From positions 1 to 42,177 of the forward strand of contig JACSSA010000107.1 in NCBI GenBank assembly GCA_014879465.1: 42,177 bases of DNA, given 5' to 3'. This stretch comes from Rhodothermales bacterium (GTDB lineage: Bacteria > Bacteroidota > Rhodothermia > Rhodothermales > BA12). Of this stretch, positions 1 to 42,177 are shown piece by piece. Under the pieces are notes generated by a model. The model had not been told where the DNA came from. It ran no database searches and was given only the letters and a program-made list of their open reading frames with translations. Position numbers and translations under genes: made by a program. Numbering within the stretch: the first letter of the stretch is position 1; each line of letters starts with the position of its first letter.

Positions 1-1946
1 AGGTTGTCGAGCGCCACGCGCATATCGGCGAGGATGGCGTCCTGCCCGCGCCCGTCGGCCTCTTCGATCTCGACCTCGATATCGTTGCTGTGGACGCCCT
101 CGGCGTGTTCGTCGCGCTCGGCGCGTCCGGTGCGCCGCCCCGTCGAGACGACCCCGTCCACCGCCAGCAAGCGGCGCTCGGCGAGCATCCCGATGCGGCT
201 GGACTCGGTGAGCGACGTGCCGGGCGGGAGGACGACGCTGACCGTGAACGAGCCTTCGTTGAACGGCGGGAGGAACTCGCGCCCCAGCGAGGGCACGATT
301 GCCAGCGCTCCGAGCACGAGCACGAGCGCCCCGCCCATCACCGCCTCGGGGTGGGGAAGCGTCCGGCGCAGCATCTTGGCGTCGAAGGTTTTGAGGTGCC
401 GCACCAGCCATCCGTCCTGTCCCTCGCGGGCCGTCACCGCCTTCGAGCCAGGCAGGAGGTAGGCGCAGAGCGCGGGCGTGACGGTTGTTGCCACGAGCAG
501 CGACGCCAGGATGCTCGTGATGTAGGCGATGCCCAGCGGCGTAAAGATCTGCCCTTCGATGCCGCCGAGCGCGAACAGCGGCAAGAACACGAGGATGATC
601 AGGATGGTGGCGAAGACGATGGACGAGCGGACTTCGTTCGACGCCTCGCGCACCACGTCGAGGGCGGGCCGCGGATTGTCCCGCTGCGCGTTTTCCCGGA
701 GCCGGCGGAAGACGTTTTCCACGTCCACGATCGCATCGTCCACCAGCTCGCCGATGGCGACGGCCAGGCCGCCGAGCGTCATCGTGTTGACCGAGATGTC
801 GAACGCCTTGAACACCAGCGCCGAGATGACGATGGAGAGCGGAATGGCGGTCAGCGTGATCGCGGTGGTGCGGACGTTGAGCAGGAACAGAAACAGCACG
901 ATCACCACGAGGATGGCCCCGTCGCGCAGGGCCTCTTCGACGTTCCCGATGGCGGCCTCGATGAACGGCGCTTGGCGGAACACGTCGGGGTGGAGCGTCA
1001 CGCCTGCGGGCAGCGTCTTGGCGAGATCGTCGAGCGCGGCGTCGATCTGCCGGGTCAGCTCCACCGTGTTGGCCCCGGGCTGCTTTTCGACCGAGACGAT
1101 GACGCCGGGGCGTCCGTTCACGCCCGCGTCGCCGCGCTTGGGGGCCGAGCCGTAGGCGACGTCGGCCACGTCGGAAACCCGCACCGAGGTGCCGTCGGCG
1201 GCGCGCACGACGATCTGGCCGATCTCCGACAGGTCGGCGGTGCGCCCGACGATGCGGACGAGGTATTCCTCGCCCCGCCGGTCCAAGAAGCCGCCGGTGC
1301 GGTTTTCGTTGGCCCCGCGCAGCGCGTCTTCGAGGTCGCGCAGCGACAGGCCGTAGGCGGCCATCCGGTCGGCGCGGGGGCGCACTTCGACCTGCTTGAG
1401 GCCGCCGCCGATGGCGATCACGTTCGACACGCCGGGGATCGTCATCAGGCGCGGGCGGACGGTCCACTCCGCGAGGTCGCGGAGCGCCAGCATTGCGGCC
1501 TCCGACGTGTCGCGCGAGGTCAGTCCCACCATCTGAATCTGCCCCATCACCGACGTGACCGGCCCCATCGCGGGCACGATGCCCTCCGGCATCGGCACCG
1601 TTTGGAGGCGCTCGGAGACGAGTTGGCGGGCGCGGTACACGTCCGTCTTCCACCCGAACTCGACGTAGACGACCGACAGGCCGATGCCGCTCACGCTCCG
1701 CACCCGCTCGACGCCGGGTGCGCCGTTCATCGCCTGTTCCAGCGGCAGCGACACGAGCGTCTCCACCTCCTGCGGGGCCAGTCCGTCGGCCTCGGCCATC
1801 AGCGTCACCGTGGGGCGGTTCAGGTCGGGCAGCACATCCACGGGCAGGCGCATCAGCACAAACGTGCCGTAGACGAGCACGGCCGCCGCCGCTGCGACCA
1901 CGAGCAGGCGGTTGTCGAGCGAGAAGCGGATGATGCGGTCGAACAC
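1..1946 (-). CDS. RND efflux permease, CzcA/CusA-like (3' end outside window)
   Basis: Inner-membrane proton-driven pump of a tripartite efflux system. About 648 residues are visible of the roughly 1030-1070 usual for the family; the C-terminal half lies beyond the left edge. A first membrane segment spans residues 14-31, followed by the porter domain opening with LPVDVLPDLNRPTV (residues 34-47). After a second hydrophobic block (343-357), a TM4-like segment at 392-411 reads GGLAVAIGELVDDAIVDVEN, carrying the acidic residues expected in the proton relay. The GTG start is chosen because it lies 25 bp after the fusion-protein stop and directly precedes FDRIIRFSLDNR, the usual family N-terminus. 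No Shine-Dalgarno is visible. It is last in an operon with TolC-like and fusion-protein genes. Heavy-metal substrate is inferred from family resemblance, the His-containing neighbours and the divergent two-component system; a different cation or drug cannot be excluded. Confidence 0.93.
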   Translation of the reverse strand, partial: MFDRIIRFSLDNRLLVVAAAAAVLVYGTFVLMRLPVDVLPDLNRPTVTLMAEADGLAPQEVETLVSLPLEQAMNGAPGVERVRSVSGIGLSVVYVEFGWKTDVYRARQLVSERLQTVPMPEGIVPAMGPVTSVMGQIQMVGLTSRDTSEAAMLALRDLAEWTVRPRLMTIPGVSNVIAIGGGLKQVEVRPRADRMAAYGLSLRDLEDALRGANENRTGGFLDRRGEEYLVRIVGRTADLSEIGQIVVRAADGTSVRVSDVADVAYGSAPKRGDAGVNGRPGVIVSVEKQPGANTVELTRQIDAALDDLAKTLPAGVTLHPDVFRQAPFIEAAIGNVEEALRDGAILVVIVLFLFLLNVRTTAITLTAIPLSIVISALVFKAFDISVNTMTLGGLAVAIGELVDDAIVDVENVFRRLRENAQRDNPRPALDVVREASNEVRSSIVFATILIILVFLPLFALGGIEGQIFTPLGIAYITSILASLLVATTVTPALCAYLLPGSKAVTAREGQDGWLVRHLKTFDAKMLRRTLPHPEAVMGGALVLVLGALAIVPSLGREFLPPFNEGSFTVSVVLPPGTSLTESSRIGMLAERRLLAVDGVVSTGRRTGRAERDEHAEGVHSNDIEVEIEEADGRGQDAILADMRVALDN

Positions 1947-1971
1947 AGGCGCAGGGACTCGAAGGAAACAA

Positions 1972-3117
1972 TCAGAGGTTGCGCAGCGCCGTGGCGCCCG
2001 CCACGACGACCCGCTCGCCCACGCGAAGGCCCGACACGACGGCGACGCGTCCGCCCGGAGCCGCCGGCCCCAGCGTGACGGAGCGCTCTTCGAAGCCCTC
2101 GGCGGTGGGGTGGACGAAGACGATCGTCTGCCCGTTCTCGCCGCGCACGACGGCGGCTTCCGGGACGGTGACGCTGGGCACGTTGGCGCTCACGGGAATC
2201 TCGACCGTCACCGACTGCCCCGAACGGAGCCGACCGGCGGGGTTGCCCAGCGCGTAGAGCGCGTCGAGCGTGCGCGAGGTGGGGTCGACGACCGGGCCGA
2301 AGCCCTGAAACCGGGCCTCGAACGCGGCGTCGGGGAAGGCGTCGGCGACCACGCGAGCCGGGGCGCTCGCGCCCTGCACCCGCCCGATGTCGGCCTCGGG
2401 CACGCGGGCGCGCACCTGCAGCCACCCGAGGCTGACGAGCCGAAGGATCGGCGTACCGGCCTCGACAAAACTGCCCGGCGCGGCGCCCACTTCCGCCACC
2501 ATCCCCGACACGGGCGCGACGACCGGATAGCGGTTGCCTGCGCCGAGCGCGCCGCCCAGCGCCGCCCGCTGCGCTTCGGCCCCGCGCAGGCGAATCTCCG
2601 CGGCCTCGATTTCCTTGCGGGCCACCACGCGGGCCAGCGCCCGCAGGCGCACCACGTCGGCGCGGGCCTGCGCCACCTCGGATTCGGCGCGGGCCATCTC
2701 GGCCCGGATCGACGCCACTTCGGGGCCTGCCACAGCGCCTTCCACCGTGCCCACCACCTGTCCGGCACGCACCGTCTCGCCCACGCCGGGCAGGCGAGCG
2801 GCCACGAACCGGCCCGGCTGGGCCGACGACACCACGGCCTCCCCGCCCGAGCCAGGGGCCAGCACGCCCGGCACGCGGAGGATTTCGGCCACGGCCTGCG
2901 AGTCGGCGCGTTCGGTGCGGATGCCGAGGGCAAACTGCGCCTCTTGCGGGACCGAGATCAGGCCGTCGGTGCTCGTCGAGGCGGCGGCAGGGGCAGCCTC
3001 GGTACCGTGCGGCTCGTCGCCGTGCGCACGGGCGCGGGGGGTGGCTACCAGCACGCCCAGGCCGACCAGCACGGCCAAGACCGCCCCGATTCCGAAAGAG
3101 AAGGGAAGACGTTTCAT
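1972..3117 (-). CDS. Efflux RND periplasmic adaptor (membrane fusion protein)
   Basis: Periplasmic adaptor linking the RND permease to the outer membrane channel. The 381-residue product has an N-terminal hydrophobic signal or anchor (residues 4-25) ending near ARAHGDEPHG, a short His/acidic motif that may bind metal. Two lipoyl-like halves (about 92-130 and 198-225, the latter VVAPVSGMVAEVGAAPGSFV) flank an Ala/Arg-rich coiled hairpin (132-190). Beta-barrel and membrane-proximal domains follow, with a segment reading FQGFGPVVDPTSRTLDALY, typical of CzcB/CusB-type adaptors. The ATG is preferred over in-frame upstream codons because it begins the signal sequence and overlaps the stop of the preceding gene in an ATGA arrangement, implying translational coupling. 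The next gene, the permease, begins 25 bp downstream. A 25-base stretch around the HGDEPHG codons is shared exactly with the upstream gene. Confidence 0.92.
   Translation of the reverse strand: MKRLPFSFGIGAVLAVLVGLGVLVATPRARAHGDEPHGTEAAPAAASTSTDGLISVPQEAQFALGIRTERADSQAVAEILRVPGVLAPGSGGEAVVSSAQPGRFVAARLPGVGETVRAGQVVGTVEGAVAGPEVASIRAEMARAESEVAQARADVVRLRALARVVARKEIEAAEIRLRGAEAQRAALGGALGAGNRYPVVAPVSGMVAEVGAAPGSFVEAGTPILRLVSLGWLQVRARVPEADIGRVQGASAPARVVADAFPDAAFEARFQGFGPVVDPTSRTLDALYALGNPAGRLRSGQSVTVEIPVSANVPSVTVPEAAVVRGENGQTIVFVHPTAEGFEERSVTLGPAAPGGRVAVVSGLRVGERVVVAGATALRNL
3004..3028 (-). repeat. 25-nt direct repeat, copy in the adaptor gene
   Basis: This stretch encodes the AHGDEPHG segment just after the signal peptide of the adaptor. 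It is identical over 25 bases to 3624-3648 in the neighbouring gene of the same operon. Amino acid conservation alone would not force identical wobble bases, so recent duplication or gene conversion of a signal-plus-His module is a reasonable inference. Confidence 0.75.
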
Positions 3118-3746
3118 GGCGAAGGAGAGGCAGAAGGGAGGGTGCTCCGACGGCGTTGGCGGGCGAGGAAGGCGAGCCATACGGCTCCGACAAGCCCCAG
3201 CGCCGCCACGGCGACGAGCCAGCCCCACGAAAGCGGGTTTTCTGCAGTCTCGGCGGCGGCTTCCGCTTCGGCGGCGGGTGCAGGTGCAGGCACGGAGAGG
3301 AGCATCAGCCCCCGCTGCCCGCCCGCCTCCACGCGGAGCGTAAACGAGAGCGCCCCGACAGGCAGAGCGGGGCCTTCGACGGTGTAGACGCCCGGCTCGC
3401 CGGTGGCGGTCACGCGGAACGTGTCGCGGCGGCCCGGTACGGACAGCGCGAGCGTCGCCCCCGAGATCGGAGCGTTCGTGGCAAAGTCGGCGAGGTAGAG
3501 CGTCGCGTGGAGCGGGTCGGCGGCGGCTCGCACGGGAACGACGAGCACGGCTTCGAACGCTTGCGAGAGCGCCGACGCCACCGAAGCTCCGGTCCGCGCG
3601 GCCGGGGCCGCAGCGGCCTCGGCACCGTGCGGCTCGTCGCCGTGCGCAAGGGCTGCGCAGGGCAGCATCAGCAGCCCCAGCATCGCGCCAAGGAGACGGA
3701 TCGTCCGGGAAAGCGTCATAGGAGCGAAGAAGGCGAGGGAAGGCAT
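3114..3746 (-). CDS. Small exported membrane-anchored protein of the RND operon (function unknown)
   Basis: A 210-residue protein with an N-terminal signal sequence (LLGAMLGLLMLPCAALA, about residues 19-35) followed at once by HGDEPHGAEAA. The centre (about 60-150) looks like an immunoglobulin-like beta domain, with text such as SVPGRRDTFRVTATGEPGVYTV. One membrane segment lies near 175-195, followed by a short Arg-rich tail, so the bulk should sit in the periplasm. Its ATG overlaps the TolC-like stop codon (ATGA), and its own stop overlaps the adaptor start, so it is embedded in the efflux operon by coupling on both sides. An in-frame ATG nine codons downstream (3719) is an alternative start. 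I infer an accessory metal-binding or assembly role from position and His motif. I do not recognise the family. Confidence 0.82.
   Translation of the reverse strand: MPSLAFFAPMTLSRTIRLLGAMLGLLMLPCAALAHGDEPHGAEAAAAPAARTGASVASALSQAFEAVLVVPVRAAADPLHATLYLADFATNAPISGATLALSVPGRRDTFRVTATGEPGVYTVEGPALPVGALSFTLRVEAGGQRGLMLLSVPAPAPAAEAEAAAETAENPLSWGWLVAVAALGLVGAVWLAFLARQRRRSTLPSASPSP
3624..3648 (-). repeat. 25-nt direct repeat, copy in the small periplasmic gene
   Basis: Second copy of the 25-base identity shared with 3004-3028. It encodes the AHGDEPHG segment after the signal peptide of the small Ig-like protein. Confidence 0.75.
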
Positions 3747-5044
3747 CAGAAAGGAAGCAGGCCTGCGGGGAGGACGCCCGCCGCGCGGGCGGCGTCGTAG
3801 GCAGCCCGGCGGGCTTCAACGTCGGCAGCGAGGGCGTCTCGGACGGTGGCGTAGAGGCGGGCGCGGGCGGTGAGCAGATCCGTCAGGCTCATCTCTCCTC
3901 CCGCATAAGCGAGACGAAGCAAGCCGAGGCTCTCCTCTACATCGGGGCGGGCCGCGACGTAGCGAAGGCGGAGGGCGTTGGCGTTTTGCAGCCGGGTGCG
4001 CGCGGCATTTTGCTGGGCGTGGGTGGTGGCGGCGAGCGCGTCAGCCTGCGCCCGGCGCGACGACGCCTCGGCGCGGGCAGCCTGCGCTTCGCGGCTCTGC
4101 GGGCCGTACTGTACCAAGGGGATCGAGACGCCTGCGGTCAGTTCCACGCCCGATCCGCCCAGACGAACGAAGCCGTTCCACAGCGCCGCGTCGGCCACCA
4201 GCCCGTCGCGTTCGTAGGTCGTCCGCGAGATCTCCACGCCTCCGCGAAGGCGCAGCGCCGGGCGCACGAGTTGACGCGTCGAGTATGCGGCATCCGCCTC
4301 GGCGGCGGCGGCGGCGGCACGGGCCGCCTGCACGGGGTAGGCCTCCAATAGGGTATCGGGGGAGGGCAAGATGGCCAACTGCTCGAAGCGCACGAGCGGC
4401 CCGAGCGAATCGACCGGTTGGCCGAGCAGCGTGGCCAGTTCCAGCCGTGCGCTGAGCGCCTCCGCCTCCGCCCGCGCACGTTCCGTCTGCGCCGAGAGCG
4501 CGTCGAGGCGGGCGAGCCGGAGGTCGAGTTCGCTCACGTCGCCCGCGCTGTAGCGAAGCGCCACGGCATCCACGAGCGTGTCGGCGTCGGCGGCGAGCAG
4601 CCGGGCAAGGCGAAGCTGCGCGTCGGCGGCAGACGCGTCGGTGTAGCGAGCCAGCACATCGAAGCCCCGTTCGGCAAGGGCCGCACGCTGCTCCGCCTCC
4701 GTCCACGCCCGCTCGGCGGCGGCGGCGGCGAAACGGGCCTGCCGCACCGACGGTGCTTCGAGGGTGAACGCCACGCCCATTTCGGCCCGGTACTCGTTGC
4801 CTTCCCACAGCAGCGACGGGGGGAGGGCGACGTCGGCTTCCAGTTCGGGAGCCTCGGCCCAGCGGTTGGAACGGGCCGCTTCCTGCGCCCGGGCCGCCTG
4901 CACGGCGGCGAGGGCCGCCCGGGCCTGCGGGCTGGTCGACAGGGCCATCGCCACCGCCGTCTGCTCGCGCAGCGTGTCGGCACGCTGCGCCCATGCGCTG
5001 GGGGCCAGCACAAGCACCGAAACAACGAGAAGGCGACGAAGCAT
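3746..5044 (-). CDS. TolC/CusC-type outer membrane efflux protein
   Basis: Outer membrane channel of the tripartite pump, 432 residues, within the normal range for the family. A Sec signal peptide (MLRRLLVVSVLVLAPSAWA, then Q) is followed by two Ala/Arg/Glu-rich helical repeats (about 30-215 and 230-425) typical of outer membrane efflux proteins. Characteristic internal text includes RYSAGDVSELDLRLARLDAL in the first half and YAGGEMSLTDLLTARARLY in the matching place of the second. First gene of the operon: its stop overlaps the start of the small periplasmic protein. The start is the only ATG preceding the signal peptide. It lies 148 bp from the divergent response regulator, so the promoter and any shared operator must be in that gap. 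Confidence 0.92.
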   Translation of the reverse strand: MLRRLLVVSVLVLAPSAWAQRADTLREQTAVAMALSTSPQARAALAAVQAARAQEAARSNRWAEAPELEADVALPPSLLWEGNEYRAEMGVAFTLEAPSVRQARFAAAAAERAWTEAEQRAALAERGFDVLARYTDASAADAQLRLARLLAADADTLVDAVALRYSAGDVSELDLRLARLDALSAQTERARAEAEALSARLELATLLGQPVDSLGPLVRFEQLAILPSPDTLLEAYPVQAARAAAAAAEADAAYSTRQLVRPALRLRGGVEISRTTYERDGLVADAALWNGFVRLGGSGVELTAGVSIPLVQYGPQSREAQAARAEASSRRAQADALAATTHAQQNAARTRLQNANALRLRYVAARPDVEESLGLLRLAYAGGEMSLTDLLTARARLYATVRDALAADVEARRAAYDAARAAGVLPAGLLPF

Positions 5045-5118
5045 AGGGCGGGAGCGGCGCGGTTGCGTTTGGCTGCACCGAAGATGGACGTCCGGCGCTT
5101 AAACCACTCTGAATCCCA

Positions 5119-5138
5119 ACCTGAAAGTTTTTTCAGGT
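5119..5138. promoter_or_regulatory. Perfect 8-bp inverted repeat between efflux operon and two-component system
   Basis: ACCTGAAA and TTTCAGGT flank a GTTT spacer, giving a perfect dyad in an otherwise GC-rich gap. It is 74 bases from the efflux operon start and 54 from the response regulator start. The position suggests an operator for the adjacent OmpR-type regulator serving both directions, although OmpR-type sites are more often direct repeats. No rho-independent terminator is expected here because both genes are transcribed away from it. Confidence 0.55.
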
Positions 5139-5192
5139 ACCGCACCCGTCCGAAAGCCCGAACTTGTCCGCTTCCCGCACCTCGTTTGCCGC

Positions 5193-5885
5193 ATGCGCAT
5201 CTTGGTCCTCGAAGACGAAGCCCGCCTCTCCCGCTCGCTCCAGACCGGGTTGGAGGAGGAGGGTTACCGCGTGGACGTGGCGCACGACGGGGTGGAGGGG
5301 GAGGCGCTGGCGCGGTCGGGCGTGTACGACGCGCTGATCGTCGACTGGCGGCTGCCGCTGCGCGAAGGCCCGGAGGTGATTGCCCGCTTGCGCGCCGACG
5401 GATTCGCCACGCCGGTTTTGATGCTCACCGCCCGCGTGGGCGTAGAAGACCGGGTGGCCGGACTCGACGCCGGTGCCGACGATTACCTCGGCAAACCCTT
5501 CGCCTTCGACGAAATGCTGGCCCGGCTGCGGGCGCTGCTCCGCCGTGCCGCGCCCCGCTCGCTTCGGCTGCACCTGACGCCGGGCAATCTCGTGCTGGAC
5601 GAGGCGCAGCACCTGGCCACGCTGGCCGCCGAGCCGCTGGGGCTTCGCCCCAAAGAGTTCGCCTTGCTCGTGCTGCTCGCCCGTCACCCCGGCCAGATTG
5701 TGCGCCGGGAGCGGATGGTGGACTTGGTGTGGGGCGATACGCTCGTAAGCCCCAACACCCTCGAAGTGACGGTCTCGGGCGTCCGATCCCGGCTCCTGAA
5801 CGCCGCCCGCGCCCAGCGCATCGACGCCCCCGAAATCGAGACGGTCCGGGGCGTTGGCTACCGCCTTCACGCCACGCCCGCCTGA
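5193..5885 (+). CDS. OmpR/PhoB-family response regulator
   Basis: DNA-binding response regulator of 230 residues. The receiver domain (1-115) has the acidic pair in LEDE (7-9), phospho-acceptor Asp51 in LIVDWRLP, Thr79 in MLTA and Lys101 in GKPF. The C-terminal winged helix (about 130-228) ends with the canonical ETVRGVGYRL. Three bases separate its stop from the histidine kinase start, so the pair is one transcript. It faces the efflux operon across 148 bp containing a palindrome, the usual layout of CusRS/CzcRS-type systems, so I infer that it activates metal efflux. The ATG is chosen because it opens directly into MRILVLEDE; no Shine-Dalgarno precedes it. Confidence 0.95.
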   Translation: MRILVLEDEARLSRSLQTGLEEEGYRVDVAHDGVEGEALARSGVYDALIVDWRLPLREGPEVIARLRADGFATPVLMLTARVGVEDRVAGLDAGADDYLGKPFAFDEMLARLRALLRRAAPRSLRLHLTPGNLVLDEAQHLATLAAEPLGLRPKEFALLVLLARHPGQIVRRERMVDLVWGDTLVSPNTLEVTVSGVRSRLLNAARAQRIDAPEIETVRGVGYRLHATPA

Positions 5886-5888
5886 CCC

Positions 5889-7286
5889 ATGCGCTTCCGG
5901 CTGTCCGTCTCGCTTCGCCTGACGCTTTGGTACGCCCTGACGCTGGCGCTGTTGCTGGGCGGGTTCGCCGCGTTCAGCTACGCGCGGTTTCACGAGGGCC
6001 TGCACCGCGATTTCGACCATCACCTCGCCCACGAAACCCGCGCGCTGCGTCCGTTTGTGGGGGTGGAGTCCGGGGGGCCGGTGATGCAAACGCCCGAGCG
6101 CATCCAAGCGGTGGCCATCCGAACGGGCGGCACCCAAGGCACCTATGTGCGCCTGCTCGACACGCGCGGCGGCGTGCGCTACCAAAGCCCCAACTTCGAC
6201 GGGATGCCTCCGCTGAGCCTTCCCGCGCTCGGCAACGGCACGCGAACCCTGAGCCAGCCGTGGAACGGGATGCCGGCGCGAACGCTCCTAAGCCCGATTA
6301 CGGCAGAGGACGGCTCGGTTCGTGGCTGGCTTGCCGTCACCGCGTTCGAGTGGTCGATGCACCAGGAACTCGACCGGCTGGGCAGCACGCTGGCGCTGGG
6401 CGCGCTGGCGGGGATGGCGCTCGCGCTTCTCGGAGGCTTTTGGCTGAGCCGCCGCGCCCTCCTGCCGGTCGCCCGGATGACCGACGCCGCCAACCAAATC
6501 GGGGCCACCGACGTGCGCGCGCGGCTCCCCGTGGCCAACGGGGTGCAGGACGAACTGACCGACTTGGCCCACGCCTTCAACGGCCTGATCGAACGCCTCG
6601 ACGAGGCGGTGCAGCGGGAGAAGCGGTTCGCCGCCAATGCGGCCCACGAGCTGCTGACGCCCCTTGCCACGCTCCGCGCCGAAGCCGAGGTGACGCTGCG
6701 CCGCGAGCGCTCGTCCGAACACTACCGCCGCGTCTTGGAAGCCACCATCGAGGACAGCAAACGGCTGTCGCAAGTGGTGAACCACCTCTTGGTGCTGGCG
6801 CGAGCCGAACAGCCGCCTGCCGAAGAAGCCACCGACCTGTCGGCGCTGGCCCGTACCGTCGCCGGAGAAGCCGCCGAGCGGGCCGCCCGCAGCCGCATCG
6901 TGCTGGAGGTTGAGGCGTCGGAGCGCGTCGCCGCCCCCATCGGCGAGGCGCTGGCGCGGACGGTGGTCTCCAACCTGCTCGACAACGCCCTCAAGTACAC
7001 CCCCGACGGTGGGCGGGTGCGCCTGCGCGTGGAGGGCACGCCCCACGAGGCCATCCTCGACGTGACCGACACCGGGATCGGGCTTTCGGAAGAAGACCGG
7101 GGCCGGGTGTTCGAACGCTTCTTCCGAGCGCCGTCGGGCCATTCCCACACCGCCGAGGGCAGCGGGCTGGGGCTTGCGGTGGCGCAGGCCATCGCTCGGG
7201 CGCACGGCGGGGAAATCCATGCGAGCAGTCCCGGCTTGGGGCAGGGAAGCACCTTCACGGCGCGGCTGCCGCGTGCCGACGCGTAG
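5889..7286 (+). CDS. Sensor histidine kinase of the efflux-linked two-component system
   Basis: Membrane histidine kinase, 465 residues. TM1 is about residues 10-31. A periplasmic sensing loop (about 32-163) contains FHEGLHRDFDHHLAHE, a His/Asp-rich stretch that could contact metal. TM2 is about 165-186, followed by HAMP (187-240). The dimerisation helix has His253 in AANAAHELLTPL, where the usual SHELRTPL is changed at Ser and Arg. The ATPase domain has NLLDNALKY (N box), DTGIGL (G1), RFFRAP (F box) and GSGLGL (G2). It is the partner of the preceding regulator, with a 3-bp gap. Metal sensing is inferred from context and the His-rich loop, not demonstrated by a known motif. Confidence 0.94.
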   Translation: MRFRLSVSLRLTLWYALTLALLLGGFAAFSYARFHEGLHRDFDHHLAHETRALRPFVGVESGGPVMQTPERIQAVAIRTGGTQGTYVRLLDTRGGVRYQSPNFDGMPPLSLPALGNGTRTLSQPWNGMPARTLLSPITAEDGSVRGWLAVTAFEWSMHQELDRLGSTLALGALAGMALALLGGFWLSRRALLPVARMTDAANQIGATDVRARLPVANGVQDELTDLAHAFNGLIERLDEAVQREKRFAANAAHELLTPLATLRAEAEVTLRRERSSEHYRRVLEATIEDSKRLSQVVNHLLVLARAEQPPAEEATDLSALARTVAGEAAERAARSRIVLEVEASERVAAPIGEALARTVVSNLLDNALKYTPDGGRVRLRVEGTPHEAILDVTDTGIGLSEEDRGRVFERFFRAPSGHSHTAEGSGLGLAVAQAIARAHGGEIHASSPGLGQGSTFTARLPRADA

Positions 7287-7296
7287 ACTTCGGCTC

Positions 7297-7326
7297 TCGC
7301 GGGGACGGCAAACCTGCGCCCCGCGA
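7297..7326. terminator. Possible bidirectional terminator hairpin
   Basis: TCGCGGGG and CCCCGCGA form a perfect 8-bp stem with a 14-base loop, in the 43-bp gap between convergent stops of the kinase and the ABC transporter. No T-run follows on either side, so function as an intrinsic terminator is uncertain. Confidence 0.35.
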
Positions 7327-7329
7327 TCG

Positions 7330-9264
7330 TTACCGGTAGCCCGCGGCTTGCAGGTCGAACAGTTCGGCGTAGCGGCCCTTTTGCGCCATCAGCGCTTCGT
7401 GCGAGCCGGATTCGATCACCCGGCCTTGGTCGAGCACGAGGATGCGGTCGGCCATGCGGACGGTCGAGAAGCGGTGCGAGATCAAGACGGCGGTGCGGCC
7501 TTCGATGAGCCGCTTGAACCGGACGAACACCTCGTACTCGGCGCGGGCGTCGAGGGCGGACGTCGGCTCGTCGAGGATCAGCACGTCGGCGTCGCGCATG
7601 TAGGCGCGGGCGATGGCGATCTTCTGCCACTGCCCGCCGGAGAGGTCGACGCCCTCGCGAAACCGCTTGCCCAGCACCTGATCGTAGCCCAGCGGCAGGC
7701 TCTCGATCACGGCGTCGGCGAGGCCCAGTTCGGCGGCCTGCTCGATGCGCGGCAGGTCGTCGCGCGCTTCGATTCGGCCCACGGCGATGTTGTCGCGGGC
7801 GGTGAAATGGTAGCGGACGAAGTCTTGGAAGATGACGCCGATGTGGCTGCGCAGGTCGTCGAGGTCGTACTCGCGCAGGTCGTGGCCGTCCAGCAAAATC
7901 CGGCCCTCGTCGGGGTCGTAGAGGCGTGCGAGCAGCTTGACGAGTGTCGTCTTGCCCGCGCCGTTTTCGCCCACGAGCGCGATCACCTCGCCCGCGTGCA
8001 ACTCGAACGACAGGCCGCGCACGGCCCATTTCTCGCCGGGGCCGGGGTATTTGAAACCGACGTTCTCGAACACGAAACCCGTTTGCATCGGCACGGGGAA
8101 CGGGCGCGGGTGCTCGGGGGACGTGATGCTCGGCTGGATCTCGAAGAAGTCGAACAGGTCGTCGAGGTAGAGCGCTTGGCTGGCGACGCTTGAGAAGCGA
8201 CTCAGCAGGCCTTCGAGCAGGCCGCGCAGCCGGCCGAACGACCCGGCAAGGAACGTGAGGTCGCCAATCGAAAACCGCCCACGGGCCGTCTCAACGGCGA
8301 TCCACCCGTAGGCGGCGAAGTAGCCGAGGCTGCCGAGCGCGCCGAGCAGCCCGCCCCATGCGGCGCGGCGGATGGCGAGGCCGCGGTTGGCGGCGTAGAA
8401 GGCGTCGGCAAGCACGCGGTACCGCTCGGTGAGGTAGGCATTGAGACCGAAGACCTTGACTTCCTTGGCCGTTTCGGCGGAGGCTCCGACCTGCCGGAGG
8501 TAGTCGAGTTGGCGGCGCTCGGGCGTCCACGCCCGCGTGAGCGAGTAGCCTTGGGCGTTGAAGTGCGCCTCGCCGAGGAAGGCGGGGATGAGCGCGACGG
8601 CGAGCAGCAGGATCAGCCACGGCGCGAGCACGACGAGGCCGGCGGCGAGGCTGGCCACCGTCAGCACGTCTTGCGCCTGCTCGAAGAGCGTGGAGACGAG
8701 CGTCATCCGTCCGGTCGTCTGGCGTCGAGCGCGCTCCAGATTGTCTTGGAGTTCCGGGTCTTCGAAGTGTTCGAGGTCGAGTGTGGCGGCGTGGGCCATC
8801 AACTTGACGCTCGTGGCGTTGGTGAAGAGGTCGCCGAGCAGCGCGTCGGTGAGCGAGACGGCGCGGGCGAGCGCTTCGGACAGAAAGGCGAGGCCGAACT
8901 CGGCAGCGACGAGCAGCAGCAGGTGCGACAACTCGCCCGTTCGGACGGCTTCCGCAAACCCCGGCGCGGCGAAGCCTTCGTTGACGATGCGCACGACTTC
9001 GTCGAGCGTGAGCTTCCCGACGTACAGCATCGCCACGGGCAGAAACGCCCGCACGAGCCGCAGCAGCAGGTTAGCGGTGGTGAGCGCGGGGCTGGTTTGC
9101 CACACGAGCCGCAGCAGCGGCGGCACGTTGCGGAGCGCGCCCACCCGCTGCCGCCACGACAGCGCGGCCTGCGTTTCGGCGGCTTCGCGCTCGGCGCGGC
9201 GGATGCCCGAGCCGCGCGGCGCGTCGGACGGGACAGGGGAAGGCGGGGGCGGCGGGGTGAGCAT
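7330..9264 (-). CDS. ABC transporter, fused membrane and ATPase domains (exporter type)
   Basis: Half-transporter of 644 residues that should work as a homodimer in the inner membrane. A Pro-rich N-terminus is followed by a six-helix membrane domain (about 55-365), with intracellular loop text FEDPELQDNLERARRQ characteristic of type I exporters. The ATPase domain carries Walker A GENGAGKTT (about 431-439), signature LSGGQ (about 541), Walker B VLILDEPTSALD (about 560) and an ISHRFST H-loop. Loop text resembles multidrug/lipid exporters, but substrate cannot be read from sequence. A flippase gene diverges from it 146 bp away, hinting at export of a surface glycan or lipid, though that is only context. 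No Shine-Dalgarno is seen; the ATG at the start of MLTPPPPPSP is the farthest upstream plausible start. Confidence 0.93.
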   Translation of the reverse strand: MLTPPPPPSPVPSDAPRGSGIRRAEREAAETQAALSWRQRVGALRNVPPLLRLVWQTSPALTTANLLLRLVRAFLPVAMLYVGKLTLDEVVRIVNEGFAAPGFAEAVRTGELSHLLLLVAAEFGLAFLSEALARAVSLTDALLGDLFTNATSVKLMAHAATLDLEHFEDPELQDNLERARRQTTGRMTLVSTLFEQAQDVLTVASLAAGLVVLAPWLILLLAVALIPAFLGEAHFNAQGYSLTRAWTPERRQLDYLRQVGASAETAKEVKVFGLNAYLTERYRVLADAFYAANRGLAIRRAAWGGLLGALGSLGYFAAYGWIAVETARGRFSIGDLTFLAGSFGRLRGLLEGLLSRFSSVASQALYLDDLFDFFEIQPSITSPEHPRPFPVPMQTGFVFENVGFKYPGPGEKWAVRGLSFELHAGEVIALVGENGAGKTTLVKLLARLYDPDEGRILLDGHDLREYDLDDLRSHIGVIFQDFVRYHFTARDNIAVGRIEARDDLPRIEQAAELGLADAVIESLPLGYDQVLGKRFREGVDLSGGQWQKIAIARAYMRDADVLILDEPTSALDARAEYEVFVRFKRLIEGRTAVLISHRFSTVRMADRILVLDQGRVIESGSHEALMAQKGRYAELFDLQAAGYR

Positions 9265-9376
9265 CGGCGCACGAACGGTCGAACCGGCGGTCGGTTTTGC
9301 CAGCCCAGCGCGGGGCGGGCGCGAACGCCGTTTTCTTCGTCATTCCCCACGCGGACGGAATCCGAACGGGCCGTCG

Positions 9377-9385
9377 TACCCTTTG
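9377..9385 (+). promoter_or_regulatory. TACCCTTTG box upstream of the flippase gene
   Basis: Resembles the Bacteroidota -7 element (TAnnTTTG, with one extra base here) and lies 34 bases before the flippase ATG. It is one of several similar boxes in the window. No convincing -33 partner was found. Confidence 0.35.
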
Positions 9386-9410
9386 CCGCGACGACCCTCG
9401 CGCCCCCGCT

Positions 9411-11036
9411 ATGTCCCGGCTGAAACAGTTGGCATCCGACACCGCCGTGTACGGCCTCTCGTCCATCGTCGGACGGATGCTGAACTTCCTGCTCGTGCCG
9501 CTCTACACGCAGGTGTTTGTGCCGGGCGAGTACGGCCTCGTTGGCCTCGTCTATGCGGCGTTCACGTTCCTGAACATCCTGTTCACCTACGGGCAGGAGT
9601 CGTCGTACCTCAAGTACGCGTCGGGGGAAGAAGGGCGTGCGCGGGTGTCGGCGGTGTTTTCCACCGCCACGCTCTCGCTGCTGGGCACGTCGGTGCTGCT
9701 GGGCGGCGTGTTTCTGCTGGTGCCGGATTTGCTGGCGTGGATCTCCGGGTTGGAGGGCGGCGGCGCGGGCGCGGTGCCGATGCGGCTGGTGCTCTACGCC
9801 GTCGGGATTCTTGTGCTCGATACGCTGACGGTGGTGCCGTACGCCGAACTTCGGCTGGCGGGGCGGGCGCGGTGGTTTGCCGCCGGGCAGATGGCGAGCA
9901 TCTTCGTCAACATCGGGCTGAACCTGTGGTGGGTCGTGGGGCTGCGGTGGGGCGTGGAGGCGGTGTTTGCCGCCAACCTCGCCGCGAGCGCGGTCAAACT
10001 CATCTGGGCGCTCCCGCTCTACGCCCGCCACTTCCGGCCCGTGTTCGACCGTGCGCTGTGGCGCGACCTGATGGCGTTCGGGTTGCCGTTCGTGCCCGGC
10101 GGCCTCGGCTACGCGCTCACCGAGCGGGCGAGCCTGTTCGGGCTGGAGCACCTGCTGCCGGCCGGCGAGAGCACCGCCGCCGTGGGCTTGTTCAACGCGA
10201 CGTGGAAACTGGGCGTGTTTATGATGCTGGTGACGCAGATGTTTCGGTATGCGTGGCAGCCGTTCTTCCTCCAACACGCCCGCGACCCCGACGCCAAGCC
10301 GCTCTTCGCCCGCATCTTCACGCTCTTCCACGCCGCGCTCGTCGTGGCGCTGCTGGCCATCGCGTTCTTCGCCGAGGAGATCGCCACCGTGCATGTGATG
10401 GGCCGCACGCTCATCGGCAAGGCGTACCTGCCCGGCCTCGTCGTCGTGCCGCTGGCGCTGCTCGCGTACCTCCTTCAAGGCTGGTACTACGTCTTCTCCG
10501 CCGGCCTCTACATCGAGAAGCAAACGAAGTACTTCGCACACGCCACGTTCGCCGGGGCCGCCGCTGCCGTGGCCGCCACGTTCGTGCTCGTGCCGCGCTA
10601 CGGCATCGTGGGCGCGGGCTGGGTGAACGTGCTCGGCTACGCGGTGATGACGGCGGTGCTCTACGGCTACGCGCAGCGGGCATATCCGGTGCGGTGGGAC
10701 TGGCCCAAGGTGATGGGCACGAGCGGGCTGGCGGCTCTGCTCTTTGGCGCGTGGACGGTCTTCCCGGCGCTCCGCGCGACGTGGGCCGAGGCGCTGCTGC
10801 TCGTCGCGTTCGCGGGCGGATTGGCGCTGCTCGGCGTGGTGCCGCGCGGCCTGCTCGGACGCCTGCGCCGCCGCCCGGCCCGCACCGTGGCGGGTTCTGC
10901 CGACGGCGCAGCCGCGACGAAGGCCGAGGGGGCGGAGCTGGCGGAGATGGCCGCCGACCCGGCCACGATGGCCGACGACACGCCGCCCGGCGACGACACC
11001 GCGCCCACGCCTCCCGCCGTGCCCGACGCACGGTGA
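9411..11036 (+). CDS. Oligosaccharide flippase / MATE-like polysaccharide export protein
   Basis: A 541-residue multi-pass membrane protein. The N-terminal SDTAVYGLSSIVGRMLNFLL and VPLYTQVFVPGEYGLVGLVY are the classic opening of Wzx/RfbX-type flippases of the MOP superfamily, which move lipid-linked sugars across the inner membrane. About a dozen hydrophobic segments are spread to residue 480. A low-complexity Ala/Asp/Pro-rich cytoplasmic tail (about 485-541) is longer than usual and probably disordered. The ATG at MSRLKQL is chosen because the 38 upstream in-frame residues are Arg-rich and not membrane-like. It diverges from an ABC exporter; glycosyltransferases are not present nearby, so the transported glycan is unknown. 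Confidence 0.88.
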   Translation: MSRLKQLASDTAVYGLSSIVGRMLNFLLVPLYTQVFVPGEYGLVGLVYAAFTFLNILFTYGQESSYLKYASGEEGRARVSAVFSTATLSLLGTSVLLGGVFLLVPDLLAWISGLEGGGAGAVPMRLVLYAVGILVLDTLTVVPYAELRLAGRARWFAAGQMASIFVNIGLNLWWVVGLRWGVEAVFAANLAASAVKLIWALPLYARHFRPVFDRALWRDLMAFGLPFVPGGLGYALTERASLFGLEHLLPAGESTAAVGLFNATWKLGVFMMLVTQMFRYAWQPFFLQHARDPDAKPLFARIFTLFHAALVVALLAIAFFAEEIATVHVMGRTLIGKAYLPGLVVVPLALLAYLLQGWYYVFSAGLYIEKQTKYFAHATFAGAAAAVAATFVLVPRYGIVGAGWVNVLGYAVMTAVLYGYAQRAYPVRWDWPKVMGTSGLAALLFGAWTVFPALRATWAEALLLVAFAGGLALLGVVPRGLLGRLRRRPARTVAGSADGAAATKAEGAELAEMAADPATMADDTPPGDDTAPTPPAVPDAR

Positions 11037-11172
11037 CGAGAGAAACGGCGGACACGCGATGTCCGTCGAAGATCGAGCGGGATACGACTGGGCGCATTCG
11101 CCAGGCCGAGGCGGTGGTGAACACGGCGCGGGAGATGACGGGAGGAGCGTCGCACAGAGTCGGGCGATGCGC

Positions 11173-11181
11173 TATTTTCTT
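11173..11181 (+). promoter_or_regulatory. TATTTTCTT box upstream of the S9 peptidase gene
   Basis: AT-rich box 32 bases before the ATG in the 168-bp gap after the flippase gene, matching the spacing of similar boxes elsewhere in the window. It suggests the peptidase has its own promoter. Confidence 0.35.
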
Positions 11182-11204
11182 CGCACCCAGCCCCGCCCGC
11201 TCCG

Positions 11205-13643
11205 ATGCGCCGTCCGCTCCTCGCCCTTGCTCTCGTCGTGGCCCTTGCCGCGCCGTCGTACGCCCAAGCCCCGGCCGGCGGCTACCGCACGCCCGCGCCC
11301 GAACTCGTCCGTCTCGTCGATGCGCCCGCCACGCCCGGCGTGGTCGTCTCGCCCGACGGCCAGACGCTTTTGTTCGTCGAACAGGCCGACCTGCCGACCA
11401 TCGAGGAGATCTCGCGCCCGGAACTGCGCCTCGCCGGGCTGCGGCTCGACCCGCGCACCAACGGCCCCAGCCGCACCCGCGCCGCCACCGCGCTGCGCCT
11501 CGGACGACTCGACGGCGACGGCTCGTCCCGCGCCGTGACGGGCCTCCCCGTCAACCCTCGCGTCCGCAACGTCCAGTTTTCCCCGGACGGGCGGCACGTC
11601 GCCTTCACCCACGACGCTGCCAACCGCATCGAGTTGTGGACGATGCCGGTCGCCTCCGCGCAGGCGCGTCGCGTGGGCACGTTCGCGATCAACGAGACGC
11701 TCGCAGGTGCGTTCGACTGGCTGCCGTCATCGGACGGGTTCGTCGCTACGCTCGTCACGTCGCGCCGCCCCGCGCTGCCGCCGGAGACGACCACGCCGTC
11801 CGGCCCGGTCACGCAAGAAACCGCCGGTCGCGCCGCGCCGAGCCGCACCTACCAAGACCTGCTCGCTTCGCCGTCGGACGAGCAGACGTTCGAGCACTAC
11901 GCCACCGCGCAGGCCGCCCGCGTGACCCTCGCCGGAGCCGTAACGAACCTCGGCGCACCGGGCCTCGTCAGCCGCACCACACCGTCGCCAGACGGTCGGT
12001 TTGTGCTGGTTGAGACGATGAAGCGCCCGTTCTCGTACCTCGTCCCCGCCGGACGCTTTCCGCGCACGCTCGACGTGCTCGACGCCCGTACGGGCCGCCT
12101 CGTCAAGCGCGTGGCCGACCTGCCGCTGATGGAGAACGTGCCCGTGTCGTTCGGCTCCACCACCGAGGGCGTCCGCTCCGCCCAGTGGCGCGCCGACGCG
12201 CCCGCCACGCTGGTGTGGGTGGAAGCGCTCGACGGCGGCGACGGGCGGCGGCAGGCGACGGAGCGCGACCGCGTGTTCGCCCTCGCCGCGCCGTTCACGT
12301 CCGCACCCACGGTGCTCGCCACGCTGCCCTTCCGCTACGGCGGCATCCAATGGGGCGACGGCAGCTTCGCGCTCGTCTCCGAGTTCTGGCAGGCCACCCG
12401 CCAGACGCGCACCTACCGCTTCGCCCCCGACCAGCCCGGCGCGCTCGTCAAGGTGCTCGACCGCTCGTCGGAAGACCGCTACACCGACCCCGGCCGCCCG
12501 GCCACCGTCGCCACGGCGCAGGGCACGCGCGTGCTGCTGCGCGACGCGCAAGGAGCGCTCTTCACGATCGGCGGCGGCGCGTCGCCGGAGGGCGACCGCC
12601 CGTTCGTGCGGCGTTGGGACGTGAACAGCGGCGAGACGGTGGAGCTGTTCCGCTCGTCCGGCGAGGCCTACGAAGCGCCCGTGGCCGTGCTCGACGCGCA
12701 GGGCAAAATCCTCACCCAGCGCGAAACGCCCACCGAGCCGCCCAACTTCTGGCTCCGCGAGACGGTGCGCCGCGTCGCGCCCCGGCAGGTGACGCGCTTC
12801 GCCCACCCGTACCCGGAGTTTGCGAACATCCAGAAAGAACTCATCACCTACCGCCGCGCCGACGGCGTGCCGCTCTCGGCCACGCTCTACCTGCCCGCCG
12901 GGTACGACGCCCAGCGCGACGGCCCGCTGCCGACGTTCGTCTGGGCCTATCCCGCCGAGTTCAAAACCGCCGACGCCGCCGGGCAGGTGACGGGCAGCCC
13001 GTACCGCTTCAACCGCATCAGCTTCCAAGGGGCCGTGCCGTTCGTGCTGCGCGGCTACGCCGTGCTCGACAACGCCGCCGTGCCGATCGTGGGCGAGGGT
13101 GACGTTCAGCCCAACGACACGTTCGTTGAGCAACTCGTCGGGTCGATGCGCGCGGCCATCGACGAGGGCGTGCGGCGCGGCGTCGTGGATTCGACGCGGG
13201 TGGGCGTGGGCGGCCACAGCTACGGCGCGTTCATGACGGCCAACCTGTTGGCGCACTCCAACCTGTTCCGCGCGGGCATCGCCCGCAGCGGCGCGTACAA
13301 CCGCACGCTCACGCCGTTTGGCTTCCAAAACGAGGAGCGCACCTACTGGCAAGCGCCCGACGTCTACAACCGGATGTCGCCGTTTATGAACGCGGAGAAG
13401 ATCAACGAGCCGCTGCTGATGATCCACGGGATGGCGGACAACAACCCCGGCACGTTCCCGATTCAGTCCGAGCGCCTCTACAACGCGGTGAAGGGCCTCG
13501 GCGGCACGGCGCGCCTCGTGATGCTGCCCTCCGAGAGCCACGGCTACGCCGCCCGCGAGAGCCTGCTGCACATGCTGTGGGAGATGGATTCGTGGCTGGA
13601 ACGGTTCGTCAAAACGCCGACCGCATCCGGCGGCACGCGGTGA
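11205..13643 (+). CDS. Secreted S9-family serine peptidase, glutamyl-endopeptidase-like
   Basis: Prolyl-oligopeptidase-type enzyme of 812 residues. A Sec signal peptide (1-20, ending SYA before QAP) directs it to the periplasm or exterior. An N-terminal beta-propeller (about 45-520) has WD-like turns such as SPDGRHVAFTHD. The C-terminal alpha/beta hydrolase domain has nucleophile Ser672 in GGHSYGAFMTANLLAHS, Asp745 in HGMADNNPG and His779 in SESHGY, a complete triad. The stretch ARSGAYNRTLTPFGFQNEER is what I associate with the glutamyl endopeptidase (CGEP-like) branch rather than dipeptidyl peptidase IV, so cleavage after Glu/Asp is the best guess. It is monocistronic: 168 bp follow the flippase and a convergent gene lies downstream. 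Confidence 0.93.
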   Translation: MRRPLLALALVVALAAPSYAQAPAGGYRTPAPELVRLVDAPATPGVVVSPDGQTLLFVEQADLPTIEEISRPELRLAGLRLDPRTNGPSRTRAATALRLGRLDGDGSSRAVTGLPVNPRVRNVQFSPDGRHVAFTHDAANRIELWTMPVASAQARRVGTFAINETLAGAFDWLPSSDGFVATLVTSRRPALPPETTTPSGPVTQETAGRAAPSRTYQDLLASPSDEQTFEHYATAQAARVTLAGAVTNLGAPGLVSRTTPSPDGRFVLVETMKRPFSYLVPAGRFPRTLDVLDARTGRLVKRVADLPLMENVPVSFGSTTEGVRSAQWRADAPATLVWVEALDGGDGRRQATERDRVFALAAPFTSAPTVLATLPFRYGGIQWGDGSFALVSEFWQATRQTRTYRFAPDQPGALVKVLDRSSEDRYTDPGRPATVATAQGTRVLLRDAQGALFTIGGGASPEGDRPFVRRWDVNSGETVELFRSSGEAYEAPVAVLDAQGKILTQRETPTEPPNFWLRETVRRVAPRQVTRFAHPYPEFANIQKELITYRRADGVPLSATLYLPAGYDAQRDGPLPTFVWAYPAEFKTADAAGQVTGSPYRFNRISFQGAVPFVLRGYAVLDNAAVPIVGEGDVQPNDTFVEQLVGSMRAAIDEGVRRGVVDSTRVGVGGHSYGAFMTANLLAHSNLFRAGIARSGAYNRTLTPFGFQNEERTYWQAPDVYNRMSPFMNAEKINEPLLMIHGMADNNPGTFPIQSERLYNAVKGLGGTARLVMLPSESHGYAARESLLHMLWEMDSWLERFVKTPTASGGTR

Positions 13644-13701
13644 CGGAATGGCCGGACGGCCCGCATCGTCCCGTCAAGCCGTTTCGGCGCGGCCACGGCC
13701 C

Positions 13702-13730
13702 GTAGAGACGTCCCAATGGGACGTCTCTAC
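13702..13730. repeat. Perfect 13-bp inverted repeat, REP/MITE-like palindrome
   Basis: GTAGAGACGTCCC and its exact complement flank a 3-base AAT centre. It lies in the gap between convergent genes. The outer GTAGAGACGT...ACGTCTCTAC core is one I recall as a dispersed palindrome in several bacterial phyla, so a mobile repetitive element is likely. It can also act as a transcription-ending hairpin for either neighbour. No second copy is present in this window. Confidence 0.7.
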
Positions 13731-13746
13731 ATCCGTTTGTATCCAT

Positions 13747-13767
13747 CGCCCGTTACGGTAACGGGCG
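13747..13767. terminator. Hairpin overlapping the stop of the DUF2721 gene
   Basis: CGCCCGTTAC and GTAACGGGCG form a perfect dyad around a single central G. The minus-strand gene's TAA stop lies inside it. There is no T-run, so it may terminate weakly or stabilise the 3' end together with the neighbouring 13-bp palindrome. Confidence 0.4.
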
Positions 13768-14187
13768 CGGGGCGTCGGGAGAAACGCGGGGATAGCGGAG
13801 GTCGCCGTCTTCCAAATCCGACAGTTGCAGGTTCAGCGCGCCCACCGACAGCCGGATTTCCATCAGCGACAATCCCAGGCTTGCCATCAGCAGCACGAGG
13901 CTCGCCACGAACAGCACGCCCGCACCCGGCCCGCCGAGGTAGACCACGCCCATCGTGACGAGGCACAGCAGAAACGCTGCCGCCCCGAACGTCTGCATCG
14001 ACTGGATGAGGCGGAGCCGCCGCCGAAGCTGGGCGATCTGGGCGAGCACGACGGCGTCGTGGCTGCCCGTGTAGCGGTCGTGCAGGCTCCGAATCAGCGC
14101 GGCGATGGCGAGGAACCGGTTCGTGTAGGCCAGCAGCAGCAGCGAGATCGCGCCGAAGAGCAGCGCGGGCGTTTCGAGCGAGAGCAT
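13753..14187 (-). CDS. DUF2721-family small membrane protein
   Basis: A 144-residue inner membrane protein of unknown biochemical role. The opening LETPALLFGAISLLLLAYTNRFLAIA, the central basic segment with RLRLIQSMQTFGAAAFLLC, and the later SLVLLMASLGLSLMEIRLSVGALNLQL match the DUF2721 pattern: one N-terminal helix, a cytoplasmic loop, then two helices. Length is normal for the family. It is downstream of the TlpA-like gene on the same strand with an 81-bp gap, so co-transcription is possible. The ATG directly precedes the first membrane segment. Confidence 0.85.
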   Translation of the reverse strand: MLSLETPALLFGAISLLLLAYTNRFLAIAALIRSLHDRYTGSHDAVVLAQIAQLRRRLRLIQSMQTFGAAAFLLCLVTMGVVYLGGPGAGVLFVASLVLLMASLGLSLMEIRLSVGALNLQLSDLEDGDLRYPRVSPDAPRPLP

Positions 14188-14268
14188 CGGCAGGGCAGGG
14201 CGTCCTGCTGCGAACGCTTCCGCGCCGCGTTCGGTCGCCGCCGGGTGCGAAGCCGACGCGAAACCGCG

Positions 14269-15414
14269 TCAGCGGGCGAAGTAGCTGCGCAGGAAGGTCT
14301 CCAGCCGCCCGCCCGCGTCCTCCTCGTCGTCGTGAATGGCCCCGAACAGGATCGTGCCGTCGCGCCCGATGACGTAGTACATCGGGACGGCCCGGACGTT
14401 GTAGGCGTTGAGGACGGTCGTGTCGGCGTTGGCGATGCGGTAGGTTGCGCCGTGCTCGCGGGCGAACGCCGCCGGGTCGGTGGCATCGTCTTCGTAGCTG
14501 GCGAGACCGAGCACCACGAGATCGGGATGGGCGTCTTGCAGCGCTTGCATCTTCGGCAGGTCGGCCACACACGGGCCGCACCACGTTCCCCAGAAGTCGA
14601 GCAGCACGACTTTCCCGCGCAGGTCGGCAAGGCGCGCGGGCTGCCCATCGCCGTCCACGAGCGAAAAGTCGGGAGCGGCGGTGCCGAGGTTTAGCGGCGG
14701 CGGTCGGTCGGAGCCGTCGAGGTTGGCGTACGTCCAGCCTTCAGGCAAGGGCAGCGAAAAGGCGCTCGTGTCGGGAAGGGCGGTTCGCGCCACGTCGGTA
14801 AGTTGCAGCTTCCCGCCAGCCCCTTGGGAATTGAGGACGCCGAGTTCGGTCGGAAGCGCGAGTTCGGCGTCGTAGCAGATCGAAAACGAATTTTGCTGTC
14901 CCGGTACGTCCACGGTGAGGTTGACCCGGTGGCAGGGGCGGGTGCCCACCGCATCCAAGCCCGCATAGACCGCGCCGGGGTTCTGCTGATGCAGCTGGTA
15001 GAGCCAGAGGCCAGAGAACGGGTGCATGACAAAAAACACATACTCCGTGTTCAAGAGGCCTTGGGCCGTGCTGTCGATATAGATCCGGTTTGCTCGCGTG
15101 AAGCGCCATTGCAAGCCCCGGGGGTCGAGCGCAATCACATCCTCGGGGGCCTCGTCGGGGGTGATGCGCAGGTGAAAGAGGCCTTCCGGCGGCGGGGCCA
15201 TCGCCAACCCTTGCCCCGATATGGCCTTTTCGCTCTGCCCATTGCTGTCTTGGAAGTAAGCGGAGTAGCGAAACGCAAACGCCGTCGAGTCCAGGAGAGC
15301 TTGGTAGGCTCGAAGGACGAGCGTGTCGGGGTTGGTGGCGTCGGGGGCGGCTGTTTGGGCGCGCAGCGGAAGGGCGCACGCGAGGGCGAGCAGAACGAAG
15401 ACGAGCCGGCGCAT
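14269..15414 (-). CDS. Secreted TlpA-like thioredoxin with N-terminal DUF2092-like domain
   Basis: A 381-residue exported thiol-disulfide oxidoreductase. The signal peptide is residues 1-19 (ending LPLRA before QTA). Residues about 25-225 look like a LolA/DUF2092-type beta domain, with VLRAYQALLDSTAFAFRYSA near the start. The thioredoxin-like domain (about 243-381) has the active site WGTWCGPC with Cys279 and Cys282 and the cis-Pro loop NVRAVPMYYVIGRDG. Such fusions in Bacteroidota are thought to act in periplasmic redox or cytochrome maturation, but substrates are not evident. A TATCTTG box on the minus strand lies about 36 bases before the ATG. Confidence 0.92.
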   Translation of the reverse strand: MRRLVFVLLALACALPLRAQTAAPDATNPDTLVLRAYQALLDSTAFAFRYSAYFQDSNGQSEKAISGQGLAMAPPPEGLFHLRITPDEAPEDVIALDPRGLQWRFTRANRIYIDSTAQGLLNTEYVFFVMHPFSGLWLYQLHQQNPGAVYAGLDAVGTRPCHRVNLTVDVPGQQNSFSICYDAELALPTELGVLNSQGAGGKLQLTDVARTALPDTSAFSLPLPEGWTYANLDGSDRPPPLNLGTAAPDFSLVDGDGQPARLADLRGKVVLLDFWGTWCGPCVADLPKMQALQDAHPDLVVLGLASYEDDATDPAAFAREHGATYRIANADTTVLNAYNVRAVPMYYVIGRDGTILFGAIHDDEEDAGGRLETFLRSYFAR

Positions 15415-15442
15415 ACGAGTACAGGATGGGATCGGGCCAAGA

Positions 15443-15450
15443 GCAAGATA
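15443..15450 (-). promoter_or_regulatory. TATCTTGC box upstream of the TlpA-like gene
   Basis: Reads TATCTTGC on the minus strand, 29-36 bases before the ATG at 15414. It has the same sequence type and spacing as boxes in front of other genes here and is a candidate -7/-10 element. Confidence 0.35.
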
Positions 15451-15479
15451 CGCCCGTTAGATACTGTGGGTGCTTGACC

Positions 15480-15913
15480 AACGCCGGTATCTACCCCATT
15501 GCCGTCGTTCGTGCCCCTTGCGTCGGAGAGGAACAGCCGTACTGGTGCGCGGCATTGCTGGGGGCGCGGCCGGTGCTTCGGACGGCCTCGCCCGCCCACC
15601 TTGCGTGGTTATGGAGCGGCAAGGCGACCGCCTACGCCCAACTCGAATTCGGCCACCGAGAACACTTGGGCGAGCGCTATGGGTTGCACGCCGGAGCCTC
15701 GGTGGAGCCTTGGTGCTGCGCGGCACGCCGCACACCGCGGTCAAACCGATGCCCTTCGACCTCGTCTACCACGCTGGGCATTTCGAGGGTGTCCTCGAAG
15801 CCCTCTGTGACGCTCTCGCCTCTCGCCTCGGGTACACCGACCTGCCGGGACGCCGCTCCGAAGCCCGCGCGTGCGTCCCGGCATGCTCGTCGGTCGCGTT
15901 CGGCTGCGCGTAG
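15480..15913 (+). pseudogene. Probable frameshifted gene remnant (unrecognised)
   Basis: Coding-like sequence on the plus strand split between two frames. One frame up to about 15700 reads PIAVVRAPCVGEEQPYWCAA, then further with HREHLGERYGLHAGASVE. From about 15700 the other frame continues with LRGTPHTAVKPMPFDLVYHA and GVLEALCDALASRLGYTD to a stop at 15913. In both parts third codon positions are GC-rich as in real genes, while the other frames look Arg/Ser-rich. I infer one indel near 15690-15715 in a gene of about 145 codons, either a true pseudogene or an assembly error. No family is recognised and no convincing start codon is seen. The rest of the gap between the TlpA-like gene and tRNA-Phe (15415-16020) holds only promoter-like boxes. 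Confidence 0.35.
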
Positions 15914-16002
15914 ACGATGGGGACGATTGGCCGTTTCACACACCGAGAAGGATGGGCATCGTCTTCGCCGTCCGTTCGCACGCGCGGCGGTAGGAGGATG
16001 CG

Positions 16003-16010
16003 TATATTGG
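16003..16010 (+). promoter_or_regulatory. TATATTGG box upstream of tRNA-Phe
   Basis: Lies 18 bases before the first base of the mature tRNA and fits the TAnnTTTG-type -7 element of Bacteroidota at all but one base. Confidence 0.45.
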
Positions 16011-16020
16011 GCCTCTGCTT

Positions 16021-16093
16021 GGCTGGGTAGCTCAGTTGGTAGAGCATGCGACTGAAAATCGCAGTGTCGGGGGTTCAATTCCCTCCCCAGCCA
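16021..16093 (+). tRNA. tRNA-Phe (anticodon GAA)
   Basis: A 73-base cloverleaf. Acceptor stem GGCTGGG pairs with CCCAGCC, followed by discriminator A. The D arm is GCTC/GAGC. The anticodon stem TGCGA/TCGCA has loop CTGAAAA, with GAA at the anticodon position. The variable region is GTGTC. The T arm is GGGGG/CCCTC (one G-U pair) around TTCAATT. The 3' CCA is not encoded (the genome reads CCT after the discriminator), so it must be added enzymatically. Its antisense strand gives the familiar false protein text GRELNPRHCDFQSHALPTEL, which is not a gene. Confidence 0.98.
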
Positions 16094-16099
16094 CCTCCA

Positions 16100-16146
16100 C
16101 GATGCCTCCGCGCCCGACCTTCGGCGCGGAGGCATCGGGCGTTTTT
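16100..16146 (+). terminator. Strong rho-independent terminator after tRNA-Phe
   Basis: A perfect 15-bp stem (16100-16114 with 16123-16137) and an 8-base loop are followed after GGC by a GTTTTT run. It begins 7 bases after the tRNA end. Confidence 0.88.
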
Positions 16147-16202
16147 GCCGAGCCGTTTGCGAACGCTGTGTGAGCCAACTGTGCGTTTGCCGTGCGGAAT
16201 GG

Positions 16203-16230
16203 CCGTTTGGAAACGGGGCGGACTATCTTC
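16203..16230 (+). promoter_or_regulatory. Inverted repeat and TATCTTC box before the beta-lactamase gene
   Basis: CCGTTT-GG-AAACGG (16203-16216) is a perfect 6-bp dyad; a TATCTTC box follows at 16224-16230, 28 bases before the ATG. The dyad sits where an operator could overlap the upstream promoter part. Confidence 0.4.
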
Positions 16231-16251
16231 CCGAACACCCCCTGCGAACCG

Positions 16252-17121
16252 ATGCGCCTTGCCGTTCTTGCCGTCCTGTTGCTCCCAGCTTTTGCTGCGT
16301 GCCGGGCACCGGATACGGAAGGCGTGGAAGCTCTGCCCGACACGCTCGCCGTCGCCCCGCGTCTCAGCGCCGACACGACGGCCCTGCGCGAAATCCTCGA
16401 TGGCATCCCCGGTGCGTTCGCCGTGGTCGATACGTCCCGCCGCGATACGCTGGCCTTGGGCGACGTTCACGCCCGTACGCTTCCAGCCTCAACCTACAAG
16501 ATTCCGCACACCCTGCTGGCGCTCACGCTCGGCCGCGACACCACGACGACGTTCGTCTACGACGCCGCCCGCGATCCCAAGCAGGACTGGTGGCCCGGCG
16601 ACTGGGCCGAAAACCAAACTCTCGCCACGGCCTTCCGGCGCTCCGTCGTCTGGGCGTACCAAGACCTTGCCCGGCAAATCGGACGCGACACCGCGCAGGC
16701 GTGGCTCGACAGCCTCGCGTACGGAAACCGTACCATCGGCCCCAAGGTGGATACATACTGGCTCGACGGCAGCCTCCAAATCTCACCGCTTGAACAGGTC
16801 GGTTTCGTGTCGCGCCTGTTTGCCCGCCAGCTGCCCGCCACGCCTGCCCAGCACGACGCGCTGATCCGCCTGATGCGCCTGCGCGCGGGCAAGGATTGGG
16901 TGATCTACGGCAAAACCGGCACCAGCGGCCCCGACAGCGTGGCGGCGGTGGCGTGGCTCGTGGGGGCGCTGCGCGTGGGCGCTTCCGACGACAGCACGGG
17001 CTTCGTCTATCCGTTTGTCCTGCGCATCCGCCCGCGCACCGACGCCGAGGCGTGGAGCCGCACCGAGCGGCTCGACCGGGTGGAGCGCCTGCTCCGCACC
17101 GCCGGGTTGATCGAAGGCTGA
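16252..17121 (+). CDS. Class D (OXA-type) beta-lactamase, probable lipoprotein
   Basis: A 289-residue serine beta-lactamase expected to hydrolyse beta-lactams in the periplasm. All class D landmarks are present: Ser80-Thr-Tyr-Lys83 (nucleophile and the Lys usually carbamylated), Ser131-Val-Val, Tyr157-Gly-Asn, Trp170 in DTYWLDGSLQIS, and Lys221-Thr-Gly. The YGN motif and WLDGSL separate it from class A. The N-terminus is hydrophobic and ends LPAFAAC, with Cys17 a plausible lipid-attachment site, so membrane anchoring is inferred. The ATG at MRLAVLAVLL is chosen over an in-frame ATG 20 codons upstream because it starts the signal sequence and is correctly spaced from the promoter box. It stands alone with no mobile-element genes or regulator beside it, so it is probably an intrinsic chromosomal enzyme. 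Confidence 0.92.
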   Translation: MRLAVLAVLLLPAFAACRAPDTEGVEALPDTLAVAPRLSADTTALREILDGIPGAFAVVDTSRRDTLALGDVHARTLPASTYKIPHTLLALTLGRDTTTTFVYDAARDPKQDWWPGDWAENQTLATAFRRSVVWAYQDLARQIGRDTAQAWLDSLAYGNRTIGPKVDTYWLDGSLQISPLEQVGFVSRLFARQLPATPAQHDALIRLMRLRAGKDWVIYGKTGTSGPDSVAAVAWLVGALRVGASDDSTGFVYPFVLRIRPRTDAEAWSRTERLDRVERLLRTAGLIEG

Positions 17122-17379
17122 GGCGTGCGTAAACCTGCGCCCAGGGTGCCGAGAGGGTCTGCGCGGGGACCGCTGCTCGTTCTTGCACGAAGAGCAAGCC
17201 GGGGTGTCGCCTCCGGATCATCAAGCGAGCCGTAGCAGAAGGCCCCGCCTCGGTTCGAAGAACGCACGGGGCGTCCAATCGCCTGGGTGGCACGTTCCCC
17301 CCACTTCTGGAAAATCGCTCGACCTGGCAACGACCAAGCCGCCGTTGCGGTATACCAACGCGTTCGCTTGCTTTCGGAA

Positions 17380-18057
17380 ATGCTGCTCGCCCTGACCACC
17401 GCTACCGACGTGTGCGCCGTTGCCTTGTGGGACGGCGGGCCGGGCGGGCGCGTGGTGGCGGAGACGGCGCTGTACCGAGGCCAAGAGCACGCGGCGCAGC
17501 TCGTCCCGATGATCGAGCAGGTGCTGACGCTGGCCGGTGCGACGGGCGCGGACGTGGACGCGATTGGACTGGCGGCGGGGCCGGGATCGTACACGGGCCT
17601 GCGCATCGGCGCGAGCACGGCCAAGGCGCTGGCGCTGGCGTGGAACGCCGCGCTCGTGCCCGTCCCGACGCTCGACGCGCTCGCCGAGGCGGCCCGTCCG
17701 TTCGCGGCTGCGGGGCAGACGCTGGCGGCGCTGCTGCCGTCGCGGCGCGGCGAGGTGTACGCCGCTGCGTACGCCGTTCCGGGTGCACCGTCCGATACGT
17801 TGCGCGAGGCCGCGCCCGCCACCGCGCTGGCCGTGATCGACGCGCCGTCGTGGTGGGCGTCGTTGAACGATGCGGCGATGATCGGAAGCGGACGGCTTCG
17901 GTTAGACGATCCGCTTCCTGCGCTCGTGGGAGCGCCCGACGAGCCGACGGCTGCCGCCGTGGCTCGCCTCGCGGCCCGTGCCCTCGCCGACGGACGCACC
18001 GCCGACGTGGCCGCGTGGGAACCGGCATACCTCAAACCGTGGACGCCCGGCGGGTGA
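17380..18057 (+). CDS. tsaB: tRNA threonylcarbamoyladenosine biosynthesis protein TsaB
   Basis: A 225-residue cytoplasmic partner of TsaD and TsaE in forming the t6A modification of ANN-decoding tRNAs. The actin-like ATPase fold starts with LLALTTATDVCAVAL, has RGQEHAAQLVPMI, and carries the family signature GLAAGPGSYTGLRIG at residues 63-77, followed by LVPVPTLDALA. TsaD and TsaE are not in the window. The ATG is chosen because the upstream in-frame residues do not resemble the family. The preceding 258 bp (17122-17379) hold no recognisable gene; a GGTATACC palindrome occurs about 30 bases before the start. smc follows after 46 bp, so the two may be co-transcribed. Confidence 0.93.
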   Translation: MLLALTTATDVCAVALWDGGPGGRVVAETALYRGQEHAAQLVPMIEQVLTLAGATGADVDAIGLAAGPGSYTGLRIGASTAKALALAWNAALVPVPTLDALAEAARPFAAAGQTLAALLPSRRGEVYAAAYAVPGAPSDTLREAAPATALAVIDAPSWWASLNDAAMIGSGRLRLDDPLPALVGAPDEPTAAAVARLAARALADGRTADVAAWEPAYLKPWTPGG

Positions 18058-18074
18058 CGGCGTCCGCGCTGCCG

Positions 18075-18081
18075 TACCTTG
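18075..18081 (+). promoter_or_regulatory. TACCTTG box upstream of smc
   Basis: Lies 29 bases before the proposed GTG start of smc, in the 46-bp gap after tsaB. It matches the recurring box type of this window and supports both an own promoter and the GTG start. Confidence 0.35.
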
Positions 18082-18103
18082 CAGGCCCGTTTGCCGCCGC
18101 CTC

Positions 18104-21100
18104 GTGTACCTCCGCCGCCTCGATCTACACGGCTTCAAAAGCTTCGCCCAGAAAACGTCGCTCTCGTTCGACGCCGGGGTGACGTGCATCGTCGGGCCGA
18201 ACGGGTCGGGGAAATCGAACCTCGTCGACGCCGTCCGGTGGGTGGTGGGCGAGCAGCGGGCGCGGGCGCTGCGGTCGGAGAAGATGGAGCATGTGCTGTT
18301 CAACGGCACGTCCACCCGCAAACCGCTCGGCCTCGCCGAAGTCAGCCTCACCCTCGAAAACACGCGAGGCGTCCTCCCCACCGAATACACCGAAGTGACG
18401 CTCGGGCGGCGGCTCTACCGTTCGGGCGAATCCGAGTACCTGCTCAACGGCACGTCGTGCCGCCTGCGCGACATCCAAGACCTGTTTTTGGACACGGGAA
18501 TGGGATCGGGCGCGTATTCGGTGATCGAACTGTCGATGGTGGAGGAGATCCTCTCGGAGTCCGACGACGACCGCCGCCGGCTGTTTGAGGAGGCCGCGGG
18601 CGTGACGCGCTACAAACTGCGCCGCAAGCAGGCACTGGCCCGTCTCGACGGGATGCAGGGCGATCTGGCCCGCCTCCGCGACCTCACCGCCGAGTTGGCC
18701 GACCGCGTCGGGAAGCTCAAACGACAGGCCGAACGGGCCGAGCGCTGGAAGGCCTTGGACGACGAGCGCGTCCGGCTCGACCAAACGCTGGCCCATGCCG
18801 AACACCGAAGGCTTTCGGACGATCACGACCGGGTGGCGCAGGCGCTCGCCGACCTCGACCGTGCCCTGCAAGCCGATGGTGTGGCCCTTGCTCGCCTCGA
18901 CGCCGACGCCGAGCGCCTCGCCCTCGCCCGAACCCAAGCCGAGACGGCCCGCAACGCAGCCCACGCCGCGCGCCAGCAGCACCTCGACGCGCTCACCCGC
19001 GCCGACGCCGACGCCCGCCTCGCCGCCGAGCGCCGCGACGCGATGGAGCGCGAAGAAGCGCGGCTGGTGGAGGACGTGCGCGAACTCGTTGCCCGCCGCG
19101 CCGCCGTCGAGCGGGCGCACGAACGCATCGCCGAGGACGCCGCCGCCGCCGCGCCCGTGGTGGCCGCGCTACGCGAACGCCTCGCCGTCGCGACGTCTGC
19201 CCGCGACAGCGCCCAGCAGCGCCTTGCCGGGGCGCGTGCCGCGTTGGACGCCCGTCGCCGCGACGAAGCTTCCGCCCAGACAGCGCTCGCCGACGCCCGC
19301 CGGGCTGCCGATCGCCTCGCAGCTCGTCTCGATCTGATGGAGGCCGAGCGTCGCCGATTGGAGATGCCCGAAGACGTCCCGACCGCCGTGCCGCCGACGC
19401 CGACGGAGCCGTCCGCCGAATCCGCCCGTGCCGCGCTGGACGTCGCCACCGACGCGCTCGCCCGCGCCGAAGCCGACCGCGAACGCCTCGCCGAGTCGGT
19501 CCGCGCAGCCGATGCCGAGCGTCGCGAGGCCGATGCCGCCCGCCGCGCCGCCGAGGCCGAAGCGACGGTGCTCGACCGTCTCGTCCGCTCGTACGAAGGC
19601 GCTGACGCATCCACCCGAACCCTTGCCGAGGCCGGGTTGCTGGGCGATTTCGTGACGGTGATCGATGCGCTCGTGGCGCGCGATCCCGCCGACGCGGCGG
19701 CGCTCGTGGCGGCACTCGGCGCGGCCCGGTCGTGGCCGGTCGTGGCGACCGCTGCCGACGCTCGCCGCGCCTTCGACCGTCTGGCGGAGACCGAAAGCGG
19801 GCGGGCGGCGCTCGTGGTGCTCGACGCGCTGCCCGAAGCCGAAGCCGTGACGACGCCCGACGGCTCCGCGTCGCTGGCCGACCGGGTTGAGGTCGCGTCC
19901 CCGCGTTACACGGCGCTGCGGACGGCGCTGCTGGGACGTTCGTTCGTCGCTCCCGACCTTGCGGCGGCGCAAGGGTTGGCCGTGCGCTTTCCCGGCCAGC
20001 GGTTTGTGACGCGGCGCGGCGAATGGGCGGAAGGGGCCACCGTGTTCGGCGGCGCCACCGACGACGCGCCGCCGCCGCCGTCGCGGCTCGTCCAGCACGA
20101 ACGCCTCGCCGAGCTGCGCGCCGCCGCCGAGGCCCTCGCTGCCGACGTGCAGGCCGCCGCCGCCCGCGAAGCCGAGTTCCGCCGCGCCCTCGCCGCGCTC
20201 GACCTCGCGCCGTTCCGTGCCGACCGCGTGGTCGCCGAGGCCGCGCTGCGCCGCGCCGAAGCCGCCGCCGCCCGTGCCGCCGCCGAAGCCGAGTCGGCAG
20301 CCCGCGCCGCCGAGGCCCGGCAGGCCCGCCGCGCCGCGCTCGAAGCCGACCTTGCCGCCCTTCGCGCCGACGTGCCCGAGGCCGCCGCGGCCGTGCAGGC
20401 CGCCGACAGCCGTCGCGTGGACGCCGCCGCGGCCGTCGAACAGGCTGCCGCCGCCGTTCGGGCCGCCGAGTCCGACGGAGAGGGCGCGTTCGCCGTCTTC
20501 AACGACCTGCGCGTCGACGAAACCGCCGCCGCCCTGCGTCTCGCCCAGCACGAGGCCGAGCGCGACCGCACCGCCCGCACGCTGGCCGACCTCGACCGGC
20601 AGGCCGACGAGCGCCGCGCCCGCCGTGCCCGCCTTGCCGCCGACGCCGAGGCTGCCGACGCCGCCCACGCCGAGGCCGCTTCGTCCCGCGACGCGCTGCT
20701 CGCCGGGCGTGTTCGCCACGACCGCGCCGCCGACGATGCCGACACCGCGCTCAACGAAGCGGCCAGCGCCGTATCGGCCCACGACCTTGCCCTCCGCGAG
20801 ACCCGCCGCGTCCGCGACGCCCGCGCCGATGCCCGCACCGATGCCGCCCGCCGCGAAGCCGATCTGGCCGCCCGCCTCGACGGCCTGCGCAGCGCCTACG
20901 CCGAAGCCCACCACCTGCCGCTCGAACCCGGCGCGGTGGCCGTCCCCGAAGACTTCGACCCTGCCGAAGCCCGCACGATGCTCGACGAGGTGCGGCGTAA
21001 AATCGCGTCGCTGGGCGCGGTCAATGCGTTGGCGCTCGATGAGTACGCATCCGAACGTGCCCGCCTCGACGTGTTGGAGGAGCAGCAGGCCGACCTCGAA

Positions 21101-21628
21101 ACCGCCGAGGCCACGCTCCTCGCCACCATCCGCGAGATCAACCAGACCGCCGCCGCCCGGTTTGCCGAGACGTTCGACGAGATCCGGGCGAGCTTCCAGA
21201 CGCTGTTCGTCGAACTCTTCGGCGAAGGCGCTGCTGCCGACGTCGCACTCGTGCGCCCGAACGAGCCGCTCGAATCGCCGATTGCCATCACCGCGCGGCC
21301 GTCGGGGAAACGGCCGAGCGTGCTCACCCAGCTGTCCGGCGGGGAAAAGACGCTCACGGCCATCGCGCTGCTGTTCGCCATCTACCTCGTTAAACCGTCG
21401 CCGTTCTGCATCTTGGACGAAGTGGACGCGCCGCTCGACGAGGCCAACGTGGATCGGTACATGCGGCTGATCCGGCGGTTTTCGGAGCGGACGCAGTTCC
21501 TGCTGGTCACGCACAACAAGCGGACGATGGAACTGGCCGACCGCCTCTACGGCGTGACGATGCAGGAGCCGGGCGTGACGACGCTCGTGTCGGTGACGTT
21601 CCAAGACGCCGCCGATCTGGTGGATTGA
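18104..21628 (+). CDS. smc: Chromosome segregation ATPase SMC
   Basis: Condensin-like ATPase of 1174 residues, normal for bacterial SMC. The N-terminal head has YLRRLDLHGFKSFAQKT, Walker A GPNGSGKSN (31-39) and VRWVVGEQ. A long Ala/Arg/Glu-rich coiled coil runs to about 500. The hinge is about 505-650 (beginning near LAEAGLLGDFVTVID). The return coiled coil follows to about 960. The C-terminal head has signature LSGGEKTLTAIALLFAIY (from 1077) and Walker B CILDEVDAPLD (Asp1105), then LLVTHNKRTME. The start is set at GTG before YLRRL because SMC proteins begin about there and the upstream in-frame text is Pro/Arg-rich and overlaps tsaB. Partners ScpA/ScpB are not in the window. Confidence 0.96.
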   Translation: MYLRRLDLHGFKSFAQKTSLSFDAGVTCIVGPNGSGKSNLVDAVRWVVGEQRARALRSEKMEHVLFNGTSTRKPLGLAEVSLTLENTRGVLPTEYTEVTLGRRLYRSGESEYLLNGTSCRLRDIQDLFLDTGMGSGAYSVIELSMVEEILSESDDDRRRLFEEAAGVTRYKLRRKQALARLDGMQGDLARLRDLTAELADRVGKLKRQAERAERWKALDDERVRLDQTLAHAEHRRLSDDHDRVAQALADLDRALQADGVALARLDADAERLALARTQAETARNAAHAARQQHLDALTRADADARLAAERRDAMEREEARLVEDVRELVARRAAVERAHERIAEDAAAAAPVVAALRERLAVATSARDSAQQRLAGARAALDARRRDEASAQTALADARRAADRLAARLDLMEAERRRLEMPEDVPTAVPPTPTEPSAESARAALDVATDALARAEADRERLAESVRAADAERREADAARRAAEAEATVLDRLVRSYEGADASTRTLAEAGLLGDFVTVIDALVARDPADAAALVAALGAARSWPVVATAADARRAFDRLAETESGRAALVVLDALPEAEAVTTPDGSASLADRVEVASPRYTALRTALLGRSFVAPDLAAAQGLAVRFPGQRFVTRRGEWAEGATVFGGATDDAPPPPSRLVQHERLAELRAAAEALAADVQAAAAREAEFRRALAALDLAPFRADRVVAEAALRRAEAAAARAAAEAESAARAAEARQARRAALEADLAALRADVPEAAAAVQAADSRRVDAAAAVEQAAAAVRAAESDGEGAFAVFNDLRVDETAAALRLAQHEAERDRTARTLADLDRQADERRARRARLAADAEAADAAHAEAASSRDALLAGRVRHDRAADDADTALNEAASAVSAHDLALRETRRVRDARADARTDAARREADLAARLDGLRSAYAEAHHLPLEPGAVAVPEDFDPAEARTMLDEVRRKIASLGAVNALALDEYASERARLDVLEEQQADLETAEATLLATIREINQTAAARFAETFDEIRASFQTLFVELFGEGAAADVALVRPNEPLESPIAITARPSGKRPSVLTQLSGGEKTLTAIALLFAIYLVKPSPFCILDEVDAPLDEANVDRYMRLIRRFSERTQFLLVTHNKRTMELADRLYGVTMQEPGVTTLVSVTFQDAADLVD

Positions 21629-21633
21629 CCGGC

Positions 21634-22350
21634 CTACCGGACGTAACGCTTGAAGAAGCGGGCCGTCCGCCGCAGATTCCACGTCTCGTTGGGGTTGCGC
21701 TCGCCGCCGAGCAGGATTTGGGTGGGCGACGAATCGGCCTTCAACCCGTCCCATACGGCTTGCATCGCCTCGCGCTCGTGGCCGGTGACGGCGTCTTGCG
21801 GCGGCCCGGCGGCGATTTTGACGACGGGTCGGGCGTCGCCCTCAAATGTGGCGTGGACGGCCAGCGGCAGCCACGTCTTCGCCGGGAGAAGGCGATCGAG
21901 CCGGTGCAGCATCGCGTCGTCGAAGGGCTGCACGGGCGTGTCGAGCGGCAGCAGTTCGGCCTCGGGGAAGTAGAGCAGCGCGTAGCCGGGCACGGCAAAG
22001 CGTCGGGCGGTGAAGCGGACGGTGCGGCCTCGCACGGTGGCGTCGTGGTCGGGGAAGGGCAGGGCGCCCATCGGAGCGAACAGCGGGAAATCGTCCCATT
22101 CGCGCATCCACACGAGAATGCGTCGCCTTAGGATTTGCTCGCAGACGAGCCAGCCGAGGTAGCCGTCGTGGAACGAGCGGTGGTTGGCCAGCAGCACGAC
22201 GGGCCGGTCGTCGGGCACGTCGGGGCGCGGGCCGTGCCACGCCACGCGGCGGTACGCGCGCCGGAGGTCGCGGCGCATCATCGCACGGACGGCGGCGGCC
22301 ACGGGGCCGTGGTGCATCGGGCCGACGAGGCCGGGCAGCAGATCGGCCAT
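21634..22350 (-). CDS. PlsC-like lysophospholipid acyltransferase family protein
   Basis: A 238-residue acyltransferase-like protein of the lysophosphatidate family. The H-x4-D catalytic motif is His57 to Asp62 in ANHRSFHDG, and the second block YFPEAE (127-132) matches the FPEG region with Gly replaced by Ala. No clear membrane helix is present, so it is probably peripheral. It lies 4 bp after the shikimate kinase stop on the same strand, implying one transcript. An in-frame ATG 12 codons upstream (22386) would overlap aroK; the downstream ATG is preferred. Substrate may be a glycerolipid or ornithine-type lipid; the sequence does not decide. Confidence 0.82.
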   Translation of the reverse strand: MADLLPGLVGPMHHGPVAAAVRAMMRRDLRRAYRRVAWHGPRPDVPDDRPVVLLANHRSFHDGYLGWLVCEQILRRRILVWMREWDDFPLFAPMGALPFPDHDATVRGRTVRFTARRFAVPGYALLYFPEAELLPLDTPVQPFDDAMLHRLDRLLPAKTWLPLAVHATFEGDARPVVKIAAGPPQDAVTGHEREAMQAVWDGLKADSSPTQILLGGERNPNETWNLRRTARFFKRYVR

Positions 22351-22354
22351 CGGT

Positions 22355-22897
22355 TCAGGCGACGTCGCCGAGAAGACGTAGGGCACGGGCTACAGCGTCT
22401 ACGGTGTAGCCGACACCTCGGGCATCGGGTTCGACCACGACGTGCGCCGTCTCGTAGATCGGCCCGCGAACGTCCAGCATGGTTTGCACCTTGGCCTCGA
22501 TGGCGTCGGCGTCGAGGCGCTGGCCGTCGGGGTCGAGCATCAGCGGGCGCACCGCGCGGGCGTGGGCGAGGCGGGCGGCGAGCGCGGCGGTGGGCACGCG
22601 CAGGTACACGACCGTGCCGTGGCGTTTGGCCCACGCCATCGCTCCCGGCTGCACAAGCGCTCCGCCTCCGGTGGCGACGACCACATCGGAGCGGCTGGCG
22701 GTGGCTTCGAGCGCTTGGCGCTCGCGGGCGCGGAAGGCCGCCTCGCCTTCTTCGTCGAACAACTGGGCAATCCGCCGCCCCGCCATGGCCGCGATTTCGA
22801 CGTCGAGGTCGAGGAACGAGGCACCAAGCACGTTGGCGAGAATAGGCCCCACCGTGCTTTTGCCGCTGCCCATAAAGCCGGTTAGGTAGATGCGCAC
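22355..22897 (-). CDS. aroK: Shikimate kinase
   Basis: Converts shikimate to shikimate 3-phosphate in the chorismate pathway, cytoplasmic, 180 residues. Walker A is GFMGSGKST (7-15). The substrate-site acids are in FLDLDVEI (Asp30, Asp32). FRARE follows at 55-59, and the Gly-rich GGG loop is 77-79. The lid has RPLML. The GTG beginning VRIYLTGFMGSGKS is chosen because it gives the normal family length; the in-frame ATG at 23002 would add 35 Pro-rich residues and leave only 8 bp to the divergent truA start, with no room for promoters. Confidence 0.93.
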   Translation of the reverse strand: MRIYLTGFMGSGKSTVGPILANVLGASFLDLDVEIAAMAGRRIAQLFDEEGEAAFRARERQALEATASRSDVVVATGGGALVQPGAMAWAKRHGTVVYLRVPTAALAARLAHARAVRPLMLDPDGQRLDADAIEAKVQTMLDVRGPIYETAHVVVEPDARGVGYTVDAVARALRLLGDVA

Positions 22898-23010
22898 AGG
22901 AACAGAGAAAAGCGGGGTTTGCGGGGGAAGATCGGGCTTGGGCTGCACGTTTGGGCGAACGTCGGGAAGATTGCCGGGTTGCCGGGGGCTGGTTTCTGAC
23001 ATCTAACCCT

Positions 23011-23751
23011 ATGCGTCTTTGGCTTCGCATTGAGTACGACGGGACGGCCTTCGCCGGGTGGCAGGTGCAGCCGGGCCAGCGGACGGTGCAGGGCGACCTC
23101 GAGGCGGCGCTCCGGACGCTTGCCGGGCAGGCGGTGACGGTGGTCGGCTCCGGACGCACCGACGCGGGCGTGCACGCCCGCGGCCAAGTGGCGCACGCCG
23201 ATGTGCCCGACGGCCTTGACCTCGTCCGCCTTCGCCACAGCTTGAATGCGCTCACCGGCCGCGACGTGGCCGTGCTGGAGGTTGCCGAGGCCGATCCGGT
23301 GTTTCATGCCCGCTACGACGCCCGCCGCCGTACCTACCGCTACCATGCGTCCACCGATCCGCGGGCGCTCGACCGTGCCACCCGCGTCGTGTTGCGCCCT
23401 GCGCCGGACTTCGAGCGGATGAACGCCGCCGCCCGGCATCTGCTGGGCACGCACGACTTCAACACGTTCTGCCGCATGCAGTCCGAAACCGAGAACCGCG
23501 TCTGCACGCTCTTCGCTGCCGCGTGGGAGCCGGAGGCGCGGCCGGGCGACTGGGCGTTTCGTGTTGAGGGCGACCGGTTTCTCCACGGGATGGTGCGCGC
23601 CATCGTCGGGACGTTGCTGCTGGTCGGACAGGGACGCCTCGACCCCGACGATCTTCCGCGTTTGATCGCCGCCCGCGACCGCCGCGTGGCCGGCCCGGCT
23701 GCCCCGGCGCACGGCCTCGTCTTGGAGTGCGTGGCGTACGAAACCGGGTGA
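23011..23751 (+). CDS. truA: tRNA pseudouridine synthase A
   Basis: Isomerises uridines 38-40 in the tRNA anticodon stem-loop; 246 residues, the usual length. The opening LRIEYDGTAFAGWQVQPGQRT is diagnostic, and the catalytic Asp51 is in GSGRTDAGVHA. RRRTYRYH and FLHGMVRAIVGTLL are the expected later blocks. Divergent from aroK with about 113 bp between the chosen starts. The ATG follows a TAACCCT stretch without a Shine-Dalgarno. Confidence 0.96.
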   Translation: MRLWLRIEYDGTAFAGWQVQPGQRTVQGDLEAALRTLAGQAVTVVGSGRTDAGVHARGQVAHADVPDGLDLVRLRHSLNALTGRDVAVLEVAEADPVFHARYDARRRTYRYHASTDPRALDRATRVVLRPAPDFERMNAAARHLLGTHDFNTFCRMQSETENRVCTLFAAAWEPEARPGDWAFRVEGDRFLHGMVRAIVGTLLLVGQGRLDPDDLPRLIAARDRRVAGPAAPAHGLVLECVAYETG

Positions 23752-23794
23752 AGTAGGAACAGAGGGCTGGCGAGGATTTCCGTCAACCGATGCC

Positions 23795-24133
23795 TTACAT
23801 CCCAATCTGGCCGGCCTTGTCCACCATCTGCATCCCGTGCACGAGGCTGGCCCCGCCCCGGATGGCCACGGCCACATGCAGCGCCTCGGTCATCTGCTCC
23901 ATGTCCGCACCCTTCTCCAAGCAGTCGGTTGTGTACGCGTCGATGCAGTACGCGCATTGGACGGTGTGCGCCACGGCGAGCGCGATCAGGCTCTTCTCGC
24001 GGGCCGTGAGCGCGCCGTCGGCGAAGACCTGTCCGTAGTAGCCGAAAAACGCCTTGCCCAGAGCGGGAGAGGCGTCGGAGACGGAGCCGAAGCGGGCGAG
24101 TTGGTCGGGCTGGTAGTACGTCGAGTCGGACAC
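23795..24133 (-). CDS. AhpD/carboxymuconolactone decarboxylase-like protein, arsenosugar-associated type
   Basis: A 112-residue all-helical alkylhydroperoxidase-like protein. The CxxC redox pair is Cys60 and Cys63 in HTVQCAYCIDAY, with His56 nearby and an extra Cys71. The text ALTAREKSLIALAVAH and AIRGGASLVHGMQMVDKA is what I associate with the arsenosugar-biosynthesis-linked subgroup of this family. It is last in the ars operon, 83 bp after arsC. The start is GTG, giving MSDSTYYQPDQLARFG. The usual partners of that subgroup, an ArsM methyltransferase and a radical SAM ArsS, are not visible here, so role is uncertain: thiol peroxidase-like activity linked to arsenic is an inference. Confidence 0.8.
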   Translation of the reverse strand: MSDSTYYQPDQLARFGSVSDASPALGKAFFGYYGQVFADGALTAREKSLIALAVAHTVQCAYCIDAYTTDCLEKGADMEQMTEALHVAVAIRGGASLVHGMQMVDKAGQIGM

Positions 24134-24216
24134 GGCGAGGAAAGGAGGGAAACGTCAGGCCCAACGTAGTACGCGAAGGCGCTTTCGTTCCAGACCGTCC
24201 CGTGCTCGCGTTGCGC

Positions 24217-24621
24217 TCAGACCGCCGAAGCAAACGCCTTGGCCCACCGCCCGATCCGGTCGCGCACCTCGCAGAACTGGGCCATGATCTCCGCCTCCGT
24301 GCCCGTTGCCTGGGCCGGATCGGGAAAGGGCGCATGGACGGTGCGGTGCGTGCCGGGGAGGACAGGGCAGACGTCGCGGGCATGGTCGCATACCGTCACC
24401 ACCACGTCCCACGCACCGTCTGGTAGTTCGCCCAGCGTGTCCGACGTATGTCCGTCGAGAGGCAGGCCCACGTCGGCCATCGCGGCCGCCGCCCGAGGAT
24501 TTACGCCGTGGGCTTCGATTCCGGCGCTGCGAATGCTGGCATCGGGCAGGTAGTGCCGCAGCCACGCCTCGGCCATCTGGCTGCGGCAACTGTTGCCGGT
24601 GCAGAGTACGAGTATGCGCAT
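24217..24621 (-). CDS. arsC: Arsenate reductase, low-molecular-weight phosphatase (thioredoxin-linked) type
   Basis: Reduces arsenate to arsenite in the cytoplasm; 134 residues. The P-loop CTGNSCRS holds Cys7, Cys12 and Arg13. The redox pair Cys78 and Cys85 (VTVCDHARDVCP) is spaced seven apart as in the Bacillus-type enzyme. The general acid is in FPDPA (Asp101). These cysteines distinguish it from an ordinary tyrosine phosphatase. It lies 47 bp after the acetyltransferase gene in the ars operon. The ATG at MRILVLCTGN is chosen; upstream in-frame text overlaps the neighbour and is not family-like. Confidence 0.93.
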   Translation of the reverse strand: MRILVLCTGNSCRSQMAEAWLRHYLPDASIRSAGIEAHGVNPRAAAAMADVGLPLDGHTSDTLGELPDGAWDVVVTVCDHARDVCPVLPGTHRTVHAPFPDPAQATGTEAEIMAQFCEVRDRIGRWAKAFASAV

Positions 24622-24668
24622 CGTCGTCGTGGAGGAGCAGGAAGATGCCTCAAGGTATTCTCCGGTTG

Positions 24669-25079
24669 TTACCGCATCATGGCCACCGCCGAGGCCGGGC
24701 ACGCGCCTCGAAACTCTTCGGAAGCCTGCACCGACGCAGGCACCTCGTCGCGGCTCACCACGGAGAAGCCGAAGCGGGGAAAGTAGCCGTCGGCGGTGGT
24801 GGTGAGCAGCACGACGCGACGGCCTTCGGCGTCGGCTTGGCCGAGCAGGTGGCGGACGAGCGCCGCGCCCACACCCTGCCCGGCGTCGACCACGGCCACG
24901 GAGCGGAGCAGCGCCGCGCCGTCGTACCGTTCAAGCGCGGCAAGGCCGAGGAGAGTACCGTCGTTGGCGACGGCCACGGTGGCATCGTCCACCCGAAACC
25001 CGTCGAGCGGCAGGCGATGATGCGCCAGAAGAGCCGCAATCGCGTCGCGGTCGGCGTTGGTGGCAGGTCGGAGGGTCAT
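24669..25079 (-). CDS. GNAT acetyltransferase, ArsN2-like
   Basis: A 136-residue GNAT-fold acetyltransferase. The acetyl-CoA loop is in VVDAGQGVGAALVRHLL (about 63-79), followed by VVLLTTTADGYFPRFGF, the usual C-terminal strand and helix of this group. Single-domain acetyltransferases of this kind (ArsN2) recur in arsenic operons; the real substrate in most is not established. It sits between DUF6428 (4-bp gap) and arsC (47-bp gap), so it is clearly part of the operon. The ATG directly opens into TLRPATNADRDAI. Confidence 0.82.
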   Translation of the reverse strand: MTLRPATNADRDAIAALLAHHRLPLDGFRVDDATVAVANDGTLLGLAALERYDGAALLRSVAVVDAGQGVGAALVRHLLGQADAEGRRVVLLTTTADGYFPRFGFSVVSRDEVPASVQASEEFRGACPASAVAMMR

Positions 25080-25083
25080 CGGG

Positions 25084-25593
25084 TCAGCAGATGGAGAGGC
25101 CTTCGGTGCGGGGCTTGCACTGCGCGGCGTGGATGCCAAGGTGAAGCGTGAGCGCGTCGTCGGATGCATCGAGGGCCACGAGGTCGAAGCGGCGTGCGGC
25201 CTCGCCGGGGCGGCCCCATTCCACCAGCACCGGCGCGTCGAGCGAGAACCCGAGCGTCCGATGCACCTTGTGCGCGATCCCGGCAAACTTCGCGCCCGTC
25301 ATCGTGCGGGCGTCGGCGTCAACCTCGTCGAGAATCTGGACGACGACCTCGTCCCACGAGTCGACACGACCTCCGCAGTCCACGGCCCGCACCGTCGTGG
25401 CGAGCACCTCGGTGACGTGGTAGCCGTTGCGTACGGCCTCGCCGGTGGCGTCGGAGACGATCCGGACGGGCCTTGCCGCGGCCTGCGCGAGCGCGGCGAG
25501 GAGCGTGGCGGCGGTGGGCGTTTCGGGCGTTTCCGGAAGATCGAGCAGGTCGAGCGAAACGACGGCGGGCGAGGGCGAGCAGCAGGAAGCCAT
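25084..25593 (-). CDS. DUF6428-like protein of the ars operon
   Basis: A 169-residue soluble protein without signal or membrane segment. It starts MASCCSP and then holds a region TPTAATLLAALAQAAARPVRIVSDATG, with later HVTEVLATTVRAVDCGGRVDSW, KFAGIAHKVHRTLGFSLDAPVLVEWG and a conserved end around LHLGIHAAQCKP. I associate this pattern with DUF6428, found beside ArsR and ArsC in Bacteroidota. Several cysteines (positions 4, 5, about 89 and two near the end) could bind arsenite, which is inference. It is second in the operon, 19 bp after arsR. Confidence 0.7.
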   Translation of the reverse strand: MASCCSPSPAVVSLDLLDLPETPETPTAATLLAALAQAAARPVRIVSDATGEAVRNGYHVTEVLATTVRAVDCGGRVDSWDEVVVQILDEVDADARTMTGAKFAGIAHKVHRTLGFSLDAPVLVEWGRPGEAARRFDLVALDASDDALTLHLGIHAAQCKPRTEGLSIC

Positions 25594-25612
25594 AGGTCGA
25601 GTAGAGAGGGTT

Positions 25613-25978
25613 TTAGGAGCAGCAGGCGGATCCGGGCGGGCAAGCGCACGCGCCGGGCGGGCACGCACAGGACGCGCCCTCGGGCGGGGTAATACGTTCG
25701 AAAAGCGCGGCGAAGGCGTCGGCGGCGGCCACGAGGCCCTGTCGGTCGAGGCCGTAGCAGGTGCGCGGGCCGCTGATCTCGCCGGTGATGAGGCCCGCTT
25801 CGCGGAGCACTTTGAGGTGCTGCGACACCGTCGCCTGCGCCAGCGGCAGCGCGTCCACGATCTCGCCGCACACGCACGCTTGGCGCTCGGCGAGCACGTC
25901 GAGGATGGCCAGACGGGCCGGGTTGGCGAGCGCACGCGCCACAGCGGCGACGTCGAGCAAGGCGGTTGAGTGAGACAT
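25613..25978 (-). CDS. arsR: ArsR-family arsenic-responsive repressor with cysteine-rich tail
   Basis: Winged-helix repressor of 121 residues. [28 protein letters not shown] carries the alpha3 metal box with Cys35 and Cys37, as in arsenite sensors of the ELCVC type. The recognition helix is [16 protein letters not shown]. The C-terminal tail (104-121) is unusually rich in cysteine (six: 104, 106, 111, 113, 119, 120) in CACPPG repeats, possibly a further thiol site for arsenite. First gene of the ars operon. The ATG at [10 protein letters not shown] is preferred because upstream in-frame text crosses the proposed operator. Confidence 0.93.
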
Positions 25979-26000
25979 GGAGATTTGGACTGAGATGGTG

Positions 26001-26016
26001 ATCGTAAAAAAACGAT
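26001..26016. promoter_or_regulatory. Candidate ArsR operator overlapping a promoter box
   Basis: ATCGT and ACGAT flank six A residues. On the minus strand the region reads TTATCGTTTTTTTACGAT, so a TATCGTTT box like other promoter boxes here overlaps the dyad, about 39 bases before the arsR ATG. Autoregulation by ArsR is the natural reading. Confidence 0.55.
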
Positions 26017-26102
26017 AATGGGTTCCCGAGAGCGTCAAAATCATCCCTCGCCCGCTTTGGGGAGCCGTAGCGGCGAACGCGGGTTCGCCGAGGCTACACC
26101 CT

Positions 26103-26738
26103 TTGTTGCTTTTGGAAGCCCTCACCCACGCCCCGGCCACGTTCGCGCTGCTGGTGGTCAACACCGTCGTCAGCCTCTACGCCCTGTTTGTCAACCCCGC
26201 CCTCGTCGATTCGTGGGCGCTGCGTCCGTACGCCATCGTGCGGCGCGGCGAGTGGCAGCGGCTGTTCACCGGCAGTTTTGTCCACGGCAGCCTCGGCCAC
26301 CTGTTCTTCAACATGCTGACGCTCTATTTCGTCGGGCCGGCGTTGGAGGGCGTGCTGGGGACGGGGCGGTTTCTGGTGCTCTACTTCGGCTCGGAACTGG
26401 CGTCGAGTCTGTTCACGGTGTGGCGGCGTCGCGGCGACCCTGCGTACGCAGCCGTCGGGGCCTCCGGGGCGATATCGGGGCTGCTTTTTTCGCTGGTGTT
26501 GTATGCGCCGTTTGCCAAGTTCTACATCTTCTTCGCCATCCCCATGCCCGCGTGGCTCTTCGCCATCGTGTATGTGGGCGGATCGATCTACGCGATGAAG
26601 CAGAACGAGGCGGGGCAGGGCGGCGGCGGCATTGCCCACGAGGCGCACCTCGGCGGGGCGCTCGGCGGCATCGTCCTCACGATCCTGCTCGACCCTTCGG
26701 TCGGGCCGCACTTTCTCCGCCAGATCGGGCTGGGGTAG
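26103..26738 (+). CDS. Rhomboid-family intramembrane serine protease
   Basis: A 211-residue inner-membrane protease with about six helices. [23 protein letters not shown] (50-71) matches the L1 loop and second helix. The catalytic Ser121 is in GASGAISG and the catalytic His182 in [11 protein letters not shown], so the dyad is intact. No Asn-type third residue is needed. The only starts available near the family N-terminus are TTG codons; 26103 is used, and 26106 or 26112 are equally possible. It is divergent from arsR by 124 bp but unlikely to belong to arsenic resistance. Confidence 0.88.
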
Positions 26739-26752
26739 GAAACCGACAGCGC

Positions 26753-28276
26753 TCAGTCCAGCGCGGCGGCGGTGTAGCGTGCCCCGGCGTTCCAGAGCAA
26801 GAACGACGGCATCCCGGCGTCGGCGGCGGCTTGGATTTGCGCCTTCACCTTTGTCGCGTCGTAGCGCACGCCCAGCGAAAAGTCTTGCAGCCACGGCACC
26901 ACCTCGGCGTCCGTGCCTGCCACCTTGTCCCGGAAGTCGAGCAAAGAGCGGTAGGTGATCTCGTAGGGCATCGCGTTGGGGTTGGCAACGCCGTATTCGC
27001 CTGGCCCCCAGTGCGACGGGTAAACCATCGGGGCGACGATGTCGACGCACCGGGCCAGCGCCGGGATGTTCTGCCCCACCGCCCACGGGCGGCTCGCGGC
27101 GATGCCGAACACCGACACGCCGTAGCCCGCGCCGAGCGCGTGGACGGCCTCGGCGCTCTGGCACACAAACCGGGCGATGCCCGCCTCTACGCTGTCGCCT
27201 TCGGGCATCCCGGCAAACCGCATCGCCGAGAGCGCTCCTTCCGGTCGGCGGATGTAGTCGAGCAGCACGTCGTCAAAGCCCAACCGTGCGGCTTCTTCGG
27301 CGAGGGCGCGGTTGTAGGCGGCCACGCTGTCGGCGTACGGGTTGGTGAAGGCGTAGGAGCCGTACGAGCCGCCGAAGGGCTGCCCGCTGCTCGTCTGCAC
27401 GAGCCAGTCCTGACGGTCGTTCGTCCACGCCCACCGCCCAAGGATGGGGTCGCGGAAGACGACGAGCCGCCCCACCACGCGCACACCCATCGCGTGGAGG
27501 CTGTCGAGCACGGCGCGGGCATCGTAGTGGTTTTTGTTAGCGCCGATGCGCCCGGCCAGTGGCACGGTGGACGTGTAGCCGATTTCGCCGGCCTCGTCCT
27601 TGATGTCAAGCTGGATCGTGTTGATCGCGCCCGCCCGCACAAGCCGGAGGATTGGCTCGCGCAGGCTCCGGGCCGTCCAGCCGAGCGCCGTTACATGCAC
27701 GCCCCGCATCGGCCCCGCCGCGAGCGCGACGGCTCGCGTGGCCGTATTGCCCGCCGCATCGGTCGCGGTGAGCAAGATCCGCCGGGCGTTGGCGTCGGGT
27801 ACCGCCACGGCGAACGTGCTGTCGGCCTGCTCCACGGCGAGGCGGGTGCCGTCCGGCGCAGTGGCCGTCAAGCTGTCGGCTCCGGAGACGGTGCCGCGCA
27901 CGGTAAACGGCCCGCGTGCGCCGGTAGCCGAAACCGTATCGACGCGGAGGCGCGGCGGCGTGCGGTCGAGCGCGAAGCGCCAGCGGGGGCCTCGGTTCGA
28001 GGCATCGACGGCGCGGAGCGTGTGCTCGCCGTCTTTCAGGCTGTCGAGGCGTAGCTCAAACCGCCCATGGCCTCGGTTGTAGGCCAGCACCGGGCGTTCG
28101 TCCAAAAGGAACGTCGCGTTCTCGCCCTTGGGCACCACCATCGTCGCCACGAGGGTGTCAAACGCAGCGGCGCTCAGGGTCGTACCGTCTTCGAGACCTT
28201 CGAGCGTGACGTTCGGTCCGCTCTGGCACGCAGCAACGGCAAGCAGGAGCGAGAGGGCAGAGGCGAGGCGGTGCAT
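26753..28276 (-). CDS. Lipoprotein with DUF4015 putative glycoside hydrolase domain
   Basis: A 507-residue exported lipoprotein. The lipobox LAVAAC puts the anchored Cys at 17. Residues about 20-195 form beta-sandwich-like repeats (text such as TVRGTVSGADSLTATAPDG). The C-terminal half (about 200-507) is a TIM-barrel-like domain of the DUF4015/PF13200 type: NTIQLDIKDEAGEIGY, YAFTNPYADSV, FDDVLLDYIRRPEG and VDIVAPMVYPSHW. Conserved acids in LDIKDE and LLDYIRRP are the likely catalytic side. The glycan substrate is unknown. It converges with the rhomboid gene with 14 bp between stops. Confidence 0.87.
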   Translation of the reverse strand: MHRLASALSLLLAVAACQSGPNVTLEGLEDGTTLSAAAFDTLVATMVVPKGENATFLLDERPVLAYNRGHGRFELRLDSLKDGEHTLRAVDASNRGPRWRFALDRTPPRLRVDTVSATGARGPFTVRGTVSGADSLTATAPDGTRLAVEQADSTFAVAVPDANARRILLTATDAAGNTATRAVALAAGPMRGVHVTALGWTARSLREPILRLVRAGAINTIQLDIKDEAGEIGYTSTVPLAGRIGANKNHYDARAVLDSLHAMGVRVVGRLVVFRDPILGRWAWTNDRQDWLVQTSSGQPFGGSYGSYAFTNPYADSVAAYNRALAEEAARLGFDDVLLDYIRRPEGALSAMRFAGMPEGDSVEAGIARFVCQSAEAVHALGAGYGVSVFGIAASRPWAVGQNIPALARCVDIVAPMVYPSHWGPGEYGVANPNAMPYEITYRSLLDFRDKVAGTDAEVVPWLQDFSLGVRYDATKVKAQIQAAADAGMPSFLLWNAGARYTAAALD

Positions 28277-28644
28277 ACGGGGAAGGGGGGATCCCCCCAG
28301 GTTGAGTGAGGCGGCGAGCAGCGCGCGTCCTGCTGCTGTCCGGAGGAGAGGCGGGTAGACCGGAACCTCTGGGCCGATCGCAACAAGATCGGTCGTCTGA
28401 ACGGAGTTGTGGCGTGTGGCGGTGCGCGAAGTCCGTGGCAGCGGCAGATTTTCCTACGACGGTGGTGATGCTCGTTGTCGCCACGCTCCTGTGGCTCCAG
28501 AACTTGCCCATACGGTATGCCAGGTTTCGTGCTGCTTCCCATCGAGAACGAAAGACGTTTAGGGCCTTCCGTACCGGCAGATGACCCATGCCGCGCTTGG
28601 TGGAGCAGGAAGGTCTAAACCGTAATTGAGAGGTGCGTCGGCGT
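28277..28644. other. 368-bp gap, no gene supported
   Basis: Separates two minus-strand genes, so it should hold the terminator of the phosphatase gene at its right end and the promoter of the DUF4015 gene at its left. Open frames of about 90-120 codons exist on both strands but lack family resemblance and have basic, Arg/Ser-rich text. It is visibly less GC-biased than its surroundings. The only clear structure is a 14-base G/C palindrome at 28287-28300. Confidence 0.5.
28287..28300. repeat. Self-complementary GGGGGGATCCCCCC
   Basis: Perfect 14-base palindrome ending 11 bases before the DUF4015 gene ATG. In the transcript it could fold (GGGGG-GATC-CCCCC) just ahead of the start codon and hinder ribosome entry. 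Confidence 0.5.
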
Positions 28645-29136
28645 TCAGCCGCCTGAAACCAAGCGTTCGGCCAAGGCTGCCGTTGTGCGGTCGAGCAGGT
28701 CGTGGACGTGCGCGAAGCCGTCGGGGCCGCCGTAGTACGGGTCGGGCACGTCGCCGTCGCCAGGGGCGGGGTCGTACGCCCGGATGCGCTCCACCTTATC
28801 GGCGTGCTGCTCGTACGGGGCGAGGCGGCGCAGGTCGCGGAGGTTGGCGGCGTCCATCGCGAAGATCCGGTCGTAGCGGTCAAAGTCGTCGGCGGTGAAC
28901 TGTGCCCCGCGATGCGCGGAGAGATCGACGCCGCGCCGGGCGGCTTCGGCCTCGGTGCGGGCGTCGGCGCGGTCGCCCACATGCCAGCCGCCCGTGCCCA
29001 TCGACCGCACGACGAACCGCTCCGACGCGCCCAAGCGTTCGACGTGGTGGCGAAACAAGGCTTCGGCCAGCGGGCTGCGGCAGATGTTGCCGAGGCAGAC
29101 GAAGGCGACGCGGAGCGGGGGATACGAATCGGACAT
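28645..29136 (-). CDS. Low-molecular-weight protein-tyrosine phosphatase
   Basis: A 163-residue cytoplasmic phosphatase. The P-loop VCLGNICRSPLAEALF has Cys14 and Arg20, and the general-acid Asp132 is in VPDPYYGG. It lacks the second redox cysteine pair of arsenate reductases, so it is the phosphatase branch, not ArsC. Text such as RGVDLSAHRGAQFTADDFDRYD is typical. No tyrosine kinase is near. Its ATG overlaps a possible ATG for xseA on the other strand inside CATG. Confidence 0.92.
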   Translation of the reverse strand: MSDSYPPLRVAFVCLGNICRSPLAEALFRHHVERLGASERFVVRSMGTGGWHVGDRADARTEAEAARRGVDLSAHRGAQFTADDFDRYDRIFAMDAANLRDLRRLAPYEQHADKVERIRAYDPAPGDGDVPDPYYGGPDGFAHVHDLLDRTTAALAERLVSGG

Positions 29137-29173
29137 GGAGGCGTTGGAACGACCTCGCCTCAACCCTCGCCCC

Positions 29174-30403
29174 GTGTTTCTGGATTCTCCGTTCGATGCC
29201 TCGCCCGACGTGCTGTCGGTGTCGGACGTGGCCACGGGCGTGCGTGCCGTGCTCGAATCCACGTTCGACGACGTGACGGTGGAGGGCGAGCTGACGAACG
29301 CGCATCTGCACACGTCGGGGCACTTTTACTTTACCCTCCGCGACGACGGCGCAGCGATGCGCGGCGTTTTGTGGCGGTCGAACGCCAGCCGCCTCGCCTT
29401 TCGTCCCCGCGACGGGATGCTCGTGCGGGTGCGCGGGCGGGTCAGTTTCTACGAGGCACGCGGCGAGACGCAGATCGTGGGGCAGACGCTTGCGCTCGCG
29501 GGCGAGGGCGGCATCCGGCAAGCCTTCGAGGCGCTGCGGAAACGCCTCGACGCCGAGGGGCTGTTCGACCCGGCGCGGAAGAAGCCGCTCCCGCAGTATC
29601 CGGAGCGCATCGGCGTGGTGACGTCGCTTGGAAGCGCGGCCCTTCGCGACGTGCTGGCCGTGCTGGCCCGTCGCTACCCGCTGGCCGAGGTCGTGGTGGT
29701 CGGCGTGCCGGTGCAAGGCCCGGATGCGCCCGAGGCCATCGCCGAGGCTATCGCGGCCCTGTCGGAACTGACCGAAGGGCACCCGTACCGCCCGGATGTG
29801 CTGATCGTCGGACGGGGCGGGGGGGCGGCGGAAGACCTCTGGGCGTTCAACGACGAGGCGGTCGTTCGGGCGCTTGCCGCCAGCACGATCCCGACGGTGA
29901 GCGGCGTGGGCCACGAGACGGACGTGACGCTGGCCGATTTCGTGGCCGACCGCCGCGCCGCCACGCCGTCGATGGCCGCCGAACTCGCCGTGCCGGACCG
30001 CCGCGAAGTGGCGGCACTCGTCAACGGCTACGCCACGGCGCTGGCCGACGGCCTTCGCCACCGCCTCACGGCCAATCGTTTGCGTCTCCACGAGGCCGTT
30101 CTTCAACCGGCGTTTCGGGGCGTTCCCAACCGGCTGCACACGGCCCGTTCCGATCTTGAACGTCTCGTTCAGCGGCTCGATCGGGCGATGACGGTGCGGC
30201 TGGATGCGGCGCAGCGTGGCCTCGCTGAGCGCACGGCCCGCCTCAACGCGCTTGACCCGGCAGGGCCGCTTCGGCGTGGGTTTGCGCGGGTGGAGAACGC
30301 CGACGGCGCGAGCGTCCCATCGGCCGAGACGCTGCGCGAGGGCGACACCCTCACGCTTCGATTTGCCGACGGCATCGTGCGGGTGCGGGTGTTGGGACGA
30401 TAG
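29174..30403 (+). CDS. xseA: Exodeoxyribonuclease VII large subunit
   Basis: Large subunit of the nuclease that degrades single-stranded DNA with the small subunit XseB (not seen here). 409 residues from this start. The N-terminal OB-fold has LSVSDVATGVRAVLESTFDDVTVEGELTNAHLHTSGHFYFTLRD in sequence. The catalytic domain has PERIGVVTSLGSAALRDVL, RGGGAAEDLWAFNDE and TVSGVGHETDVTLADFVADRRAATPS. A C-terminal coiled coil and short barrel (PLRRGFARVENADG) follow. The GTG is chosen because the in-frame ATG at 29135 shares its bases with the divergent phosphatase ATG; both upstream residues and spacing are compatible with either. Confidence 0.93.
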   Translation: MFLDSPFDASPDVLSVSDVATGVRAVLESTFDDVTVEGELTNAHLHTSGHFYFTLRDDGAAMRGVLWRSNASRLAFRPRDGMLVRVRGRVSFYEARGETQIVGQTLALAGEGGIRQAFEALRKRLDAEGLFDPARKKPLPQYPERIGVVTSLGSAALRDVLAVLARRYPLAEVVVVGVPVQGPDAPEAIAEAIAALSELTEGHPYRPDVLIVGRGGGAAEDLWAFNDEAVVRALAASTIPTVSGVGHETDVTLADFVADRRAATPSMAAELAVPDRREVAALVNGYATALADGLRHRLTANRLRLHEAVLQPAFRGVPNRLHTARSDLERLVQRLDRAMTVRLDAAQRGLAERTARLNALDPAGPLRRGFARVENADGASVPSAETLREGDTLTLRFADGIVRVRVLGR

Positions 30404-30454
30404 CGGGTGTAGAGCGTTCGTTCGACCGTGACGAGCTGTTGATGCCGGTGTGAT

Positions 30455-30478
30455 CGTTTTCAATCGGGACTGAAAACG
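30455..30478. promoter_or_regulatory. Near-perfect 24-bp inverted repeat upstream of the UPF0047-like gene
   Basis: CGTTTTCA and TGAAAACG are perfect arms; inside them TC-GG-GA continues the symmetry with one mismatch. It lies 72-95 bases before the ATG and 37 bases before a TACCTTC box, a typical place for an operator. It could also end xseA transcription, but the stem is AT-rich and lacks a T-run. Confidence 0.5.
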
Positions 30479-30514
30479 TCCGCATCCAGCCTTGTCCTTC
30501 AGCGTATCGGTTCG

Positions 30515-30521
30515 TACCTTC
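30515..30521 (+). promoter_or_regulatory. TACCTTC box upstream of the UPF0047-like gene
   Basis: Lies 35 bases before the ATG and belongs to the recurring promoter-like box set of this window. Confidence 0.35.
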
Positions 30522-30549
30522 GCCCCCGATTCGTCTCCCGGCACCCTCC

Positions 30550-31617
30550 ATGGCCGTCTCTCCGGAATACACCCTTACGCTTTCGCCCCGCACGCGCTTC
30601 GATCTCATCGACGTGAACGCGCTGCTCCGCGAGACGCATGGCGATGTGCTCGCTCGCTACCCCCGCGCCCTCTACGCGTCGTACCACACGACGGCGGGCT
30701 ACGTCGAAGAACCCGATCTGCACCGCCTCGGCGTGGGGCCGCAGGGCGTGCGTGCGCACGTCGAGGCCTACCGACGCCTCTACCCCGAAGGCGCGGGCTA
30801 TCGCCACGACCATCTGCCCGAACGGCACGAACTGACCGAGGAACAGAAGAAGACCGAGCCGCTCAATGCCGACGCCCACCTGAGCTTCATCGGTGCGGGG
30901 CTGACCAACTGCGTCACCTACACCGCCCGCCCCGACGAGCCGGCGCTGTTCGTCGATCTCGACGGCGTGGGCGTGACAGGGCCGCGCTCCCGCCGCACCA
31001 CCGTGATCGGCTTTGGCTCGGAGAAACTCGTCGCGCACGCCGTGCTCGCCGCTCCGGCCAGCGAACTCCGGGTGGACTCGTTCAACCTCCGCGACGGCGC
31101 GTTCGGGTTGTTCGACGAGCTTCAAGCGCTGGTCGAACGCCACGGCGTGTCGAAAGGACGGCTCGAACTGCGCCTCTTGGACGACGACGTGCACGCGGGC
31201 CTGACCGTCAACGAGTTCGAAACGCTCTTGATGACCCACGACGTGCGCGAGGTGATGCGCAACCCGTTCTACTTCGCCGCCCAGAAGACGTGGCACGCCG
31301 TGCGCCACCCGCGCTCGGCCCGCGAGAAGCTCACCGACTACGCGAAGTACGACGCCGTGCTGCTTGTCAACCAGACGCTCGACCGCCTCGGCTTGCGCGG
31401 CACGCCTGTGGAAACGGCGATGAACACGCTGATGGGCAACTCGGCGCGCAAACGCCTCCGGATGAAGCGCACGGTGAACCTGCCGGTGTCGGATCACGAC
31501 CGCGACGGCGTCGGGGAGATCGTGCAGGGCACCTACCAAAGCCCGATTCTCATCCAGTGGAACCGCCCGCGCCAGAGCGTCCGCCACGTCGACGTGCGCC
31601 TCTACGCCTTCGACTGA
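30550..31617 (+). CDS. Large protein with N-terminal UPF0047/YjbQ-like domain and unknown C-terminal domain
   Basis: A 355-residue soluble protein. Residues about 8-158 resemble UPF0047/YjbQ proteins: ARYPRALYASYHTTAGYVEE (His46 in HTTAG), a tyrosine/histidine segment AGYRHDHLPE, NADAHLSFIGAGLTN (His110) and, near the end of the domain, RSRRTTVIGFG. YjbQ proteins are normally about 135 residues; some are reported to have thiamine-phosphate synthase activity. Here an insertion of charged residues (ERHELTEEQKKTEP, 91-104) precedes the NADAHL motif, and about 195 further residues follow (including NEFETLLMTHDVREVMRNPF and NTLMGNSARKRLRMKR) that I do not recognise. No signal or membrane segment. 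A near-perfect inverted repeat lies upstream. Function is unknown. Confidence 0.75.
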   Translation: MAVSPEYTLTLSPRTRFDLIDVNALLRETHGDVLARYPRALYASYHTTAGYVEEPDLHRLGVGPQGVRAHVEAYRRLYPEGAGYRHDHLPERHELTEEQKKTEPLNADAHLSFIGAGLTNCVTYTARPDEPALFVDLDGVGVTGPRSRRTTVIGFGSEKLVAHAVLAAPASELRVDSFNLRDGAFGLFDELQALVERHGVSKGRLELRLLDDDVHAGLTVNEFETLLMTHDVREVMRNPFYFAAQKTWHAVRHPRSAREKLTDYAKYDAVLLVNQTLDRLGLRGTPVETAMNTLMGNSARKRLRMKRTVNLPVSDHDRDGVGEIVQGTYQSPILIQWNRPRQSVRHVDVRLYAFD

Positions 31618-31663
31618 CGCCCCAAACGGGCAGGGTTCGAAACAGCTTCGCCGCTGCGAGGCT

Positions 31664-32164
31664 ATGAGCTTGCGTTCCTCATTCGCCGTTTCGCTCATCG
31701 TGCCCGTTCCCGCTGCCCTGGGCCTGCTTGGCCCCTCTCGCGACGTCCTCCGCCGTTCCCTCGACGGACTGACCGAGACGCAACTGCTGACCGTCCCGGA
31801 CGGTCACCGAAACCACCTGTTCTGGAACGTCGGGCACCTCGTCGTCACCCAGCAGATCCTCACCTACCGCCTCTCCGGTCTGCCGCTGAACGTCTCGGAC
31901 GATCTCGTGACGCACTTCGCCAAGGGCACGTCGCCGCTGGACTGGACGACCACGCCGGACGTGGACGAGGTCTTCCGCCTGTTCGACGCGCTGCCGGCGC
32001 AGACCGTCGCCGATTACGAGGCCGGACGGTTCGAGACGTTCACGCCGTACCAGACGGCGACCGGCCCGTTCCTCGCCACGTTCGACGACCTGCTCGCGTT
32101 CAACCTCTTCCACGAGGGCCTGCACGCGGGCATTGCCTCGGCGATGCGGCGGCTGGTTGGGTGA
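31664..32164 (+). CDS. DinB-superfamily four-helix protein
   Basis: A 166-residue protein with the DinB/YfiT-like pattern: an opening helix around PSRDVLRRSLDGLTETQL, His58 in NHLFWNVGHLVV, and the C-terminal His150 and His154 in LFHEGLHAG, making a metal-binding His triad. Members of this family include thiol-dependent transferases, but this one's reaction is not indicated. It is 46 bp after the UPF0047-like gene and 59 bp before the asparaginase-like gene, so the three may be one transcript. A GTG at 31700 is an alternative start that would give a more typical length. Confidence 0.8.
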   Translation: MSLRSSFAVSLIVPVPAALGLLGPSRDVLRRSLDGLTETQLLTVPDGHRNHLFWNVGHLVVTQQILTYRLSGLPLNVSDDLVTHFAKGTSPLDWTTTPDVDEVFRLFDALPAQTVADYEAGRFETFTPYQTATGPFLATFDDLLAFNLFHEGLHAGIASAMRRLVG

Positions 32165-32223
32165 CCGCAGGAACTTGGCGTTCGGCGTTCGGCGTTGGTC
32201 TCTGCCAGCTTCCAACTCCTCGC

Positions 32224-32712
32224 ATGGTTCTCATCCTCACCACCGGCGGCACCATCGACAAGGTGTATTTCGACGCCAAGAGCCGCTACGCCGTCGGGGA
32301 GCCGCAGGTGACGATGATCCTCCGCGAGGCCGGGGTGACCACGCCCTATCGCGTGCTCACGCTGCTGCAAAAAGACAGCCTCGAAATCAACGCCGACGAT
32401 CGGAGCCTGCTGGCCGCGCACGTCCGCCTCACCGACGAGACGCGCATTCTCGTCACCCACGGCACGGACACGATGACGGAAACCGCCGCCGCCCTCGCCG
32501 ACGCCGCCGAGGAGAAGGGCAAGACGGTCGTGCTCGTCGGCAGCCTCTCGCCCGCGCTGCACCGCACCACCGACGCCGACTTCAACATCGGCTTTGCCTT
32601 CGCTGCTGTGCAAACCCTTCCCGCCGGCGTCTACATCGCGATGAACGGACAGGTCTTCCCCTACGACCACGTCCGCAAAAACCGCGAGGCCAACCGCTTC
32701 GAGGCGATCTGA
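32224..32712 (+). CDS. Single-domain asparaginase-like protein
   Basis: A 162-residue protein covering only the N-terminal domain of type I/II asparaginases. It keeps the nucleophile motif TTGGTID (Thr7) and the second catalytic motif THGTDTMTE (Thr81, Asp82). VVLVGSLSPALH is in the place of the usual VGAMRP stretch. The C-terminal domain that completes the dimeric active site in full enzymes is absent, and the stop is clean, so this is a stand-alone subfamily rather than a truncation. Activity on asparagine is uncertain. Its TGA directly abuts the stop of the convergent lipoprotein gene (TGATCA). Confidence 0.85.
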   Translation: MVLILTTGGTIDKVYFDAKSRYAVGEPQVTMILREAGVTTPYRVLTLLQKDSLEINADDRSLLAAHVRLTDETRILVTHGTDTMTETAAALADAAEEKGKTVVLVGSLSPALHRTTDADFNIGFAFAAVQTLPAGVYIAMNGQVFPYDHVRKNREANRFEAI

Positions 32713-33288
32713 TCACCGGCGCATCGGTGCGGTGCGGACACGCGCGGCGTCGGCGCTTGTGAGCGGGGTGATCGGCAGGTAGAAGCGCCCGTTCGTGACC
32801 GTTGCCGTGCACGTCTCGGCGAAGCCGCCGCAGTTCGCGTCGGTATCGGTAAACGCAAACGTGCCCGCCACCGACTTCCCTTTGGTGTAGTGCGTGACGA
32901 CGATCTCGCCCGTCGTGGCCGAGGCGTAGGTGCGAAACGTGTCGTTTCGGACCACCGAGTACGCGCCTTCGTTTTCGTTCAACGCATCCAAGGCGTAGTG
33001 CCCCTTGCCGGAAAGCGCCCCGATCATCAGCACGATCTGGCGCTGTTCGCCGCAGGTGCCGAGCGGGTTGGCGCAGGTGTCGCCCGTGATGAACAGAAGA
33101 GGGGAGGCACCGCTTTCGAAGATCAACGCGCCCGAAACCGGCGGCTCGAACGCTTGGCCGTTCACGGTAGCCGAGAACGTGCCCAGCGACAGGTCAGACG
33201 GCCCGTCGTTGGCGTCGTTGGCATCACACGACGTCAGCGCGGCCGCGGCGGTTGCGGCGAGGAGGAACGAGCAGAGGCGATTGGGCAT
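32713..33288 (-). CDS. Small lipoprotein, DUF6252-like
   Basis: A 191-residue predicted lipoprotein: a hydrophobic leader ends AALTSC with Cys21 as anchor, followed by an Asp/Asn-rich linker (DANDANDGPSD). The mature part starts with a strand reading GTFSATVNGQAFEPPVSGAL, then ICMIGALSGKGHYAL-like text (actual residues VLMIGALSGKGHYALDA) and GTFAFTDTDANCGG. This resembles DUF6252-type beta-rich lipoproteins of Bacteroidota. Four cysteines in the body (two pairs: TCANPLGTC, NCGGFAETC) may form disulfides. Function is unknown. An in-frame ATG four codons upstream (33300) is possible. Divergent from the M28 peptidase. Confidence 0.75.
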   Translation of the reverse strand: MPNRLCSFLLAATAAAALTSCDANDANDGPSDLSLGTFSATVNGQAFEPPVSGALIFESGASPLLFITGDTCANPLGTCGEQRQIVLMIGALSGKGHYALDALNENEGAYSVVRNDTFRTYASATTGEIVVTHYTKGKSVAGTFAFTDTDANCGGFAETCTATVTNGRFYLPITPLTSADAARVRTAPMRR

Positions 33289-33380
33289 GAATGCACACAT
33301 CAAGATGTCGAGAACGTACGCCACGGCAGCGGATGTTCGCAATCCCTTTTTTCGGGACGGTTTAGACGAGGGGCGTGTGC

Positions 33381-33390
33381 TATCTTTTTG
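33381..33390 (+). promoter_or_regulatory. TATCTTTTTG box upstream of the M28 peptidase gene
   Basis: Good match to TAnnTTTG-like elements, 35 bases before the ATG; a GGTTTAG stretch about 20 bases further upstream could be the -33 part. Confidence 0.45.
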
Positions 33391-33415
33391 GCTTCGACCT
33401 TCTCCCCTTCGCCCG

Positions 33416-35080
33416 ATGCGACTGCTTCCTGCCCTTGCCTTGTCCTCGCTGCTGCTTGCGCCCGAAGCGTTGGCCCAGAACCGTCCACGCACCCGGACGC
33501 CGCGCCCGACTCCGACGGCGGCACCCGCGCCGCGCGTTGTGCCGCCCATCGACGCGTGGCTGTACGACGAGGCGATGAACCGCTCGCAGGTGATGCAGCA
33601 CGTCTCGACGCTCACCGACGTGTACGGCCCGCGCCTCACGGGCAGCCCGAACCTCCGCGCTGCCGGGGAATGGGCGCTCCAGACGATGACTGGCTGGGGC
33701 CTCACCAACCCGATGCGCGCGGCGTGGGACTGGGGCCGTCCGGGCTGGACGAACGAATACCTCGCCGCCCACATGACCGCGCCGTCGCCGATGCCGCTGG
33801 TGGCCGAAGTGCTCGGCTGGACGCCCTCGACGCCCGGCGCGGTGAGCGGAAAGGTGGTGCAACTCGTCGCGCCCGTTCGTCCGTCCGAGGAGCGGTTCGC
33901 GGCGTGGGAAGACTCGGTGCGGCAGGTGGTGGCCGGGGCCATCGTGCTCGTCGGGCAGCCCGGCGTGACGCAGGGCCAGACGCCGCCGGGTTACACGCAG
34001 CGCATCGCCGACGACGTGGCGCGGCAGCGTTTTGCTCTCAGCCCCGACGACCAGAACCTCCGCCCCGAGCGGGCCGGTGTGGTGCCTGCGCCGATGCCGA
34101 GGCCTACGCCGCTGGGGGTTAGCCCCGCCGATATCGAGACGCGCTTGAACGCGCTGCTCAAGTCCGCCGGAGCGCTCGTGCGCGTCAACCCGGCGGGCAT
34201 GGAGAACGGACTCATCCGCGCCTTCAGCAACCGGTCGTTCGATCCCAACGACGTCGTGCCGACGGTCGTGCTGCGCGACGAAGACTTCGGGCGGATGGTG
34301 CGGCTTCTGCGCCGGGGGCAGGCGGTGGAGGCCACGTTCGACATCCGCAACACCCAGTACCCCGTTGCGCCCGAGCACAACTACCTCGCCGAGATTCCGG
34401 GTACCACGCCGGGCGAGGTTGTGATGCTGGGCGGCCACCTCGACTCGTGGCATTCGGCCACCGGTGCCACCGACAACGCGGCGGGCAGCGCGGTGATGAT
34501 GGAGGCGGCTCGGATGCTGGCGAAGTACTACCACGATACCGGCACGCATCCGCGCCGCACGATCCGCGTGGCGCTCTGGACGGGCGAAGAGCAGGGTCTG
34601 CTTGGCAGCCGCGCCTACGTCGAGCAGACGTTCGGGTCGTTCGAAAGCCCCAAGCAGCCCGCCTTCGACGGCTTCAACGGCTACTTCAACGTGGACTCGG
34701 GCACCGGGCGGCTTCGCGGAGCGCAGGTGTTTGGGCCGGTGGAAGCCGCGCAGCGCCTCGGGCAGTACCTCTCGCCGCTCGACAGCCTCGGCGTGGCCGG
34801 CGCGCGTCCCACGTTCAGCCGTAGCATCGGCGGCAGCGACCACACGTCGTTCAACAACGCAGGCCTGCCCGGCATCTCGATGGGGCAAGACCCGATCGCG
34901 TACTTCACCACGACGTGGCACACCAACGTGGACACTTACGAGCGCATCTTGGAGAAAGACATGCAGCAGGCCGCGCTGACCGTGGCCTTGGCCGTGCATC
35001 GCCTCGCCAACGAGACGGAGCGTTTGCCGCGCTTCGCCGCCGACGAGATGCCTGCCGTCCCGCCTGCGTTCCGCCGGTAA
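33416..35080 (+). CDS. Secreted M28-family zinc aminopeptidase
   Basis: A 554-residue exported metallopeptidase. The signal peptide is residues 1-20 (ending EALA before QNR), followed by a Pro/Arg/Thr-rich linker (21-42). A PA-like insert spans about 135-300. The two-zinc site is intact: His341 and Asp343 in GGHLDSW, the Asp in GATDNAAGS, Glu391-Glu392 in TGEEQGLLG, Asp427 in NVDSGTG and His502 in TTWHTNVDTYE. It should remove N-terminal residues from peptides in the periplasm or outside the cell, in keeping with the S9 peptidase upstream. The ATG is set at MRLLPALAL because it begins the signal peptide and fits the promoter box. Confidence 0.94.
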   Translation: MRLLPALALSSLLLAPEALAQNRPRTRTPRPTPTAAPAPRVVPPIDAWLYDEAMNRSQVMQHVSTLTDVYGPRLTGSPNLRAAGEWALQTMTGWGLTNPMRAAWDWGRPGWTNEYLAAHMTAPSPMPLVAEVLGWTPSTPGAVSGKVVQLVAPVRPSEERFAAWEDSVRQVVAGAIVLVGQPGVTQGQTPPGYTQRIADDVARQRFALSPDDQNLRPERAGVVPAPMPRPTPLGVSPADIETRLNALLKSAGALVRVNPAGMENGLIRAFSNRSFDPNDVVPTVVLRDEDFGRMVRLLRRGQAVEATFDIRNTQYPVAPEHNYLAEIPGTTPGEVVMLGGHLDSWHSATGATDNAAGSAVMMEAARMLAKYYHDTGTHPRRTIRVALWTGEEQGLLGSRAYVEQTFGSFESPKQPAFDGFNGYFNVDSGTGRLRGAQVFGPVEAAQRLGQYLSPLDSLGVAGARPTFSRSIGGSDHTSFNNAGLPGISMGQDPIAYFTTTWHTNVDTYERILEKDMQQAALTVALAVHRLANETERLPRFAADEMPAVPPAFRR

Positions 35081-35088
35081 GGGTGCCG

Positions 35089-35126
35089 CACCCTGTCAGG
35101 GTCCCGCCGACCCTGGCAGGGTGTTT
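35089..35126. terminator. Bidirectional terminator hairpin of nested palindromes
   Basis: A 15-bp stem (35089-35103 with 35109-35123, one G-U pair) and a 5-base loop, followed by TTT, fill the 50-bp gap between convergent stops. Each arm itself contains a CCCTGnCAGGG palindrome. Confidence 0.75.
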
Positions 35127-35130
35127 GCGT

Positions 35131-36345
35131 TCAGCGCCAGCGCCATAGGATGCCAAACTCGGGCGATCCGGACATTACTTCGACGCCCGCCATAAGCACC
35201 GCCGGGCCGACGTTCTGCGCGCCGCCCACGGTGAGCAGCCACCGGCTCGCGTCGCGGTCGGAGTCGTAGGTGTAGGCGCGGTTGCGGTCGGTGAAGCGCA
35301 TGCCGGTGCCGACCATCGGCATCACCGGAAACGAGCCGAGGCGTCGGTAGCCGACGGCCTTCACGTCCACACGTTCCACGCCACCGGTCATGCCCAGCGC
35401 CGCGAGATTGGTGCTGGCTTGAAGCATCAGCCCGCCGTTGGCGCGTGCATAGCCCGCGGTCGCGCCGAGGGGCGTGTCGCCGGTGCCGTAGAGGCCCGCC
35501 GCGCCGCCCCAGTACGCCGCTGCGCCCACGCCCACCGCCGTCGCAAGGGCGTAGCCGAGCAGCTCGCCGCGCTCGTCGTCATCGTCGTAGCGGTCGTACA
35601 CGTTGTGCATCCAGGCGGCGTAGTACGCAAGGTCGAGGGCGCGATCGACGGTGTAGACGGTGAGCCAAAGGTCGCGGCGGGAGGCTTCGCGCGAGGCGAT
35701 GCGTTCCTTGCGGCGCACCTCGTCGCGCCCGACGGTGCTGCTGCCGGAGGTGCGCGGCGGCATTTTGTCGGCGGGGACGGTGAAGACGGCGCGGGTGAGC
35801 GTGAGGTTGGAGAGGGTGAAACCCTCGGAGAGGATGCGGCGGGCCTGCGCCTCATCCAGCCCGTCGAACACCCGAGCAAGCGGCGCGGCGAGTCGGTCGG
35901 TATAGACGTCGTCGGCAGCCAAGCGGGTGGAATCGGCGGCGTAGGTGAACGTGGCCACTTTGCGGCGGCCCTGCATGACGTCGGCGCGGACGGAAAACGA
36001 CACGAGGCGCAGGCCGTCGGGCATCTCCGCGATGGGCACGCGGCGGCCGCGCAGGATGCCCGTGGTGCCGGGCGTCCACCGCACGGCGAGGTCAAGGTTG
36101 ACCGTGCGGGCACCGGCGGGCACGAAGCGGTAGCCGAGCGTGAGCGAATCCACGGTGGGCAGCGCCGCAAAGCCGTGTATCTGGCGGGACGTGAGCGTCC
36201 GCTGGCTGTCGGGCCACCGCATCAGCACCGTGCGGCCTTCCACGGTTCGGGCAGGGGCGGCGGTTTCCATGGGCGCTTCCTTCTGGGCAAACGCCGCAAC
36301 GGGCAGCGCAAGGGCAAGGGCAAGCAGAGCAGGACGGATGAGCAT
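35131..36345 (-). CDS. Exported protein of unknown function
   Basis: A 404-residue protein with a Sec signal peptide (1-19, ending VAAFA before QKE). The first 230 residues of the mature part look like beta-rich text with lipid- or envelope-style strands (RTVNLDLAVRWTPGTTGI, FTLSNLTLTRAVFTVPAD). Around 255-300 is an acidic/aromatic region with HNVYDRYDDDDERGE. The end has Gly-rich alternating strands and finishes FGILWRWR, a terminal pattern sometimes seen in outer-membrane proteins. No catalytic motif or known family is recognised. The ATG at MLIRPALLAL is chosen as the signal-peptide start; the longer frame upstream runs through promoter-like sequence. Confidence 0.75.
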   Translation of the reverse strand: MLIRPALLALALALPVAAFAQKEAPMETAAPARTVEGRTVLMRWPDSQRTLTSRQIHGFAALPTVDSLTLGYRFVPAGARTVNLDLAVRWTPGTTGILRGRRVPIAEMPDGLRLVSFSVRADVMQGRRKVATFTYAADSTRLAADDVYTDRLAAPLARVFDGLDEAQARRILSEGFTLSNLTLTRAVFTVPADKMPPRTSGSSTVGRDEVRRKERIASREASRRDLWLTVYTVDRALDLAYYAAWMHNVYDRYDDDDERGELLGYALATAVGVGAAAYWGGAAGLYGTGDTPLGATAGYARANGGLMLQASTNLAALGMTGGVERVDVKAVGYRRLGSFPVMPMVGTGMRFTDRNRAYTYDSDRDASRWLLTVGGAQNVGPAVLMAGVEVMSGSPEFGILWRWR

Positions 36346-36406
36346 CGGGGCAGACGGTTCGTTGAAAGCGGACGGCTGCGCCGTCGAAGGGCAAACACCG
36401 TGCAAA

Positions 36407-36425
36407 ACGACTTTCGGAAAGTCGT
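36407..36425. promoter_or_regulatory. Perfect 9-bp inverted repeat upstream of the unknown exported gene
   Basis: ACGACTTTC and GAAAGTCGT around a single base, 62-80 bases upstream of the minus-strand start. On the minus strand it is followed by TTTTGC, so it may be an operator or a leader attenuator. A second small dyad (GACGGC-TGC-GCCGTC, 36371-36385) lies between it and the gene. Confidence 0.45.
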
Positions 36426-36590
36426 CCATGGCTGACAAGGTATTGTGTTTTAGATGCTTGTGCCGAAGGAGTAACACACAGCAGCAAGCGTCGGTTGCTT
36501 GCCGTTGCCGCCGATGGTGGACATGCGCTGTGCTGAACCGTCTACGGCAGCGCACACCCGAAGCCGTATGCAGAGTCGCCCGCGTGCGGC

Positions 36591-36597
36591 TATCTTA
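36591..36597 (+). promoter_or_regulatory. TATCTTA box upstream of the SpoIIM-like gene
   Basis: Lies 27 bases before the ATG of the first gene in the plus-strand membrane cluster and is one of the recurring boxes. Confidence 0.35.
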
Positions 36598-36617
36598 TCG
36601 CCCTCGCCCGACGATTG

Positions 36618-37592
36618 ATGCGCGAAACCGCCTTTCTCCACCAGAATGCCGACCGCTGGCGTCGCCTCGAAGCCCTCCTTGACGAGCCGAAGGGCGGCGA
36701 CGTGGACGCGCTCGCCGCGGCGTTCGTCGAGACCACCGACGATCTCGCCTACGCCCGAACCTTCTACCCCGGCGGCAAAACCGAGGCGTACCTGAACACG
36801 CTCACCGCCGACGTGCAACGCCGTCTCTACCGGACGCGGCGCGAAGAGCGCGGGCGCATCAAGCAGTTCTTTGCGGTGGACGTGCCGCTCGCCGTCTACG
36901 AAGCCCGCTACCACTTGCTGATCTCGCTGGCGCTGTTCTTGGTGGCCGTCGCCATCGGCGTGGCCTCGCAACTGGGCGATGCGCAGTACGCCCGGTCGTT
37001 TCTCGGCGACGGCTACGTCGATATGACCATCGACAACATCCGCGAGGGCCGCCCCTTCGACGTGTACGCCAGCGAAAAGCCGGTGCCGATGTTTGTGGAG
37101 ATCACCGTCAACAACGTCAAGGTGGCGCTGCGGATGGTGGCCGCCGGGCTGCTCACGCCGGTTGTGGTGGGCATTATGCTGTTCGTCAACGGCATTATGC
37201 TGGGCACCTTCCACACCTTGTTCGCGCAGCACGGACTGCTCGGCGCGTCGTTTTTGGCCGTCTGGCTGCACGGTACGCTCGAACTGTCGATGATCGTGAT
37301 CGCGGGCGGGGCGGGCATCACGCTCGGCAGCGGCTGGCTCTTCCCCGGCACGCTTCCGCGCGGTGTTGCGTTTCGGCGAGCCGCCCGGCGGGCGCTCTAC
37401 CTCGCCGTCGCGGTCGTGCCGATCCTCGTCGTCGCGGGGTTTATCGAGGGGTTCGTCACGCGCCACTACCGGATGCCGCTCTGGATCAACGCGCTGATTT
37501 TGGCGGCGAGCGCGGCCTATGTGGTGGGTTATTTTGTCTGGCTCCCCCGCCGCCGTGTGCGGCAAGGCCTCGCCCTCGAAACCCTTGCCTGA
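36618..37592 (+). CDS. Stage II sporulation protein M (SpoIIM)-like membrane protein
   Basis: A 324-residue membrane protein. A soluble N-terminal region (1-95) has the usual DRWRRLEALLDE and DLAYARTFYPGGKTEAYLNTL text. It is followed by five or so helices, with the conserved GIMLFVNGIMLGTFHTLF and WLHGTLELSMIVIAGGAGI. The name is historical: non-sporulating Bacteroidota carry these beside MoxR clusters. The ATG is one codon after a TTG; the ATG is used. First gene of a plus-strand run; the next gene starts 4 bp after its stop. The RDD-family gene often next to it elsewhere is not present here. Confidence 0.88.
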   Translation: MRETAFLHQNADRWRRLEALLDEPKGGDVDALAAAFVETTDDLAYARTFYPGGKTEAYLNTLTADVQRRLYRTRREERGRIKQFFAVDVPLAVYEARYHLLISLALFLVAVAIGVASQLGDAQYARSFLGDGYVDMTIDNIREGRPFDVYASEKPVPMFVEITVNNVKVALRMVAAGLLTPVVVGIMLFVNGIMLGTFHTLFAQHGLLGASFLAVWLHGTLELSMIVIAGGAGITLGSGWLFPGTLPRGVAFRRAARRALYLAVAVVPILVVAGFIEGFVTRHYRMPLWINALILAASAAYVVGYFVWLPRRRVRQGLALETLA

Positions 37593-37596
37593 TCCG

Positions 37597-38865
37597 ATGC
37601 CAACTGCCGTCAACCTCCGCGTCGCCCGTCGTCCACTCGACACCCTCAGCGTAGTGTTTTCGATGCTGCGCGCGGGCATTCGCCCGTTGCTCGTCGCGGT
37701 GTTCAAGTACGCCGGGTTGCCTGCGCTCATCGGCGGGGCGGGCGTTGGCGCGTTCTACGGAGGGTTCTTCGCCGCCACCGCGCAGGTCGAATCCGGCGAC
37801 TTCTCGTCGTTAGGCTGGGGCGAAGGCGTCGGGGCGGTCGTCGGGTTTCTCGGCCTCTACGCGGCCTACACCGTCTCGATGCTGCTCGCGGCGGCGTGGA
37901 CGCGCTGCCTCGCCGATGGCGAGCCGTCCGATCCCGACGCGCTGTGGGACGAGGCCCGCCCACACCTCGGCCCGATGCTGCGGCTGTGGCTGCTGTTGTT
38001 CGCTCTTGGATTGGGGGCGATGACGATTTTCCTTGCCATCCTTGGGCTTTTTGCCTCGGCCTCGTCGGCTGGGATTGCGCTCTTTTTCTTCTTTCTGGCG
38101 TTTCCGGTGCTGCTCGTGCTCGCCTTCTTGATCTCGCCGGTCGTGATGATGACCGCGCAGGTGATGCTGGCCGAGAACCTCAATGCCCACGACACGCTGC
38201 GACGGGCGTGGGACCTGCTTGCCGGGGCACGCGGGGGCGCGGGCGTGCTCGTGTTCGTCGTGTCGCTGATCGTGTCGATGGTGGGCTACGCGTTGATGAT
38301 TCCGCTCTACGGCCTGTTCATCGTCGCGATGGTGTGGGGCGGGGCCGACGACCTGTTCGCCTCGATGGAGAAGATGGGCTACGCACTGGGTTTTGTGATA
38401 TCGGCCGTCGCCCTGATTCCCCGACTTCTGTATTTCCTCGCCGCAGGGGCGCTCTACTATGCCCGGATCGAGGCGACGGAACACGTCGGATTCACCCGCG
38501 AAGTCGGCTCGCTGATGGCCGCGTTCCCCGATGCGCCGGCGAGCAGCCCGCCGCCGCTGCCTGGATCGGCCTACGCCGAGTCGCCGCCGTTCCCCAACGA
38601 TGCCCCATCGGCTCCAACCGTGGCCCCCACACTTACCGACGAGGCGTTCTTCGCGTGGACGGAGCCGGAACCGTCGCCCGAGCCGCCCTCCGACGAGTCG
38701 CCGTTTGCGCCGCCGTCGGAACCGTCGCCCGAGCCGCCCTCCGACGAATCGCCGTTTGCGCCGCCGTCAGCAGAGCCACCGGCTCCGCCCGTCCATTCGT
38801 CGCCCGACACGTTCGATCGTTGGCGCGGCCCCCGTCCCGAATCGCCCCCCGCCGATGCGTCCTGA
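37597..38865 (+). CDS. Multi-pass membrane protein with Pro/Ser/Glu-rich C-terminal tail (unknown)
   Basis: A 422-residue protein. After a short basic start, about six hydrophobic segments run from residue 30 to about 290 (for example IALFFFFLAFPVLLVLAFLI and GAGVLVFVVSLIVSMVGYAL). LAENLNAHDTLRRAWDLL recalls the cytoplasmic helix of DUF975/glycerophosphodiesterase-type membrane domains, but I do not claim a family. The tail (about 305-422) is disordered-looking and includes an exact 17-residue tandem repeat, EPSPEPPSDESPFAPPS. It is fixed in the cluster between SpoIIM-like (4-bp gap) and DUF4129 genes (11-bp overlap). Confidence 0.8.
   Translation: MPTAVNLRVARRPLDTLSVVFSMLRAGIRPLLVAVFKYAGLPALIGGAGVGAFYGGFFAATAQVESGDFSSLGWGEGVGAVVGFLGLYAAYTVSMLLAAAWTRCLADGEPSDPDALWDEARPHLGPMLRLWLLLFALGLGAMTIFLAILGLFASASSAGIALFFFFLAFPVLLVLAFLISPVVMMTAQVMLAENLNAHDTLRRAWDLLAGARGGAGVLVFVVSLIVSMVGYALMIPLYGLFIVAMVWGGADDLFASMEKMGYALGFVISAVALIPRLLYFLAAGALYYARIEATEHVGFTREVGSLMAAFPDAPASSPPPLPGSAYAESPPFPNDAPSAPTVAPTLTDEAFFAWTEPEPSPEPPSDESPFAPPSEPSPEPPSDESPFAPPSAEPPAPPVHSSPDTFDRWRGPRPESPPADAS
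38668..38769 (+). repeat. Two tandem 51-bp copies in the tail-coding region
   Basis: Copies at 38668-38718 and 38719-38769 differ at two wobble bases only and encode the same 17 residues. In-frame unit length means copy number can vary without breaking the protein. Confidence 0.9.
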
Positions 38866-39676
38866 TCGCCGCATGGTCTTGGTGTTGGCGCTGGCGGCCG
38901 TCGGTGGGATCCTGGCGCGCGCACAGCCCGCCTCGCCGCCGCCTGCCGCACCGCCGCCTATGGAACGGCCCGTGCCGCCGCTGGAGCGCGAGAACGCGTC
39001 GCCGCCGGTGACAAGGCCCGCGGACGATCCGCTGGCGGTGTACCGCGACGACCGCGCCTACCAATACCGCGAAAACCCGCGTTCGGAGAGCATCCTCCAG
39101 CGAATGTGGCGTTCGTTCGTGCGGACGATTTACAGGTGGCTCAACCGCGCCACATGGGACGAGCGCTACTGGCGCATCACGGTGGGGGTGCTGCTGGTGA
39201 TCGCCATCTTCTTCGTCGCCCGCCTCTTCGCCCGCTACGGTGCCGGCACGCTTTTCAAACGCGAAGGCCGCCGCGATGCTGCCGATGCCGATGCCCTTCC
39301 CGAACGCCTCGACACGCTCAGCCTTGACGCGTGGCTCCGCGAGGCCGTGGCCAGCGGGGACATGCGCCGTGCCGTTCGCGCCGTCTACCTCCGCACGCTC
39401 CGCGACCTCACCGAGCGCCGCCTGATCGTCTACCGCCCGAAAACGACCAACGCCGACTACCTGCGTGCCCTGCCGTCCGAGGTGGCCGCCGCGCTTGCGC
39501 CGCTGGCCCGGCGCTTCGAGGAAGTCTGGTACGGCGACTACCCACCGCGTCCGTCCGACGCCGACGATGCGCAGCGCCACGAAGCCGCCGTCCGGAACGC
39601 TTCCAGCACCGCCAAACCGACGCCCAGCGCGGCCGCACCTCAGCCCGAACCGATGGAGGTGACCGACGATGCGTAG
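38855..39676 (+). CDS. DUF4129-domain membrane protein
   Basis: A 273-residue protein with an N-terminal signal or anchor (about 7-24), a Pro-rich periplasmic segment, one membrane helix (about 107-127, VGVLLVIAIFFVARLFA) and a cytoplasmic DUF4129 domain (about 150-235). The domain has TLSLDAWLREAVASGDMRRAVRAVYLRTL, LTERRLIVYRPKTTNADYL and FEEVWYGDYPP. The domain is regularly found in MoxR/DUF58 clusters. Its start overlaps the previous gene by 11 bp and its stop overlaps the next start by 8 bp, implying coupled translation. An ATG six codons downstream is an alternative. Confidence 0.87.
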   Translation: MRPDRRMVLVLALAAVGGILARAQPASPPPAAPPPMERPVPPLERENASPPVTRPADDPLAVYRDDRAYQYRENPRSESILQRMWRSFVRTIYRWLNRATWDERYWRITVGVLLVIAIFFVARLFARYGAGTLFKREGRRDAADADALPERLDTLSLDAWLREAVASGDMRRAVRAVYLRTLRDLTERRLIVYRPKTTNADYLRALPSEVAAALAPLARRFEEVWYGDYPPRPSDADDAQRHEAAVRNASSTAKPTPSAAAPQPEPMEVTDDA

Positions 39677-41165
39677 CCGAGGCTACACGCTGTTCCTCGT
39701 CGTCTGCACCGTCTTGCTCGTGGGCGTGCTGCTGGCCCGCTCGCGCCCGCTCGACTGGCAGTTGAAGATGCGCGACGACGATACCGCGCCGTTCGACACG
39801 AAGCTCTTGGCCGAGACGCTGCCCGCATTTCTGCCGGGCCGGACGGTCGTGCGCACCGATGCGCCGCTCTCCGAACTGCTCGACACGCTTCGCGCGCCCG
39901 CAACCGTTGTGATCGCCACGCCCACCTACACGCCCGTGCCCGCCACGCTGCACCGGATGCTTGCGTTTGTGCGCCGGGGCGGGACGGTGCTGCTCGTCGC
40001 CGAAACCGTGGGAGGCGCGGTGCACGATTCGCTCGGGCTTCGGGCGCGGGATTACGACGGCGGCAATCCGCTGAACGACGACGATTCGTTGCGGGTGATT
40101 GTGGGAACGGACACGCTCGCGGTGCCTCGAACTCTTGCCGGTGGCGCGGTCGAACGCTACGATCCGGAGACGTACACCGCCTACGACGACAGCCTTGCCA
40201 AAGCCCGCGACGGTGAGGACGCCGATTCCGAGTTCGAGTCTGAATCCGACACCATCGTGTATGCGCCGGCGAAGATGTTTGCCTCGGCCATCGGGGAGTT
40301 TCCCGACTGGTTTGAGAGTTTCTTTGGCGGCGACGACTCGCTCCGCGAAGCTCGGCGGAAGTGGGAGAACGGACACTACGAGCCGGTGAAGTACGACGAG
40401 GCGCGGTACGTCACCGATCCCGCCTACCGCGATTCGGTCGATCTCGCCGACTCGCTCCGCGCCGACTCGGCGTATTACGTCCGCCAGCAGACGCCGTACG
40501 CCCCCGCCGTGCCCGATACGGCGGCGCTGGGTGTGCGCGTGCCGCTCGGAGGCGGCCAGCTCGTACTCTTCGCCGCGCCGAGGCTGCTCACCAACTACGG
40601 CTTGCTGCATGCCGACGGCGACCGCATCTTGCCCGGATTCCTCGCCTACGCCAACTCCGAGGGGTCGGTGGTCTGGGCGCGTGGAGAGACGCCGCAAACG
40701 TTCACCGAACAAGGGCCGCTGTCCTTCGTCCTTGGTCACCCGGCGTTTCGCCCGGCGTGGCGTACGGCGCTCGTGGCCGTATTCTTGGCGATGGCGTTCC
40801 GGCTGCGGCGGCGGCAGCGCGTCATCCCCGTCGTGCAGAAGCCTAAGAACGAGACCGTCCGCTTTGCCCGCGTTGTCAGCCGCCTCTACTACCTGCGCGG
40901 CGACCATGCGCAGATGGGGCGGACGCTCCGCCGCCAGTTCTTCGCCTACGCCCGCGACACCCTCGGCGTGGCCGTGCCTCCCGACGACGAGCGGTTCGTC
41001 GACACCGTGGCCGCTCGCGCCAACGCTTCGCCCGACACCGTGCGCGATCTGCTGCGTCGCCTCGATGCCATCCCCGACGACGACCGGATGTCGCCGCGCG
41101 ACCTGCTCACGCTCGCCCGCGACCTCGACGCCTTCTACGCCGCCAGCCCGCGTGGCAAACCGTAG
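39669..41165 (+). CDS. DUF4350-domain membrane protein
   Basis: A 498-residue protein. The N-terminal helix (7-24) is followed by a large exported part: VPATLHRMLAFVRRGGTVLLVAE (about 89-111) and the later GGGQLVLFAAPRLLTNYGL with GSVVWARGE are the expected DUF4350 strands. A second helix (about 360-377) leads into a basic cytoplasmic end with RVVSRLYYLRGDHAQMGRTLRRQF and SPDTVRDLLRRLDAIPDD. A long acidic insert (about 175-285, rich in Asp, Glu, Tyr) extends the exported part. It is placed between DUF4129 and MoxR genes, the normal order in this cluster type. Confidence 0.86.
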   Translation: MRSRGYTLFLVVCTVLLVGVLLARSRPLDWQLKMRDDDTAPFDTKLLAETLPAFLPGRTVVRTDAPLSELLDTLRAPATVVIATPTYTPVPATLHRMLAFVRRGGTVLLVAETVGGAVHDSLGLRARDYDGGNPLNDDDSLRVIVGTDTLAVPRTLAGGAVERYDPETYTAYDDSLAKARDGEDADSEFESESDTIVYAPAKMFASAIGEFPDWFESFFGGDDSLREARRKWENGHYEPVKYDEARYVTDPAYRDSVDLADSLRADSAYYVRQQTPYAPAVPDTAALGVRVPLGGGQLVLFAAPRLLTNYGLLHADGDRILPGFLAYANSEGSVVWARGETPQTFTEQGPLSFVLGHPAFRPAWRTALVAVFLAMAFRLRRRQRVIPVVQKPKNETVRFARVVSRLYYLRGDHAQMGRTLRRQFFAYARDTLGVAVPPDDERFVDTVAARANASPDTVRDLLRRLDAIPDDDRMSPRDLLTLARDLDAFYAASPRGKP

Positions 41166-41217
41166 CGTCGAGCGTTTTGCCCCGATCTTAGCCCATAGCC
41201 CAACGTCCTCTTCACCG

Positions 41218-42177
41218 ATGGAAGCGCCGATTTCTCCCCCGTCTGATCTGCCGATGACCACCCCGCACGCCGATCTTGCCCCGGTGGCTGCCGCCGCCGC
41301 CCGCGTCCACGACGCGCTCGGGCAGGTGCTCGTGGGGCAGGGCGACCGCATCGAACTGCTGCTGGCTGCGCTCCTCGCCGACGGTCATGTGCTGATCGAG
41401 GGCGTGCCGGGCGTGGCCAAGACGCTCACGGCGCGGCTGCTCGCACGGGTGCTCGACGTGTCGTTTGCCCGCATCCAGTTCACCCCCGACCTCATGCCGT
41501 CGGATGTGACCGGAACCAGCGTCTTCAACCCGCAAGATGCCGCGTTTTCGTTTCGTCCCGGCCCCATCTTCGCCCATCTCGTGCTCATCGACGAGATCAA
41601 CCGCGCCCCGGCCAAGACGCAGGCCGCGCTGTTCGAGGTGATGGAGGAGCGGCAGGTGACGGTGGACGGCACGACGCACCCGCTTGCGCCGCCGTTTATG
41701 GTGGTGGCCACCCAAAACCCGCTCGAACACGAGGGCACCTACCGGCTACCCGAAGCCCAACTCGACCGGTTCCTCTTCAAGATCGTCGTCGGGTTTCCAT
41801 CGTTGGACGAGGAGGTGGAGATCTTGGAGCGCCACGAACGCGGCAACCTGATGCTGGCGGTGAACGACGTGCCTCGGGTGCTCACGGCCGAGGGGCTTGC
41901 CGGGCTGCGTGCGGCCGCGCGGGCCGTTCACGCCGAGCCGGTGCTCCGCACCTACATCGCGCAGATTGTGCAGGAAACACGCCGCCACCCGGCCCTCGAT
42001 CTGGGCGGCAGCCCGCGCGCCTCGGTGGGCATTCTGATGGCGGGCAAGGCGCTGGCGGCGCTGCGGGGCCGCGACTTCCTCATCCCGGACGATGTGCAGG
42101 CCGTAGCCGCGCCCGTGCTGCGCCACCGCATCCGCCTGACGCCCGATCAGGAAATGGACGGAAAGACGCCCGACGAC
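41218..42177 (+). CDS. MoxR-family AAA+ ATPase (3' end outside window)
   Basis: The first 320 codons are visible with no stop; MoxR proteins are usually about 320-350 residues, so little is missing. Walker A is GVPGVAKT (62-69), Walker [11 protein letters not shown] (121-130), sensor 1 VVATQNP, and the [10 protein letters not shown] arginine region follows. The family acts as chaperone or assembly factor for a VWA/DUF58 partner, expected next, beyond the edge. It starts 52 bp after the DUF4350 gene. An in-frame ATG at residue 13 is an alternative start. Confidence 0.93.

Follow-up and report, generated by a model that had tools for sequence, protein, structure and literature searches.

Positions 1–5044 of the window (by which we mean the whole 42,177-nucleotide stretch of Rhodothermales DNA analyzed) carry, on the minus strand, an RND efflux operon with a small protein, P0001, in addition to its TolC-like, adaptor and permease genes. 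We favor the view that P0001 serves the neighboring RND export pump as a subunit dedicated to metal handling, anchored in the inner membrane, with a predicted fold like that of the Helicobacter pylori protein CrdA and with copper as its probable substrate. What the sequence shows is the order of the genes, the link to RND genes, fusions found in nature, the fold as predicted, and a histidine motif together with conserved histidines; from these features we infer that P0001 is exported and cleaved, that it binds metal, that this metal is copper and is handed over to the pump, and how the operon is regulated.

An RND Operon Faces a Two-Component System across a Palindrome

The operon encodes, in the order given by a preliminary description of this DNA, a TolC-like outer-membrane factor (432 residues, positions 5044–3746; Pfam OEP, PF02321, E 5.6e-20), P0001 (positions 3746–3114; 210 residues from the ATG at 3746 or 201 from the ATG at 3719), an RND periplasmic adaptor, P0002 (381 residues, positions 3117–1972), and an RND permease that begins with a GTG at 1946 and is truncated by the contig start after its N-terminal 648 residues (positions 1946–1; TIGR00914). 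The adaptor matched TIGR01730 (RND_mfp, E 8.3e-47) above its cut-off (159.7 against 94.9 bits) as well as HlyD_D23. ATGA overlaps had been described at all of the first three junctions, but a true ATGA is present at one of the three, between the small protein and the adaptor (3117–3114). The genes for the TolC-like protein and P0001 meet at TGATG with one shared base (start at 3746) or are separated by 26 nt (methionine at 3719), and 25 nt lie between the adaptor stop codon (1974–1972) and the GTG of the permease. The view of the locus as an RND metal-efflux operon with an unrecognized protein in an extra position gained support: the slot is that of CusF in Escherichia coli cusCFBA. Too narrow was the statement that known relatives have either three structural genes or CusF, in that an RND operon of H. 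pylori, according to the available portions of two papers, has a fourth product, the copper-binding protein CrdA, is under a two-component system and is concerned with copper resistance (PMC12319023; PMC9182242, the latter for copper binding).

The divergent two-component system is present as claimed, consisting of an OmpR/PhoB-type response regulator (230 residues, plus strand, 5193–5885; PF00072 and PF00486 above cut-off) and a sensor histidine kinase (465 residues, plus strand, 5889–7286; HATPase_c, HisKA, HAMP). For a CusRS-type heavy-metal assignment, the best NCBIfam models by E-value were TIGR01387 (heavy-metal regulator, 175 bits, cut-off 279) and TIGR01386 (heavy-metal sensor kinase, 265 bits, cut-off 293), neither of which reached its cut-off.

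The 148-nt gap between the two transcription units contains the reported palindrome, ACCTGAAA-GTTT-TTTCAGGT (positions 5119–5138, unstranded), a perfect 8+4+8 repeat and candidate operator. It is the sole copy of CCTGAAA N0-12 TTTCAGG in the 2.97-Mb genome. Dinucleotide shuffling of the gap, repeated 5000 times, gave some perfect inverted repeat with 8-bp arms and a spacer of 0–12 in 206 cases, and the palindrome exceeds chance modestly. There is a substantial possibility, if short of an even one, that it is not an operator and reflects chance or another function, with the regulator binding elsewhere. Such a repeat is found in about 4% of shuffled gaps, and CTGAAA-TTTCAG in the window is unlike TGACAA-TTGTCA, the palindrome found in the corresponding E. 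coli gap. Among relatives, a response regulator or kinase is present on 10 of 80 fetched loci (see below), and gaps were searched at seven of these 10: three had no palindrome (L112, L113 and L101), but Rheinheimera L075 and L111 have one in the same gap, as does E. coli between cusR and cusC (AAAATGACAATTTTGTCATTTT), L084 has one with a single mismatch, and L091 has one that is AT-rich. The uniqueness of the window copy in its genome likewise argues for an operator.

P0001 Combines a Predicted CrdA-Like Fold with a Histidine Motif

The small protein had been described as Ig-like and anchored. This proved correct, as the AlphaFold2 model (like those of fused proteins, a model of a single chain) has a signal-peptide-like segment, a beta-sandwich (residues 45–143, positions 3291–3587, minus strand; blocks mostly above 90 pLDDT) and a single predicted C-terminal transmembrane helix (residues 166–191, positions 3147–3224, minus strand), a hydrophobic segment followed by RQRRR. 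Right behind an A-x-A signal-peptidase-like site is the motif HGDEPHG (residues 26–32, positions 3624–3644, minus strand), and P0001 is presumably exported and its signal peptide cleaved. In an alignment of 38 relatives, which were retrieved partly by an HGDEPHG-type motif, H26, H31 and G32 are invariant (38/38), and a site of the A/G/S-x-A/G/S kind precedes the motif histidine in 36. In the same alignment, no column of the beta-sandwich shows a conserved His, Met or Cys.

When the model was compared with known structures, H. pylori CrdA (9ll2_A) came out as the best match, with Z 13.2, 9% identity and an rmsd of 1.9 across 98 aligned residues; the next family followed at Z 9.6, and Foldseek gave E 4.9e-5 for CrdA. 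The fold neighbors are mainly copper proteins, with CrdA at the top and then FetP, P19, FtrA and CopC. Similarity to CrdA in sequence was not significant, a profile of the 38 relatives matching 9ll2_A among PDB sequences at E 0.41 in a single short stretch; with P0001 alone as query, the best PDB sequences were flavin monooxygenases (E 0.046). The CusF model (Pfam CusF_Ec) matched neither P0001 at E up to 1 nor any of the 38 relatives at E up to 0.01. CusF is also absent among the fold matches listed for the P0001 model, which does not by itself exclude an OB-like beta-barrel. The YtkA-like family PF13115 matched five of the 38 relatives weakly (best E 1.6e-5) and P0001 itself not at all; two fused relatives, P0011 and L181, fell under its 25.9-bit cut-off. 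As P0001 has no Pfam family above cut-off and no NCBIfam family at all, proteins of this type are annotated as "hypothetical protein" or are buried in long "adaptor" entries.

The Permease Has Histidines in Place of the CusA Methionine Triad

The rest of the permease is on contig C76 (locus L126), a join that rests on a 69-nt identical overlap. The N-terminal half scored 488 bits and the C-terminal half 343 bits with TIGR00914 (CusA/CzcA), neither alone passing the whole-protein cut-off of 701; counting this model as matched, we assign the permease, on sequence grounds, to the CusA/CzcA family of HME-RND pumps. The methionine triad of CusA (M573, M623 and M672) is absent, with S, S and H at the corresponding columns. 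When E. coli CusA was aligned with 61 partner permeases (40 of them from Hymenobacter, as counted from record titles), none had Met at 573 or 623, whereas all 61 had His at 672, and His is likewise invariant at 617 and 668 (61/61 for all three positions). The His at 617 is the first residue of the segment HAEGVH in the window permease (positions 90–107, minus strand). The three histidines are missing from two other permeases, a Czc-like one encoded in the same genome and one with the Met triad located beside a Magnetospirillum fusion. Such a histidine site would be suited to Zn, Co or Ni as well.

Copper is probably the metal exported by the pump. In TM4 the permease has AIGELVDDAIVDVEN, which is not of the DFG type assigned to divalent-metal exporters in the part of PMC3637150 that we consulted. 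The permease is followed on C76 by a copper P-type ATPase (TIGR01511) that has a CPH motif and is rich in His at its N-terminus, and in Hymenobacter the neighbors include a cupredoxin, a P-type ATPase and a four-helix copper protein. A P-type ATPase was present on only five of the 80 loci (in fetched DNA of mostly 6 kb on each side), so that copper is weakly supported in general. That the pump instead exports divalent metals (Zn, Co or Ni), with P0001 as a His-based chaperone for them, strikes us as rather improbable. The absence of the Met triad and the three invariant histidines would suit such metals, and the C-terminal half of the permease scored slightly better with the zinc pump ZneA (221 bits) than with CusA (203 bits), but the N-terminal half scored better with CusA (297 versus 278 bits), and the TM4 sequence, the copper-type ATPase behind the permease and the CrdA fold of P0001 all point to copper.

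Relatives of P0001 Adjoin RND Genes or Are Fused to the Adaptor

The occurrence of homologues away from RND genes would speak against the preliminary description; RND genes adjoin 78 of the 80 loci, and at the remaining two the contig ends just downstream of the P0001 relative. Two search patterns lay behind these loci, one of which included the His motif, so the conservation of the motif among them is biased, and a fairer count comes from 33 loci that were fetched by a profile without the motif. RND genes adjoin the P0001-type domain at all 33. A His pair precedes the domain at 31 of the 33 and is absent at two; the corresponding pair ahead of the adaptor is missing at four of the 29 motif-free loci that have an adaptor. 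The two phylum surveys behind the motif-free loci took as their center genomes in which the domain had been found before, and these genomes are included in the tallies, and the profiles of the later motif-free searches were built from relatives only.

The domain occurs in Bacteroidota, Pseudomonadota, Acidobacteriota and a Sericytochromatia metagenome-assembled genome. Matches at E 1e-5 or better were found in at least seven of 394 genomes of the phylum, the window's own included, prevalence being a lower bound since 10–20 candidates were scored per genome. Among Pseudomonadota, 42 genomes were positive and the loci of 30 matches were read. Hymenobacter contributes 41 of the 80 loci (again by record titles). 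RND-linked relatives elsewhere rule out that P0001 is unique to its own lineage or stands apart from RND genes. Nor is the operon widespread in the order: among 59 further genomes of this order none had a convincing copy (best E 8.9e-4, with internal stops), and same-order matches at E of about 1e-4 inside long, unrelated-looking frames were judged, from the table only, to be due to chance.

The motif HGDEPHG is also present in the adaptor (P0002 residues 32–38, following ARA; positions 3004–3024, minus strand), and H-G-x-E-x-H-G thus starts both proteins behind a signal-peptide-like segment. This second copy had been overlooked in the preliminary description. At other loci the P0001-type domain is either separate or fused to the N-terminus of the adaptor, the fused state accounting for 24 of the 80 loci and 25 of the 33 motif-free loci, and most fused relatives retain the second copy of the motif internally. 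On the adaptor tree, the fused and separate states require at least six label changes, five of which are forced by starred branches. In the model of one fusion (L090), a predicted two-helix hairpin (residues 154–177 and 179–191) joins the domain to the adaptor. These natural fusions indicate the likely partner and compartment of the P0001-type subunit. Given a fold resembling that of CrdA, and relatives that adjoin the adaptor or are fused to it, P0001 is a probable metal-feeding subunit.

We consider it unlikely that the domain is instead a structural or assembly partner that tethers or positions the adaptor, or stabilizes its contact with the permease, the His tip being secondary. A sandwich without conserved metal ligands would fit such a role, as would the hairpin of the fusions, which would anchor the adaptor, and inspection of P0002 by eye revealed no Cys lipobox. 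The His tip, however, shows the highest conservation within the family (H26, H31 and G32 in 38/38) and is double in most fusions, and the fold neighbors are mainly copper proteins. Finally, that P0001 is a periplasmic signaling partner of the divergent kinase rather than a pump subunit, as the adjoining two-component system of the window might suggest, is very improbable in view of the regulator or kinase on only 10 of the 80 loci, the adaptor fusion in 24, and the lack of any kinase fusion among those seen.

A Model for Metal Export

In the model that we favor, P0001 would be exported and held in the inner membrane by its C-terminal helix, displaying the CrdA-fold sandwich and its HGDEPHG N-terminal tip in the periplasm beside the adaptor, whose own mature N-terminus would bear the same tip. 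The tips of the two proteins may catch periplasmic metal, most likely copper, and pass it to the permease, whose entry region, with invariant His where CusA has its methionine triad, would receive it; the TolC partner would then let the metal out of the cell. P0001 would in this way correspond in function to CusF in the Cus system, to the CusF-like domain at the C-terminus of SilB, and to H. pylori CrdA. Induction of the operon probably runs from the divergent two-component system through the palindrome.

A further and tentative possibility is that P0001 marks an undescribed class of HME-RND pumps with a histidine relay, running from the tips of P0001 and the adaptor to His 617, 668 and 672 of the permease, in place of the methionine relay of Cus. 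The mature N-terminal His1...His6 would perhaps bind copper via the free amino group, and the repeated fusion and splitting of domain and adaptor would follow if the domain must sit on the adaptor one-to-one. The co-occurrence of the P0001 family with permeases that lack the Met triad and have invariant histidines raises the question of whether periplasmic copper can leave by a histidine- rather than a methionine-based relay.

Comparison with Known Systems

The one open-licence library searched yielded no description of a P0001-type motif or of YtkA with RND efflux, and nothing pertinent on adaptors combined with such a domain apart from a general review; no P0001-like domain is described in the portions consulted of papers on Synechocystis CopBAC (PMC4335983) and Caulobacter RND systems (PMC3637150). 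An extra metal-handling protein of an RND system is nonetheless already known in kind from CusF, SilB and CrdA, and the P0001 type is a variant without a family name in the databases searched.

With E. coli cusCFBA and cusRS the window shares the slot between the TolC-like and adaptor genes, a two-component system that diverges from the operon, and an intergenic palindrome, but CusF folds into a small beta-barrel of the OB-like type (PMC4446572, in part), whereas P0001 is modeled as a CrdA-fold sandwich with a transmembrane helix. SilB of Cupriavidus metallidurans offers, in the same part of that paper, the precedent of a chaperone domain that can stand alone as a protein or form part of an HME-RND adaptor by fusion; there the domain is CusF-like and C-terminal, whereas in the P0001 family it is CrdA-like and N-terminal, with a predicted transmembrane hairpin between the two domains. 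The closest likeness in fold is to CrdA (HP1326, crdAB-czcBA), which, in the sections available, is likewise small and exported and the additional member of an RND metal operon of four genes, itself controlled by a two-component system. The small-TolC gene order of crdAB recurs in Acidobacteriota relatives (L118 and L161–L164). CrdRS (HP1364/HP1365) is not adjacent to crdAB-czcBA, as judged from the title of a reference cited in PMC9182242, whereas the two-component system of the window adjoins the operon. Finally, CrdA, as described in those sections, has the Met-rich motif MMXEMPGMXXMXEM and no His, whereas the P0001 family has no conserved Met, a conserved His pair at the tip preceding the domain, and a transmembrane anchor.

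Organization of the operon and its divergent regulator

Four minus-strand genes lie at the start of the window, which is one (C199) of the 219 contigs of a 2.97-Mb genome. As the preliminary description had it, they encode, in order, a TolC-like protein (5044-3746), a small protein (ending at 3114), an adaptor (3117-1972), and an RND permease, whose first 648 residues run from a GTG at 1946 to the contig end. Also correct were the anchoring of the small protein, for which AlphaFold2 predicts a helix at residues 166-191, and the divergent regulator, an OmpR/PhoB response regulator (5193-5885, plus strand) that starts 148 nt from the operon and is followed by a sensor kinase (5889-7286, plus strand). 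The top NCBIfam models for regulator and kinase are heavy-metal types, each scoring under its cut-off. Of three claimed ATGA junctions, however, only that at 3117-3114 exists; the first two genes overlap at TGATG or lie 26 nt apart, according to which start is taken, and the last two are separated by 25 nt.

The palindrome reported in the divergent gap is present and occurs once in the genome; its two 8-nt arms match perfectly across a spacer of 4 nt. Since 206 of 5000 shuffles of the gap also contain some perfect 8-nt-arm repeat, it is by itself only suggestive. The layout is identical to that of E. coli Cus, in which cusS-cusR lie opposite cusC-cusF-cusB-cusA, except that CusF is replaced. 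The E. coli gap holds the palindrome AAAATGACAATTTTGTCATTTT, to which CusR binds. Among seven relatives with an adjoining regulator whose gaps we inspected, those of L075 (ATGACAATATTGTCAT) and L111 (GATTACAAGTTTGTAATC) contain perfect palindromes resembling that of E. coli, that of L091 an AT-rich palindrome, and that of L084 a palindrome with one mismatch; those of L112, L113, and L101 contain none.

The remaining permease part lies on contig C76 of the same genome, 69 nt of which are identical to the start of the window; judged by this overlap alone, the two parts would join. Between the permease and a P-type ATPase is a short lipoprotein-like protein (1325-1819 of locus L126 on that contig); it has a Cys in a sequence resembling a lipobox, DDHAHG near its N-terminus, HATHAH at its end, and no family in Pfam or NCBIfam. 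The ATPase (L126, 1984-4263) is of the copper type (TIGR01511, 571 bits against a cut-off of 397); it carries a CPH motif, and its long N-terminus is rich in His (HAGHDxHAxH).

Relatives of the small protein accompany RND genes

The small protein falls in no family of Pfam or NCBIfam. A tblastn search of plasmids found it in 18 Hymenobacter records, labelled "hypothetical protein," and inside a Magnetospirillum protein annotated as an adaptor. The Hymenobacter records that we opened have the order TolC, small protein, adaptor, permease; the first of them also has copper genes close by. Two Hymenobacter plasmids (L010 and L015) carry a nuclear-transport-factor-2-like gene between adaptor and permease.

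A scan of genome contigs yielded 165 confirmed relatives. Among the best 80, 56 are separate and 24 fused; an adaptor is fused or directly downstream in 76, a TolC gene is directly upstream in 68, and a permease is present in 71. In two of the exceptions to the adaptor rule (L092 and L118) RND genes lie slightly further off, and in the other two (L093 and L109) the contig ends less than 300 nt downstream. The small gene precedes TolC in five Acidobacteriota loci (L118 and L161-L164), the same order as crdA-crdB of H. pylori.

For a fairer count, we also surveyed genomes with a profile of the domain that excluded the His motif, counting the genomes on which the surveys were centred. Of 398 Pseudomonadota genomes 42 had a match (38 with an E value no higher than 1e-15), as did 23 of 199 Acidobacteriota genomes (five no higher than 1e-23). 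In all 33 stronger loci that we read (L132-L164) the domain is fused to or adjoined by an RND gene, namely an adaptor in 29 and a TolC gene in the four Acidobacteriota loci, and 25 are of the fused form. The weaker Acidobacteriota loci, with an RND gene in 17 of 18, may belong to a broader and looser offshoot of this type of domain. Acidobacteriota adaptors at L165-L181 have a more distant version of the N-terminal domain, often lipoprotein-like with HSH or HDHSH stretches, and possibly form a wider family of domain-bearing adaptors. In the window's own phylum, seven of 394 genomes gave a match at 1e-5 or better, and no convincing copy was found among 59 other genomes of the order; the system is therefore patchy.

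A conserved His pair and repeated fusion to the adaptor

Across 38 aligned relatives H26, H31, G32, N82, and G110 are invariant, the two His belonging, in the window's protein, to the motif HGDEPHG, and in 36 a signal-peptidase-like site stands immediately ahead of the first His. If cleaved at the predicted site, the mature small protein and the adaptor would both start with His. Within the sandwich itself, no His, Met, or Cys is conserved across these 38. Among the 33 stronger loci found with the motif-free profile, a His pair precedes the domain in 31, as H-G-G/D/E-E-x-H in 19, an HEGH(D/S) type in nine, a GPGHDH type in two, and a looser form in one. Of the 29 loci that include an adaptor, 25 show a His pair before its core, by a pattern that is in part loose.

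In the Magnetospirillum protein, small protein and adaptor are joined, and both His motifs and the adaptor's old signal-like segment are recognisable. On a tree of 56 adaptors (from 112, by an 80% identity filter), built by a quick method that makes branch support less certain, separate and fused forms require at least six changes (17 in shuffles), of which well-supported branches force five; the window's adaptor sits on a long branch. This repeated switching is strong evidence that the domain acts on the adaptor, sharing its compartment and pairing with it one to one.

Predicted fold

An AlphaFold2 model of the small protein, computed with 37 relatives, has a mean pLDDT of 82.5, mostly above 90 in the sandwich (residues 45-143). 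Its top Foldseek match in the PDB is H. pylori CrdA, to which a second aligner gave a Z of 13.2 and an rmsd of 1.9 over 98 residues, the next family being FetP (Z 9.6); further copper proteins (P19, FtrA, and CopC) appear lower, amid unrelated sandwiches. Sequence similarity between CrdA and the family is not significant (E 0.41), and five of the 38 relatives have weak hits to the YtkA-like Pfam family. For the naturally fused protein L090 (mean pLDDT 83.6), the predicted structure comprises this sandwich, a hairpin of two helices, and an adaptor of normal form; the linkers have low confidence, and the model supports no claim of domain-domain contact.

Permeases with His in place of the Met triad

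We aligned 61 long permeases from the relatives' loci to E. coli CusA, a sample less independent than it looks because 40 are from Hymenobacter. All 61 lack Met at 573 and 623 and have His at 672, 617, and 668, and all have A(I/L)G(E/A)LVDDA in TM4. The halves of the window's permease match them at 573, 617, 623, 668, and 672. Another metal-type permease of the genome (L119), of the DFG type, is without these His, and a Cus-type permease adjoining the Magnetospirillum system carries Met at all three triad positions. The Magnetospirillum XM-1 plasmid (L011) has these two metal RND permeases next to each other, the Cus type and the His type with a fused adaptor.

Other features of the window

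A probable arsenic cluster (23795-26164, minus strand) comprises an ArsR-like open reading frame (25613-26164) and an acetyltransferase-like frame (24669-25286), both recognized by eye, an arsenate-reductase-like ArsC (24217-24702; TIGR02691, 136 bits, below the cut-off of 174), and an arsenosugar biosynthesis-associated peroxidase (23795-24133; TIGR04169, over its cut-off). A tRNA-Phe(GAA) at 16021-16095 is the sole tRNA or Rfam match in the window. Two tandem 51-nt copies, 98% alike, lie at 38666-38768 within an open frame (37519-38865).

Metal and comparison with known systems

Copper is the favoured metal, in view of the CrdA fold, the genes neighbouring the Hymenobacter copies, and the P-type ATPase, but only five of the best 80 loci of the 165 relatives have a P-type ATPase on the fetched DNA, and a His site would suit other metals as well. 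The nearest functional precedent is crdAB-czcBA of H. pylori, which one published account describes as induced by copper via CrdRS (PMC12319023). As described in another (PMC9182242), H. pylori CrdA has a Met-rich motif and no His, whereas the present family has a conserved His pair ahead of the sandwich. In one open-licence library we found no paper on these motifs. Slot, role, and even fold have precedents, so the system does not represent a new kind. The novelty lies in the protein family, in its having fused repeatedly to the N-terminus of the adaptor, in the paired His tips, and in its association with permeases that carry a set of His where CusA has its Met triad.

Follow-up and report, generated by a model that had tools for sequence, protein, structure and literature searches.

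How can a gene whose N terminus resembles UPF0047/YjbQ encode a protein more than twice the length of that family? The question is raised by one locus in the window, by which we mean the whole 42,177-nucleotide stretch of Rhodothermales contig JACSSA010000107.1 that was analyzed. The sequence-only reading of this DNA described a YjbQ-like N terminus that keeps the HTTAG and NADAHL motifs, with a charged insertion before the latter and about 195 unrecognized residues behind it, and suggested that the product could be a new multidomain enzyme.

30550..31617, + strand: gene for the tandem YjbQ-like protein (open frame; full-length homologs)

This open frame, which has an ATG start codon and 355 codons for 355 amino acids, is a real, conserved gene. 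Full-length homologs with 36 to 50% identity and a common start region were found in 48 of 60 order-level relatives. Outside Rhodothermales, we detected homologs in records titled Acidobacteriota, KSB1, Calditrichota, Rokuibacteriota (Rokubacteria), and others. Of the 247 genomes from an acidobacterial phylum, 33 carry the gene, as do 16 of the 82 from the phylum of the KSB1 record, which was searched with a profile of the C-terminal half; all 16 matches to that profile lie inside open frames of at least 358 aa. In a sample of 198 genomes from the window's own phylum, matches were confined to the window's order, and plasmid records encoded no relative. One homolog-bearing record (L035, VFZH01000125.1) is titled Acidimicrobiia, and its genome, G242, came up in the phylum search centered on G243 (Candidatus Sulfopaludibacter); the title of the record and the taxonomic placement of the genome disagree.

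The matches listed in the genome searches all covered both halves of the protein except for three fragments: G050, G283, and a G038 match that is shortened. No stand-alone N- or C-terminal half was seen in the genomes sampled in the order, phylum, acidobacterial, and KSB1-record searches; in these genomes the halves are obligately fused.

The window protein alone gave no Pfam or NCBIfam match at an E value of ≤10 and no match as a single query in a PDB search, but profiles built from its relatives did match. A profile of the N-terminal half, made from 72 homologs, aligned to a reference set of 16 UPF0047 proteins, drawn solely from the phylum of the window, with an hhalign probability of 95.6 and an E value of 1.2e-8, and in a full-length profile of 44 homologs residues 6 to 158 aligned to the entire UPF0047 domain of the same set. 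Among the matches listed, 23 of the 44 homologs matched Pfam family PF01894 (best E value, 6.7e-6), and 19 of the 44 matched the NCBIfam YjbQ model TIGR00149 (best E value, 1.5e-6); the genome matches listed for the family reached 21 to 24 bits, versus a curated cutoff of 27. On these profile comparisons, the N-terminal half is a divergent YjbQ/UPF0047 domain related to the family by distant homology, much as its motifs had suggested.

30550..31020, + strand: N-terminal YjbQ-like domain, residues 1 to 157 (hhalign alignment to UPF0047; Pfam and NCBIfam matches in homologs)
30685..30699, + strand: HTTAG, residues 46 to 50, with the first conserved His (H46 in 72/72 homologs)
30799..30810, + strand: YRHD, residues 84 to 87, with the second conserved His (Y84 and H86 in 72/72; D87 invariant)
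30811..30858, + strand: charged insertion relative to UPF0047, residues 88 to 103 (gap in hhalign)
30856..30882, + strand: EPLNADAHL, residues 103 to 111, with the third conserved His (E103, P104, N106, D108, H110, and L111 invariant)
30955..30966, + strand: DLDG, residues 136 to 139, counterpart of UPF0047 E-x-D/R (136 is D or E in 72/72)

Both motifs are indeed kept. In HTTAG, every one of the 72 aligned homologs has A49 and G50, and 71 of them have Thr at residue 47; in NADAHL (residues 106 to 111), N106, D108, and H110 do not vary across the 72, nor do D138 and G139 farther along. The charged insertion that precedes NADAHL proved to be a true gap against UPF0047 in the hhalign alignment. 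R92 and E103 are invariant in it, L95 is nearly so, and P104 is conserved, so the insertion is a trait of the family and not a quirk of one genome.

The first hint about the remaining residues was an alignment of PDB entry 1vph (SSO2532, YjbQ-like) to residues 186 to 236 and 323 to 350 of the full profile, not to its start. Residues 156 to 355 were modeled alone with AF2 from the 72 homologs (mean pLDDT, 72; 80 to 95 in the core strands and below 50 in a helical insertion). Searched against the PDB with Foldseek, this model retrieved 17 chains at E values below 0.001, all of them YjbQ/UPF0047 (best E value, 2.5e-7 with a probability of 1.00; TM score by target length, 0.59 to 0.72), and the first unrelated match had an E value of 0.065. 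The full-length model retrieved the same 17 chains, and the order strand-strand-helix-strand-strand-helices-three strands is present in both of its halves. A viral structure library returned only low-scoring, capsid-like matches.

Profile comparisons point the same way. The C-half profile scored 26.8 against UPF0047 in hhalign, versus a maximum of 18.9 in 100 column shuffles and 14.8 for the reversed profile; NE, D, G-x-W-Q, and R align in order, at a weak probability of 15 to 17%. Against the PDB, 1vph and 1vmf ranked first, with E values (0.022 and 0.11) that are weak taken alone.

31021..31614, + strand: C-terminal YjbQ-like domain with helical insertion, residues 158 to 355 (half-alone model; hhalign score)
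31186..31242, + strand: D/E213 to D231, HAGLTVNEFETLLMTHD, counterpart of UPF0047 HTTAGLTINE...D (N221, E222, and D231 in 72/72)
31243..31455, + strand: helical insertion, about residues 232 to 302 (pLDDT below 50 for most of it)
31528..31560, + strand: GTYQSPILIQW, residues 327 to 337, counterpart of UPF0047 GTWQ..y..E (G327, Q330, P332, and Q336 in 72/72)

According to the models, the C-terminal half repeats the YjbQ fold in a more diverged form that carries an additional helical segment. The stretch of about 195 residues described earlier does follow the first domain, but it is no longer unrecognized. We regard it as very likely that the protein has a two-domain, tandem YjbQ architecture; the notion of a new multidomain protein thereby holds, as this architecture was previously undescribed. 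At position 213, where the UPF0047 His is replaced, 71 of 72 homologs have E and the window protein has D; position 329 is Y in 70 homologs and F in 2, and R345 is invariant in 72/72. The helical insertion holds the conserved residues P239, Y264, Y267, D268, N274, and A299, although pLDDT is below 50 across residues 225 to 302, and the arrangement of the two domains is likewise of low confidence in the models. Compared directly with hhalign, the N- and C-half profiles gave a nonsignificant E value of 0.25, and with no detectable similarity between them, duplication within the gene is indistinguishable from fusion of two UPF0047 paralogs.

The invariant positions of UPF0047 were mapped onto both halves by alignment, with conservation scored across the 72 homologs; the position pairs of the C-terminal half rest on the weak hhalign alignment, and the canonical set represents a single phylum. 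All three His residues map to the N-terminal half (H43 to H46, H77 to H86, and H91 to H110) and are lacking in the C-terminal half, which has E/D213 opposite H43. T44 is kept in the N-terminal half as T47, and E122 corresponds to D/E136 there and to Q336 in the C-terminal half. N51, E52, and D60 correspond to N221, E222, and D231, and G113, W115, and Q116 correspond to G327, Y/F329, and Q330, all in the C-terminal half; none of these six is kept in the N-terminal half. A46 and R130 are kept in both halves, A46 only partly in the second. Retained positions are identical in 72/72 homologs except T47 (71/72), 329 (Y/F), and 136 (D/E). Apart from the two shared positions, each mapped residue is fully or almost fully conserved in one half, and the other half has lost it or carries a different residue, so that the mapped functional set is present once in the two halves combined. 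From these complementary conserved subsets we infer an active site common to the two domains, and a single composite site of this kind is rather probable.

Taken as a whole, the locus is best explained, with a probability of about 0.68, by a tandem YjbQ duplication or fusion with a composite site. We postulate the following arrangement. Single-domain YjbQ proteins would be oligomers, judging from the three chains of PDB entries 1vmf and 1xbf and the six of 1vph, and their canonical site would be built by two adjacent subunits, one giving the His cluster and the other the N-E/G-x-W-Q residues. In the fused protein, the N-terminal domain would supply the His/acid side and the C-terminal domain the NE/G-x-[YF]-Q side, yielding one composite site per domain pair instead of the equivalent sites of a homo-oligomer. 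The chemistry is presumably of the YjbQ type, acting on a small, probably phosphorylated metabolite, possibly at a three-His, metal-assisted center.

Single-domain UPF0047 coexists with the tandem gene in 29 of 48 gene-bearing relatives and in 15 of the 16 gene-bearing genomes that were examined in other groups, so the tandem form is no simple replacement. Within the order, the single-domain gene is commoner where the tandem gene is present (29/48 versus 1/12; P = 0.002, uncorrected for shared ancestry); in the window's own genome the long form is present and single-domain UPF0047 (PF01894) was not found. A second single-domain copy in the relative G023 (G023:C1:579679-580029) contains an in-frame TAA. 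Because both forms coexist in many genomes, the reaction may be distinct from that of single-domain YjbQ, and we lean slightly toward the fuller proposal of an obligate two-domain enzyme that arose by duplication or paralog fusion, underwent complementary residue loss, has one composite site, and carries out a reaction different from that of its single-domain relatives.

An alternative hypothesis is that the N-terminal domain alone is catalytic and that the C-terminal domain is a degenerate YjbQ pseudo-domain serving folding, oligomerization, or ligand sensing. The absence of all three His residues from the C-terminal half and its new helical insertion would fit such a role, yet N221, E222, D231, G327, Q330, and R345 are invariant there in 72/72 homologs, the set includes polar residues lost in the N-terminal half, and a purely structural domain is not expected to keep exactly those residues; we consider the pseudo-domain unlikely. 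Thiamine synthesis offers a different role. A passage in PMC11551756, citing Morett 2008, states that overexpressed yjbQ can stand in for thiE in Escherichia coli, and in the window's genome (G000, 99.28% complete) neither ThiE (PF02581) nor a single-domain UPF0047 was matched, as might be expected of a thiamine-phosphate synthase that replaces ThiE. The same genome also has no match to ThiC (PF01964), which implies that the de novo pyrimidine branch is absent. We compared ThiE, ThiC, and UPF0047 across 60 genomes (G000 to G059, the window's own genome, G000, standing in for G060). ThiE is absent from 16 of the 48 genomes with the tandem gene and from 3 of the 12 without it (Fisher P = 0.74), 32 genomes hold both the gene and ThiE, and the gene shows no association with ThiC (P = 0.21). 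Thiamine synthesis is thus an unlikely role for the gene, and replacement of ThiE in particular is decidedly improbable. Counting the window's own, 15 genomes of the order that carry the gene have neither ThiC nor ThiE over the cutoff, which suggests thiamine auxotrophy or salvage in those genomes.

The sequence-only reading had also raised the possibility that the product acts together with those of the DinB-like and asparaginase-like genes that follow, and had described an operator-like dyad in front.

30455..30478, no strand assigned: 24-bp dyad, 95 bp before the start codon (8-bp perfect arms)

An operon of the three genes under this dyad would be consistent with their common strand and short spacing: 46 bp separate the tandem gene from the DinB_2 gene, which is followed after about 60 bp by the Asparaginase-N gene. 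The DinB_2 gene (window positions 31664 to 32164) encodes a DinB_2 family protein (PF12867; E value, 4.6e-20), and the Asparaginase-N gene is an open frame of 162 aa (32224 to 32712) with an N-terminal asparaginase domain only (PF00710; E value, 1.8e-23) and no C-terminal asparaginase domain. However, with tblastn we found neither gene beside the tandem gene in any relative examined, neither in 29 other order-level loci (about 1.5 kb of flank where the contig allows) nor in 57 wider regions (typically 3 to 17 kb), so joint action of the three genes is unsupported. The dyad itself is present and can alternatively be read with 11-nt arms that are 91% complementary, but an operator role is unsupported: a perfect 8-bp dyad (spacer of ≤10) occurs in the 200 bp upstream of 0 of 43 other homologs, the genome holds no further copy even when 2 mismatches are allowed, and the window contains about 15 distinct dyads of the same strength, than which this one is no rarer. 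An operon of this kind is very hard to credit.

Other neighbors were considered and rejected as clues to function. Upstream of the tandem gene, xseA was found at 17 of the 29 other order-level loci, with one weak match among them. An SDR oxidoreductase lies close to the tandem gene in 12 of the 19 Rhodothermales regions, in most cases about 1 kb downstream and on the other strand. Neither linkage is general outside Rhodothermales; SDRs are too common, and the xseA linkage is too lineage-bound, for a function to be assigned from them. The SDRs of these 12 regions (within L162 to L178) share 59 to 78% identity, and the counterpart in the window's genome (61%) sits on another contig. In one region from the acidobacterial-phylum search (L154, genome G270), a 63% identical SDR lies about 1 kb upstream of the tandem gene on the same strand. 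Elsewhere in the window, positions 26753 to 28276 (− strand) encode a putative glycosyl hydrolase domain, DUF4015 (PF13200; E value, 1.9e-88), preceded by weak Ig-like/BiPBP_C matches, and positions 16021 to 16093 (+ strand) hold a tRNA gene (Rfam RF00005).

The tandem duplication or fusion with a composite site would have consequences for the YjbQ/UPF0047 family at large, which is widespread and represented by several solved structures. In the literature searched, we found no settled physiological function of YjbQ/UPF0047 and no paper on a tandem YjbQ or on a YjbQ trimer. Because the fused variant sorts the conserved residues into two groups, it makes a prediction about which of them lie opposite one another at the canonical subunit interface; if the composite-site reading is true, ordinary YjbQ oligomers would have their active site between subunits. 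The split also offers a direct mutational test of where that site is. An undescribed family of about 355 aa that spans several phyla, and whose member in the window has no Pfam or NCBIfam match, is now placed in a known superfamily.

The known family, PF01894 in Pfam and TIGR00149 ("secondary thiamine-phosphate synthase enzyme YjbQ") in NCBIfam, includes the structures 1vph, 1vmf, 1vmj, 1xbf, 1ve0, 2p6h, and 2cu5. The tandem protein resembles it in the predicted fold of the C-terminal half, in the profile of the N-terminal half, and in having every mapped invariant polar residue in one half or the other. It differs in its insertion before NADxH and in the helical insertion, about 70 residues long, within its C-terminal half. 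Single-domain UPF0047 proteins hold the invariant set (HTT, NE, D, H, H, G-x-W-Q, E, and R) in a single domain about 140 residues long, whereas the tandem protein splits that set between two domains, each of which lacks about half of it.
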